DNA from: Alphaproteobacteria bacterium
GTDB taxonomy: Bacteria; Pseudomonadota; Alphaproteobacteria; JABAAW01; JAHZMA01
NCBI GenBank assembly: GCA_022599575.1
Contig: JAHZMA010000079.1
Span: forward strand, 1 to 52,449
Reading direction: 5' to 3'
DNA length: 52,449 nucleotides
Part shown: positions 1 to 52,449 of the stretch, one piece after another
Numbering within the stretch: position 1 is the stretch's first letter
How the letters are laid out: the number at the start of each line of letters is the position of its first letter
Position numbers and translations under genes: made by a program
Notes under the pieces: model-generated
Databases searched by the model: none
Seen by the model: only the letters and a program-made list of their open reading frames with translations
What the model was told of the DNA's origin: nothing

Positions 1-413
1 AGGCATATCATAAGGATTATGGTGGTAAGTCGCATTTGCGTCATTCTTTCGGATATACAGTTGGTGATGTTTGGGACGATATTCATCGGGTGCGCCATGC
101 GGGCAAACGTATAGAGAATCATCCTTGTCAGTTGCCAGTGCATCTTATTGAAAGAATTATCCTTATGTCCACTGATGCGAATGATGTTTTTGTTGATTTA
201 TTTGCTGGCGGTGGCGCAGGCGGCGTTGCCGCTAAACAACTTGGCAGAGGGTATTTGGGTGCAGATATTGATAAAAAATATGTCGCGCTTTCTAATGAAA
301 AAATAGAGGAAACTCAAATACGAAAATTCAACAATCATTTTGTATCAATCCATTTGAATAAGCCAGTTTCGGTGCGCGATATTGATATTAAAAATGGAGT
401 TTTTGATGGTTGA
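1..413 (+). CDS. DNA methyltransferase, C-terminal part (cut by window start)
   Basis: The reading frame is open from the first bases of the window and ends at TGA 411-413, so only about the last 137 residues are visible. It reads as the C-terminal end of a beta-class DNA amino-methyltransferase (N6-adenine or N4-cytosine). A motif X-like stretch HPCQLPVHLIERII is followed by the AdoMet-binding motif I, DLFAGGGAGG, and then YLGADIDKKYV. In beta-class enzymes the catalytic DPPY/SPPY motif lies N-terminal to this and would be outside the window. The stop codon overlaps the start of the next gene, a likely restriction endonuclease, so the two are probably co-transcribed as a type II restriction-modification pair. 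Target base and recognition site cannot be read from this fragment. Confidence 0.85.
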   Translation, partial: AYHKDYGGKSHLRHSFGYTVGDVWDDIHRVRHAGKRIENHPCQLPVHLIERIILMSTDANDVFVDLFAGGGAGGVAAKQLGRGYLGADIDKKYVALSNEKIEETQIRKFNNHFVSIHLNKPVSVRDIDIKNGVFDG

Positions 414-1275
414 TTTAGATATCAATAGAATGCAGGTTTTTGTTAATTTTCCTGAAGTTGAAGATAGAATGCGCCTTGAAATAAATCAGCGTGTGCAAGG
501 GATATTACTGACTGAGGCAAAGAATGGTGAACGTCCTGCTTATGATGTTATAATTGATTATTTGTGTCATGAAAAATGGGAGGCAAGATTGACGAGTCTT
601 ATTGGCTTGTCAGGTGGTTCTTTAGAGCGTTTAAAACGTGTTGCGCGCGCAATATTTGCCAAACAATCATGGCCTAATTTACAAAAAGATGAAGAAGCAC
701 GAAAGCTGATTGCCAAATTTTTAACAAATCCCGATGATTTTGCCGATAAGATTCCTGAATTTATCAGAAGATGTTTTTATTTAAGAGACGGTTGGGTAAA
801 ATCCCTTCGTGATGAGAAACAGGTGACGGCACTTGTTATTGATTCCTTGAAATCGCTTTATTCGGTTGAATGTGGTTTTGCACAAGAGAGACTTATTGTA
901 TCGGAAGTAACGGCATTAGGATTAAATTATGAAAAAGGAAGCGTTGAAATTGTCAATAACAAAGAGGTTGATGTGGCTATCCCTTCGATAAAAAATCCAA
1001 GAATTTTAATTATGTCTTCTTACCAATTAACAACGGCATCAATGCAATCATCGCGTGCCAATGAACAAGCTTTGATGTATGATGATATTGCGAGGCACAA
1101 TCGGCGTCACCCTGATAGCAAGCCTATTTTATTATGGAATGTTGTAGATGGTGGCGGTTGGTTAGAACGCAAGAATGATTTACGAAAAATGCTTATAAAT
1201 GCAGATTCTAATTTTTGTCATGCTGATATTGCAGAGGGATTTTTTAGCGATGCGCTTAAAAAATGTCTAAAATAA
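406..1275 (+). CDS. probable type II restriction endonuclease
   Basis: This is a 289-residue protein. The ATG at 406 is preferred because GGAG (396-399) lies 6 bases upstream and the start overlaps the preceding methyltransferase stop. I do not recognise the family with certainty. The role is inferred from position between two DNA methyltransferases and from general features of PD-(D/E)xK endonucleases: a helical N-terminal half, then an acidic beta-strand KEVDVAIP (961-984) followed by a hydrophobic strand RILIMSSY, and late in the protein a segment DGGGWLERKNDLRKML (about 1147-1194). That type of GGW...R..L element is common after the catalytic core in DpnII-like and related enzymes. The usual catalytic lysine after the second acidic position is not obvious (MSS where ExK is expected), so the active-site assignment is uncertain. 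It should cleave the site protected by the flanking methyltransferases. Confidence 0.6.
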   Translation: MVDLDINRMQVFVNFPEVEDRMRLEINQRVQGILLTEAKNGERPAYDVIIDYLCHEKWEARLTSLIGLSGGSLERLKRVARAIFAKQSWPNLQKDEEARKLIAKFLTNPDDFADKIPEFIRRCFYLRDGWVKSLRDEKQVTALVIDSLKSLYSVECGFAQERLIVSEVTALGLNYEKGSVEIVNNKEVDVAIPSIKNPRILIMSSYQLTTASMQSSRANEQALMYDDIARHNRRHPDSKPILLWNVVDGGGWLERKNDLRKMLINADSNFCHADIAEGFFSDALKKCLK

Positions 1276-1278
1276 AGC

Positions 1279-1303
1279 ATCACACATTAAATCTAAAATG
1301 GGT
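1279..1303 (+). repeat. 25-bp direct repeat, left copy (duplicate of ychF 3' end)
   Basis: The 25 bases here, starting ATCACACATTAA and ending AAAATGGGT, are identical to 2759-2783. The right copy is the last codons of ychF on the minus strand (residues THFRFNV plus stop). This left copy lies in the gap between the endonuclease gene and the second methyltransferase gene and has no coding role. The pair flanks exactly the second methyltransferase, as expected for insertion with target duplication or recombination at the ychF end. Confidence 0.9.
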
Positions 1304-1322
1304 TATTTGATGGAGAATTTTA

Positions 1323-2759
1323 ATGCTGAATATTGAAAATCGCACTATTTTTTGCCGTGATAATATTGATATATTGCAAGGCATCAATAGTGATTGTATT
1401 GATTTGATTTATCTTGACCCGCCTTTTAATAAAGATAAAAAATTCACAGCGCCAATAGGTAGCTCAGCAGAGGGTGCAGGTTTTAAGGATTATTTTAGGG
1501 AAGAAGATGTGAAAGATGAATGGTTGCAAACCATCAGCGAAGATAATCCTGAACTGTATAATTTCTTAAATGGTGTAAAGCTTATCAGCACCAACAAATA
1601 TTACCTTTATAATTTTTGTTATCTGGCTTATATGGCAATTAGATTGCTAGAAATGCACCGCATCTTAAAACAAACAGGTTGCATCTATTTGCATTGCGAT
1701 TCTACCATGAGCCATTATCTAAAATTATTATTGGATATTATTTTTGGAGAAAAAAACTTCAAAAATGAAATCACATGGAAGAGAACTTCTGCCCATAATG
1801 ATGGTATGAAATTTGGTAGAATTACAGATTCAATTTTTTATTATCAAAAATCGGATATTCATAAATTTAAGAATGTTTTTATGCCGCGCGATGATGCTTT
1901 GGGTTATTTTCCTTATGGTGAAGAAAAAACAGGCAGAAATTATAGGTTAGAAAAAATAGATGGCAAAGGCAAACAAAATACAAGAATGGTTTTGGGGCAT
2001 AAAGTTACCTCGCCTATTGGCAGAATGTTTTGGTCGCAAGAAAAAATCAATGAAGCTGAATCTCAAAATAAAATTATATATGACCCTGCAAAACACACAA
2101 AACCATATATTAAAAAATATATGGATGAAGATGAGGGCAATCAAATTCAAGATTTATGGGTGGATATTTCAACCAACACCATGAAAGACAATGAAAAAAC
2201 GAAATACCCTACGCAAAAACCGCTTGCGTTGCTAGAACGTATCATTAAAGCATCAAGCAATGAGGGTGATATTGTGTTAGACCCATTTTGTGGTTGTGCA
2301 ACAACATGCGTTGCGGCAGAAAAATTAAATCGGCAATGGATAGGTATAGATGTATCGCATAAGGCTTATGAACTCGTTAAAGAGCGACTTGCCAAAGAAA
2401 TAGAATGGTTGGATTCGTTATTTCATGAAAATTTAATAAATTATACGACTACCCCTCCTAAACGCACCGATGCAGGAGCCAATGATGCATTGCAAAAATA
2501 TGTGTATGTGATTTCGCATAAGCAATATCAGGGGGAGTATAAGGTGGGTATTGCAAAAAATGTTAAAGCGCGACTGAGTAGCTATCAAACAGGTGACCCT
2601 AATCGTGATTATCAATTAGAATATAGCTTGCACACAAAGCATTTTCGTGCGATTGAACAATATATTCATGAAAAATACGATAATAAGCATGAATGGGTGA
2701 GTGGAAAACTTGCTGATATTGTGGCGGATATTGAAGCATATCCTAATAATGCAGATTAA
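1323..2759 (+). CDS. beta-class DNA methyltransferase fused to a C-terminal GIY-YIG/T5orf172-like domain
   Basis: The protein has 478 residues. ATG 1323 has GGAG at 1312-1315 with a 7-base spacer. Catalytic motif IV is DLIYLDPPF (DPPF 32-35), which suggests N6-adenine methylation. A long target-recognition region follows, then motif X KYPTQKP (294-300) and AdoMet motif I LDPFCGCATT (around 320-328), the order typical of beta-class and Mod-like enzymes. After a short linker, residues 393-478 form a separate domain that begins YVYVI, then YKVGIA, then KARLSSYQTGDP, and later EQYIHEKY. This is the pattern of T5orf172/MUG113 domains in the GIY-YIG nuclease superfamily, with the two tyrosine strands, the helix arginine and a glutamate present. 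Whether the tail cuts DNA or only binds it is unknown. The gene is AT-rich and bracketed by a 25-bp duplication of the ychF 3' end, so it looks acquired. Confidence 0.88.
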   Translation: MLNIENRTIFCRDNIDILQGINSDCIDLIYLDPPFNKDKKFTAPIGSSAEGAGFKDYFREEDVKDEWLQTISEDNPELYNFLNGVKLISTNKYYLYNFCYLAYMAIRLLEMHRILKQTGCIYLHCDSTMSHYLKLLLDIIFGEKNFKNEITWKRTSAHNDGMKFGRITDSIFYYQKSDIHKFKNVFMPRDDALGYFPYGEEKTGRNYRLEKIDGKGKQNTRMVLGHKVTSPIGRMFWSQEKINEAESQNKIIYDPAKHTKPYIKKYMDEDEGNQIQDLWVDISTNTMKDNEKTKYPTQKPLALLERIIKASSNEGDIVLDPFCGCATTCVAAEKLNRQWIGIDVSHKAYELVKERLAKEIEWLDSLFHENLINYTTTPPKRTDAGANDALQKYVYVISHKQYQGEYKVGIAKNVKARLSSYQTGDPNRDYQLEYSLHTKHFRAIEQYIHEKYDNKHEWVSGKLADIVADIEAYPNNAD

Positions 2760-2783
2760 TCACACATTAAATCTAAAATGGGT
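2759..2783 (-). repeat. 25-bp direct repeat, right copy (authentic ychF 3' end)
   Basis: This is identical to 1279-1303. It contains the final codons and stop of ychF on the minus strand and abuts the TAA of the second methyltransferase gene (2757-2759). Because ychF reads through it normally, this copy is presumably the original target and the other the duplicate. Confidence 0.9.
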
Positions 2784-3854
2784 AATATCGGCGTCTTGCA
2801 TGATATAATCACGGCCTTCAATTCGTAGCTTGCCATTTTCTTTGGCGTGTTTTTCGCCGCCTTGCAGATAATCATCATAGCTGATAATTTCGGCACTGAT
2901 AAAACCACGCGCAAAATCACTATGAATAACCCCTGCCGCATCGGGTGCAGATGTGCCTTTGGTGATATGCCATGCCCTCGCTTCTTTCGGTCCAGCAGTA
3001 AAATAGGTGATAAGATTCAACAATTCCGCAGCCCCTTGAATGATGCGCTTGAGTGATGTTTCTTTCAAGCCTAATGTTTCCAGAAAATCTTGCTGTTCAT
3101 CTTCGGGCAGGGCGATAAGCTCCGCCTCAATCGCTGCCGATACCAGCAATGCCTGACTGCCTTCTTGTTTGGCATGTTCGAACACCGCCTTTGAATGATG
3201 ATTACCGCTTACCACCGAATCCTCATCAACATTGGCGATATATAAAATCGGCTTATGGCTTAACATATGTAGAGATTTCAGCATGATTAGCTCATCAGCA
3301 TCAAAATCGTGATTTTTTAACATTGTGCCTGCTTCTAGCAAGGGGATGATTTTTTCAACAAAGGCAAGCTGATTGCGGGCATCTTTATCGCCACTGCGCG
3401 ACACTTTTACCAACCGTTCGCGTTGTTTTTCTAAACTTGCCAAATCGGCAAGCATTAATTCGGTTGCAATAATTTCGGCATCGCGCAAAGGGTCGGCACT
3501 GCCTTCAACATGGGTGATATTGCTATCATCAAAACAGCGTAACAGATGGATAATTGCATCAACTTCGCGGATATGCGCTAAAAATTGATTGCCCAAACCT
3601 TCGCCTTTTGATGCCCCGCGTACTAGCCCAGCAATATCAATGATTTCTAACACAGCAGGAATGGTTTCAGCTGAATTGGCTAAAGCGGCGATTTTATCAA
3701 GACGCGGGTCAGCAACTGGCACCCGCCCGATATTGGGTTCGATGGTGCAGAAAGGGTAATTTGCCGATTCCGCATGTGCCTGTTGCGATAACGCATTATA
3801 TAAGGTTGATTTACCGACATTGGGCAAGCCGACAATTCCGCAATTTAGTCCCAT
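2760..3854 (-). CDS. ychF: redox-regulated ATPase/GTPase YchF (Obg family)
   Basis: The protein has 364 residues, the normal length for the family. It starts MGLNCGIVGLPNVGKST with P-loop G9-S16 (GLPNVGKS). The switch and DxxG region is IIDIAGLVRGASKGEGLG. The nucleotide-specificity loop is NVDED instead of NKxD, characteristic of YchF, which prefers ATP. A coiled-coil insert lies mid-protein, and the C-terminal TGS domain (about 280-363) contains LITYFTAG and the GVIHSDF signature. The protein binds ribosomes and is linked to translation and oxidative-stress control. It lies 35 bp downstream of gmk on the same strand. No strong Shine-Dalgarno is seen; instead a 15-bp tandem duplication precedes the ATG. 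Its 3' end is the apparent target of the insertion carrying the neighbouring methyltransferase. Confidence 0.97.
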   Translation of the reverse strand: MGLNCGIVGLPNVGKSTLYNALSQQAHAESANYPFCTIEPNIGRVPVADPRLDKIAALANSAETIPAVLEIIDIAGLVRGASKGEGLGNQFLAHIREVDAIIHLLRCFDDSNITHVEGSADPLRDAEIIATELMLADLASLEKQRERLVKVSRSGDKDARNQLAFVEKIIPLLEAGTMLKNHDFDADELIMLKSLHMLSHKPILYIANVDEDSVVSGNHHSKAVFEHAKQEGSQALLVSAAIEAELIALPEDEQQDFLETLGLKETSLKRIIQGAAELLNLITYFTAGPKEARAWHITKGTSAPDAAGVIHSDFARGFISAEIISYDDYLQGGEKHAKENGKLRIEGRDYIMQDADITHFRFNV

Positions 3855-3855
3855 A

Positions 3856-3885
3856 TTTTTATCTTTCGGGTTTTTATCTTTTGGG
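3856..3885 (-). repeat. two tandem 15-bp copies upstream of ychF
   Basis: On the plus strand, TTTTTATCTTTCGGG (3856-3870) is followed directly by TTTTTATCTTTTGGG (3871-3885), one mismatch. The pair fills most of the 35-bp gap between the gmk stop and the ychF start. It is one of several short tandem duplications at gene edges in this window. Confidence 0.85.
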
Positions 3886-3889
3886 TTTG

Positions 3890-4606
3890 CTAAATGCTAA
3901 TGTTTTTGACAAAAGCGGCAAGCTGTTTATAGCGGATACGCTTGGTGCGTTCGGCAGTTAAAATCGCTTCTAATTGCGCCAATGAATGGTTGAGGTCATC
4001 ATTGATAATAATATAATCATATTCTTGATAATGGCTGAGTTCAGCAGGGGCTTGCGCCATACGATAGGCAATAGCCTCATCACTATCAGCAGCACGCTCT
4101 TTAAGCCTTGCTTGCAATGCCATTTTGCTGGGCGGTAGAATAAAAACAGTAACGGGCGGATTATTAGCATTTTCTGTTAGCTGCTGTGTGCCATTCCAAT
4201 CAATATCAAACATCACATCATGCCCATTATCCAGCGTTTGTTCAATCTGTTTGCGCGGTGTGCCATAGCGGTGCTTAAACACGGTGGCATATTCCAGAAA
4301 TTCATCATTATCAATCATGGTTTGAAATTTTTCATCACTCACAAAATGATAATGCACCCCTTCAATTTCATTGCTTCGTGGCTTACGGGTGGTTACCGAT
4401 ACTGATAATTTAAGGTCGGGGTGATTTTGAAATAAAGCACGGCTTAAGGTGGTTTTACCCGCCCCTGATGGCGATGATATCACGAGCATTAAACCATCAC
4501 GTTGGGGCGTTATGTTATCATGATGGGGGGTAATGCCGTTACTTTGAGGCATAATATCATTATATTGACGTATGACGCCATTATGTTGGGGCAAGATACT
4601 GTTCAT
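3890..4606 (-). CDS. gmk: guanylate kinase with a repetitive N-terminal extension
   Basis: Guanylate kinase phosphorylates GMP (and dGMP) to GDP using ATP. The core begins at about residue 40: LVISSPSGAGKTT contains the P-loop (46-53). It is followed by SVSVTTRKPRSNEIEGVHYHFVS (GMP-binding), then EYATVFKHRYGTP, and DIDWNGTQQL. From Met40 (4489) the length is about 199 residues, close to the usual 200-210. The first 39 residues are unusual. They are five heptads of the type I-x-P-Q-x-x-G encoded by five imperfect 21-bp tandem repeats (4494-4598). Either translation starts at 4606 and adds a low-complexity tail, or it starts at Met40 and the repeats are leader. No convincing ribosome binding site settles this. 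It lies between rsmB and ychF in a closely spaced same-strand group. Confidence 0.95.
   Translation of the reverse strand: MNSILPQHNGVIRQYNDIMPQSNGITPHHDNITPQRDGLMLVISSPSGAGKTTLSRALFQNHPDLKLSVSVTTRKPRSNEIEGVHYHFVSDEKFQTMIDNDEFLEYATVFKHRYGTPRKQIEQTLDNGHDVMFDIDWNGTQQLTENANNPPVTVFILPPSKMALQARLKERAADSDEAIAYRMAQAPAELSHYQEYDYIIINDDLNHSLAQLEAILTAERTKRIRYKQLAAFVKNISI
4494..4598 (-). repeat. five imperfect 21-bp tandem repeats at the gmk 5' end
   Basis: The units on the plus strand are 4494-4514, 4515-4535, 4536-4556, 4557-4577 and 4578-4598, each 21 bp. Read on the minus strand they encode five heptads (ILPQHNG, VIRQYND, IMPQSNG, ITPHHDN, ITPQRDG). The reading frame is kept because the period is a multiple of three. 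Confidence 0.85.
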
Positions 4607-4644
4607 AATATTATATTATGCTGATTTTTATGGTTTTGTCAATA

Positions 4645-5958
4645 TTATTGTGAGCGTTTATAAAGCCGTGCGATAAAAAAACCATCCATTGCCACGTGAT
4701 AATAGGGCATTAACCGCAATGTGCTTTTATCAATTTTATGATTAGTTTTAGGCTTTTTAGGCACAAAATCAGGCAATTCAGTGGGCGCGATGAAAGAAAG
4801 TTCGGCATCTTCATTGGCTTGCAAAAAATTCGTGATAATATCAATCCCTTCTTCGGGTTCTAAGGAGCAAACTGCATAAATCATCATGCCACTTGGTTTC
4901 AACCATTGCCATGCTTGGGTGAGCATTAATTTTTGCGTTTGCGCGCATAGTGTAATATCTTTATTGCTTCGTGTTAGCAGAATATCGGGATTATGGCGTA
5001 ATGTGCCAAGTGCGGTGCAGGGGGCATCTAGCAAAATCGCATCATAAAGCATATCAGTTTGATAGGTTAACATATCGGCAATGATAGGGGTGTTTTCAAG
5101 TTTCAACCGCGTAAAATTTTCTTGCAGACGTTGCATACGTTTTTCTTTATTATCAAGCACAGTCAGCTTTGCCTGTTTATTGGCAAGGTAAGCTGCTTTA
5201 CCACCGGGGGCGGCACATAAATCAAGGATATTTTTACCGCTAACATTGCCTAGCAAATGCGCAGCAAGGTAAGAGCTAATATTCTGCACCCACCACTCGC
5301 CTTTATCGTAACCATCAAGCGCGCTAATTTTACCATCAAAATCTAGCATTAATGTATCGGCAAATAGATGGCTTGCTTGCTTGCCCGCTTGTTGAAAAAC
5401 CTCGCACCATTGTTGCGGATTTTGTTTGACTGTAATTCCCAGCTTTGGCGTTTGCATCACGCTATTAATCATTTGCTGATAATCATCAGGAGCAAAGTTT
5501 TTGCGCCATCTTTTATCAAGCCAATCGGGTAGGGGTGAGAAGTTTGCGATTTTTTTCTGCCATTGTTGGCGGTTATTGCTTACCTCACGCAAAATGGCAT
5601 TGATGAAACCCGTGACTTGCGGAGATGCTCCTTTTTTTTTGGCAAGCTGGGTATAGCTATTCACCACTGCGAAATCCTGCTTTTCAAGTATCAGCAACTC
5701 ATACAGACCCGCCAATAGCAATGTGTGATAAAAATGCAATGTGGGCGGACGTTTGGCAAGCAATTTAAGGGTGCTTTGTAGCGGGTAATAATGGCGTAAT
5801 ATGCCTTTATAGAGTAAATGCGTGAAATTTCTATCACGCTCACTCATATGTTCGGTATTCCAAGCGGGCTGCTTCTTATCGCCAATAAGCGCGACAATAT
5901 GACGCACAGCAATCAGACGTGGTGATGGGTGATGGTTTTCGGAGGTGGGCTTTTTCAT
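4645..5958 (-). CDS. rsmB: 16S rRNA (cytosine-967-C5)-methyltransferase RsmB
   Basis: This 437-residue protein carries the two-domain RsmB layout. An N-terminal NusB-like helical RNA-binding domain (about 10-145: PRLIAVRHIV..., MSERDRNFTHLLYKGILR) is followed by a Rossmann methyltransferase domain. AdoMet motif I is ILDLCAAPGGKAAYLA. The DAPCTALGTLRHNPD motif carries the conserved PC cysteine, and YAVCSLEPEEG carries the catalytic cysteine, as in Fmu/Sun/RsmB proteins. It modifies C967 of 16S rRNA before 30S assembly. It is the first gene of the rsmB-gmk-ychF minus-strand group, 38 bp before gmk. The flagellar operon upstream is separated from it by a hairpin terminator, so it probably has its own promoter in the AT-rich 5960-6010 stretch. 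No strong Shine-Dalgarno is visible. Confidence 0.95.
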   Translation of the reverse strand: MKKPTSENHHPSPRLIAVRHIVALIGDKKQPAWNTEHMSERDRNFTHLLYKGILRHYYPLQSTLKLLAKRPPTLHFYHTLLLAGLYELLILEKQDFAVVNSYTQLAKKKGASPQVTGFINAILREVSNNRQQWQKKIANFSPLPDWLDKRWRKNFAPDDYQQMINSVMQTPKLGITVKQNPQQWCEVFQQAGKQASHLFADTLMLDFDGKISALDGYDKGEWWVQNISSYLAAHLLGNVSGKNILDLCAAPGGKAAYLANKQAKLTVLDNKEKRMQRLQENFTRLKLENTPIIADMLTYQTDMLYDAILLDAPCTALGTLRHNPDILLTRSNKDITLCAQTQKLMLTQAWQWLKPSGMMIYAVCSLEPEEGIDIITNFLQANEDAELSFIAPTELPDFVPKKPKTNHKIDKSTLRLMPYYHVAMDGFFIARLYKRSQ

Positions 5959-6013
5959 TGTAATGTAAGATAATAAAATTACCGATAAAAAGAAACATAA
6001 ATTATATGCGTTC

Positions 6014-6051
6014 CATAAAAAAATCCCTTCCTTATTAAAAACAAGGAAGGG
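6014..6051 (-). terminator. Rho-independent terminator of the flgFGAH operon
   Basis: CCCTTCCTT (6025-6033) and AAGGAAGGG (6043-6051) form a perfect 9-bp stem with a 9-base loop. Read on the minus strand, the stem is followed by a run of T (complement of 6018-6023). It lies about 70 bp after the flgH stop and before rsmB. Confidence 0.85.
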
Positions 6052-6091
6052 AGAAGTTGCTACAGAGAGATTTTATTAAATTCTTTAGAAA

Positions 6092-6136
6092 GACAATTAA
6101 AAAAAGGCAATTAAAAAAGGCAATTAGAATGGCAAT
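6092..6136 (-). repeat. short tandem repeats across the flgH stop codon
   Basis: Four units begin GACAAT/GGCAAT at 6092, 6106, 6119 and 6131 (spacings 14, 13 and 12), the first three continuing with TTAAAAA or TTAGAA. The flgH stop (6124-6126) lies in the third unit, so the stop region has been duplicated downstream. Confidence 0.75.
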
Positions 6137-6903
6137 AGAATATCAGCAATTTGCGTGCCGTAACGGGGCTGTTGCACCCTAGTAAGTTGCCCTTGGCCGC
6201 CGTAGGCAACACGTGCTTCAGCTATTTTTTCATATGTGATGCTATTACTGGTGCTAATATCTTCTGGGCGGATAATACCAGCAACATGCAATTCGCGCAC
6301 TTCGCTATTGACACGCATTTCTTGACGTCCATAAATCACCATATTACCATTGGGTAGCATTTGCGTTACCACAGCGGCAACTTGCATTTGAATACGCTCG
6401 TCACGTGCGATTGACCCCGACCCACGATGCTGGGCATCGCTTTGGGTATCCAGTAAATTATTAAGGTCTGGCGTGCCCGGTAAAATTCTGCCCAATGTTG
6501 CGCCAAAACCAGCTAATGCACCAACATCAACATCGTTTTCGCTTTCGCGCCTCTGTTGCGTTTCGTTGTTTAATTGCGCGCTATCTTGCACATCAACCAT
6601 TACGGTGACAATATCACCCACTTGCGATGCGCGTAAATCTTTGAAGAAACCATTTGAGCCAGGTTGCCATAGTGAATTATCGCGTGGCGAGAAATTTTGC
6701 GGACTTGGCATGGGCATTGTAATGCGCCCTGGATGTTCATCAGCTGGGTTGCTGATTGCTGATAATTCTGGCGTTTCGCCCACATGGGCAAGGTCGCTAA
6801 CCCCACAACCACTCAGCATCACAAGAGAGGATATCGCTATCACCATCGCTAAATTTTTGGTTTTGATGCATGGCTTGTTACCAATGATAAATGACCTGTT
6901 CAT
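6124..6903 (-). CDS. flgH: flagellar L-ring lipoprotein FlgH
   Basis: This 259-residue protein forms the outer-membrane L-ring of the flagellar basal body. The N-terminus is a lipoprotein signal peptide: a basic region, the hydrophobic stretch AMVIAISSLVM, and lipobox LSGC with lipidated Cys33. Typical FlgH segments follow: SLWQPGSNGFFKDLRASQVGDIVTVMV, then the beta-rich core, VAAVVTQMLPNGNMVIYGRQEMRVNSEVRELHVAGIIRPEDI, and the C-terminal VAYGGQGQ. ATG 6903 has AAAGGA with a 7-base spacer. It follows flgA by 11 bp and is the last gene of flgF-flgG-flgA-flgH. The P-ring gene flgI is not in the window. Slightly longer than the usual 220-250 residues, mainly at the N-terminus. Confidence 0.97.
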   Translation of the reverse strand: MNRSFIIGNKPCIKTKNLAMVIAISSLVMLSGCGVSDLAHVGETPELSAISNPADEHPGRITMPMPSPQNFSPRDNSLWQPGSNGFFKDLRASQVGDIVTVMVDVQDSAQLNNETQQRRESENDVDVGALAGFGATLGRILPGTPDLNNLLDTQSDAQHRGSGSIARDERIQMQVAAVVTQMLPNGNMVIYGRQEMRVNSEVRELHVAGIIRPEDISTSNSITYEKIAEARVAYGGQGQLTRVQQPRYGTQIADILLPF

Positions 6904-6914
6904 AATTTTTTCCT

Positions 6915-7931
6915 TTAATTGATGGCTTTGGACTGGTTAGTTTTGGTGAGTGAGTTTGCTATTGTTGGTTTATTTGTAGATATGCTGATTTGCACAGTTT
7001 CGGCACTCACAACCTTACCTTCTACCACAATGCCGCTGGTAACATTCTTGATACTGATAATATCGCCCATCGCCCCATCTTGTAATGCAATACCAGTAGC
7101 GGTGATTTTGATTGTTTTGGTTGCCAGCACCATATTAACTTGTTGCTTTTTCTTTACCAATAAAGGCATTTGAAAATCACGAAACTGTAAGTTAGAATTT
7201 GCTCTGATATGGCGTTTTGTTTCCATACCAATAATATCGCCAGCAATGGTGATGATGCCATCATGAAGATTTTTGATATTCTCAAATCGGTGAATCACAT
7301 CGCGCTCGCCGATGATTGTACCACGTTGCACTGAATTCATTAAGGTGGGAAGTTTTTTCTTTAACACTACCACACCGCTAAATTTAAGCCCATTATTGTA
7401 AGCTTTTCCATTAACTGATACGATGATTTCGCCTTGAAAATTACCAGTAGTGTCGGCATAGCTAAAATTTTCAATGTTATATTTAATATCGCCTTGTTTG
7501 GGCAGTGTAATTTCTTGCTTTGATAGGCGTACTTTAATATCAATATCATCATATTGCTTTGTTTCGGCTTTCATCACGCGTCCGCGCACCAATGTTTCTA
7601 TTTCTTGCCTGTCAATATTGCGTCCAGCACGTGTGACATAAATGCCTTTTAATTGTTCATCATCATACGAATCAACATGATGCTTGTTAACAATTTCTTG
7701 CAAATCATTGCGGTTGAGATAATAACTTTTGCCGGGTGCGGGTGCAGGGCGCACCACAATGCTTTTATCATCGATATTAGGAAAAATATCACGCAACATC
7801 AGATAGTCTTCATCTATTACCACATCACGATTGCTTGATTGTTCTAAATTATTTGCCACCACTGTTAGGGGGGTAAGCCCCCCTAACAGTAACGCAATCG
7901 CCATTATAATTTTTTTATTCATAACAATCAT
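6915..7931 (-). CDS. flgA: flagellar P-ring assembly chaperone FlgA
   Basis: FlgA is a periplasmic chaperone needed for FlgI P-ring assembly. This 338-residue protein has an N-terminal signal peptide (KKIIMAIALLLGGLTPLTVVA) and an N-terminal beta region with RPAPAPGKSYYLNRNDL. The C-terminal SAF-like domain carries VQRGTIIGERDVI, IIGMETKRHIRANSNLQFRDF, VNMVLATKTIKITATGIALQDGAMGDIISIKN and VVEGKVVSAETVQI, all characteristic of FlgA. The start is either Met1 (7931) or Met4 (7922); the latter has AGGA 8 bases upstream. It lies 14 bp after flgG and 11 bp before flgH, consistent with one operon. Confidence 0.96.
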   Translation of the reverse strand: MIVMNKKIIMAIALLLGGLTPLTVVANNLEQSSNRDVVIDEDYLMLRDIFPNIDDKSIVVRPAPAPGKSYYLNRNDLQEIVNKHHVDSYDDEQLKGIYVTRAGRNIDRQEIETLVRGRVMKAETKQYDDIDIKVRLSKQEITLPKQGDIKYNIENFSYADTTGNFQGEIIVSVNGKAYNNGLKFSGVVVLKKKLPTLMNSVQRGTIIGERDVIHRFENIKNLHDGIITIAGDIIGMETKRHIRANSNLQFRDFQMPLLVKKKQQVNMVLATKTIKITATGIALQDGAMGDIISIKNVTSGIVVEGKVVSAETVQISISTNKPTIANSLTKTNQSKAIN

Positions 7932-7945
7932 CCTATATAATCCTA

Positions 7946-8731
7946 TTAGCGGATATTGGTTGCCGCAGCCGAAATTTGGTCGGCAGTTTCAATCACTTTA
8001 GAATTCATTTCATAAGCACGCTGGGCTGAAATCATGGTGGTGATTTCTTCCACAGCCTCAACATTTGATGATTCCAAAAATCCTTGCAACACAAGCCCGT
8101 AACCTTGCGTGCCTGGGGCGTTAAGGTTGGGAATGCCTGATGCGTTGGTTTCGCTGTAAAGATTATCACCTAATGCTTCTAAACCAGCATCATTAGCGAA
8201 TACGGCTAATTGTAATTGCCCCACCTGTTGTGGCAACACATCGCCATCGGTGTTAACATAAACCTCGCCACTTTGGTTGATTGTAATTTCAGTCGCATTT
8301 TCTGGAATATCTATTTGCGGCTGGATAAGATAGCCATCAACAGTTACTAACTGCCCATCTTGGTTAATCTGAAACGAGCCTGCACGGGTGTAAACAGTGT
8401 CACCATTGGGATGTTGAACCTGAAAATAGCCCCGTCCGTTAATCGCCAAATCAAGCGAATTATCAGTAGGCAGAAGGTTGCCAGTGGTATGAATACGATA
8501 CACGCCCGATATACGAACGCCTAAACCTGCTTGCACACCAACGGGTACGGTTGTACCATCATCAGACGAAATTGAACCCACTTGACGAATATTTTGATAA
8601 AACAAGTCTTGAAATACCGCACGGCTTTTCTTAAAAGCAGTGGTGTTTAAGTTGGCTACGTTGTTGGCGGTAGCCTCAACCAAGAATTGCTGTGCCAGCA
8701 TTCCAGTTGCACCTATATGTAATGCGCGCAT
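7946..8731 (-). CDS. flgG: flagellar distal rod protein FlgG
   Basis: FlgG builds the distal rod of the flagellar drive shaft in the periplasm. At 261 residues it has the standard length. The N-terminal helix motif MRALHIGATGMLAQQFLVEATANNVANLNTTAFKKSRA and the FQDLFYQ stretch are typical of distal-rod proteins, as is the C-terminal SNVEAVEEITTMISAQRAYEMNSKVIETADQI. The central part has LAINGRGYFQV and YTRAGSFQINQDGQLVT, shared by rod and hook proteins. A GA-rich ribosome site (AAAGAGAG) precedes the ATG. It is the second gene of the flgF-flgG-flgA-flgH operon, 45 bp after flgF. Confidence 0.98.
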   Translation of the reverse strand: MRALHIGATGMLAQQFLVEATANNVANLNTTAFKKSRAVFQDLFYQNIRQVGSISSDDGTTVPVGVQAGLGVRISGVYRIHTTGNLLPTDNSLDLAINGRGYFQVQHPNGDTVYTRAGSFQINQDGQLVTVDGYLIQPQIDIPENATEITINQSGEVYVNTDGDVLPQQVGQLQLAVFANDAGLEALGDNLYSETNASGIPNLNAPGTQGYGLVLQGFLESSNVEAVEEITTMISAQRAYEMNSKVIETADQISAAATNIR

Positions 8732-8776
8732 TGTTTTTTAACTCTCTTTCATCATTACAAGGTTAATGTTTTTTGG

Positions 8777-9496
8777 TTATGATATACGTGTAAACACGTT
8801 AATCGCTTCTGTACTTAATTGATTTTCGCGGTCAATCAGTGATTTTATCCGTGCATTATCGCGTTCCACTTGCATCATTTTTACCAATTCCGTGATTGCT
8901 TGCACATTAGAGCCTTCTACATAGCCCTGTTTCAAAAGCGCGTTCTGACGCCTAATTGCGGGATCGCGGGAAATAAATAATGTATCACCATTCTTGCTTA
9001 AAGAAGCTGGGTTATCAAAATCAAATACGCCAATTCTGCCCACTGCCACACCATCTGCGACTATCAAACCCTCAGCGGTAACGTCAATTCGTTCGTAATT
9101 GGCAGGCAATGTTAATGCCTGATTATTATCGTCTAACACCTGATAGCCATGATTGGTAATCAAATCATTATTTAAGTTTAATGTAAATCTACCAGCGCGT
9201 GTATATTGTACACCTGCTGGCGTATCTACTGCAAAATAACCGTTTCCTTGAATGGCGAAATCAAGCGGGTTGCCCGTTTGCTGTAACGGACCCTCTGTGG
9301 GGTTGGGCGTGATATTAACGGCTTCCGAAAATGATATTGCACGCGTTTTTTCAGGCTTTTCTAATAATTCGTTAAATGCAATACGGTCGCCACGAAAGCC
9401 ATCAGTATTGATATTAGCAATGTTATTTGCTGTCACATCTAGCCAGCGGCGCAAACCAATCTGGTGTGTCAGCCCTACATAAAGGGTGTTTTCCAT
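8777..9496 (-). CDS. flgF: flagellar proximal rod protein FlgF
   Basis: FlgF is a proximal rod protein of the flagellar basal body. This 239-residue protein starts MENTLYVGLTHQIGLRRWLDVTANNIANINTDGFRGDRI, with the ANNIAN rod-protein signature. It has DFAIQGNGYFAV and YTRAGRFTLN mid-protein, and ends with GSNVQAITELVKMMQVERDNARI, which fits FlgF rather than FlgG. GAGGAG lies 8 bases before ATG 9496. It is the first gene of the rod and ring operon and is preceded by a sigma-54 type promoter about 50 bp upstream. It is transcribed divergently from fliL. Confidence 0.96.
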   Translation of the reverse strand: MENTLYVGLTHQIGLRRWLDVTANNIANINTDGFRGDRIAFNELLEKPEKTRAISFSEAVNITPNPTEGPLQQTGNPLDFAIQGNGYFAVDTPAGVQYTRAGRFTLNLNNDLITNHGYQVLDDNNQALTLPANYERIDVTAEGLIVADGVAVGRIGVFDFDNPASLSKNGDTLFISRDPAIRRQNALLKQGYVEGSNVQAITELVKMMQVERDNARIKSLIDRENQLSTEAINVFTRIS

Positions 9497-9858
9497 TGCA
9501 AGCGCTCCTCTGTATCTGTGTGCTTGTTGGTGGTTGCTGGGAATGTTGCAATAATTATGCCATAATTCCGCTTATGCAACATTATTGTTGAAAAATTGCT
9601 TGGTAATGTATTTTTTGTAAGAAAAGGCTTGCTAAAAAATGAAAGCCATATTATATCTGTTATAGTTGCATATTTATATATATGTTTTGGTACGATATAA
9701 ATTTTGCAAGCAATATGAAGCAGTTAATGATAGAATCGTTTTTGCAAAATATTGCGATGTTTCATGGGCAGGAAAGAAGCATTTTTTAGATATTGTTTGG
9801 CAATATCGGTATCATTAAGGTATGGAACAGGTGAATATTCCTTTTGGGAGCAAGCGTG
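9497..9858. other. divergent flagellar intergenic region
   Basis: About 360 bp separate flgF (-) from fliL (+). The flgF-proximal side holds a sigma-54 type element (9547-9562) inside a cluster of dyads: AATGTTGCA at 9542-9550 with TGCAACATT at 9585-9593 (perfect 9-bp arms), and AATTAT/ATAATT at 9553-9567. The middle is very AT-rich. The fliL-proximal side has only a weak GG-N10-GC match (GG 9767-9768, GC 9779-9780). I see no gene in it. Confidence 0.7.
9547..9562 (-). promoter_or_regulatory. sigma-54 (RpoN) type -24/-12 promoter for flgFGAH
   Basis: On the minus strand the sequence is TGGCATAATTATTGCA. It matches the consensus TGGCACG-N4-TTGCA at every position except the CG pair, with exact GG-N10-GC spacing. 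A start about 12 bp downstream gives a leader of roughly 40 bases with the flgF ribosome site in it. Sigma-54 control of rod and hook genes is known in alphaproteobacteria such as Caulobacter. Confidence 0.72.
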
Positions 9859-10386
9859 ATGGCAGATGCATCGTCAAATTCAAAGAAGAATCTTGAGATA
9901 AAAGGGCACACTAAAAGACATTATGTTGTTTTATTTTTGCTGATTTTTGTCGTTGCCGCAGTGATTTTGCTGTTTTTTCTAGAAAATACAATTGGTTTAA
10001 GAAAAATTTTAAGTCCAACAGCACATGTGGAAGAAACGATTAAATTACGTAAAGAATCCGTCAATCGCGTGATTAAAAATCGCCGTTATATGGATATAGA
10101 AGAGCCGATTAGCGCAAATTTATATGATGAACAAGGGCGTCCAGTATTCTTATCGATTAAATTATCGTTTGAAATACAGACGGAGAGTGACCGTGAACAA
10201 CTGCAAAAAGTTATTCCAGTTATTATAGATTCTGTGCAATCTTATTTGCGAAGCATTCGCCCCGGTGAATTAACGGGCACGCAAGGCATTTACCGTGTGC
10301 GTGAAGAATTGGTGTTCAGAATCAATCGTATTGCATCGCCAGTAGCAATTAACGATGTTTTGTTTAAGGAATTTTTACTACAATAA
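9859..10386 (+). CDS. fliL: flagellar basal body-associated protein FliL
   Basis: FliL is an inner-membrane protein that surrounds the stator and supports motor torque. From ATG 9859 (GGGAG 8 bases upstream) it has 175 residues: a short basic cytoplasmic tail, one transmembrane helix (HYVVLFLLIFVVAAVILLFFLE), and a periplasmic domain. That domain contains YMDIEEPISANLYDEQGRPVFLSIKLSFEI and ends with the conserved GTQGIYRVREELVFRINRI...VNDVLF-type FliL tail (here INDVLFKEFLLQ). An in-frame TTG at 9844 has no better support. It heads a plus-strand block with fliM, a DUF6468 gene and a MotE-like gene. The stop codon sits in a CAATAACAATAA tandem repeat. Confidence 0.95.
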   Translation: MADASSNSKKNLEIKGHTKRHYVVLFLLIFVVAAVILLFFLENTIGLRKILSPTAHVEETIKLRKESVNRVIKNRRYMDIEEPISANLYDEQGRPVFLSIKLSFEIQTESDREQLQKVIPVIIDSVQSYLRSIRPGELTGTQGIYRVREELVFRINRIASPVAINDVLFKEFLLQ

Positions 10387-10437
10387 CAATAAATATGGCA
10401 ATATGGAGGAATATGTATGATGGTCGTAACAAATTGA
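10381..10437 (+). other. fliL-fliM junction with unused strong Shine-Dalgarno and mini-ORF
   Basis: The fliL stop lies in CAATAACAATAA (two 6-bp copies, 10381-10392), followed by ATATGGCAATATGGAG (two near-identical 8-bp copies). GGAGGA at 10405-10410 is the best ribosome site in the area, yet it precedes ATGs at 10413 and 10417 that open only 9-codon and 6-codon frames. The fliM start is 34 bp further on with a weaker AGGA. It may be a leader mini-ORF or a relic. Confidence 0.4.
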
Positions 10438-10450
10438 GATAGGAAAATTG

Positions 10451-11440
10451 ATGGGCGGCAATGAAGAAGCAGGTGAGGGCGATGTCAGTTTCTTAGAGCA
10501 AACTGAGATTGATTCTATTTTAGGCTTGCAACAAGCCGAAGGTGAAGAAAAGTCAGGGCTACATTTGTTGCTTGAAAGTAGCAAGGTCGGCTTTCAACGG
10601 CTACCGGGGCTTGAGGCTACTTATGAACGATTTGTGCGGTTAGCATCTAGTTCGTTACGGCATTTTTCTGCCGAAAATGTTGAGATTAACTTTGATAATC
10701 TCAACCCAACGCGCTTTGGTACTTATCTTAATTCGGTGGCATTGCCAGCAATGGTGGCGATTTTCAAAGCTGAGGAATGGGAAGGCTTTGGGCTTGTCAA
10801 TGTTTCCAGCCAGTTAATTTATTCGGTGATGGATGTGTTGTTAGGTGGCAGGCGCTCATCGCAAGTAAGGGTTGAGGGGCGCGCTTATTCGGTGATTGAA
10901 ATCAATATTATTGAGCGGCTTATCTCGGTTATTTTAGAAAATTTGGCGATTGCATTTGGACCATTTTCAGCTGTTAATTTTCATTATGAACGGATGGAAA
11001 CCAATCCGCGTTTTGCATCGGTTGCTTTGCCCACCAACGCAACCACAGTGGCACGCTTTCATGTTGATATTGAAGATAGAACTGGCAGTTTTGAAATTGT
11101 GTTACCCTATTCTACGCTTGAGCCTATTCGTCCACAATTAAGTCAGCTATTTATGGGTGAAAATTTTGGCGATGATACAAATTGGTCACGACATTTTACC
11201 AATGTGCTAAAATATTCAAATGTTGAAATTGAAGCGGTATTGCATGAGCGCAATTTTTCTATGAATGATGTGATGGAATGGGGACTTGGTTCGGTGATTG
11301 ATTTTGATGTGCCTGCCGATCAGCTGGTAACAATTCGTAGTGGCAAAACAAAAATCTATCGCGGTATGATGGGCGAAAAAGATGGGCATGTTGCCGTGAA
11401 ATTAATGCGGCGGCTTGAAACAAATTCAGGAGATGAGTAA
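10451..11440 (+). CDS. fliM: flagellar motor switch protein FliM
   Basis: FliM is the C-ring switch protein that binds CheY-P and sets rotation direction. From ATG 10451 (AGGA 6 bases upstream) it is 329 residues. The N-terminus has the CheY-binding type peptide QTEIDSILG. The CheC-like middle domain includes LEATYERFVRLASSSLRHFSAENVEI and VSSQLIYSVMDVLLGG. The C-terminal SpoA/FliN-like domain contains EIEAVLHERNFSMNDVMEWGLGSVIDF and DQLVTIRSGKTKIYRGMMGEKDGHVAVKL. An ATG-preceding TTG (10448) is not needed. It lies between fliL and a DUF6468 gene, 2 bp apart from the latter, so the block is an operon. Confidence 0.97.
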   Translation: MGGNEEAGEGDVSFLEQTEIDSILGLQQAEGEEKSGLHLLLESSKVGFQRLPGLEATYERFVRLASSSLRHFSAENVEINFDNLNPTRFGTYLNSVALPAMVAIFKAEEWEGFGLVNVSSQLIYSVMDVLLGGRRSSQVRVEGRAYSVIEINIIERLISVILENLAIAFGPFSAVNFHYERMETNPRFASVALPTNATTVARFHVDIEDRTGSFEIVLPYSTLEPIRPQLSQLFMGENFGDDTNWSRHFTNVLKYSNVEIEAVLHERNFSMNDVMEWGLGSVIDFDVPADQLVTIRSGKTKIYRGMMGEKDGHVAVKLMRRLETNSGDE

Positions 11441-11442
11441 TC

Positions 11443-11832
11443 ATGATATTGATTGATGTGATATTGATTTTATCGGTGGCGGCGGGTTTGTTTTATATGT
11501 ACAGATTGCGCCGTGCCATTATGGTAGTGCATCAATCGCGTGCCGAGTTAAAACAGCTAATGTCACAATTTGCATTTGATATTGACCGTGCTGAAAAAGC
11601 ATTAACACAGATAAAGCAAATCGGTAAGCAACAAATGGAAGAGTTACAACAAACGAGCAAAAAGGCACTAAATTTGCATGATGATTTAGAATTTTTAATG
11701 CATCGTGGTGAAGATATTGCCGACCGTTTGGAGGTTGCATCGCATCATGGCAATAAAAAATTACAGACTAATGAGCAGCAAAAGGGAACAAAAAAGGTGA
11801 AAGCAATAGTTAATCTGGAAGGATTACGGTAA
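11443..11832 (+). CDS. DUF6468-type flagellar-cluster membrane protein
   Basis: This 129-residue protein has a single N-terminal membrane helix (ILIDVILILSVAAGLFYMYRL) followed by a basic, helical, coiled-coil-prone cytoplasmic part. The length, topology and position between fliM and a MotE-like gene match the DUF6468 proteins of alphaproteobacterial flagellar clusters. No enzymatic motif is visible. AGGAG lies about 10 bases before the ATG, and the stop overlaps the next start (TAATG). A role in stator or motor assembly is an inference from context only. Confidence 0.8.
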   Translation: MILIDVILILSVAAGLFYMYRLRRAIMVVHQSRAELKQLMSQFAFDIDRAEKALTQIKQIGKQQMEELQQTSKKALNLHDDLEFLMHRGEDIADRLEVASHHGNKKLQTNEQQKGTKKVKAIVNLEGLR

Positions 11833-12704
11833 TGGTTGTTAAAACATCAGCCTATGAATTACAAAAAATCTTTGCGAAAGAAGGCAAGCAAAGGGGTATT
11901 GATGTGCCACCACCGCAAGAAGATTTGAATATAAAAAATTCATGGATTGATGAATTGGATAAGCAAGAACATGAGCAAATCATTGCCTCGCAAATGAAAC
12001 ATACGCGTCGCCGTCGAAAATATAAATTATTGGCAGTGCTGTTGGTGACAGGCTTGCTGGCGGTGAAAATTACGAGTATGGGGCTAGATTATATGAAGCA
12101 ATCCGATGTTGCGCTTAATGTAACAACATTTCTAAAACAAGCCGCTAAACCAACGATTGAACAAAGCGTTGCACAACAAGTCAATGGTGAAGAAGAAGTT
12201 GAAGAAGATGCTTTATTTGGCACATCAAGAAGTAGAAGAAGTAATGTTGATGAACGCACACGTAGCCTGCAACAAGCTGGCGTAACGCCACTTGACCAAA
12301 AAGTAGGTGAGGAAAGTGGAATTAGCAATATCTTAAAAGAGAATATTCAAGGTAAGGTGAAGCAATTATCAGAACGCGAACAGCAATTAAAAACTTACGA
12401 AACAATCTTAAATGTTACCGAACAAAAATTAGGCGAACGGCAAGCTGCTTTAGATGCCACACGTGATGAGATTAAAGGCTTGCTCGAAGAATATGGTGAT
12501 GTTAAAGAAGGTGAGAGAGGCAATTTAGCAGGCATTTATTCGAGTATTGAGCCCAAAAGAGCGGCAGTGATTTTTAATAATTTAGATGTTGAAATTGTCG
12601 TTGGGATTATTAATCAAATGTCGCACCGTCAATCAGCGAAAATTCTTGGCTATATGGACCCAGATAAGGCAAGACAAATAACAGAAGTCTTATCAGGAAA
12701 ATAA
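11832..12704 (+). CDS. MotE-like flagellar chaperone with MgtE_N-type C-terminus
   Basis: This is a 290-residue protein. Residues 1-63 are charged and cytoplasmic, and 64-82 form a membrane helix (YKLLAVLLVTGLLAVKITS). A linker follows that includes an arginine/serine patch SRSRRS, then a coiled coil (about 170-225). Residues 232-288 resemble the MgtE N-terminal helical repeat: LAGIYSSIEPKRAAVIFNNLDVEIVVGIINQMSHRQSAKILGYMDPDKARQITEVL. In rhizobial MotE and similar proteins this layout serves as a periplasmic chaperone for the motility protein MotC or the motor. Here the partner is unknown. The start overlaps the preceding stop, so it is translationally coupled. It is the last gene of the flagellar block, with hisB following 47 bp later. 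Confidence 0.82.
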   Translation: MVVKTSAYELQKIFAKEGKQRGIDVPPPQEDLNIKNSWIDELDKQEHEQIIASQMKHTRRRRKYKLLAVLLVTGLLAVKITSMGLDYMKQSDVALNVTTFLKQAAKPTIEQSVAQQVNGEEEVEEDALFGTSRSRRSNVDERTRSLQQAGVTPLDQKVGEESGISNILKENIQGKVKQLSEREQQLKTYETILNVTEQKLGERQAALDATRDEIKGLLEEYGDVKEGERGNLAGIYSSIEPKRAAVIFNNLDVEIVVGIINQMSHRQSAKILGYMDPDKARQITEVLSGK

Positions 12705-12709
12705 TCATG

Positions 12710-12765
12710 ATGAGACAAAACCAATGAGACAAAACCAATGAGACAATACTAATGAGATTGGCAGA
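12710..12765 (+). repeat. four 14-bp tandem repeats forming a mini-ORF chain before hisB
   Basis: Copies at 12710-12723 and 12724-12737 are ATGAGACAAAACCA, 12738-12751 is ATGAGACAATACTA, and 12752-12765 is ATGAGATTGGCAGA, whose ATG is the hisB start. Each of the first two ATGs opens M-R-Q-N-Q-stop, with the TGA overlapping the next ATG but one base (ATGA). The third opens M-R-Q-Y-stop, whose TAA overlaps the hisB ATG. The only clear Shine-Dalgarno (CAGGAAA) is before the first copy. Confidence 0.85.
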
Positions 12766-13363
12766 AATTAGCAGAAATACCAATGAAACCATGATTGAAG
12801 TCGTGGTGGATTTAGATGGCAATGGCACAGCAGAAATTGATACCAAATCTGCGTTTTTTAATCACATGCTAGAACAATTAACCTTGCATAGCCTTATGGA
12901 TGTGCGCCTGAAAGCACGTGGTGATGAGCAAATTGACTTTCATCATATGATAGAAGATAGCGGTTATGCGCTAGGGCAAGCAATATCGCAAGCATTAGGC
13001 AAAAGGCAAGGCATTGCGCGTTATGGGCATGGCTATGCGCCGATGGATGAATCGCTGGCACGTGCGGTGATTGATTTTTCGGGTCGCCCTTGCTTGCATG
13101 CAAAATTGGGGATAACGGTAGAAAAAATTGGCGCGCTAGATACGGAATTATTCGCAGAATTTTTTCAATCATTGGCGCAAGGGCTAGGGGCAGCACTACA
13201 TATTGAATCATTCTATGGGGTGAACAACCATCATCGTATCGAAGGCGTGTTTAAGGCGCTGGCATTGGCGTTAAGAATGGCAATAACGGTTGATGAGCGC
13301 AAGCAAATGAATGTGCCTTCTACCAAAGGTAGTCTGGCAGGCATTGCTGGTATTGAAAATTGA
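12752..13363 (+). CDS. hisB: imidazoleglycerol-phosphate dehydratase HisB
   Basis: HisB dehydrates imidazole glycerol phosphate to imidazole acetol phosphate, step six of histidine synthesis. It has 203 residues, monofunctional as in most bacteria outside the enterics. Manganese-binding signatures are present: FFNHMLEQLTLHSLMD, the HHMIEDSGYALG motif, and the second half NNHHRIEGVFKALALALR, plus the C-terminal PSTKGSLAG. The ATG at 12752 is the fourth start in a ladder of 14-bp repeats that encode overlapping mini-ORFs, with no good Shine-Dalgarno of its own, so translation is probably coupled. It begins the hisB-hisH-hisA-hisF-hisE-HIT cluster. Confidence 0.97.
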   Translation: MRLAEISRNTNETMIEVVVDLDGNGTAEIDTKSAFFNHMLEQLTLHSLMDVRLKARGDEQIDFHHMIEDSGYALGQAISQALGKRQGIARYGHGYAPMDESLARAVIDFSGRPCLHAKLGITVEKIGALDTELFAEFFQSLAQGLGAALHIESFYGVNNHHRIEGVFKALALALRMAITVDERKQMNVPSTKGSLAGIAGIEN

Positions 13364-13384
13364 TGATTCGCTTTCATAAATAAC

Positions 13385-14044
13385 ATGCTAAAAACAAAAC
13401 TTATTGATTGCGGTGGCGGCAATATTTCATCAGCCTATAATGCGTTATGCAAATTAGCACCAGCCAATATGCAGGTTGCCATTATCACCGATGCCGATGC
13501 GCTTGTTGATGCTGACTATGTTGTGCTTCCAGGGCAAGGTGAGTTTGGACAATTTATGCAAGCGATGCAATTTGATGGCTGGATAGAGCCACTCACTGAA
13601 AAAATCATCACGCAAGGGGTGCCGTTTTTGGGAATTTGCGTGGGAATGCAGGTGATGCTAGAGGGCAGTGTTGAAAATTGTCCCGATAGTAGCAAGCCGA
13701 ATCAAGGGTTAGGTTGGATTGATGGGGTGGCGCGAGTTTTGCCATCAACACAGAAATTGCCACAGATGGGCTGGAATAATCTTAACATAGCTAAGCCGCA
13801 TCCGATTTTTAAGGATATTAATGATGGGCAAGATGTCTATTTCGTGCATTCATATGCTTTGTTGCTTGAAGCTGATAATATCCCCGAAACCGTGCCTGAA
13901 ACGATATTAGCAACAGCCGATTATGGTGGCACATTTGCGGCGATGATTGGGCGTGATAATTATATCGGTATGCAATTTCATGCTGAAAAAAGTCATCATA
14001 CGGGTTTAAAATTAATTGAAAATTTCTTATCATGGCGCCCATGA
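13385..14044 (+). CDS. hisH: imidazole glycerol phosphate synthase, glutamine amidotransferase subunit HisH
   Basis: HisH releases ammonia from glutamine and passes it to HisF, which makes imidazole glycerol phosphate and AICAR. The 219-residue protein begins LIDCGGGNISSAYNAL. It has the oxyanion segment VVLPGQGEFGQFMQ, the nucleophile elbow FLGICVGMQVMLEGS with the catalytic cysteine, GLGWIDGVARVLP, PQMGWNNL, YFVHSYAL and the catalytic His-Glu pair in MQFHAEKSH. It starts 21 bp after hisB. No clear Shine-Dalgarno is seen. The stop overlaps the hisA start. Confidence 0.97.
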   Translation: MLKTKLIDCGGGNISSAYNALCKLAPANMQVAIITDADALVDADYVVLPGQGEFGQFMQAMQFDGWIEPLTEKIITQGVPFLGICVGMQVMLEGSVENCPDSSKPNQGLGWIDGVARVLPSTQKLPQMGWNNLNIAKPHPIFKDINDGQDVYFVHSYALLLEADNIPETVPETILATADYGGTFAAMIGRDNYIGMQFHAEKSHHTGLKLIENFLSWRP

Positions 14045-14760
14045 TATTTTTTCCAGCCATAGATGTAAAAGACGGTGAATGTGTTCGCCTATTGCATGGC
14101 GATATGAATCGCGTTACCCGTTATCAAGCCAACCCATTGCTACAGGCGCAGGCATTTATTGAAGCAGGCGCGCAATATTTGCATATGGTTGATTTAAACG
14201 GCGCGGTGTCGGGCAGGGCGAGCGACAATAGTAGCGTGATTGCCGACATGGTGCAGAATATCGATATCCCCGTGCAATTAGGCGGTGGTATCCGCACATT
14301 AGCGCAAGTAGAACATTGGCTAGAAATTGGCGTCAAGCGCGTGATATTAGGCACAGCAGCGGTGAAAGACCCTGAATTTGCACGGTTAGCATGTCAAAAA
14401 TTCCCCAATCAGATTGTGCTATCCATCGATGCGCGTGGCGAGCATGTTGCGCTAGAAGGCTGGGTGGAACAAAGCGATGCCAATATTTTTGACCTTGCCA
14501 ATGCCTATCAAGATGCGGGTGCTGCCGCGATAGTCTATACCGATATTGCCCGTGATGGCGCGCTTGAAGGCGTGAATCTGCCGATGATACAAAAGATGGT
14601 AACGCGCTCACCCTTGCCGATTATTGCATCGGGCGGGGTTACGTCGCTTGAGGATATTACGGCATTATCGGCAATCAAGGGGTTAGAGGGCATGATTAGC
14701 GGACGCGCTTTATATGAAAAGAAATTCACCATTGCTGATGCGCTGAAACTGTTAGGATAG
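14041..14760 (+). CDS. hisA: phosphoribosylformimino-5-aminoimidazole carboxamide ribotide isomerase HisA
   Basis: HisA performs the Amadori isomerisation of ProFAR to PRFAR on a TIM barrel. The protein begins MIFFPAIDVKDGECVRLLHG with the N-terminal catalytic aspartate (AIDVKDG). It has VQLGGGIRTLAQVEHWLEIGVKRVILGTAAVKDP, the second catalytic aspartate in VYTDIARDGALEGVN, and the phosphate-binding IIASGGVTSLEDI and GMISGRALYE. The start at 14041 gives a 4-bp ATGA overlap with hisH. An in-frame ATG at 14032 would add three residues. The two phosphate-binding half-barrels are clear. It is followed 6 bp later by hisF. Confidence 0.97.
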   Translation: MIFFPAIDVKDGECVRLLHGDMNRVTRYQANPLLQAQAFIEAGAQYLHMVDLNGAVSGRASDNSSVIADMVQNIDIPVQLGGGIRTLAQVEHWLEIGVKRVILGTAAVKDPEFARLACQKFPNQIVLSIDARGEHVALEGWVEQSDANIFDLANAYQDAGAAAIVYTDIARDGALEGVNLPMIQKMVTRSPLPIIASGGVTSLEDITALSAIKGLEGMISGRALYEKKFTIADALKLLG

Positions 14761-14766
14761 CATTAC

Positions 14767-15549
14767 ATGCTTAAAAAACGTTTAATCCCCTGTTTAGATG
14801 TGCGTGATGGGCGCGTGGTAAAAGGCATCAATTTTAAAGAATTACGCGATGCTGGCGACCCTGTGGAGCAAGCCGCACTCTATAGTGAAGAGGGCGCAGA
14901 TGAAATCACCTTTTTGGATATTACCGCATCGCAACAAAACCGCGATACGATTTTTGATGTGGTTGCTAAAACCGCCAAGCAAGTCTTTATTCCGCTAACT
15001 GTGGGCGGTGGGGTGCGTAAAATTGATGATATTCTCAAATTATTACGGGTAGGGGCGGATAAGGTCTCTATCAATAGCGCGGCGGTGCATAACCCCGATT
15101 TTGTGCGTGAGGCGGCACAAATATGTGGCACACAGTGCATTGTGGTTGCGCTTGATGCCAAACGCGTTGCTAAAACGGCAAATAATACGTCGCAATGGCA
15201 AATATTCACGCATGGCGGCACAAAGCCTACAGGCATTGATGCGCTTGCATGGGCGGAACAAATGGCAAATTATGGTGCAGGCGAATTACTGGTCACATCG
15301 ATGGACCGAGACGGCACAGGTGAAGGGTTTGATAATGAGCTAATGGCCGCATTGGCAAAGCGCGTGAATGTGCCATTAATTGCATCAGGTGGGGTAGGTG
15401 AGTTGCAACATTTGGCTGATGGTGTTATTAAGGGCAAAGCAGATGCGGTATTGGCGGCATCGATTTTTCATTTTGGAAAATTTACGATATCACAAGCAAA
15501 AGACTATATGCAACAAAAGGGTATCCCGATGCGGACTATAAAGGATTGA
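14767..15549 (+). CDS. hisF: imidazole glycerol phosphate synthase, cyclase subunit HisF
   Basis: HisF is the TIM-barrel partner of HisH and closes the imidazole ring. The protein has 260 residues. It starts [23 protein letters not shown] with the first catalytic aspartate (CLDVRDG). It has [46 protein letters not shown], the second catalytic aspartate in [16 protein letters not shown], and the phosphate site [14 protein letters not shown], ending [15 protein letters not shown] lies about 10 bases upstream of the ATG. It sits directly between hisA and hisE in the operon. Confidence 0.98.
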
Positions 15550-15555
15550 GAATAG

Positions 15556-15852
15556 ATGGATTTACATCAGTTAGAAAAGATTATTGCCGAAAGATTGGCA
15601 GAAAACAGCGATAATTCCTATTCAGCGCAATTATGGCGTGAGGGGCAGGCGCGGATTGCTAAAAAATTTGGTGAAGAAGCGGTAGAAACCTTGATTGAGG
15701 GCGTGAAAGGCGATAAATGTGATAGGGATTTGCTGATTAGCGAAAGCGTGGATATGCTGTTCCATTGGTTGTTATTGCTAAAATCAAATGGGGTGAGTGT
15801 TGATGAAATCTATGCAGAAATCAATAAAAGGCATCAACAAAAAAATGTTTAA
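15556..15852 (+). CDS. hisE: phosphoribosyl-ATP pyrophosphatase HisE
   Basis: HisE hydrolyses phosphoribosyl-ATP to phosphoribosyl-AMP, step two of the pathway. It is a small all-helical MazG-like protein of 98 residues. Typical features are SYSAQLWREGQARIAKKFGEEAVETLIEG, with the magnesium-binding glutamates, and LISESVDMLFHWLLLL. It is a separate protein and not fused to HisI, as in most alphaproteobacteria. AAGGA from the hisF 3' end serves as ribosome site. The next gene is the HIT protein, 26 bp on. Confidence 0.96.
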   Translation: MDLHQLEKIIAERLAENSDNSYSAQLWREGQARIAKKFGEEAVETLIEGVKGDKCDRDLLISESVDMLFHWLLLLKSNGVSVDEIYAEINKRHQQKNV

Positions 15853-15878
15853 GAACATGAATTAAAAGGAAGTAAATA

Positions 15879-16244
15879 ATGGAATATGACAAAAATAATA
15901 TTTTCGCCCGACTGTTACGTGGCGAAGTTTCGTGCGATAAGTTTTTTGAAGACCGCTATGCAATGGCGTTTCAGGATATCAATGGCAAAGCACCCGTGCA
16001 TGCGCTGATTATCCCCAAAGGTGAGTATCGCAATGCAGGCGATTTTGCCAAAAATGCGTCTGATGAGGAAATTGTTGGCTTTCAACGTTCGCTCAATAAG
16101 GTGGTTGATTATTTAGGCGTGGCAGAAACTGGCTATCGCTTGATTGCCAATACTGGCAAAAACGCCCATCAAGAGGTGGAGCATTACCATGTGCATGTGT
16201 TGGGCGGTAAAGATTTGGGCGATATTGTAACACAAGAAAAGTAA
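15879..16244 (+). CDS. HIT family (HinT-like) purine nucleotide hydrolase
   Basis: This 121-residue histidine-triad protein probably hydrolyses purine nucleoside phosphoramidates or acyl-AMPs. It begins DKNNIFARLLRGEVSCDKFFEDRYAMAFQDINGKAPVHALIIPKGEY and ends with the triad motif HYHVHVLGGKDLG, preceded by NTGKNAHQEVEH. AAGGAAG lies before the ATG. Location after hisE is conserved in alphaproteobacteria, although the functional link to histidine synthesis is not established. The stop is in a 9-bp unit GAAAAGTAA (16236-16244) repeated 15 bp later (16251-16259). Confidence 0.93.
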   Translation: MEYDKNNIFARLLRGEVSCDKFFEDRYAMAFQDINGKAPVHALIIPKGEYRNAGDFAKNASDEEIVGFQRSLNKVVDYLGVAETGYRLIANTGKNAHQEVEHYHVHVLGGKDLGDIVTQEK

Positions 16245-16259
16245 TTGCTGGAAAAGTAA
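16236..16259 (+). repeat. tandem duplication at the HIT gene stop
   Basis: GAAAAGTAA occurs at 16236-16244 (includes the stop codon) and again at 16251-16259, period 15. It belongs to the set of gene-edge duplications noted in this window. Confidence 0.5.
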
Positions 16260-16270
16260 CTCTATTGTCA

Positions 16271-16753
16271 TCACTTGCTTGCTAAATCTTCGGCATTGAT
16301 GCCTAAATCGCGATATTTTTGCACCTCTTGTTTTGTTGTTGCTTGTGCTGTTTTCTCTGTTCTCTCTGGTGGTGTTTTCACCGCATTCACTCTAACTTTC
16401 TCGATGGTGCGCCCCGCACTATAAACGCCAAACCCAACCATGAAAGCCTGCCATAATTGGTCGGGAATCTCAATCGGATAAATCTCACGGCTAATAATCA
16501 TATCAATGATGGGCAAGATAAGGTAATTGAAAATTATCATCATCACAACCGTCATCATAAAGAGTGGTCGCCAGTTGCGTTGAATCCAACTTTTACCAAT
16601 GGCATCATTTTCGTTGATTGCCAACTGCCCTTTGATAATATCAGCCTTGCTTTGTGAAAGCGCGCCTTTATTTGTCTCAATGATAGTTTGCACGCCAGCA
16701 ACATTTTTTGCGCCCTTAACGGCAAGCCCAAGCATATTTGATAGTAAACCCAT
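16271..16753 (-). CDS. GTA-type three-helix holin
   Basis: This 160-residue membrane protein matches the family known as holin of 3TMs for gene-transfer release (GTA_holin_3TM). The N-terminal amphipathic region MGLLSNMLGLAVKGAKNVAGV is followed by the characteristic W-I-Q-R-N-W-R-P sequence, leading into a long hydrophobic segment (LFMMTVVMMIIFNYLILPIIDMI). A second segment follows (LWQAFMVGFGVYSAGRTIEKV), then a charged C-tail. ATG 16753 overlaps the stop of the peptidase gene (TAATG) and has AAGGAG 7 bases upstream. A holin would permeabilise the inner membrane so the partner enzyme can reach the wall. No capsid, portal or terminase genes are in the window. Confidence 0.82.
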   Translation of the reverse strand: MGLLSNMLGLAVKGAKNVAGVQTIIETNKGALSQSKADIIKGQLAINENDAIGKSWIQRNWRPLFMMTVVMMIIFNYLILPIIDMIISREIYPIEIPDQLWQAFMVGFGVYSAGRTIEKVRVNAVKTPPERTEKTAQATTKQEVQKYRDLGINAEDLASK

Positions 16754-17220
16754 TATCGCGCTCCTTTTTTAATAATGGGATAGCTTTTGCTACCCGTATC
16801 TAAAATAATCATTTTTTGTAATAAAAAACGGCTTTTCTCTTTTTTACGTGCTAATCCCACATGCACAAATGTGTTGTAAATAATGATTTGGTCAAAATAT
16901 AGCAAATGTTCAAAAAACCATTTCGCCAACGCCCATTGCGTCATAGCGGCTTGTTTTTTACACCAATCGCCCGCACGGGCTTCAAGATGTGCGCTTTTCG
17001 TGCTACCGCCAATTTGCGTGTTAAGTGTTTTGCATCTAAACCATGAATTGGGGTCAGGCTTAAAGCCTAGAAAGGCTGCATATGGCTCGGCAACAATTTG
17101 GGCATATTCTTCTGCAAATGGTAACAAATCGCTCGGTAATGAATTATCAATGCCATGTTTATCTGCCTCAATAGAATCGGTTACATCATCAATCGTAAAA
17201 TGTGTTGATATTTTTTCCAT
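16753..17220 (-). CDS. M15-type peptidase, probable endolysin partner of the holin
   Basis: This 155-residue protein resembles Peptidase_M15_3/VanY-like endolysin domains. The zinc-site pattern SAHLEARAGDW corresponds to the S-x-H-x-x-G-x-A-x-D motif, with His and Asp kept. FDQIIIYNTFVHVGLARKKEKSRFL corresponds to the FDQLI...WVHVS block with the third ligand His. The middle part PNSWFRCKTLNTQIGGS fits the phage-type RSPxLN region. It would cleave peptide cross-links in peptidoglycan. There is no signal peptide, consistent with release through the holin, which is encoded in overlap directly downstream. No clear Shine-Dalgarno is visible. Confidence 0.78.
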   Translation of the reverse strand: MEKISTHFTIDDVTDSIEADKHGIDNSLPSDLLPFAEEYAQIVAEPYAAFLGFKPDPNSWFRCKTLNTQIGGSTKSAHLEARAGDWCKKQAAMTQWALAKWFFEHLLYFDQIIIYNTFVHVGLARKKEKSRFLLQKMIILDTGSKSYPIIKKGAR

Positions 17221-17462
17221 GCTGGCTCGCTTTTATAAAATGTGGATGTTCTCTATAGGATGCAGGCATTAAAAAAGCCGTTCAACCATAATTACAGTTT
17301 TATGGCTAAAATTATGTGTTGAGGATAGAAAATAGATAACAGAAATGTTTGGGAATAGGCGTGTAAATCAGCAATGACAAGGGTTTGAGAATAAAGGCGG
17401 TGCATATAAGCCGTCATTTGCTTTTCCCTATTTATTCTCTAATAGGGGTATTGCAAACCAGC

Positions 17463-17483
17463 TTACAAGGCTCGTTTACAAGG
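17463..17483 (-). repeat. 13-bp tandem duplication at the ilvA stop
   Basis: TTACAAGG occurs at 17463-17470 and 17476-17483. The second is the ilvA stop codon with the last leucine codon. The period is 13 bp, the same style as at the flgH and HIT gene stops. Confidence 0.5.
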
Positions 17484-18699
17484 GTTGCAAAACAGTTAAG
17501 TTTTTAAGCGGACGCCCTAATGCTTCCAGTGCCGTACAAATTTCATCACCATGTTCTTTATTACGACATTCCAGTGATATATGTAGTTTTGTCTCTTTAA
17601 TCGGCAATTCATTGACCACATGCTGATAATTCACCTCGATAATATTACCACCCTTATCGGCAATGGCTTGCGCGATAATTGCCAGATAACCGGGCGCATC
17701 GATGGTATCAACTTCTATTTTCATATAGCGATGGGTGCGAATCATGCCACGTATCATCAGCGATGACAGGACACGCGAATCGATATTTGCGCCACAAATC
17801 ACCACACCTACTTTTTTGCCTGTAAATTGCTTACCATGTTGCAATAATGCCGCAATGCCCGCCGCACCCGCACCTTCGGCAACCACCCGTGCATATTCCA
17901 CCAAAGTGGCAACGGCTTGTTCTAAATAACCTTCTTTTACTTGCAATAATTCATCCACATATTTTTTGGTCATTGCCTGATTGATTGCGCCCGGGGTTTT
18001 TACCGCAATCCCTTCAGCAATGGTATTGCCGCCCATATTGGGCTCGATATTATTAAGAAGCTGATACATTGATGGGTAAAGTGCCGCCTCAACCCCAACA
18101 ATTTTAATGTTCGGATTGATTGATTTTGCCGCCAATGCCACGCCCGCAATCAGCCCACCACCGCCTATTGGCACGATGATAACATCTAAATCTGGCACAG
18201 CTTCCAGCATTTCTAGCCCGATTGTGCCTTGCCCAGCGATGATTTTGGGGTCATCATAAGGTGAGATAAAGCTATAATTATGTTTTTCTGCCATTTCATA
18301 GGCTAATGGCTCACCCTCATTTAAGTTATAGCCATGCAATATCACTGTTGCGCCAAATTGCTCGGTTTTCATGATTTTGGTGAGGGGGGTGTTATGTGGC
18401 ATGATGATGGTAGCAGGAATCCCCATATTCTGGGAATGATACGCAACCCCTTGCGCGTGATTGCCCGCAGAAACCGCAATCACGCCATTTTTGCGTTGTT
18501 CCTCATTCAAGGATAATAGCTTGATATAGGCCCCCCGATCCTTGAAAGACCCTGTGTGTTGCATGGTTTCTAGTTTCAGAAACACATCAACATTTAATAA
18601 TGCAGATAGCGCGCTTGGGTTAATGGTAGGGGTTTTAACAATTTTACCATCTAAAAGCTGGGCTGCTTTATGCACAGAGTCACTATCAACAAGTTTCAT
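17476..18699 (-). CDS. ilvA: threonine ammonia-lyase (threonine dehydratase) with ACT domain
   Basis: The enzyme deaminates threonine to 2-oxobutanoate for isoleucine synthesis, using PLP. From ATG 18699 (AAGGAG 6 bases upstream) it has 407 residues. Lys53 in TGSFKDRGAY carries PLP, SAGNHAQGVAYH is the substrate loop, and the glycine loop VPIGGGGLIAG binds the cofactor phosphate. The C-terminus holds one ACT domain (EVDTIDAPGYLAIIAQAIADKGGNIIEVNYQH, about 325-407), as in the shorter ilvA/tdcB form, not the two-domain E. coli IlvA. The ACT domain suggests allosteric control. It stands alone between the lysis pair and the giant gene. Confidence 0.94.
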   Translation of the reverse strand: MKLVDSDSVHKAAQLLDGKIVKTPTINPSALSALLNVDVFLKLETMQHTGSFKDRGAYIKLLSLNEEQRKNGVIAVSAGNHAQGVAYHSQNMGIPATIIMPHNTPLTKIMKTEQFGATVILHGYNLNEGEPLAYEMAEKHNYSFISPYDDPKIIAGQGTIGLEMLEAVPDLDVIIVPIGGGGLIAGVALAAKSINPNIKIVGVEAALYPSMYQLLNNIEPNMGGNTIAEGIAVKTPGAINQAMTKKYVDELLQVKEGYLEQAVATLVEYARVVAEGAGAAGIAALLQHGKQFTGKKVGVVICGANIDSRVLSSLMIRGMIRTHRYMKIEVDTIDAPGYLAIIAQAIADKGGNIIEVNYQHVVNELPIKETKLHISLECRNKEHGDEICTALEALGRPLKNLTVLQPL

Positions 18700-18781
18700 T
18701 CTTATCTCCTTCAATAATTTTGCTATGTTAGCATGATTAGCATCTTTAGCAATTCTTTTTTGTTATTCTTTTTTCTTTTTT

Positions 18782-18797
18782 TGGCATTTTATTTGCA
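18782..18797 (+). promoter_or_regulatory. sigma-54 type -24/-12 element upstream of the giant gene
   Basis: The sequence TGGCATTTTATTTGCA matches TGGCACG-N4-TTGCA except for the CG pair, with exact GG-N10-GC spacing. It deviates from consensus at the same two positions as the flgF promoter and points toward the giant gene, whose start is 534 bp away. No activator sites were identified. Confidence 0.5.
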
Positions 18798-18955
18798 ACT
18801 GTAACATATGGTTGAATAATATAGCATTTTTTGACGATATAATAGATTAAGCGCTTGTTTATAAAGAAATATTTTAAAATTGTGATATATTATAAAGGTT
18901 GTATTTATTAATAAAAAAACAATAAAATAAAATATTTATGATTGCCTTGTTAAAA

Positions 18956-18972
18956 AACTATTATTAATAGTT
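18956..18972. promoter_or_regulatory. 17-bp palindrome in the giant-gene leader
   Basis: AACTATTA-T-TAATAGTT is a perfect dyad with 8-bp arms. It lies about 160 bp downstream of the sigma-54 element and 360 bp upstream of the giant gene start. It could be an operator or only an AT-rich coincidence. Confidence 0.3.
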
Positions 18973-19331
18973 GATATTTTCTAATAATGTGTTATATTGC
19001 CGTTCGTAGTGTTGTGGCTATTTTTAGCACACATATAATAATAAGTTGGTTTTATGGGCTTTTTAAGTCTGCAAGGCGATTTTTTTATAGGAAAATGATT
19101 TTGACTCTGCTATTATCAAATAATATGAGCTGTGAGTGCAAATCTCCAAATGTTTCGGCATATTGTTGCACTTCGTTGATTCTGGCGTTCAAAATTGTCA
19201 ACACTACATTTCAGCACTTAAAACATATAACGCACCTCTTATATACCACACACTACATCTTGCGTGTTTATGTTTTGACTATTGGCTATGCTCATTTTTC
19301 AATGGTAAGGAGATATCAATTAGATTAAGTA

Positions 19332-22300
19332 ATGCGTATCACCGACCATAATGCACTAGGTGTTCATCACTTAACGCATCATATATCACACCTCTTGCGA
19401 CATGTTGCAAGGGGCGTTGTTGTGTCAGTTATGCTGATTGCGCTATATTCATGTGGCGGTAGCAATAACGACATTGGTGGTTCTAGTGATGATGTGAATA
19501 TCACTGATGGGGATGTTGGTCCACCATCGGATCAAACCGATATTTTACCCCCAAGCTATGAGGGCAGATTCGCTTTTGGCGCAGAAAGCTATGATGTTGC
19601 CGTTGGTGGTGAGGTTGAGATTACCATTAATCTTACAAAAGGCGGTGAAGCTTTTGTTGCACCAGCAGGTGGGCTAAGCCTTGTTTTGGAAGAAGCGATT
19701 AATGGTGCTGCAGGTGATACACCGAATCGCCCTATCGTGAATATTGAAGAAGGTGTAAGTTCAGTGGTTTTCACCTATGTGGCTGAAGAACGTGCGGTGG
19801 ATGATGAGGTTACCTATAGTTTTTATCAGCTACCAGAAGAATATGGCGCAAGAGCGCCACGCACAACAACTCTTACTGTCGCAACCAATGATGTTAGTTT
19901 TAGTTCAGGTGGGGTGAATGTTGATGCGGGAAAATCGGCTGAGGGTGAGCTTGTATTATCCGCCTCTGCCACAGAAGAAATAACGATACCAATCACTGTG
20001 CTAGAGGTTTTACCAAATAGCGTTGGTAATAATACGCGGATTGAAAATATTGTGTTTGCGGTAGGTGAAGATAGAAAGAGTTTTTCTTATCAGGCGGCAA
20101 CCAGCTCGGCGGGGGGATATGCCAGATATAGTCTGCCCGCTGAAGATGAATTGCCAAAAGGGTTGCAAGCAGGCGAACATGCAAATTTCAATTTTGTTAT
20201 TTTTGCTGATACTGAATTAGAAGGCATTCATGCCAATTTTGGCACAACTGAATATTTGATGAATGAAGGGCAAACAATCGATATTGATGTGCGCCTAACC
20301 AGTAATGAAGATTTAACAGAAGATATTGTTGTTAATCTGGAATATAAAAACCTACCTAATGGTGCATGGGTTACTATGCCAGTAACATTCCCTGTAGGGG
20401 TTGATGGCAAAACTGAGAAACGCGCTGTTGTTAGTTATAATGGTAGTGATGGTGATAGAGAATATCGGCTAAATCCTGATAGCGTTAGTGTTGGCGAAGA
20501 TATAACAGTGGGCGAACCTGCCATCGCAACGGTGCGGGTGGTTTCTGGCGAAATTGGCTTTGCGGAAGCAAAGCAAGAGGTCAATAATGGGCTATCTGCC
20601 GATGTGACTGTTGAATTGACGGCAGAAGCGGTGCGCGCATTTGATGTTGTTGTTGCGATTGCCTCAACAGATATTAATGGTAATTCTGTGAATGACACGG
20701 AAACATTGAAATTCCAAGCAGGCGAAAGAAGCAAGGAATTTAGCTATGATACGGCTGGCAAGGAAGCTGATAGCACGATAACATTTAGTTTTCAACCGCC
20801 TTTGCCATTAGGTATCATACCTACCAATACTGGCAATCAAACGCATATTGTGCAGTTACGCACCGATACAGTCACATTTGATGAAGTCAATTATAATGAT
20901 GTGAAGCAGGGTGGAATATTAGAAATCCCACTCACCATGACCAAAACGCCGACAACATCGCTAAGGGTGCCGCTGATTCTTGCACATAGTAACGCTCAGC
21001 AGAGTTTGTCGCGTAGTGATGCTTTTGTTACATTCAAAGCGGGTGAAAAGACTGCTATTTATGAGCTTTATACAAGTAGCTATACAGTTGATGATGTGAT
21101 TGAGATTAGCTTTGGCAATTTATTAGCGATAGGGTTGGAAAAAGGCAAAATAGATAAAGTAACGATTGGTATCGCCCATAGTAATCAGATTTCGTTTTCA
21201 CAGAGTCATTTGCGCGTTGGTGTTGGTGAAACGGGCACATTCACATTAAATCTTGATGTTGCCGCCACCTCGCCGTTAACATTCAAAATTGCTAGGGTGG
21301 AAACGCCACAAGGTGGGGCGCCGCTTGCAGCAGTGGAACAAACAGTCACTTTTGGGGTTGATGAGCAGCAATCAGCTGATATTGTTTATGATGCATCGCT
21401 TGCTGTATCAGGGACTAAAATTGTCTATAGCATTACGGAATTCGCAAATGGTATAGGGGCGGGTGAGCATGAAACATTGACAGTTTTAATCGGCAATACT
21501 AGCATTAATTTTGCAGAACCTACTTACGAGGTGAGAGCAGGCGATACTGTTGATGTGAAAGTAATTGTTGGCACTGCGATTGATGCTGAATCTAAGATTC
21601 CACTTAATGTAAGGGGCTCAATTAATGGTGTTCTTATAACGGGGCAGGGAGAGGCTATCATTCCTGCGGGGAAAACTGAAGGTATTTATAGTTTCAAAGC
21701 ACTTGCTGATTGGGGGGGCAATCAAGTGGTTGTTGCATTGCCACCTGATTTGCCGTATGGCTTGAAATCTGACGCTAATGGCATTCAGGCGGCACGAATA
21801 GATGTTGTTAGCAGTGATATTAATCTCTCGGCTGCGACTTATGATGTGCGTAGAGGCGGCAAGGTAGATATTGAATTTTCATTGGCCGCGCCAACCACAA
21901 CACCGCTAGATATTTATTATAAAATTGATGATGTAGATGCAGGCTTATTTGCGACAATCAAGGCGGGTGATAAAAATGTTATCGTTAGCTACGATGCTGA
22001 TAAAGCGACTCATAGCTTGAATCAGACGGTAACATTTGCTCTGGATGTGGATAAATTGCCCTCAAATGTAACGGCAGGGGATATTGTATCATCTATTATA
22101 GCGGTGAAAGATGAAAGGGTTAGATTCGTTAAAGGTAATGATGCTGTTGCGGCAGGTAAGAAAATTAATATTGTAGTGCAACTAAGAAGTGCGGCGATTG
22201 GTGAAGAAACAAAGCTGCCACTGAGTGTCAAGATTAATGGCGTGGAAACACCAGACCAAGAAATTATTACCTTTGACGATGGTGATATATCACAGATTAT

Positions 22301-25300
22301 TGAAGTTGATGCAACTTCTGAAATTGGTGGTACAATAATAGAATATAGCTTTGATTCCACGCACGCTGATTGGCCAACAGACATGACTGCTTCTAGGCAT
22401 GAAACCACAATTATTACAATTAATGATTTGGTGGTTGGCTTTGAAAATGCGACATTTAATTTATTGAAGGGTGATAAGTTTGAAATTCCTGTGAGAATAA
22501 CGGGTGTAAGAACAAATGACGTTCCCATTGATATCATGGCGGTAGAAAAAGATTCGAACGGTAACATAACCAAAGCAAGCTACGTTTTTGATACTGTTAC
22601 TTTTCCTGCTACCGTAGATAATACATTGGTTATTAATGCAGCAACCAACGCAGCTTATACGGCACCTAAAGGCTCAACTATAGAATTCAGCTTTGGCACA
22701 TTGCAAGCAGGCATTGGTATTGGGACGGAGTCGCAAACAGTTGCAACAATTGTTGAAATTGAAGTTGATTTTGAAAAAGACGCTGATTCTGTAAGGGGCG
22801 GCGCTACTTTTTCTATTAAAGTGACATTAGACCCTGCTGCTGTTCATTCAAGTGGTAGTGTTTCTGTGCCAATAACAAGCACTGTTTATCGGAAAAATGT
22901 TGCTCAACCAGATGTAACGAAAGTGGAAGTAAAAGAATTTGTTAATGGTGATGCTGAGGAAACATACACATATGATACCAGTACTATTACAAATCTGCAA
23001 AATGTAGATTATGTAGAATTTGGTTTTGCGAGCGCACAGTTTATCGCAGGGGTGGGTGCAGGCAGCACACACCCGACGGTAAGACTTACTATTTTAGATT
23101 CAGATATTCAGTTTGAACGTAATTCTTATGAAGTCCGTCAAGGCACATCGCGTGATATTATAGTGAAATTGGCAACTCAGTCCGATGGTAATCTCTCGCC
23201 AATTCCGTATACGATTAACGATTCTCGTGATCCGTCTCTCATCACCTATGACCCATCGCAATATATTAATTTTGCGAATGGCGAAGATACATACGCCATT
23301 GCACATCAAAGTGATATAACGGATATTGCTGGTGCAACCTTTACCTATAGATTTGGCACATTGCCTGCGGGCGTTAGTCTTGGTAGCCCTTCTGCAACCA
23401 CTGTAAAAATTGTCGATAGCTCTATCAATTTTGATGATGACCCCTATTTTGTGCGCGAGGGCGGAACAGTGCCAGTGGGCATTTCATTGGTGAAATCTAT
23501 TGAGGATACTGATACTGAGATTGCGTTAAATATCACCACGAAAACACCAGTTCCGGGTGACCCAAATGCGGCCCCTACTGAAGTAACAATAAAAAAATCT
23601 ATCACTATTCCTAAAACCATACGTACATATACAGAGAATTTTGATGCCACTAATGTTCCAGCTGGCACTGTCATTGAATATAGTTTTAACAAAGCAGCTG
23701 ATGGTGTTACTGTTGCTAAAGTTGATGGCACTGCCGTTGAAGGCGTTACTGTTGGTACAACAATCCCCACCACCAAAGTAACAGTTACCGATAGCACGAT
23801 TAGTTTTGAAAAATCGACTGACACTGTGCGTGAAAACGAAGCCAAAAGGATGAAGTTGAAACTGGCAAGTGATGCACTCGGGCCACTCTCTATCCCACTT
23901 AAGCGTACAAGAATAACAGGAAAAGCGGGTGTTGGTGCAGGTGTGATAACACAAAGCTTGCCAGATGAAATGGTTACTATTGCTAAAGATTCCGATGAGG
24001 GCTTTTTCGACTATACAGCACCTGCCTTATCGGCCGACGATAACACAAAAATTGAGTATAAAATTGGTGATTTGTCTCATATTCCTGATGTGAAAGCAGC
24101 GCTTACCAACCAAACCCTCACGTTAACTGTTATCAGTAGTAGAGTTGCATTTGCGCCAGAGACTGTTCCTGTGTATCAGGGGCAAACAAACCCAGTTACG
24201 ATAACAATTAATATACCGGGCGGGGCAATCGGTAATCAGGTTGATCCGTTAGATAGTAGTAAAACTATAATGCGTTTGCCGTATAAACGCATCATTAGAA
24301 GTCCAAACCCGGTTGATGGTCTGCCCCCAATAGTGGTTAGCGCCCATTATGATAATGTTACCCTCAATGATGGTGCTACATCGACAACCATTGATTATAC
24401 TGTCACTGCAAATGTAGGCCAGACTGTAACCTATGAATTTGACACCGATGACCTTGACTTTAATGGTCTAGGCAATGGTAATTGGCCTGCAAGTTTAGAT
24501 AAGAACAACCTTAATACCAGCACAATAACAGTGCGCGATAATGGCGTTAAGTTCGAAAAATCTATTGATAATATACGTGTAGATGATGACGTAACGGTTA
24601 AGGTGCTGTTGCTAGACCCTGCTATTGGCAGCGGCGCCGATAACGATGTTACCATTCCGATTACTGCTATTGGTGCGCCTGCACCTGCAGATATTAAGAT
24701 TGCTAATGATGACTCTGAAGGTAGTTTCACCTATAGGCCATCTACGCAGGGGGTAATTACTTATACAATCGGCATATTATCGGGTGGTTTGCAGGCTGTT
24801 GCACCTATCACTAGCACGATTAATGTCAGCAGTGCGGATATTGATTTTGATGAAGGCACCTATAATGTGCGTGAAGGCACAAGCGTTAATATGCTTCTTA
24901 ATCTACCCGGTAAGGCAATTGGTGAAACGCCAGTGCCTTTGATAGTAACAACCACACAAGCGGATGGTACAGTAACGACTGACTATGAGATAGTCACCTT
25001 CGATAATGAGGATGCCAGTAAACCATTCTCTTATGTTGCTGATGTCAATGGTAAAGACACCAAAGTGAAATATGAATTTGATAAGGATAGTCTAGGTTTT
25101 GCGGCTAAAGCTCTTGATGGTATAGTATGGAAAGAATGGCCGAGTGGGATTACGGTTGGCACAACTCACGCCTCAACCGAAGTAACAGTACAAGATAGTA
25201 GCATCAAATTTGTGCCAAACATTTATGATGTGCCTCTTGTGGGCACGGAGCCGATTATGCTGAAATTAGCAAGCCCTGTTACTGATACAGTTAGTATTCC

Positions 25301-28300
25301 AATTACCTCTGATGATGGCAGAATCATCCCCAATGTGTCGATTGTGGGCACCAATGATGGCGGTAACGGTATTGATGGCAGTTTCAACCATGTTGCATCG
25401 GCGACCCCAATAGTTGTCTATACAATTGGCACACCATTACCTGCTGGCGTAAAAGCAGATACGTCGGTGGACTCAGTAACAAATAAGGCGGTGAACACAG
25501 CAACAGTTACTGTTGTTGATGGCGCCATTAATTTTGATAGTGCTAGCCCAACCACAGTGCGTGCTGGTGATAAAGTAAAGATAAAGGTTAAGCTATTAAG
25601 CACAGTATCAGCAGAGACAAAACTGCCAATTAAAATCACCAAAACGATTAATAATGTGGCACAAACGCCATCTTATGCTAATGTAACAATTCCAAGTGCC
25701 AGTGATAATGGCGAATTTGAATATGATGCTTCATCGGATAATGCAGATGATAGCATTGAATTTAGTTTTGATGATGACAGCGATGGCAATAGCGGAAATC
25801 AGCAAGCTATCAATACAAATCCTCCAGTGGCAGTGGTAGCGTGGCCAACATCAGGTGTTACCGTAGGCACTAGCAAGCCAGATGTAACCCTTACTGTGCT
25901 TGACCCATCGATTGATTTTGTAAAGCCAACCTATCAAATTACAGCGGGTGCGGGTGTTACTCAAGCAGTAGAGCTGGTATTGGCTAAACCTGCGGCAGGT
26001 GCAGTTACAGATACAACCATTGTGCCGATACGCTATACAAAAGATGGTGGTGCTAATTATAATTATGTAAATATTACATTTAATGGCGGTGGTACAACCG
26101 CAAACCATAATTTTTCAGATGCTAGTCTTGTAGGTGGTGATATTGTTGAATTCTCGCTAGATAGTGATGGTATTGGTAACACAAATAATATTCTAGATGT
26201 AGTTACAAACCTCCCAATTCAGCCATGGCCATTAGGGGTTAAAACAGGCACAACGCAAGCAACTAACACAATCACTGTGGTGAGTGGTGATATTAGCTTT
26301 ACTGATAGTGCAACCACAATCAGCGTTAATCATAATGCAACAACCGATATAAAAATCGCATTAACTGATACCACTATTAATAGTGCAACCATACCGTTGA
26401 AAATAACGCGCGCATTATGCGACCTAAACACTGCAACCCCCAGACAAAATCCAGAAATCAGCTATCAGGATGTGGTGGTTAACTTCACCAATGGTGAGGG
26501 CACATTTACGTATGCCCCGAATAATAGTGGCGACCCATCCGTTTTTGCCGACCCTTATAATACGGAACTCACATTTGAATTTGATGTTGATGATGCAGCA
26601 TGGAATCAAGCGATTGCTGTTGATAGCACAAAAAATACGGTAACGGCTTGCGTGACGGCATCTATCGGGTTTACACCAGATGTAACGCTTTACCGCACAG
26701 GCGAGGCTATTCACAATAGTAAAATAGAATTAGATACATTGGCACGCGCGGATTTACCTGTTGTGCTGAATGTCAATAGACAGCCTAAAGTTGGCTCGGC
26801 ATCTCCGAGATTAGATGTTGATGCCACTATATTAGCAACCGAAGATGATGTTCTTGTAGAACAAGGGATGTTCGCCACTTATGATGCTGGCAATAGAATA
26901 ACTTATAGTTTTGATACGCGCGAACAAAAAGGTTGGCCAGAATGGTTGGTGGTGAAACAAGTTGGCAATACCAATGATGTGTTAAATGTTACGCTTGAAA
27001 GAATTGCAGTTGATTTTGCAAGCGCAACCTATCCTATCTATCGTGATGCACCTGCTACTATTAAGGTTAAAGCGGCAAAAACATGGGTAGGTGCTGATCG
27101 CACAATTGCTGTGCAAAGAACATTGATAAGGAATGATGGCACAATATCGGGAACGCCAAACATTATACCAGTTACGCTTGATGGCACAACGGGTGAAGGA
27201 ACATTTACTTATACTGCTACTGATGCGAATATTGGTGAAGTTAAATATGAACTTTTAACCACTGATAGTAATTGGTCAAATGATTTTGAGGCAGGCACCA
27301 CTACTGCAATCGCAACAGTGGATATCCACGATAGGGGTATTGCATTTGATGCGCCTGCTATACAGGCGATTTCTGCGGGTGACACTGTTACGATAACAGT
27401 TAGGCTTGCTAGCCCAGCAATCGGTGATTCAGTAACAAATGTTCTTAACATTCCATTGATTAGAACAATTACAAAAAATAACGTAAGTACTACTGACTAT
27501 CTGCTGGCGGATTTTGCTGATGGTGACCAGACAAAAACACTCACTTATACCGCACCTGATGATTCAGATGGTAGCGATATAGTATATCTGTTTGATAGCA
27601 CGGATACTGGTCATGGAATCAATTCAGCCAATCCTGCATGGCCTAAAAGAGACTATGATAATACGCTTGATAAAATAACTTTCACCAGTTCAGATATTTT
27701 TGTTTTAACAATCAATGTGCAGAATCCAACAGTGAATTTTAGTCGCGGGTCGCATAATATGCGTCAAGGTGGTACGGTTGGGCTAACAGTTAATTTGAGT
27801 AGCAATGCAAGCAACACAATGAAGCTTCCGATAAAAGTAACCAACAATGTTGATAGCACTGTAAGCTATGAAGAAGTTGAGATTTTGAGCGGCGCAAATA
27901 ATGGTATTGTTAGCATCACGATTGATGAGAATGAAGCACCGAATAAAGTTTTCACATATACATTTGATACTGATAGTGATGGCAGTAAAATAACGCCAGT
28001 TGATCCAAATATTCCAGCCATTGTGGCATGGCCAGTAAATATCAGTGTGGGCAATTCAGTGCCAACAACAGCAGTTACTGTGCGTGATAGTGGTGTGAAA
28101 TTTAATACCGCTTCAATCAATATGCGTGCGGGTAGCACTGCAGAATATAATATTGAGTTGCTGAGCGATGCACAGGGCGATATGAAGTTCCCGATTAACA
28201 CAACTCTGGTAACGGGGGTTGGTATTGATGCTTCATTGGCAAGCAATGTCGATAGCGAAATCACGGTTTTGAATGAGGATAGGGAAGTGCTTCCACCTCT

Positions 28301-31300
28301 TACGCCTACCTATTCTGCACCTGCGGGCAGTGCGGTGGGTAGTGTTGGCTCAACAGCGACGATTACGTTACTAGAAAATGACAGCATTTGGCGTGCTGAT
28401 GCGCGTGCTGATACGCCGAAGGTGATTACTTTCAATATTAGTGACCCAACGATTAATTTTAGCCACGCTGAATATGATGTGCGTGAGGGCAAAATAGCGA
28501 CTGTTACCATCAATCTCCCCGGTGGCGCAATCAATGGTGCTGGTGGCGGTAATGGTGTCAAGGGCGTTACCAATGTGCCAATTAAAAGGACAACTTTCTA
28601 TAAAGATGCCACGCCGACACTAGAAGAAAACCTTAACATTGCCTTTAGCGATGAGGATACCGCAAAAGATATTCCGCAAGTTATCCTGAATCCTAGCAAT
28701 ATTGATAGAATTGAATATATATTTGATGCCACTCGTACACCGAGTGATGCCAATTTCACGCCCGGCACTATTGCTAAGGCAGTTGTGAACATTAAGAGCA
28801 GTGTTGTTGGATTTGAAAAAGAAGATGATGATGTGTTGCCAACTGCAACAGGAAAGTCGGTAAAAATAGTTTTGGCAAGCGATGCCACAGACGCTATAGA
28901 AATTCCAGTAGCTGTTACCACCAATTATAGCAATAGCACGCCATCAACCACAGCTTATACCACAGCAACAATCCCTTCAGGCGCTAGATTCGTGGATATT
29001 CCCTATACTGCGCCCGGTGTTGGTAGCACGATTAAATCATATGTATATGCCCTTGACCCTGATGAGCCAAATAATACTGTTACATGGGCAAGTGACTTAA
29101 GATTGTCGACAGACGCCACCGCCATTAATACCAGCACGGTAACGTTCGGCACGGGCAGTGTCAATTTTGGTAGTGCCAGCGATAATAAAAAAGCAGGTGA
29201 TACGGCGCAGGTGAAAGTTACATTGCTTGAAAATAATAGCACAGGCAATCCGATTGTTATTCCATTGATAAAAATTATTACTGATGCCAGTAATAATGTC
29301 GTAACGACTGATTATAGCCATTCTGTTAGCATTGCAGACGGCACGAAAGAAAAAACATTTCCCTATCCTATTCCTAGCGACCAGCAAGGGTATAAGATTA
29401 AATTTGCGCTTGATACTGATAGTTTAGGCAATGCGAGCGATTCAAGCATTACCGCATGGCCGGGCGCATATGAAAAAGGCACGGTAGCACCTGAAACAGA
29501 AATTAATGTATCACGTGGCACGATTATGTTTGCTAAGCCTGCTGATGATGTGCCACCGAATGGTACAAAAACCATTAAAATCAATCTTGAAACAGCACCG
29601 CAAAATATTCTTGAAGTGCCAGTGAAAATTACAACAGTCAATAATGGCATATCAACCGTTACTTATGGTAAATTTGATGCGAATGCGAGCAATGTGACGC
29701 CGAAAGAAGCCACATTGGATGTAACAGCCAATACGGGCGATACATCTATCACCTACACGCTTGATACCGATGATACCGATGATTCCACTATTGATTGGCC
29801 AACGCAATATTATGCTGGCACGCAAGATAACATTGTTCTTACAGTTTCTGGTGATGCTATCAATTTCAACCAAACGGCATTCACCATTCGCGAAGGTGGC
29901 ACGGCAGACCTCAAAATTACTGTCGCGCAAGCACAGCCGGGCAATGTTGTTATTCCTTACAAGCGGACGGTGGGAAGCGCAGCAACAGAGTATCTGAAAG
30001 AAACGATTACGGTAGGGAATACCGATGTTGCTATTGCATACACAGCACCTGCTAATAGTGCAAATCAAGATGTAACATATCTGTTTGATAATGTTAATAA
30101 TGATGATGGTGCTGATGATGCCAATAATGGTGATTGGCCTGTTGGGCTGAATGTTGGTTCTAGTGCGGCAAGTAATACAATAACGATAAAATCTGGCGGT
30201 GTCAGGTTTGGTGCAGTGGCAAATAATGGTAAAATCCGTATCGGTAGCACTGTTGATTTTGATGTTATATTAGATAGTCCCGCTTTGGTGAACAATTATA
30301 CATTGCCATATAGCGATAATGGCGTTGCGAAACAACTGACTTATCAGCAAACTGGTGCGGCTGCCACGGTTAACACGATCAACCATGTTGCCTCTTCCGA
30401 TAGAAGCGATATTGGGCAGACATACACATATACATTGCTTGATAGTGATAGTGATTGGCCTGTTGATGCCTATGTGGTGGGTGATAAGGTGCTAACATTC
30501 ACTTTGAGCGACCCGAATATCGATTTTGATGTTGCTACCCAAACAGTTGCTGATGGTGATGTTGTTACCTTACAACTAAATTTACCGGGTGGGGCAATTG
30601 GGGCAACAACCGTTCCATTAACACGCATCGTTACCAAAAATGATGGCACAACCGATACCCAATCTATTTCAGTTGCGTTTGCTGATGGTGCATCGAGCAT
30701 TGATCCCGATGCGCCCAATAATTCCGATGCTAGCTACACAGTGCCGATAAGCGATGATGTGGTAAGCGTAGCATTCGCGTTTGATACTGCTAATCCAGCT
30801 TGGCCTGCGACATTAGATGCCACCACGCCCGATGCTTCGCGTATATTAACCCACACGCTTACGGTAGATAATGGTGCGTTGCAGTTTGACCAATCAGCTG
30901 ATGATGTCGCCGAAGGCGAAAATAAAGATTTTATTGTGGGTGCGAATTACAATTTGAAGGGTGCTATCACTATTCCAATCAAAAGAACAGAATATACGGG
31001 CACTGTTGCTGGCAATATTACCTATCCTACAGTGAATGTAATTGCGAACACTGCTGGTCACGCATTGACGCATATCGCGCCCGCATCAGGTGTTACAAAA
31101 GTTGTGTATGAGCTTTATGATTCTGATGCTGGCAATCCTAACGATAACAATAATCCGCGCTTCCCAGCGGGCTTTAGTGCGGGCGCAATCAAAGTATTAA
31201 CCATTAATATCAGTGATTCTGCCATTAATTTTGAACGTGCTGCATATCTTACAGAAACGGGTGAGACGATTAATAATACCGACAGCGATGATGATATCAG

Positions 31301-34300
31301 GTTGGTGCTGACAAAAGAACTAACAACCGCTCTTAGTAAGCCGTTGCCGATTAAAAGAACAGAATATAATCAAGGCGGTAATGGTAGTACTCCTATCTAT
31401 ATCAGTGTTCCCGTGCCTGTTAATAAAAGAGCAATCTCACTTCCTGTAGAAACGTTACCTGCGGGTTCGCATGGCAAATATTATGTTTATGAGTTTGATA
31501 CCAGCCACGCTAATTGGCCTTCTGATTTCACTGTTGGCAGTGCCACGCCAGAGACTACCTTGTATGTTGCGTTGAGTTCTATCAGTTTTGAAAAAAATTC
31601 CTATGATGTTATTGCGGGTGATGACATTGATGTGAAAATTATATTTGATAGAGCATTGAATGATACAAGCATTGAGATACCGCTTAAATTAGTTACTACC
31701 AACCCCGATGGCACAACCAGTATTTCTTATAGAATTGTTCAGCCCAACGATGCCAATAATAATTTTATCAGTTTTAAGCATCAAGCACCTGCGGGCACAA
31801 ATGGCACAACAGTAGATTACGCTTTTGATGGTAACAGCGAAAATGGCACAGTGACTTGGCCTGCCACTTTATTCTATCCCGGCACATTGCTCAGCACACG
31901 GGTTAATATTGATAATAAATTTGTTAATTTTGATGTAGCAACGCAGAATGTGCGCGAAGGTGGCACGGCAGAAACCAAACTTGTCTTGGCTGAGGCGCAA
32001 CCGACCGCTGTTAAAATTCCGATTATTATTAATGGCGCCTCTAATCCTGTTATTGTTAACATTCCTGCGAATAGTACGGAAAGTGATATTATTACTGGTG
32101 CCAGATTGGATTACACACCTGCGGTAGGTGACGCGGGCGATACCTTTACTCTTGAATTTGCGGCAGATGCAGATGGCAAGCTATTTGCGACAGATGCAGA
32201 TGGCTTGCTGACGTCTGACCCTCACCCGAACGGTATGAAAGTAGGTTCGGTAACGCCAACCAAAACGATTACTGCCACGGATAGCCGTGCGAATTTTGAA
32301 TATCTCTCAGGTAATATTCGTGAAGGCATGAAGAATTTTAAGGTTAAGATGATATTAGATTCTCCAGCGATTGTTGAGACGACCGTCAAGGTGAATAAAA
32401 TATTTGTGAAAGGTGCTAGCGATAACGTTAACACAAATGTTCAGCCAGAGGTAGTGGATTTCATTTTTGACCCTGATGTTAATCCTACAGAAGCAACTTA
32501 TGAATTTGATGTGTTAGCAGATTCAAACAGTTCCGCCTATGGCTTTAGTTTCATAGTTCCTGCTCTTCCTTCTTATGTAAGAACGGGTTTAATTACCAGT
32601 TCTACCTTTAGCATTAAAGATGCGGATGTTAATTTTGTGCTTGACCAAAATAGTGCTGTGCCAAATAAAATTAATGTTGAGCCAGATACAACACAGACAG
32701 TAACAATTGAGCTTGAAAGTCCTGCCATTGCTCCGCCTCTGCCTGCTAATGCGCCCGCTGGCACTGTTCGCAAGATTACCATCCCGTTAGCTATCACTGA
32801 AAATAGTGTGTTATTAACAAGAACAGAAGATGTGGATATTCTTCATGGTGAGACGACAGGTAGCTTCGACTATAGTCCAACAACTGCTGATGCTGGTAAT
32901 GTTACCACCTATAGTTTGGATACCACAACAGCAGATTGGCCTGCAGATTACGGTGTAACACCGGGCGATGATGACGATATCACGATAACAGTGGCATTAG
33001 GTGAGGTTAAGTTTGTTGATGCAACGCTTAATGCCCGCAAAGGCACATCTCCGACTGTCATCGTAAAATTGAGTGAAGATGCGGCTGTTGAAACAGACGT
33101 GCCGATTACGATTACCCAAATAGTGAATGGCGTTGCTGACCCGAATTCTGTTGTAACCACCAAAGCCGTATTTGACCCGAATGCAGTCGACGCGGACGAA
33201 GCAAAAGTTGTGATTCCAAATCCAAACCCTCTTAATGGTGCAATTGGTTCTACCTATAGATTTGAGTTTGGTGCATCATTACCATCGGGCGTTACTGTAG
33301 ATACGGATGCAGATAATAGTGTGGTTACACTGACCGATGATGCCATTGGCTTTGATAGCACCACCATAACAACTGTTCGTGGTGGGTTGGATACCGCTAT
33401 AAAAATCTTGTTGGTTGATGCTGCAGGGCTTGATAAGGACGGTAATGATGGTATTGATATACCGATTATCCGCACATTCACTCCAAGCGGTTCTGTACGC
33501 GGCGATGGTAACGATATTATTGATTACATTAGCGTAACATTGAATAAAACCGATATTGATGCGCTGTTGAATGATAAAGCATTAGCAATTCAAGGTGGCG
33601 GTGAGATTTTCTATGAATTTGATACTGCTAATGTTGGCTATAATGGTGATAATAGTCATCCACAATGGCCTGCTGGCTTTACAGTTGGCGCAGGCGCAGG
33701 GCGGGTTGAAACGCGTACTGTTACGGCTACTGATAGTTCGGTTAAATTCGATCAAGCCACGCGCAATGTAGATTATGGTAAGACTGAAACAATTAAGGTA
33801 ACGCTTGCAACCGAGCCTGTTGCAGGTGATGTTATTATTGTGCCAATTATACGGACAAAAACAAAAGATGATGGCAATGGCAATCGTGTTGCTGTTGGCA
33901 CGGATGATAAGTCTGTTCTTACCTTTATTAATGATGGTGTTACAGAAAAAAACATCACTTATGGTGATGATGCTGATGAAAAAGATGCTGGTGGTATTGA
34001 AATCACTTATGCGTTCGATACCAATGATGCAAATTGGGACGATGATCTAAGCGTTACCACAGCAACAAATGAAGCAAAGACAACCACGCTTACCATTGTT
34101 AATAATGTTGCTGATTTCGTGGCACCCATTCTTTACGATGTTCGCAATGGCGATACGCAAGCCATCACGGTAAAAGTAACACCATTGACCAGCCCAGCTA
34201 AGATTTACTATAAGGCAACCAGAACCAGACAAGGCACTGATACTGTATTTGCAACAAATTTTGTAGAATTTACGCAAACTGATGTTGATGATGGCGTTAC

Positions 34301-37300
34301 AACAAAAGTGATTACGCATGATAGCAGTGCTTATATTGGCGATGCTGATGGGGAACATGCGGCAGGCGATGTTATTACTTATGAATTTGATACTGATGTT
34401 GAGGATAATGCTAATAATCCACTTTGGCCTGTTGGGGTAACGGCAGCCGCTAACGCGAAAGTTACGCTTGATATTAAAGATAGTGATGTCTATTTTGAGG
34501 CAAGCAATTATGATATTCGTCGCGGTGGCACAAAAGATGTGGTAATGAAACTGGCAAGTGAGGCCATTACACAGTTGGTTATTCCTTACACGGTTGATGG
34601 TAACGCAACTGATGCCCTTAACAATCCATATGAGGCAACATTTGCACCGGGTGCTGATAGCTATCCCATTGAGCATCAAAGCGCGTCAAGCGATAACATT
34701 GCTGATATAACCAGCTATGCGATTGGCAGTGTTTTGCCCAAAGGCGCAAGCGTTAAAGCAGCAAATGATGCAACGCGGCCTAGCGCAAGCACAGCAACAA
34801 TTATCAGCGATGAGCTTTATTTTGATTCTGTTGCCAAAACGGTGCGTGAAAATAGTGCGATTACCTTTACAGTGCATCTGGCAGAGATTCTTGATGCAGA
34901 TAATAATGTGCCGTTACCGATAAGTAGCGTATGGCGTCCAGATGGTGCGGCAAGCGATGGTTCAGCAGATGTGGCGCGCCCAACTGTTAATGTTACTTTC
35001 CTGAAAAACAGCACTGATGGAATCCTTACCGATACGGCAGGTGCTAGCGAACATGGCACGATTATTTATTCATTTGATGATTCCGTCAGAGCAGATGTAA
35101 AATCAGCAGATGGGCGCAAACCAACGAAATCGGTTACTGTTACTGATAGTTCTATTGGTTTTGAAACGGATGAATATATAATTGGCTATGGTAGTGTGCA
35201 GGAAGTGAAAGTAATATTGGCATCCCCAGCGACTGAACCGCTAGAAATTAAGGTGGTAGGTTCGGTTGTCAATCTTGATAGCAGCACTGCAACAATACCT
35301 GTAACACTTAATTTCGGTGTGGGCGATTTTGAGAAACCTTTTGAATATGATACCAATGATTATGGGGTTGGTAGTAAGGTTACCTATAGTTTCACTAATT
35401 TGAATGATTATGCTAACGTAAAAGCAGGCACAAACGCCAGCGCAATTGTTGAAGTGTCACGGATAGGGGTGGAGTTTGAGCGTTCTTCTTACAACAGTGT
35501 GGTTGGGCAAAATACAGAAATTACGATAAAACTGGCATCAAAAAGTAAGAACCCATTAGATATTCCGATTAGAAGCGGTAATAATGTTACAGTTGTTGAA
35601 TTTCCAGCGGAAACAATTGCAAAAACAGTAACAGTTTCTACCAGCACATTACCTGTAGGCGATGCGGTTAGCTATAATTTTGATGCATTACCGAATGAAA
35701 CAACTGGAGATGGTAACACTTCTACTATTATTAACATTACCGAAAGTGATGTTGAATTTACCAGCCCAAGCTCTAAATCTGATATTGGTGATCCTGCGAA
35801 ATTCTCTATCAGTCTGCCTGCTGTTGTTACCACCACCTCTCCAGTAAAAATTCCTTTACTCCGCAAAACAACGCATACTGATGGCAATATCGATATTACG
35901 CGACTAAATGATGTGGTATTTAAGACCAATGAACAGACTAAGCCAGTCACTGATATTATTGCCAACCTTTCGCCATGGGTTACTGTTGAATATAGTTTGG
36001 GTGAGTTGCCATCGGGTTATACAGTAGGTGAAAACGCGACACATATTGTTACTACTGGTCAGCAAACGATTTCATTTGCGCAAGCTACTTATAATATTAT
36101 TACAGAATCTAATATTTCGGTTAACATTCCAATTGAGCTGAACGATATAGCCACACAAGCCTATACAGTTATAGTAAGTCGATATGATGGCACAAACACA
36201 ATAAATCTGCCGCCATTAGATTTTGCGGTAGGCGATAAGATTAAAAATATTACCTTCACGGGTTCTGCCAATAACAAAGTGGATGATACATATCTCTATA
36301 GTTTTGCATCATTGCCAGCATCGCTTGCCAAAGGTGCTCATGCTGATACAGAGATTACATTGGTAAATCCAGTTTCTGTTAGCTTCAAACAAGCGGCTGA
36401 AGGTATTATTAAAGATCAACCTGTTGGCGTTACTGTTATCTTATCTGAGCCAGCACCTGCTGGCAATGTTACCATTCCTGTTCGCGCCACAACATCTGGC
36501 ATTGGTGGTAATGCACCAAATCCTGCTGGCATTGATGAAGAGACTAATATCGTGTTTGCACTGGGCGAAAAAGAGAAAACCCATATTTATGTGACTGCAG
36601 ATGAGGACTTTCTGAATGCTTATCCTGGCAGATTAGTAACATTTGAAGTGGGCAACAGCGCGTCACCATTGCCAACAGGCTATGGTGCTGGCACGCCTTC
36701 CGCTAAGGCAGTAAGTCTTCTAGGGGCGGGGTATACTAACAATGTTGAGTTTGATGGTGCGGATATAGAGATATTCCAAAATGATAACAGTGCCAGTCTT
36801 AAACTTGTGCTTACTAATGCTGACCCTACTAATGACAAAAAGGTAAAAATCACCAGAAGTGGTGGCGTTACTGGTGATGTAACAGTTAATATTCCTGCCA
36901 ATAGCCTTGAGGGCGTTTATAATCTTAGCTCTGCTGAAATCAGCAATCTTGGTACAATAACCTATACGATAACTGGTGTTGAAGATTGCATTTCTGGTAG
37001 CTGTACTACAGCATTGGCTACGGTTTATAGTTACAACAATAACGTAAAAAATGTTACGGTAATTGCACCCCTTTCCATCTCATTTGAAAATTCAACCATT
37101 ACTAGCAATACTGGAAGCAACGCAACAGTAAAACTGCAACTTCCTACTAGTGTGAATGCGCCATTTGATATTGAGATTCCGCTTAGCCGTGAAACCAGTA
37201 TCAATGGCAATGTTACCACTGATACCGTGCTTGCTAGGATTGCAAAAGGTTCAAATCATAAAAGTATTGTGGTGAAAGGTTCGGATTATGTGGGCAGTGA

Positions 37301-40300
37301 TGCGGTGGTGAAATATTCATTGCCTGCCACATTGCCATATGATCATATTACCGCAGGTGCCAATAGTTCTAGTCAGGTTGAAATCAGAGATACGTATGTT
37401 AGCTTCACCCAAGAAGTTTATGATTTATATGTTTCGCCCCTGAATGACACGACGCAACAAACATATTTTGAAATTGAGCGGCGTTCAGCAAGTGGTGCAA
37501 CAGACGCAATTGTCGTTGTTGAAATTAACGGTAGCACTAGCACTACACTAACAACTCCTGCTAACGGTAAGAAGAAATTCGCAAACCCTATTCCTTTTAC
37601 GGACGGATCTATCCTCACATTCATGATATATCCAGATGGTATAGGCTGGAATGTACCCACTTCAGAAAATATTGGGCCGATAGCATTCGCAACAGGATAT
37701 GTGCGTGCTAAACCAGCGATTAGATTCGATAGCCTAAATAATGGCGTTGGCGTTGCTGGTGATAGTAAAGCGATTACATTAACGCGGTTGGGCGATGCCA
37801 CAGATGCAATTACTGCTCTTCCTGTTAAAATACAGGTGGATAATGTTGATAGCGGCACGATAAATGCAACATTTCTCGCTAATGCTAGTACCAGCATGGT
37901 GGATATTGATTTAACGAATATAGCGGTTGGTAGTGTTGTTAAATTGATACTTGATGAGAATGATTGGGCATCTGATTTTGGTTATGTTGCAGGTAATGTT
38001 AACAGCACAGAATTTACTGTGGTTGCTGGTAATGATACAGTGGTTGAGTTTGGCGATACAGCTTTGACTGTTGATGCAGATAAAACTGGCAATATATCAG
38101 TTGCGCTGGATAGGGCGGCATCAGGCCTTGTTCGTGTGCCAGTGAATGTTGTTACCTATGATAAATCTGCGAATACCACCAGCGACCCTGATCCTATTTT
38201 TGCAACTTTCAATGGTCGACAATTTACCAGTGTTCCTTACGATACTAGCGGGCTTGAAAATGGTGATACAATCACTTATACGTTCGGCACAATGCCTACG
38301 GGTTATGTTGAGGGCAATGATAAGGTTGCAACCGTCACCGTGCTATCAGTTGCAAATACGATAGAATTTACCACTGCTTCTACCGCTGATAAATTTACAA
38401 ATGAAGATGTACCAATTACAGTTACTTTAGATGCTCCCGCTGTTGTGGGCTTTACAGCAATCGTAAATATTCAGAAAACTGAAGGTTCTGTTGTTACACC
38501 AAACGCGGGTACGCGAACCATCACATTTACGAAAGGTCAACAGAGTAAACCATTCCCAGTCCCCTATAACACGAAGGATGATGGCAAAGGCATCGATACT
38601 TTTATCGAATTCAGTTTCAAATCATTACCTTCTTTTATAAGCGAAGGCACTCAAAAAACTCACAGCCTAACAGTGAAAGATAGCTCAATTAGGTTTGTTG
38701 GTGTGCCTAGCCGTGATGAAACACTTGGATTTAATAGCACTGGTTCATTCACTATGGTGCTGGCAACATCGCGCGCTTCACCAATCACCGTTCCGTTGCA
38801 GGTAACAGATATTGATGCTGATGGTAATACAGTAACGCTACCTGCGCAAAATGTCACTTTCTCCGCAACTAGCCCGCCAATTACTTATAGCAACACAGCA
38901 CTTGCCGATGCAGGTAAGCAACGCCGTTATCGTTTGCCAAATAATCACGAAGCTGTTGCACCTTCGGTCCATGAGAATTTTGACTATCAATTTAATGTAA
39001 GCAAGAAATTGTTCTGGATTGAAACGCAAGATACGAACACGATTGAAGGCAAAGATACAATCGTTACGTTCCGATTGCTTGAACCTGCTACAAGCACCAC
39101 TAAATTTGACTATCTAGAAGGTGCTATTGAGCATGAGGTTACGATTGGGGCAGGGCAAACGGTTGGTACTTCTATCATCACCACCAGTGGGCTTAATGTT
39201 GGAGATGTTCGCAATATCACTATTGGTAGCGGAGCGTCACTCGCAATACAGCATGGCTATCATGTTGATACAGCTAGAAACAGTGCTAAAATAACAATAA
39301 TTGCTGCGCCAAATCAAACGATGGAGTTTGCACAGGAATATTCAGTTGCTGAGCCCGGTGATAATGTTACGGTGCAATGGCAAAGCACACCTGCCTATCA
39401 ATCAGCATCGGCAAGCACTCACTTATCATTAAAGCGCACATATATTGGTAGTGGTGGCAATGAAATTTCAAATGTTAGCGGGGTGATTGCCAATTATAGT
39501 GCTAGTGGCATTAATGATGAGACTGTTGCCGTGCCGACGATATTGGATGGTGATGATGTAGTGGTTGAGCTTGAAAATATTCCGAGTGGTTACGGTCTGG
39601 TTAATAACAAGAAACACACTATCTATACGCCACGCAGTGTTTCATTTGATAATAGCAGCTATGTTGGCACGGTAGGCACGCAAAAAACTGATATGAAATT
39701 GCGTGCTAATAATACTCTGCCTTATAGTGTGAGTGTGACATTAACGGCTGTGGTGAAAGATGGTGCTAAAATTATTTCTACTAAACCAGTTAATGCTGTG
39801 TTTGGTGCTGGTAGTAATGAGGCAATATTTGTTTATGATGTGCCAAATGATAGCACGCATATTGTAGAATTTAGCTTCGCACCTGATGCGTTTGATGATG
39901 CAATTATTAAACGTGATAGCAACAATATTATGGCAGAGCTTCGTGCAACATCAAAAATCAATGATGTCGCCTTTATCACCTCATCATCTAGTCAATCTTA
40001 TACGTCCATTTCGGAAGCAGGGCGCACAATTAAAATGCCAGTTACTCTTGCTAGCAACATAATATTGCATGATGATGCCGAAGTGCCAGTCGCAGTTGAG
40101 GTGCGTGAGGCATTCGGTAATTCAGGTTCGTGGCAGAATGCAACAGCATTGTTGAAGAAAGATATTGATGGCAACCATTATGTTGAATATATGTTGCCCG
40201 CAACAATTAGTGGCGATGGTGTGTTGGGTGTAAGATTGCAGGGGGGCAACAATATCACGCTTGCTGCTAGCAACAGCGAAACTTCTATTATACTCAGTGA

Positions 40301-43300
40301 TACTGTTATTAACAAGTTACCTGTGGTAGCCGAATTTTCAAACCTAACATTTAATACCACCAATTATCATTTTATGTCGTTTGCGATTAAATTATCGCGC
40401 ACCCTACCTTATGCTGTGGATATGCCGATAAAAGTAACGTATAATGGAACTGATACACATAATATTAAAGTGAGAATGCCTAAAAATAAAGACACAGAAT
40501 CATTTGTTTACGCACCATTACATCAAAAATCTACTGGTACTCCGATACCATTTGAGATAGAATTATTACCTGCTTATGATGAGATGACGATCAAAGCAAA
40601 TGCTAATATTTATAGTCGTCATGTTGATGTATATCAGCTGGATTTGCTTGCAGATCTGCCGGCAACGGTGTCACCAGCAGATAATTTTCAGTTGCCTTTG
40701 AAAACTGTTACGCCGGCTGCTTTTTTTCAACCCTTTGGTACTATGTTGCCTGAAATAACATTGCAAGTCAGCACACAGATAGATGGCGGCGCATGGAGTG
40801 CGTATCAAAATGTTACTGAAATGATTTCGTTTTATGGACAACCTAGTGGACTCAGTGCTGGATATAATTCTTCTAACATAGCATTTCCTTACACGATACC
40901 GCAATTTAGCAATAATATGAAGGTGAAATTCAAATTAGAAAATACGCCTGGTTTATTTATACCCAATAATAATAATAATAACGAGGTGACCTATACCTTT
41001 AACAAAGCAATAACCACTAGAACAGTTTCGTTTGATACGCAAGATTTGGGCAGCGATAAAAAATTTGGTGAAGATGTAGAGATAAAATTAAACGTAGATA
41101 ATATCTCAACCAGTTCTAATATTAAAGTGCCGATTATCATTACCTACACGCCTGATAATTCCGTTACGGCTAGTCATACTGTGGAAGAAGAATTAATCAT
41201 TAAAATTAATGACCCAGATGGCAAAATAACGCATAAAACATTGAAGTATCATGACCATACTGTGCGCATTACTGCCGATGTTAGTGGGTTGACCAATGTT
41301 GAGCTGAACCCTAACAAAAACTACAGTGAATATACGGCTAGTGCGAATAAAATAAACTTTGTGGCTGCAAGCAGTGTTGGTAACAACCATGCTAGCAATA
41401 GTCAAATAACTGTGCAGGCGAAAACAACTGTGGCCGCCTATAGTGATATGATTGTGAAATCGCGCTATCGCACAAAATTTGGCAGTGCCTTTGGTGCATG
41501 GCAAGAAGTTGAAACGCCAATCAGCAAGGGCAATACGCAAAATGGCTTTAATTTAAGTTATAATTTGCCAACATTCACCCAAAATGGCACAATAGAAATT
41601 GAATTATTAGATAATGATACTGGCAGTGCGGTGTTAAATGAATTAGAGACTACTCTTCATTCACATACAGCCGCCATTACATATGTTTCTGGTAACCGCG
41701 AAGTTGGCTTTGTAACTGAAACATTGCCTGATATTGTTGTAGGACAAACTTATGAAGTGCCAATGGTGATATCGCAAGCATTTGCAAGTGATAAACCCAT
41801 TGATCTTAAAATAGAATATATTGACCGCGATAGTGATGCGGTTCTTGAAACTGATAATACGCAATCGGTTATTTTTGAAGGTGGCAGGCAGGACGCAAGC
41901 TTCACGCAAACCGCGCCGAATAAAAATAATGTATGGATGAAAATAACGGCTGTGCCTGAGGCTGGTTCCAATATTATTGTTAATAGCGCATCATCATATT
42001 CAAGAATGAAACTTGATGGCTATCAGTTTGCGTTCTCAACAGAAAATTTATCTGGCACTCATTCAGCTGGTGATACAGTTACCTTACAGTTAACGCCTTC
42101 GGTGTCGATTACTGATGCAATTGATTTGCCAGTAGTTGAAATTCAAACAGTTGCTCACAATAATGCTACAAGCGCATGGGTGGCTGCTTCACCGAAAGTT
42201 GAAGCTTATGGCAATGTAGCGGTGATAAATTATAAATTGCCTAGTAATTTTAATCGGGGAACATATTTAGTTAAGGCACGTGTGAAAGTGGGTGATGATA
42301 CTGGCATATATGATGCCAATGACCCCAGTAATAGTGGCTATATACAAAGCATATATACGGCGCTTTCTCCGACAATACGACAGAGCTTAATAGGTTTTAA
42401 CACTGCAAGCATAGCTACTGCCCGTGCAGGTAGCTCTCAGCCTGTGGTAGTCACCAATAGTAATCCGATACCTTCGAACGAACCTACTTACAGCATAAAG
42501 ATCCCACTTATTATTGAATATCGCGATAAAAATAATGGTAACAAATTGAAATATACTGATGAAGATCAGTATGTGCGCTTGAATATGAGGTGGGACGGCG
42601 TTACTTTTCACTATCCTGTGCCATATCATGATAATTATGAGGCGACAATTACAGCTAACTTACCTGCAGATTCCTCGCTTTCTCTTAATCCAGCAAAACC
42701 ATCAACAAAAGTAACAATGCAAGGTTTTGATGTGGCGTTGGATGATGGGGTAACATCATTGAATGCAGCCCCATCAAGCGATGTAAGTGTTGCTGGCACT
42801 ATATCGCCAGCAATTATAAAAGCTACTAAGTTGCCATATCGCTACAGAACACGCATCTATGGCGAAGAATGGGAAGAATGGGAAGATGCAGAAATTCCTC
42901 TTACTGCAGGTGACGAGACTTTCAATCTTATAGCCAAAACCCCTAGCGAGAATTATGCGTTTGCTGATGTAGAATTTGAACTGATAGATAGTGCGGCGGC
43001 TGGCTTTACCGTAGGGGTGGGTAATTCAAAAACCACTGTTAATGTTACGAATAATACGATTTCACCGCTTCAATATATATTAAATTCTACATCAGATGCA
43101 AGCATAACATATTATTCGGGGCAAATTGTTCGCTATGATCTGTCGTTTACCAGTCTTGTTACTAAAAACATGCTGATACCGATGAAGGCAACCATTACCG
43201 ATAGAACCACAAATGAAGAGATAGCGATTGATAGATTTACAATTCCTCATACATCGAGTGTAGGCCATTCGCTTAATTATACATTGCCCAATGGTAATAA

Positions 43301-45764
43301 CCAAAATGTTACCATTAGTTTAGATTTACCTGAAAATAACAATTTATTCACACCTTTTTCTAGTGGTTCTGATACAGTTACCTATCAGCTGGATGGCTAT
43401 GAACTTATATTCAATAGCACCGATGTCATCACTTCTACAACAAAGCCCGGTGATACCATAGCGATAGAGATGCAACGGCAAGCAGCTGTGCCATATACCA
43501 ATATTCCGGTTGTTATGCAACGTAGAATCCAGATTGATGATGGTACATGGAGCGCATGGTATAATTTCTCTGTTGATTTAGGAACAAGCCAAAAGACGAA
43601 ATTCAACTATGTGGTACCTCATTTTAATAGAATATTTAATCTTCAGACCCGCATGAAACCCGATGGAAATAACGGCTTATCATGGGCTAAATACGCTAAT
43701 GAAACTTTCAACTATAATGCAATCAGTAAAACGATACAAGAGGGAACCATCCGAGTAAGTGTAAGCGGCAATCCTACTAGTGTAACTACTGGTGAAGCGA
43801 TTACTGTCAAAGTCCACCTCCGTAATGCTACGGATAGTAATCTGATAGCTGCAGTAGAAAATTTGATTGTGCCAGTCAGGGTAGATGTTGAAAATGCTGG
43901 AACTGGTGATATAGAAGAACAAAGAACAGTGCTTGTTCCCATTCTTGCTGGTGAAAATAACGGAAGCTTTAAGTATGATGTACCACTTACATATTATCGT
44001 GATGTTAGAATAAAACCAGCCCTTGCTGCTGATTCAACCTTAAAAGCCAGCACAGCGGTAAATGATATTTTGATCAGGGTGGTTGGTTATAGAATGATAT
44101 TTGGTAATGCTGGCACTTTATCGCTAACCCAGCCCGGGGAAATCATAACAACCAGATTACTCCCTAATATAGGAGCAAAAAGTGACATAGATATACCAAT
44201 GGTGCGTCGCGTTAAGTATGATGATGGTGAATGGAGCGTGTGGGAACGCATACCATCAGTAACCATGCCAAAAGACACTAAGACTAGATACCAAGCAAAT
44301 GGGGGCTTTAATTATAATTGGGAAGTGCCTGCCTATAATCAGAAGTTAGAAGTGGAAATGAAATTTGTTCAGGATTATAGAAACGGATTTGTTTTAACGC
44401 CACGTAATACTAGCCTTGATATTATTGAGGCTAAATATACATTCTACAAGCAAAATTTGGTTGAATTTGTGAATGAAAATGGTCATGCTAGTTTCACTCA
44501 TCATGATGTCGCTGTTACTAACGGCAGAATACCGATTTCGATTAAAATACATGGTCCACCGCTGGCGGCTGCAAAGACTATTTCAGTACCTTATCGGGTA
44601 AGACAATATGACACTTCAAGGGAATTGGCTAATGCATTTGGTCCCGTCAAAAATGATATCACATTTAGCATACCTGCAGGTCAAGCAGATGGCGCTGTTC
44701 TATCGCAAATAGCTACGGTGAGAGATCGTGGTGATGATGGTGCTGATAATGATGATAATGAGGCTGGATATTTGTACAAGCTTGTATTGGATCCGCCAGA
44801 TGGCATGGGAGTCTTTAACAATGATGATACAAGAGAATTACATTTTTATTATCCAGTGCAGATAAAACATGCCACAGCGCAAATCAGTTATTTGTACACT
44901 ACTACCGCCTATACGATGTCACTTCCAGATTATAATTCGGCCGTGAATAATAGCGAAACCACATTCTCTATTCCTATTCATTTCGCGCAAAAGACGGTGA
45001 CAGATACAGATTTGAAATATCAAATCCGTAAAAGAAAAATACACATTAGGGGAAATGCTGATAGTTGGGGAAGTTGGTCATCGAAGACAGCAGTGATACC
45101 GCCACAAAATGCTAATAGCACCCCCAAGATTCAAATTCCGTTTGATACGCCACCAACAGGAGGTAATTATTATGGCTGGCAATATGAAGTTAGCTTAGTG
45201 GCTGATACTGGAGAATATGAATTGAGTGAGCCAACTGATTTAACGCGTCAGATTAGAATCAATCAACATCTTGTATTGGAACATGTTGGTACCAACCACG
45301 CTACCACCAACACAAGCGATACGTCATGTCAGATAACTGGTATTTTTGCAACAGCCTACGCATTTGCGACGTCATTCAAAGTCATCAATGGCACTGATGC
45401 TACGCCAGTATATGTTCCAATTAGCCGTAGAAGTTCAGCTTTCCACCCTAATCCTTATCGAACATTTAGAGGCTTCTTACCCGAAGAGAATAGCCCAGAA
45501 GAGACTATACTCGTAATCCTTGAAAAAAAGAATAGTAGTAATCAGAATGTAGCAATATCACCGGGTACTATCGTTGGTGTAACTATAAAGCTAGGGGAGA
45601 CAAAAGCAAGCACTGATCAAGGTCGGATGATAAAATATAAAATAGGAGACAATGTGACTCATACCATAGGCGGCAAATCGGTAACAACGAGGGTGAAGGG
45701 CAAGCATAGAACATCAAATGCTACTGGTGACGATGATCGTTTCCAAATTTGTTATTATCCTTAA
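19332..45764 (+). CDS. giant lipoprotein of about 76 Calx-beta-like tandem domains (8810 aa)
   Basis: One unbroken 8810-codon frame. AAGGAG lies 19 bases before ATG 19332, farther than usual, but an in-frame stop at 19326 rules out a longer form. Residues 1-41 are a histidine-rich n-region, a hydrophobic core (VVVSVMLIAL) and lipobox LYSC with Cys41, so it is probably a lipid-anchored, surface or periplasmic protein. After a Gly/Asp/Ser linker I count by eye about 76 units averaging 115 residues. Each starts like I-x-F-x(5)-Y-x-V-R-x-G and ends like T-V-T-V-x-D-S, resembling Calx-beta or other Ig-like beta-sandwiches. Zones: 76-929 short units; 930-5052 units with acidic D/N loops and a WP motif; 5053-6878 short units; 6879 to the end alternating A/B units. 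Only seven cysteines (41, 2363, 2440, 5886, 5891, 8666, 8807). No RTX repeats, LPxTG or autotransporter barrel. Adhesin or matrix role is inference. Confidence 0.93.
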   Translation: MRITDHNALGVHHLTHHISHLLRHVARGVVVSVMLIALYSCGGSNNDIGGSSDDVNITDGDVGPPSDQTDILPPSYEGRFAFGAESYDVAVGGEVEITINLTKGGEAFVAPAGGLSLVLEEAINGAAGDTPNRPIVNIEEGVSSVVFTYVAEERAVDDEVTYSFYQLPEEYGARAPRTTTLTVATNDVSFSSGGVNVDAGKSAEGELVLSASATEEITIPITVLEVLPNSVGNNTRIENIVFAVGEDRKSFSYQAATSSAGGYARYSLPAEDELPKGLQAGEHANFNFVIFADTELEGIHANFGTTEYLMNEGQTIDIDVRLTSNEDLTEDIVVNLEYKNLPNGAWVTMPVTFPVGVDGKTEKRAVVSYNGSDGDREYRLNPDSVSVGEDITVGEPAIATVRVVSGEIGFAEAKQEVNNGLSADVTVELTAEAVRAFDVVVAIASTDINGNSVNDTETLKFQAGERSKEFSYDTAGKEADSTITFSFQPPLPLGIIPTNTGNQTHIVQLRTDTVTFDEVNYNDVKQGGILEIPLTMTKTPTTSLRVPLILAHSNAQQSLSRSDAFVTFKAGEKTAIYELYTSSYTVDDVIEISFGNLLAIGLEKGKIDKVTIGIAHSNQISFSQSHLRVGVGETGTFTLNLDVAATSPLTFKIARVETPQGGAPLAAVEQTVTFGVDEQQSADIVYDASLAVSGTKIVYSITEFANGIGAGEHETLTVLIGNTSINFAEPTYEVRAGDTVDVKVIVGTAIDAESKIPLNVRGSINGVLITGQGEAIIPAGKTEGIYSFKALADWGGNQVVVALPPDLPYGLKSDANGIQAARIDVVSSDINLSAATYDVRRGGKVDIEFSLAAPTTTPLDIYYKIDDVDAGLFATIKAGDKNVIVSYDADKATHSLNQTVTFALDVDKLPSNVTAGDIVSSIIAVKDERVRFVKGNDAVAAGKKINIVVQLRSAAIGEETKLPLSVKINGVETPDQEIITFDDGDISQIIEVDATSEIGGTIIEYSFDSTHADWPTDMTASRHETTIITINDLVVGFENATFNLLKGDKFEIPVRITGVRTNDVPIDIMAVEKDSNGNITKASYVFDTVTFPATVDNTLVINAATNAAYTAPKGSTIEFSFGTLQAGIGIGTESQTVATIVEIEVDFEKDADSVRGGATFSIKVTLDPAAVHSSGSVSVPITSTVYRKNVAQPDVTKVEVKEFVNGDAEETYTYDTSTITNLQNVDYVEFGFASAQFIAGVGAGSTHPTVRLTILDSDIQFERNSYEVRQGTSRDIIVKLATQSDGNLSPIPYTINDSRDPSLITYDPSQYINFANGEDTYAIAHQSDITDIAGATFTYRFGTLPAGVSLGSPSATTVKIVDSSINFDDDPYFVREGGTVPVGISLVKSIEDTDTEIALNITTKTPVPGDPNAAPTEVTIKKSITIPKTIRTYTENFDATNVPAGTVIEYSFNKAADGVTVAKVDGTAVEGVTVGTTIPTTKVTVTDSTISFEKSTDTVRENEAKRMKLKLASDALGPLSIPLKRTRITGKAGVGAGVITQSLPDEMVTIAKDSDEGFFDYTAPALSADDNTKIEYKIGDLSHIPDVKAALTNQTLTLTVISSRVAFAPETVPVYQGQTNPVTITINIPGGAIGNQVDPLDSSKTIMRLPYKRIIRSPNPVDGLPPIVVSAHYDNVTLNDGATSTTIDYTVTANVGQTVTYEFDTDDLDFNGLGNGNWPASLDKNNLNTSTITVRDNGVKFEKSIDNIRVDDDVTVKVLLLDPAIGSGADNDVTIPITAIGAPAPADIKIANDDSEGSFTYRPSTQGVITYTIGILSGGLQAVAPITSTINVSSADIDFDEGTYNVREGTSVNMLLNLPGKAIGETPVPLIVTTTQADGTVTTDYEIVTFDNEDASKPFSYVADVNGKDTKVKYEFDKDSLGFAAKALDGIVWKEWPSGITVGTTHASTEVTVQDSSIKFVPNIYDVPLVGTEPIMLKLASPVTDTVSIPITSDDGRIIPNVSIVGTNDGGNGIDGSFNHVASATPIVVYTIGTPLPAGVKADTSVDSVTNKAVNTATVTVVDGAINFDSASPTTVRAGDKVKIKVKLLSTVSAETKLPIKITKTINNVAQTPSYANVTIPSASDNGEFEYDASSDNADDSIEFSFDDDSDGNSGNQQAINTNPPVAVVAWPTSGVTVGTSKPDVTLTVLDPSIDFVKPTYQITAGAGVTQAVELVLAKPAAGAVTDTTIVPIRYTKDGGANYNYVNITFNGGGTTANHNFSDASLVGGDIVEFSLDSDGIGNTNNILDVVTNLPIQPWPLGVKTGTTQATNTITVVSGDISFTDSATTISVNHNATTDIKIALTDTTINSATIPLKITRALCDLNTATPRQNPEISYQDVVVNFTNGEGTFTYAPNNSGDPSVFADPYNTELTFEFDVDDAAWNQAIAVDSTKNTVTACVTASIGFTPDVTLYRTGEAIHNSKIELDTLARADLPVVLNVNRQPKVGSASPRLDVDATILATEDDVLVEQGMFATYDAGNRITYSFDTREQKGWPEWLVVKQVGNTNDVLNVTLERIAVDFASATYPIYRDAPATIKVKAAKTWVGADRTIAVQRTLIRNDGTISGTPNIIPVTLDGTTGEGTFTYTATDANIGEVKYELLTTDSNWSNDFEAGTTTAIATVDIHDRGIAFDAPAIQAISAGDTVTITVRLASPAIGDSVTNVLNIPLIRTITKNNVSTTDYLLADFADGDQTKTLTYTAPDDSDGSDIVYLFDSTDTGHGINSANPAWPKRDYDNTLDKITFTSSDIFVLTINVQNPTVNFSRGSHNMRQGGTVGLTVNLSSNASNTMKLPIKVTNNVDSTVSYEEVEILSGANNGIVSITIDENEAPNKVFTYTFDTDSDGSKITPVDPNIPAIVAWPVNISVGNSVPTTAVTVRDSGVKFNTASINMRAGSTAEYNIELLSDAQGDMKFPINTTLVTGVGIDASLASNVDSEITVLNEDREVLPPLTPTYSAPAGSAVGSVGSTATITLLENDSIWRADARADTPKVITFNISDPTINFSHAEYDVREGKIATVTINLPGGAINGAGGGNGVKGVTNVPIKRTTFYKDATPTLEENLNIAFSDEDTAKDIPQVILNPSNIDRIEYIFDATRTPSDANFTPGTIAKAVVNIKSSVVGFEKEDDDVLPTATGKSVKIVLASDATDAIEIPVAVTTNYSNSTPSTTAYTTATIPSGARFVDIPYTAPGVGSTIKSYVYALDPDEPNNTVTWASDLRLSTDATAINTSTVTFGTGSVNFGSASDNKKAGDTAQVKVTLLENNSTGNPIVIPLIKIITDASNNVVTTDYSHSVSIADGTKEKTFPYPIPSDQQGYKIKFALDTDSLGNASDSSITAWPGAYEKGTVAPETEINVSRGTIMFAKPADDVPPNGTKTIKINLETAPQNILEVPVKITTVNNGISTVTYGKFDANASNVTPKEATLDVTANTGDTSITYTLDTDDTDDSTIDWPTQYYAGTQDNIVLTVSGDAINFNQTAFTIREGGTADLKITVAQAQPGNVVIPYKRTVGSAATEYLKETITVGNTDVAIAYTAPANSANQDVTYLFDNVNNDDGADDANNGDWPVGLNVGSSAASNTITIKSGGVRFGAVANNGKIRIGSTVDFDVILDSPALVNNYTLPYSDNGVAKQLTYQQTGAAATVNTINHVASSDRSDIGQTYTYTLLDSDSDWPVDAYVVGDKVLTFTLSDPNIDFDVATQTVADGDVVTLQLNLPGGAIGATTVPLTRIVTKNDGTTDTQSISVAFADGASSIDPDAPNNSDASYTVPISDDVVSVAFAFDTANPAWPATLDATTPDASRILTHTLTVDNGALQFDQSADDVAEGENKDFIVGANYNLKGAITIPIKRTEYTGTVAGNITYPTVNVIANTAGHALTHIAPASGVTKVVYELYDSDAGNPNDNNNPRFPAGFSAGAIKVLTINISDSAINFERAAYLTETGETINNTDSDDDIRLVLTKELTTALSKPLPIKRTEYNQGGNGSTPIYISVPVPVNKRAISLPVETLPAGSHGKYYVYEFDTSHANWPSDFTVGSATPETTLYVALSSISFEKNSYDVIAGDDIDVKIIFDRALNDTSIEIPLKLVTTNPDGTTSISYRIVQPNDANNNFISFKHQAPAGTNGTTVDYAFDGNSENGTVTWPATLFYPGTLLSTRVNIDNKFVNFDVATQNVREGGTAETKLVLAEAQPTAVKIPIIINGASNPVIVNIPANSTESDIITGARLDYTPAVGDAGDTFTLEFAADADGKLFATDADGLLTSDPHPNGMKVGSVTPTKTITATDSRANFEYLSGNIREGMKNFKVKMILDSPAIVETTVKVNKIFVKGASDNVNTNVQPEVVDFIFDPDVNPTEATYEFDVLADSNSSAYGFSFIVPALPSYVRTGLITSSTFSIKDADVNFVLDQNSAVPNKINVEPDTTQTVTIELESPAIAPPLPANAPAGTVRKITIPLAITENSVLLTRTEDVDILHGETTGSFDYSPTTADAGNVTTYSLDTTTADWPADYGVTPGDDDDITITVALGEVKFVDATLNARKGTSPTVIVKLSEDAAVETDVPITITQIVNGVADPNSVVTTKAVFDPNAVDADEAKVVIPNPNPLNGAIGSTYRFEFGASLPSGVTVDTDADNSVVTLTDDAIGFDSTTITTVRGGLDTAIKILLVDAAGLDKDGNDGIDIPIIRTFTPSGSVRGDGNDIIDYISVTLNKTDIDALLNDKALAIQGGGEIFYEFDTANVGYNGDNSHPQWPAGFTVGAGAGRVETRTVTATDSSVKFDQATRNVDYGKTETIKVTLATEPVAGDVIIVPIIRTKTKDDGNGNRVAVGTDDKSVLTFINDGVTEKNITYGDDADEKDAGGIEITYAFDTNDANWDDDLSVTTATNEAKTTTLTIVNNVADFVAPILYDVRNGDTQAITVKVTPLTSPAKIYYKATRTRQGTDTVFATNFVEFTQTDVDDGVTTKVITHDSSAYIGDADGEHAAGDVITYEFDTDVEDNANNPLWPVGVTAAANAKVTLDIKDSDVYFEASNYDIRRGGTKDVVMKLASEAITQLVIPYTVDGNATDALNNPYEATFAPGADSYPIEHQSASSDNIADITSYAIGSVLPKGASVKAANDATRPSASTATIISDELYFDSVAKTVRENSAITFTVHLAEILDADNNVPLPISSVWRPDGAASDGSADVARPTVNVTFLKNSTDGILTDTAGASEHGTIIYSFDDSVRADVKSADGRKPTKSVTVTDSSIGFETDEYIIGYGSVQEVKVILASPATEPLEIKVVGSVVNLDSSTATIPVTLNFGVGDFEKPFEYDTNDYGVGSKVTYSFTNLNDYANVKAGTNASAIVEVSRIGVEFERSSYNSVVGQNTEITIKLASKSKNPLDIPIRSGNNVTVVEFPAETIAKTVTVSTSTLPVGDAVSYNFDALPNETTGDGNTSTIINITESDVEFTSPSSKSDIGDPAKFSISLPAVVTTTSPVKIPLLRKTTHTDGNIDITRLNDVVFKTNEQTKPVTDIIANLSPWVTVEYSLGELPSGYTVGENATHIVTTGQQTISFAQATYNIITESNISVNIPIELNDIATQAYTVIVSRYDGTNTINLPPLDFAVGDKIKNITFTGSANNKVDDTYLYSFASLPASLAKGAHADTEITLVNPVSVSFKQAAEGIIKDQPVGVTVILSEPAPAGNVTIPVRATTSGIGGNAPNPAGIDEETNIVFALGEKEKTHIYVTADEDFLNAYPGRLVTFEVGNSASPLPTGYGAGTPSAKAVSLLGAGYTNNVEFDGADIEIFQNDNSASLKLVLTNADPTNDKKVKITRSGGVTGDVTVNIPANSLEGVYNLSSAEISNLGTITYTITGVEDCISGSCTTALATVYSYNNNVKNVTVIAPLSISFENSTITSNTGSNATVKLQLPTSVNAPFDIEIPLSRETSINGNVTTDTVLARIAKGSNHKSIVVKGSDYVGSDAVVKYSLPATLPYDHITAGANSSSQVEIRDTYVSFTQEVYDLYVSPLNDTTQQTYFEIERRSASGATDAIVVVEINGSTSTTLTTPANGKKKFANPIPFTDGSILTFMIYPDGIGWNVPTSENIGPIAFATGYVRAKPAIRFDSLNNGVGVAGDSKAITLTRLGDATDAITALPVKIQVDNVDSGTINATFLANASTSMVDIDLTNIAVGSVVKLILDENDWASDFGYVAGNVNSTEFTVVAGNDTVVEFGDTALTVDADKTGNISVALDRAASGLVRVPVNVVTYDKSANTTSDPDPIFATFNGRQFTSVPYDTSGLENGDTITYTFGTMPTGYVEGNDKVATVTVLSVANTIEFTTASTADKFTNEDVPITVTLDAPAVVGFTAIVNIQKTEGSVVTPNAGTRTITFTKGQQSKPFPVPYNTKDDGKGIDTFIEFSFKSLPSFISEGTQKTHSLTVKDSSIRFVGVPSRDETLGFNSTGSFTMVLATSRASPITVPLQVTDIDADGNTVTLPAQNVTFSATSPPITYSNTALADAGKQRRYRLPNNHEAVAPSVHENFDYQFNVSKKLFWIETQDTNTIEGKDTIVTFRLLEPATSTTKFDYLEGAIEHEVTIGAGQTVGTSIITTSGLNVGDVRNITIGSGASLAIQHGYHVDTARNSAKITIIAAPNQTMEFAQEYSVAEPGDNVTVQWQSTPAYQSASASTHLSLKRTYIGSGGNEISNVSGVIANYSASGINDETVAVPTILDGDDVVVELENIPSGYGLVNNKKHTIYTPRSVSFDNSSYVGTVGTQKTDMKLRANNTLPYSVSVTLTAVVKDGAKIISTKPVNAVFGAGSNEAIFVYDVPNDSTHIVEFSFAPDAFDDAIIKRDSNNIMAELRATSKINDVAFITSSSSQSYTSISEAGRTIKMPVTLASNIILHDDAEVPVAVEVREAFGNSGSWQNATALLKKDIDGNHYVEYMLPATISGDGVLGVRLQGGNNITLAASNSETSIILSDTVINKLPVVAEFSNLTFNTTNYHFMSFAIKLSRTLPYAVDMPIKVTYNGTDTHNIKVRMPKNKDTESFVYAPLHQKSTGTPIPFEIELLPAYDEMTIKANANIYSRHVDVYQLDLLADLPATVSPADNFQLPLKTVTPAAFFQPFGTMLPEITLQVSTQIDGGAWSAYQNVTEMISFYGQPSGLSAGYNSSNIAFPYTIPQFSNNMKVKFKLENTPGLFIPNNNNNNEVTYTFNKAITTRTVSFDTQDLGSDKKFGEDVEIKLNVDNISTSSNIKVPIIITYTPDNSVTASHTVEEELIIKINDPDGKITHKTLKYHDHTVRITADVSGLTNVELNPNKNYSEYTASANKINFVAASSVGNNHASNSQITVQAKTTVAAYSDMIVKSRYRTKFGSAFGAWQEVETPISKGNTQNGFNLSYNLPTFTQNGTIEIELLDNDTGSAVLNELETTLHSHTAAITYVSGNREVGFVTETLPDIVVGQTYEVPMVISQAFASDKPIDLKIEYIDRDSDAVLETDNTQSVIFEGGRQDASFTQTAPNKNNVWMKITAVPEAGSNIIVNSASSYSRMKLDGYQFAFSTENLSGTHSAGDTVTLQLTPSVSITDAIDLPVVEIQTVAHNNATSAWVAASPKVEAYGNVAVINYKLPSNFNRGTYLVKARVKVGDDTGIYDANDPSNSGYIQSIYTALSPTIRQSLIGFNTASIATARAGSSQPVVVTNSNPIPSNEPTYSIKIPLIIEYRDKNNGNKLKYTDEDQYVRLNMRWDGVTFHYPVPYHDNYEATITANLPADSSLSLNPAKPSTKVTMQGFDVALDDGVTSLNAAPSSDVSVAGTISPAIIKATKLPYRYRTRIYGEEWEEWEDAEIPLTAGDETFNLIAKTPSENYAFADVEFELIDSAAAGFTVGVGNSKTTVNVTNNTISPLQYILNSTSDASITYYSGQIVRYDLSFTSLVTKNMLIPMKATITDRTTNEEIAIDRFTIPHTSSVGHSLNYTLPNGNNQNVTISLDLPENNNLFTPFSSGSDTVTYQLDGYELIFNSTDVITSTTKPGDTIAIEMQRQAAVPYTNIPVVMQRRIQIDDGTWSAWYNFSVDLGTSQKTKFNYVVPHFNRIFNLQTRMKPDGNNGLSWAKYANETFNYNAISKTIQEGTIRVSVSGNPTSVTTGEAITVKVHLRNATDSNLIAAVENLIVPVRVDVENAGTGDIEEQRTVLVPILAGENNGSFKYDVPLTYYRDVRIKPALAADSTLKASTAVNDILIRVVGYRMIFGNAGTLSLTQPGEIITTRLLPNIGAKSDIDIPMVRRVKYDDGEWSVWERIPSVTMPKDTKTRYQANGGFNYNWEVPAYNQKLEVEMKFVQDYRNGFVLTPRNTSLDIIEAKYTFYKQNLVEFVNENGHASFTHHDVAVTNGRIPISIKIHGPPLAAAKTISVPYRVRQYDTSRELANAFGPVKNDITFSIPAGQADGAVLSQIATVRDRGDDGADNDDNEAGYLYKLVLDPPDGMGVFNNDDTRELHFYYPVQIKHATAQISYLYTTTAYTMSLPDYNSAVNNSETTFSIPIHFAQKTVTDTDLKYQIRKRKIHIRGNADSWGSWSSKTAVIPPQNANSTPKIQIPFDTPPTGGNYYGWQYEVSLVADTGEYELSEPTDLTRQIRINQHLVLEHVGTNHATTNTSDTSCQITGIFATAYAFATSFKVINGTDATPVYVPISRRSSAFHPNPYRTFRGFLPEENSPEETILVILEKKNSSNQNVAISPGTIVGVTIKLGETKASTDQGRMIKYKIGDNVTHTIGGKSVTTRVKGKHRTSNATGDDDRFQICYYP
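22119..34487 (+). repeat. zone II of the giant protein: acidic-loop/WP domains (residues 930-5052)
   Basis: About 35 consecutive units in which the penultimate strand reads Y-x-F-D-T-D, followed by an Asp/Asn-rich loop of variable length, then W-P and a glycine. Examples are FDTDDLDFNGLGNGNWP, FDTSHANWP and FDTANPAWP. The units before and after mostly have a short L-P-x-G turn instead. The acidic loops could bind calcium. The units are too diverged at DNA level to look like recent duplications. Confidence 0.7.
39966..45293 (+). repeat. zone IV of the giant protein: alternating A/B domain pairs
   Basis: From residue 6879, domains alternate between an A type carrying a central tryptophan motif (GGAWSAY, FGAWQEV, EEWEEWED, GTWSAW, GEWSVW, DSWGSW) and a B type lacking it but with a basic or tyrosine-rich strand (IPIIITY, IPLIIEYRDK, VPVRVDV, VPYRVRQY). 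I can follow about 15 domains, i.e. seven pairs of about 230-240 residues plus a final A unit before the unique C-terminal tail. Confidence 0.65.
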
Positions 45765-45815
45765 GAGTAATGATTTTATTTAGCAGTTTTGCTAGATAGC
45801 GATATTATTGCCATA

Positions 45816-46619
45816 TCACGTGATTTGCGTCGCCCATTGGGTTGCCATGTGCCAATAATCATCACATGGTAGGTGGCGCAACCGAAAATTATGCCTAAAG
45901 TTATTTTGGGCTGATTTAGATAATTTACCACCTTGCGGATGATGTATCAGCGGATGATGGTAATAATGTGGGCATGGCAAGCCCAATAATTTTTGCAATA
46001 ATTGATGAAGCGGGGTTGCATCAGCCAAATCACTGCCACGCACAATATCAGTAATGCCTTGTAAGCCATCATCTACCACCACCGCAATATGATATGATGT
46101 GCCAATATCGCGCCGCCTGATAATATCATCATATAGGCGAGGGTTGGGGGTAATATTGGCGTGACTGCAAGCAATATCACTATTGATACGAATAGCATTA
46201 CCATCCATAATTGCTGCCTGTAAATCAGCCTGATTGCGAATGATATTATTGCGGCATGTGGCGGGGTAATGTGGAAAATCTTGATAGGTTTTACGGCTAC
46301 ATTGGCAACCATATAATACGGCTTGTGCGGCTAGCCTATCAATGGCATCATCATAATCGGCAATATGGTTGGATTGTATGCGTACGGCATCGTGTACAGT
46401 ATCGTGCCATTTAATACCCAGCCAATCTAAATCATCATAAATCGCTTCTATATATTCAGGGCGGCATCTGGTATGGTCAATATCTTCAATGCGTAATGTG
46501 AAGCGCCCATTTGTTTTTTGTGCCAACAGATAATTCAAACATGCCGAAACCGCATTGCCTTGATGCATATAATGGGTAGGCGAGGGTGCAAATCGATAAT
46601 GCTTAATTGGGGGTAACAT
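45816..46619 (-). CDS. gluQ: glutamyl-Q tRNA(Asp) synthetase (GluQ-RS)
   Basis: GluQ-RS is a truncated GluRS paralogue that glutamylates queuosine at position 34 of tRNA-Asp. From ATG 46619 the protein has 267 residues beginning MLPPIKHYRFAPSPT. The HIGH-like element is HQGN (19-22), LRIEDIDHTRCRPEY is the conserved glutamate-binding segment, and a zinc site is formed by CQCSRKTY...PATCR. VVVDDGLQGITDIVRGSDLADATPLHQLL and the KMSKS counterpart GGKLSKS follow. It lacks the anticodon-binding domain, as expected. A frame extends further upstream to 46724 but that part has no homology to the family and lies inside the DUF3108 gene; the 46619 start overlaps that gene by 17 bp. It is the last gene of cobA-DUF3108-gluQ. 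Confidence 0.93.
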   Translation of the reverse strand: MLPPIKHYRFAPSPTHYMHQGNAVSACLNYLLAQKTNGRFTLRIEDIDHTRCRPEYIEAIYDDLDWLGIKWHDTVHDAVRIQSNHIADYDDAIDRLAAQAVLYGCQCSRKTYQDFPHYPATCRNNIIRNQADLQAAIMDGNAIRINSDIACSHANITPNPRLYDDIIRRRDIGTSYHIAVVVDDGLQGITDIVRGSDLADATPLHQLLQKLLGLPCPHYYHHPLIHHPQGGKLSKSAQNNFRHNFRLRHLPCDDYWHMATQWATQIT

Positions 46620-47202
46620 CTGTAAGGGTGAATTGAATATTGCGATTATTCTTAAATTGATAAAGAATAGGGTGGCGCGCATTTTTGATGCGTAAAAAAG
46701 TAACGGATGAATTTTTTTGCTCATTATTGCTTTCTTTAAGATAGGTGAGCGTACAGGTAAAAGCCTCAGATGCTTGCAATTTTTGATGTTTCTTTGTTAA
46801 ATCCAGCATCTGCATTTTGGTAAGATTAAGCCGATAATAACCCTTGCCATTATGATAACGGATAGCCACCCCATCGCATGTTTGGCGTGATGAAAGCATG
46901 ATTTGCCATAATGCGCTAACGGGGTCAAATATCTTTGCGCCTAAAATATCGTCACCGATTTTGCGCTTATCATCTTCATAATATTGTGGGACTAAATTCT
47001 GCCCGTCAAACATGCCACGACTGATATTTTTTGCCCGCTTGCTCAAAAAATTAGCATTTAAACTCAACAGATAGGTGTTATCAGGGGCTTGCATCAGCTT
47101 TAATTGTGCCTTGCCTGCCGATAAAAATTGATAATGCAGGGTAAGCGCATTTGCGGTGGGGGCGATGAATATAAATAATATGATAAAGGCAAAGATACGC
47201 AT
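46603..47202 (-). CDS. DUF3108 periplasmic protein
   Basis: This 199-residue protein has an N-terminal signal peptide (MRIFAFIILFIFIAPTANA) and beta-rich sequence: LTLHYQFLSAGKAQLKLMQ, then FDGQNLVPQYYEDD, DPVSALWQIML, CDGVAIRYHNGKGYYRLNL. This pattern, with the motif DPxSA in the middle, matches DUF3108 proteins, which are exported and of unknown function. It starts 7 bp after cobA and its end overlaps the start of gluQ, so the three are likely one transcript without an obvious functional link. Confidence 0.85.
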   Translation of the reverse strand: MRIFAFIILFIFIAPTANALTLHYQFLSAGKAQLKLMQAPDNTYLLSLNANFLSKRAKNISRGMFDGQNLVPQYYEDDKRKIGDDILGAKIFDPVSALWQIMLSSRQTCDGVAIRYHNGKGYYRLNLTKMQMLDLTKKHQKLQASEAFTCTLTYLKESNNEQKNSSVTFLRIKNARHPILYQFKNNRNIQFTLTDVTPN

Positions 47203-47209
47203 GATGGGC

Positions 47210-48019
47210 TTACCATTTTAGAAAATTTTGTGCTAATATCGGCTGTAAATCAACGATTGCGCCAATGGCGATAATAGCAGGGGTTTCAACTTTTTTCGCC
47301 GTCAAGCCCGCTTGGTGCAAACGGCAAATATGGATTTGCTGATTTTGCTGCGATGCGTTTGAAATAAAGGCAACTGAATCATCGGGGTTACGCCCCGCTT
47401 TGATAAGGTTATCAGCAATAATCGCAAAATGCTTGACTGCCATATACCAAACCATCACATCAGCAGCTTTGCTGATGGCGTGCCAATCAAGCGTATCTGG
47501 CACATCGCCCGTTAGCGCGTGCCCTGTAAGGAACATAACATTAATATTGCTTTCGCGCTGCGTGAGCGGAATGCCCGCCGATGCCAAACCACCAATGCCT
47601 GCGGTGATGCCCGATAACACCCGAAAAGCAATGCCTGCATGGTTGAGCTTAAGTGCTTCTTCACCACCACGCGCAAAAGTGAAAGGGTCGCCGCCTTTTA
47701 GGCGCAAAATCTTTTTGCCAGCACGCGCAAGATTAATCATTTGTTCGGTAATATCAGCTTGTTTGATTGATTTTTTACCACCGCGCTTGCCCGCAAAAAT
47801 CAGCTTGGTATCAGGCATTGCCCATTGCAATATCTCATCATTGATAAGCGCATCGTAAATGATATGGTCGGCATTCTTAACGGCATAAACAACTTCTAAA
47901 GTTACCATGCCAATACGGCCAGGCCCTGCACCCGCTAGCCATACTTCGCCTGCATTAAATATCGGCATTTGCGAAAATATTTCGGCTAAAAAACTCTCTG
48001 TGGCAACTTCTCGCGTCAT
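47210..48019 (-). CDS. cobA: uroporphyrinogen-III C-methyltransferase (SUMT)
   Basis: SUMT methylates uroporphyrinogen III at C2 and C7 to precorrin-2, the branch to siroheme and cobalamin. The 269-residue protein has VWLAGAGPGRIGMVTLEVVYAVKNADHIIYDALIN, the AdoMet loop LRLKGGDPFTFARGGEE, and FRVLSGITAGIGGLASAGIPLTQRE, a hallmark of SUMT. VMFLTGH and VWYMAVKHF follow near the C-terminal half. AAAGGA lies 5-6 bases before the ATG. It is a stand-alone enzyme, without the CysG dehydrogenase/chelatase part. First gene of the cobA-DUF3108-gluQ group, 54 bp downstream of the TipN-like gene. Confidence 0.95.
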   Translation of the reverse strand: MTREVATESFLAEIFSQMPIFNAGEVWLAGAGPGRIGMVTLEVVYAVKNADHIIYDALINDEILQWAMPDTKLIFAGKRGGKKSIKQADITEQMINLARAGKKILRLKGGDPFTFARGGEEALKLNHAGIAFRVLSGITAGIGGLASAGIPLTQRESNINVMFLTGHALTGDVPDTLDWHAISKAADVMVWYMAVKHFAIIADNLIKAGRNPDDSVAFISNASQQNQQIHICRLHQAGLTAKKVETPAIIAIGAIVDLQPILAQNFLKW

Positions 48020-48073
48020 CTGCTATCCTTTATCATTGATAGGTTTGCAGATAGCACATATTACGTTAATTTG

Positions 48074-51000
48074 TCAATTTATCATTACCCCAATATTGTT
48101 TGTGGTATTTTTTGCCATGTTGCGTCCTGCAATTTTAGCCAACATCGCGTAAAGCTTGCCAATATCCGATAGGCTGAAATCAGTTGCCAACGAATTATCA
48201 GGTGAAAATTCTTTAGAGCTGTGCATCAGGCTTTCAAATTTATTTTGATAGGTTTCTAACAATTGCTTGGTTTGAATGTTACGCAGATTTTCACCAGAAA
48301 TATGGTTGGCAAAATCATCATTATTTCTACTGAGCAGATGCAAGGTAAATGCGTTGCGCTTACCCGCTTTGTAATCATTTTCTATTTTCCTAAATTCTGT
48401 TTTATCAATTAAATTTTTGGAAAGTGCCGCACTGGTTTTGTGTAAATCTTCAATCAAATTGCGCGCAGAATTCATGAAATTGCGGTATTTTATATCGTCA
48501 ACAGCAGGTGGTGAGATTTTATCTTGCATTTGGTGTTGTTCGGGACGTCTTTCGGGCTGACGCATCTCTGGCTTTCTGGGGGGCAAGCCTTTTTCAGGTG
48601 TGGTGATTGTGGTTAGAAGCGCATCTTTATTTTGAGCTTTTGCTAAAATTATATCATGGGGCGACGCATTTTGTAACGCATTTTGCGACATCATATTTTC
48701 GGCATTGATATTTGCATCGCCATTGATATTCATATCGGTATTGGCATGGGGCAGACTCTTAAAAACCTCTGATGCCTGATTGGTGATATTCATCGCTTCA
48801 CGGCATTGATTGACCAGCTGTTCCTGCACATTTTGCATTTTATCACTCACCGAAAGCATGCCTGATTGCTTATCGGCAATGGTGGCACTTAATTTAACAA
48901 TGTTATGATTCATCCGTTCGGTTACTTTATCAAACGCATTGCTGAGATTGCTTAATTTTTCAATCACGCTATCAACAGCTTGCTTTGATATGGCATCAAA
49001 TTCATTCATTTTTTGATTATTGACACTGATTTGATTGCTATGATTTTGCACCAATGTGCCTGTTTGCTGTAGGCTGGTAAGCAAGCGACGCAGATTATTT
49101 TCGAACTCACTGCTATTTTTGGTTAAACCGCCTATGGCAGTGCCGAAAGTTTGATTGATTTTTTCGGCAGTATGGTGGAAGGAATCGCTGTTTTTGATAA
49201 ATTGCGCGCTAAATTGATTGCCTTGTTCTTTGATAGAATGCAGATAGCGCCCTAATGAGCCATTAAGGTCGTTGATACGGCTTTCAAAATCTTGTCCATA
49301 TTGGTCAATTTCGCGCAGTTGCGCTTGCACAATGTTTTCAAATGTGCTGCTATGTCTTTCAACGTCTTTTGCAACATCACGCATTTGCACGGCACTATGG
49401 GTGAGTTTATCGGCTGATTTATCAATAGAACTTTCGGCACTGGTAAAGATATTAAGGATTTTTTCACCACGAATCGTGAGATGATTGCTAATATTATCAA
49501 CCTTATCAATCGATTGCTTGAATGTTTCATGGAAATGACTGGCTTTTTCCTGAATCTGTTCTGAAACATCAGTTAATTTATCCATTGCGGGGGTGAATGC
49601 GCTTGAAAGACTATTATTATGGGTATTAATGGCTGTTTGCAAATTATCCACTTGGTTGCGTAATTTATCGTCCATTTGCGTGCAATGGCTTTGTGCCTGT
49701 GTTGAAATATCGCCAACCATACGCATATGTTGCGTCATTTTTTCATGGATAGATTGAAAGCGATTAACAATATCATCGGTTTTTTCAATGAAGAAATCTG
49801 AATTTTCCATCAATGTGCCTTTGGTGAGTGATGCTTTTTCTTCTGCCTCACGAATGGCATGAACCAGCTTTTCTTGGTCGGATTGAATTTGTGTGCGTAA
49901 CGCCCCTGAATTTTGTTCCATTCTTTGTAGCAATGCTTCATAGAAGGCGGTTTGTTTTTGGATAATCAATTTTAGATTATCAACCCTATCATCAGTATTA
50001 TTGATTAGCCCATCAATTTTGCCAACGCCTTGGTCAAGCATTTGGCTTGATTTTAGCAATTTTTGTAATAATTGTACCACTTGCGTTTCAATTTGCTTGC
50101 CTTGTGTGTTGAATTTTTCAATGACCTCAACACCAGTTTTTGCCAATATATCATTCATATGGCTGCCACCTTTTTCGATATTATCGATATTTGTCTGCAA
50201 GGCAGTAACCATTAATTCACTTTGTTTAGCGATAGAATCATTAAGGGTACGGTTGGCAATGGCAGAATGTTGTTGAATATTATTCTGTAAAAATTTAAGG
50301 CGTTCATTAATATTTTGTATTAAATCATCAAAGGCTTTGCCTTGCGATTCTTTGACATAATCGCTGATTTGATTGATTTTATTGGCATGTTTGGTGAAGT
50401 TATTTTCAACCGATTGCGAACAATTTTCCAATTTTTCGGTATTTTCAGTTAAGCGGCTAATATGTTGCCCCAGACTTCTATCAACCTTATCTAGCACAAT
50501 CTCACTTTTATCATTGACCGATTCTAATTTATCAAAAGCATTGCTAAAATTGCCAGTAAGCTGATTAACATGGCTTGCGGCATGGTTAACCGATGTGATG
50601 ACTTGCTCTAATTCATCGCGTACATTCTTGCCTAATTGTTTGGTGCTTTGGGCGGCATTGCCGATGGTTTGCTCAAAAGTTTCTTTGTAATCATTGGCAT
50701 GTTGCTGAAAATCACCATAAGATTTTTGTACTGAATCAACCAAATTACTCATCCAATTTTGGTGATTGCTGAAATGGTCGCTGATAATATCATAATTATG
50801 GGTATGATGCGTGGTAAGCTTTTCGGTAATTTGCTGGCTATGATTTTTCAAGAAAGCTTCTATTTGTTGCTCATTTTGCAAACGTTGCGCTTCCATTTCT
50901 TTGAAAATATCGGTGAAATTGCTTAAACCATCACTTACTTGGGTGGTAAGGTCGGCGCCTTTATCGCGTATCATGGTCATGATATTCTGGCACATATCAT

Positions 51001-52204
51001 TATATTGCACATGATATTGCTCAAATAGGCTGGTGAAATGTTCGTTATTGCGTCCTAATAAATCGCGCATTTGCACTTGCCTTGCCTCTACACGGTTGAC
51101 AAGCTGGTCGTTATTGATATTTAGCTCGTGCAGAATTTTCTGAATCCGTAAATACATGCCATTATTGCTATTTTCAAAATTAGCAATTAAATCTTCCTGC
51201 CGCTTATGAATATTATCGGCAATGTGATTGATTTTATCATCATGGCGCGAAATCACTTCATGAATTTGTTCTTTATTATCTTGATTTTGCGTCATCCAAT
51301 CTTGCAACATGTTTTTCTGATAATCATTCATATCTTTTCTTATGTCATCAAAACCTGATAGAATACCGCCAATTTGCGTTTCAATTTGTTGACGAATATC
51401 GCGTTGCCGTTTTTCTAAAATCTCGCTAATATCTTGTTCAATCACGGTGAAATGCTGTGTCAGTTTGCTTAAACTGGCTTCACGGTCTTGAATCACATTC
51501 ACCACATTTTTTAGCTCACCCATTGATTCTTGCGTGCTATGGCTAATTTTGCTTAAATTATCGCGTAACGCCTTGCCCATATGTTCGGTAATATTTTGAA
51601 ATTCGGTTTCGGCAGTTGTTGAAAGCGAACGCATCGCCTTGATTCGCTCATCAACCATTGCAATGATATTTTTAAGGTTATTTTCGGTTTGTTGCATCAT
51701 GGCATTATGCTGATTCATGGTATCGGCAAAACCTGCGCTGGTAGCATCATCGCTGTGATAGAGTGGCACCGAAAGGGCAGAAGAAGCTTGGTTGCGCCAC
51801 ATATCCTCGCTTCTTTGATTGTTACGTAAATTAATCAGCAACATGCTTAATAATAATAGAGGCGTTACGGCAATGGCAATGAATTGTATTGTTGCAATCA
51901 TTGATGCTATTTGCATTTCGGGGGATAAAAACATGGCAATAATTAATGCTGTCCACGATATAGCACCAGCATAAATGGCATAATAAGGAAGTTTTGTGCT
52001 TTTAATTTTTTGCGTGTTTTGTGCGCTGTGTTTGTTAGCAATATAGTCGCCATTGTTGGATATTATATTGCCTAGCGCAAGGCGTGTCTCTTCATTTGGC
52101 ATCTTATAGTCGCTATTACCATTAGCACCGTTACTCACATTATTGCGCGGTGTTATCGTATGATGATGCCTGATATTTGCATCTTTAGGCGTAGCGTGTT
52201 GCAT
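48074..52204 (-). CDS. large two-TM coiled-coil protein, TipN-like polarity factor candidate
   Basis: This has 1376 residues from ATG 52204, chosen because GAGGAA lies 3-5 bases upstream; ATG 52219 has no ribosome site and adds five residues. A polar N-terminus is followed by two membrane helices (about 74-93 and 99-124, numbered from 52204). About 1000 residues of heptad-rich, Gln/Asn/Ser-rich coiled coil follow (IKAMRSLSTTAETEF..., NITEHMGKALRDNLSKISHSTQESMGEL and similar). A proline-rich linker (PRKPEMRQPERRPE) leads to a compact C-terminal domain (about 1210-1365) with FMNSARNLIEDLHKTSAALSKNL, YKAGKRNAFTLHLL and SDIGKLYAMLAKIAGR. The layout is that of Caulobacter TipN, a pole-marking protein that positions the flagellum, though this one is much longer. 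Function is inferred from architecture only. Confidence 0.75.
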   Translation of the reverse strand: MQHATPKDANIRHHHTITPRNNVSNGANGNSDYKMPNEETRLALGNIISNNGDYIANKHSAQNTQKIKSTKLPYYAIYAGAISWTALIIAMFLSPEMQIASMIATIQFIAIAVTPLLLLSMLLINLRNNQRSEDMWRNQASSALSVPLYHSDDATSAGFADTMNQHNAMMQQTENNLKNIIAMVDERIKAMRSLSTTAETEFQNITEHMGKALRDNLSKISHSTQESMGELKNVVNVIQDREASLSKLTQHFTVIEQDISEILEKRQRDIRQQIETQIGGILSGFDDIRKDMNDYQKNMLQDWMTQNQDNKEQIHEVISRHDDKINHIADNIHKRQEDLIANFENSNNGMYLRIQKILHELNINNDQLVNRVEARQVQMRDLLGRNNEHFTSLFEQYHVQYNDMCQNIMTMIRDKGADLTTQVSDGLSNFTDIFKEMEAQRLQNEQQIEAFLKNHSQQITEKLTTHHTHNYDIISDHFSNHQNWMSNLVDSVQKSYGDFQQHANDYKETFEQTIGNAAQSTKQLGKNVRDELEQVITSVNHAASHVNQLTGNFSNAFDKLESVNDKSEIVLDKVDRSLGQHISRLTENTEKLENCSQSVENNFTKHANKINQISDYVKESQGKAFDDLIQNINERLKFLQNNIQQHSAIANRTLNDSIAKQSELMVTALQTNIDNIEKGGSHMNDILAKTGVEVIEKFNTQGKQIETQVVQLLQKLLKSSQMLDQGVGKIDGLINNTDDRVDNLKLIIQKQTAFYEALLQRMEQNSGALRTQIQSDQEKLVHAIREAEEKASLTKGTLMENSDFFIEKTDDIVNRFQSIHEKMTQHMRMVGDISTQAQSHCTQMDDKLRNQVDNLQTAINTHNNSLSSAFTPAMDKLTDVSEQIQEKASHFHETFKQSIDKVDNISNHLTIRGEKILNIFTSAESSIDKSADKLTHSAVQMRDVAKDVERHSSTFENIVQAQLREIDQYGQDFESRINDLNGSLGRYLHSIKEQGNQFSAQFIKNSDSFHHTAEKINQTFGTAIGGLTKNSSEFENNLRRLLTSLQQTGTLVQNHSNQISVNNQKMNEFDAISKQAVDSVIEKLSNLSNAFDKVTERMNHNIVKLSATIADKQSGMLSVSDKMQNVQEQLVNQCREAMNITNQASEVFKSLPHANTDMNINGDANINAENMMSQNALQNASPHDIILAKAQNKDALLTTITTPEKGLPPRKPEMRQPERRPEQHQMQDKISPPAVDDIKYRNFMNSARNLIEDLHKTSAALSKNLIDKTEFRKIENDYKAGKRNAFTLHLLSRNNDDFANHISGENLRNIQTKQLLETYQNKFESLMHSSKEFSPDNSLATDFSLSDIGKLYAMLAKIAGRNMAKNTTNNIGVMIN

Positions 52205-52370
52205 GTTTTCCTCATTCATAGCGCGGCTATTTTATAGCCAATATGATTTAGGCTGTTTATAACAGCATTTAAATCTTAATTATCGCAATTTACGCTTTAC
52301 ACTGCGATAAATATTGATTATTTATAAATGCACTTATGTGCTGTATCTCGCTATAGTCAGATGAATATAT
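52205..52370. promoter_or_regulatory. dyad-rich region between the TipN-like gene and tRNA-Leu
   Basis: Two 15-bp perfect dyads with 6-3-6 layout lie here: GGCTATTTTATAGCC (52225-52239) and GCTGTTTATAACAGC (52252-52266), centres 27 bp apart. Farther out are TTATCGCA (52280-52287) with TGCGATAA (52303-52310), and GCACTTATGTGC (52330-52341). TATAGT at 52352-52357 is a possible -10 for the tRNA. The dyads could be operators or mRNA hairpins for the TipN-like gene. Confidence 0.4.
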
Positions 52371-52449
52371 GCCCACTTGGCGGAATTGGTAGACGCAAGG
52401 GACTTAAAATCCCTCGGTATTTTTTACCGTCCCGGTTCGAGTCCGGGAG
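52371..52449 (+). tRNA. tRNA-Leu (anticodon UAA), 3' end cut by window end
   Basis: The sequence begins with acceptor strand GCCCACT, then the D-arm with GGAATTGGTAGACGC. The anticodon stem AGGGA/TCCCT encloses loop CTTAAAA (anticodon UAA), and the long variable arm CGGTATTTTTTACCG is typical of class II tRNAs. The T-arm CCCGG-TTCGAGT-CCGGG is complete; only AG of the 3' acceptor strand is inside the window. It decodes UUA, a frequent codon in an AT-rich genome. Confidence 0.97.

Follow-up and report, generated by a model that had tools for sequence, protein, structure and literature searches.

A predicted sigma-54 promoter element facing a giant lipoprotein-like gene in an alphaproteobacterium and its possible control through FlbD

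This locus raises the question of whether a giant gene with a lipoprotein-like N-terminus is transcribed from a sigma-54 promoter that belongs to the flagellar set of the genome. The whole stretch of DNA analysed, 52,449 nucleotides long, is called the window, and its features are collected in Table 1. The first-pass annotation had proposed a sigma-54 element upstream of the giant gene and a counterpart upstream of flgF. On exact matching in the window, the former was found with the sequence, coordinates, strand, spacing and intergenic location that had been claimed for it. The counterpart was likewise found where it had been placed, with flgF starting at 9496, 51 nt further on, and the flagellar identity of the genes near it holds, as FlgF/G-type rod proteins, FlgA, FlgH, FliL and FliM were found. 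It may be noted that a GTA-type holin (GTA_holin_3TM) and Peptidase_M15 pair lies at 16271-17220, beside the flagellar genes. In sigma-54 promoters GG and GC stand 10 bp apart, and this is the distance in the element at 18782, within a TGGCAY-N5-TTGC context. The element faces the giant gene from within the 632-base gap between ilvA and the ORF from 19332, and its predicted transcription start is near 18808.

Table 1. Positions of the features considered in the window, with the basis of each or a remark
Feature	Position	Strand	Basis or remark
Exact TGGCA-N6-TTGC matches	1633, 9548, 18782, 32174, 33878, 42117	+, -, +, +, +, -	4 of 6 in coding sequence
flgF	8777..9496	-	family search, relatives' matches
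sigma-54 element of flgF, TGGCATAATTATTGC	9548..9562	-	exact match
ilvA-like threonine dehydratase (PALP and ACT domain)	17476..18699	-	divergent neighbour of the giant gene
TTGCTA and three TTAGCA at 9-bp steps	18720..18752		immediately upstream of the 18782 element
Predicted sigma-54 (-24/-12) promoter element, TGGCATTTTATTTGC	18782..18796	+	exact match, matrix score 20.1
Leader region, element to start codon	18797..19331	+	535 nt, AT-rich; about 524 nt from predicted start
sigma-70-like promoter TTGATA-N16-TATATT, TG before -10 (extended -10)	18971..18998	+	sequence match
AAGGAG, ribosome-binding-like	19307..19312	+	19 nt from ATG (long), read from sequence
Giant gene, 8810 aa	19332..45764	+	N-terminus with lipoprotein-like signal ...MLIALYSCGG (by eye)

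The consensus string was first counted on its own. The window had been said to hold two copies of TGGCA-N6-TTGC; it holds six, and exactly two are left when a pyrimidine is required at position 6. Dinucleotide shuffles of the window (n=200) gave a mean of 1.7 matches, with six reached in 2 of the 200. Genome-wide there are 158 matches at the N6 spacing as against 137 for N5 and 147 for N7. Since the wrong spacings are almost as frequent, most N6 matches are due to chance, and raw consensus counting was dropped as evidence. The rarity that had been claimed for the motif is therefore barely beyond chance for the bare string, but it stands when genomic context is taken into account. Also, the 15-mer of the 18782 element recurs in identical form, antisense within a recF-like ORF (named by eye) on contig C33, which was counted against our main explanation.

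Genomic context was assigned with a crude codon-based gene caller to the first 100 listed of the 158 N6 sites, and 279 sites with 15 other spacer lengths in the same stretches were used as controls. Intergenic calls were made for 24 of the 100 N6 sites against 14 of the 279 controls, and 20 N6 sites against a single control were found at most 350 nt upstream of a same-strand gene. As called, 21 of the 24 intergenic N6 sites face a same-strand gene. One supposed intergenic site, L088:1205 (at 310 nt according to the caller), was rejected as support because it is placed at the beginning of a FlgJ-like ORF (named by eye) that the caller had missed, and on dropping it the two N6 counts become 23 and 19. 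The stricter form TGGCAY-N5-TTGC (Y-type) is present at 81 places in the genome, 80 of which were classified; the place at L129 is absent among these, presumably since its context repeats another. On dividing the 80 sites, 51 were coding and 29 were called intergenic, and of the latter 26 face a gene (25 of 28 without L088:1205), while two of the other three have no downstream gene within the examined stretch. A genome-wide scan, which had been put forward as a check, thus gives similar string counts at wrong spacings and yet a clear intergenic excess over the spacer controls. The caller put the start of the giant gene at 19431 (distance 635); the ATG at 19332 was used instead.

A 27-column matrix was then built from 24 gene-facing sites lying at most 213 nt from a start, with the 18782 site left out. 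The latter scores 20.1, inside the leave-one-out range of 12.7 to 23.4 for the 24 reference sites, which were all selected by the same core, so that the comparison tests the spacer and flanks only. When the window is ranked by this matrix, flgF (23.6, in training) is followed by 18782 (20.1, held out) and then by a site at 16.3. A score of 20.07 is reached in first-order random intergenic sequence at 6.0e-7 per position, which gives a chance of about 3.8e-4 for one strand of the gap, of about 0.003 when extrapolated to both strands of all intergenic DNA in the window (2735 bases), and of 0.25 over the intergenic DNA of the whole genome (210 kb assumed). Each of fourteen matrices in which the spacing had been altered gave 0 to 2 intergenic hits scoring at least 18, as opposed to 26 at the true spacing, a number that includes the training sites and in which overlapping loci are not fully merged. 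Coding sites that score as high (20.3, 20.3 and 23.1, plus L088:1205 at 21.7) were counted against the element. The first-pass annotation had held that many equally good matches in coding sequence would tell against its reading. Such matches do exist, as the 51 coding Y-type sites and the four coding scores above 20 attest, yet the intergenic sites are far above the spacer controls. We consider the 18782 site likely to be a real sigma-54 element, and somewhat more likely than not to be a promoter of the giant gene. Compared with what the first-pass annotation could offer, the sigma-54 reading now stands on firmer ground, and the interpretation given there is as a whole borne out in part.

As for the machinery, the genome encodes FliX and RpoN (PF04552 at E 4.4e-64, contig C33). 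A PF00158 search of the genome returned five places, and GAFTGA is present at only one of them. This is a FlbD-like activator with an intact loop (GHEKGAFTGA), its best NCBIfam hit being FlbD at 661 bits, below the model cut-off of 750, and its gene clusters with flhA, a MotA/ExbB-family gene and fliG. The other places are an NtrX-like protein (L148:1628-3001, minus strand; NtrX is the best hit, below cut-off), in which GAFTGA is lost and Walker B LDK replaces LDE, and three weak hits that are Clp-type or Mg-chelatase ATPases without GAFTGA. Judged by these motifs, FlbD is the only competent sigma-54 activator candidate found in an assembly that is 94.6% complete. As it is the only GAFTGA activator found, a working element at 18782 should obey flagellar control.

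A FlbD-type enhancer could not be placed at the element, a point against FlbD control: with the palindrome from the flgF regions given below, the best score there is 0.7 bits against a null median of 5.9. Of the 26 own sites, however, 24 also fall below the 90% null; two exceed it (L104 and L141), one exceeds the 95% null (L104, 13.1) and none the 99% null (13.6), with flgF itself at 6.6 bits. A deduplicated motif search at the genome's own promoters gave a 14-column palindrome that scored 28.1 against 17.9-25.7 in 8 controls, a slight excess, a 16-column palindrome at 29.7 with controls up to 29.6, and a 12-column motif within the controls, and hence no convincing FlbD enhancer. As a positive control, the flgF region was also compared among relatives, a FlgF-like match being present in 40 of 60 genomes, own included. 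In 28 of the 29 best-matching relatives' loci (the exception is L046) TGG[CT]-N8-[TGC]GC is present 53 to 155 nt upstream of flgF, a looser pattern for which we estimate about 0.1 match per locus from base frequencies. From 29 flgF regions (28 relatives and our own) the palindrome CGGCAA-N4-TTGCCG was derived with a log-likelihood of 65.4, against 23.2-25.9 in three base-shuffled control runs that had fewer starts. It is probably the FlbD site. In many flgF regions of the class (L036-L065) some 100 bp separate the palindrome from the sigma-54 element downstream of it.

The 26 gene-facing Y-type sites lie upstream of 25 genes. Pfam was searched with 22 of these (all except those at L076, L080 and L088:323) and NCBIfam with seven. 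Flagellar genes, 9 of the 22, are the largest recognisable target class but not the majority, the remaining 13 having no flagellar family, and this was counted against our main explanation. The nine code for FlgF, FliK (with two elements), two FlgE/F/G-type proteins, a FlgE_D2 protein, FlgI, flagellin, a protein with flagellin and FlgL as best NCBIfam hits (below cut-offs) and a small Flg_bb_rod protein that is FlgB by size. Among non-flagellar targets an Adhesin_E, a DUF4910 and a GtrA protein pass the Pfam cut-offs; the others, giant gene included, show weak hits or none, and several have signal-like N-termini (by eye). The Adhesin_E-family gene, at L137:1270-1671 (plus strand), is a non-flagellar surface gene that lies about 57 nt 3′ of a good sigma-54 element. 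Also, four tandem hook-like large ORFs (659-693 aa) are present at L066:10644-19100, at least two of them with a sigma-54 element of their own. On another contig (C92, L127-L130), TGGCATGATGGTTGC or near variants of it are repeated in coding sequence, suggesting another long repetitive gene.

The giant gene has no recognisable kin in the material searched. No Pfam family was found in the protein taken in two halves, and its first 423 aa had no match in 59 relatives. Scans of the sets genome_contigs (first 423 aa and last 454 aa) and viral_contigs (first 423 aa), which detect close relatives only, gave none either, and a near-identity search of 18600-19700 against a phage collection gave no match. 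In four relatives of the order (L160-L163) the immediate upstream neighbour of ilvA, in the same orientation, is a homologue of the TP_methylase of the window, and before it comes a homologue of the 1381-aa protein of the window, with 22-24% identity; in a fifth (L164) the sequence ends at ilvA, so that the upstream order rests on the four. In the window, the TP_methylase and 1381-aa protein genes are at 47210-52219, beyond the giant gene. The latter and two small overlapping ORFs on the minus strand, one of which has a tRNA-synt_1c domain, stand between these two genes and ilvA. Three 1500-aa pieces of the giant protein had no match in the stretches from these relatives. From this arrangement, the giant gene looks like a lineage-specific arrival or insertion with a new promoter region.

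By the measure of the caller, taken to ATG 19332, the 18782 element lies 536 nt from the start codon, which is the longest distance when compared with 15-213 for the 24 reference sites and counts against it. The leader has no second copy in the genome. Immediately upstream of the element, the array at 18720-18752 contains a perfect TGCTA-N3-TAGCA dyad and its exact triple is unique in the genome; the array may be where a regulator of ilvA or of the sigma-54 promoter binds. Downstream of the element and nearer to the gene, the sigma-70-like site may be a second or even the sole promoter of the giant gene, which likewise counts against the element.

The explanation that we favour, at a probability of about 0.5, is that the element at 18782-18796 works as a sigma-54 promoter, belongs to the same set as the flagellar ones in this genome, is opened by FlbD and drives the giant gene. 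RNA polymerase with RpoN would bind the element as a closed complex. This would be opened by FlbD, under the control of FliX and in this way of flagellar assembly. The transcript would run from the predicted start across about 524 nt of leader before it enters the giant lipoprotein gene, which would then be expressed together with the flagellar rod genes, and the sigma-70-type promoter would possibly give a second start.

The long distance can be read in other ways. The element may be a chance match, with the giant gene transcribed only from the sigma-70-type site through a leader of about 325 nt, and it is in keeping with this that TGGCA-N6-TTGC is common in coding DNA, that 18782 is an outlier in distance, and that a sigma-70-like site with TG as good as the one seen occurs in only 3.4% of 500 shuffled gaps. 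It may be noted that the TG condition was added after the site was seen, and a 10-of-12 match without TG occurs in 34.6% of the shuffles. As opposed to this, a score as high as that of the element has a chance of only about 4e-4 on this strand of the gap, and roughly 0.04 genome hits are expected further than 213 nt from a start (extrapolated from 1467 such gene-facing strand-positions in the window) while the examined Y-type sites hold one. We therefore take a chance match to be unlikely but not negligible. The same outlying distance would also be accounted for if a real sigma-54 promoter made a short or untranslated RNA within the 535-nt gap, the giant gene being served by the sigma-70 site; at the usual distance from the element, none of the possible start codons has a convincing ribosome site. 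Yet no terminator-like site was found on the plus strand between the element and the giant-gene ATG, and an Rfam search of the leader gave no family at gathering score and its fold is not unusual, which leaves a riboswitch or other structured RNA in the leader without support from Rfam or folding. The ORF at 18987-19328 was rejected as a small gene, its codon log-odds being -45 as compared with +5 to +39 for six training-set genes and +18 for the first part of the giant gene. A short RNA is accordingly quite improbable.

Granting that the element is a real promoter of the giant gene, the tie to the flagellum depends on the activator. Another activator, missed by the incomplete assembly or by the PF00158 search, would not be strange given the 13 scanned targets that have no flagellar family, and no FlbD site was found at the genome's own promoters. 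But the confinement of GAFTGA to FlbD among the five PF00158 places makes a promoter with no flagellar tie very unlikely. We give least credence to a reading in which the target of the element, or of the TTAGCA array, is the divergent ilvA, with no consequence for the giant gene. The gap is after all the upstream region of ilvA, a gene that directly follows TP_methylase in the four order relatives, and the unique array sits between ilvA and the element; the element, however, points to the giant gene, as 26 of the 29 intergenic sites of this kind point to a gene.

If the FlbD-driven promoter is real, surface coat and motility would be parts of one developmental programme. We advance, tentatively, that the 26-kb giant gene, specific to its lineage and not far from the flagellar cluster, is controlled such that the lipoprotein is made, either wholly or above a basal sigma-70 level, only once the basal-body checkpoint is passed. 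In our view it is seldom known how giant bacterial surface proteins are controlled. With one GAFTGA activator found, the promoter call becomes a definite prediction, namely that mutants in rpoN, in flbD and in early flagellar genes would lose the sigma-54-driven share of giant-gene expression. The analysis also lists about 24 candidate sigma-54 target genes for the lineage, some of which are surface genes outside the flagellum.

A close comparison is with Caulobacter crescentus, where sigma-54 genes are tied to flagellar assembly by FlbD together with FliX (PMC3930126, PMC3096577, PMC7064773). The present genome has the same set, with RpoN, a GAFTGA-bearing FlbD-like activator, FliX and sigma-54 elements before rod, hook, P-ring and flagellin genes. 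It differs in that FlbD sites are not recognisable near its own promoters. Also, GAFTGA is present in both FlbD and TacA of Caulobacter and absent from NtrC and NtrX (PMC10274813), while a second such activator was not found here. No giant lipoprotein is named in the sigma-54 flagellar set of Caulobacter in the portions of the reports used (PMC3930126, PMC3096577, PMC7064773). Flagellar assembly state does affect surface attachment in Caulobacter through the fss genes and hfiA, but this coupling is described there in terms of signalling pathways (pleD, motB) and not of a sigma-54 promoter on an adhesin gene (PMC7885107). In a narrow search of the literature on FlbD with adhesins or holdfast and on giant surface genes of marine alphaproteobacteria, the sections of the sources consulted did not report the arrangement proposed here. 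Another parallel is offered by Pseudomonas putida, where the flagellar regulator FleQ activates the giant adhesin gene lapA (PMC5612765). In our proposal, too, the largest surface protein of the cell would depend on the master activator of the flagellum. LapA, however, is not known to be a lipoprotein. Unlike the 18782 element, the working lapA promoters described in that study have sigma-70-type -10 boxes, and three are moderately RpoS-dependent (PMC5612765). The 5′ ends of lapA mRNA have been placed as far as 597 bp upstream of its start codon (PMC5612765), and a long leader on a giant surface gene thus has a precedent.
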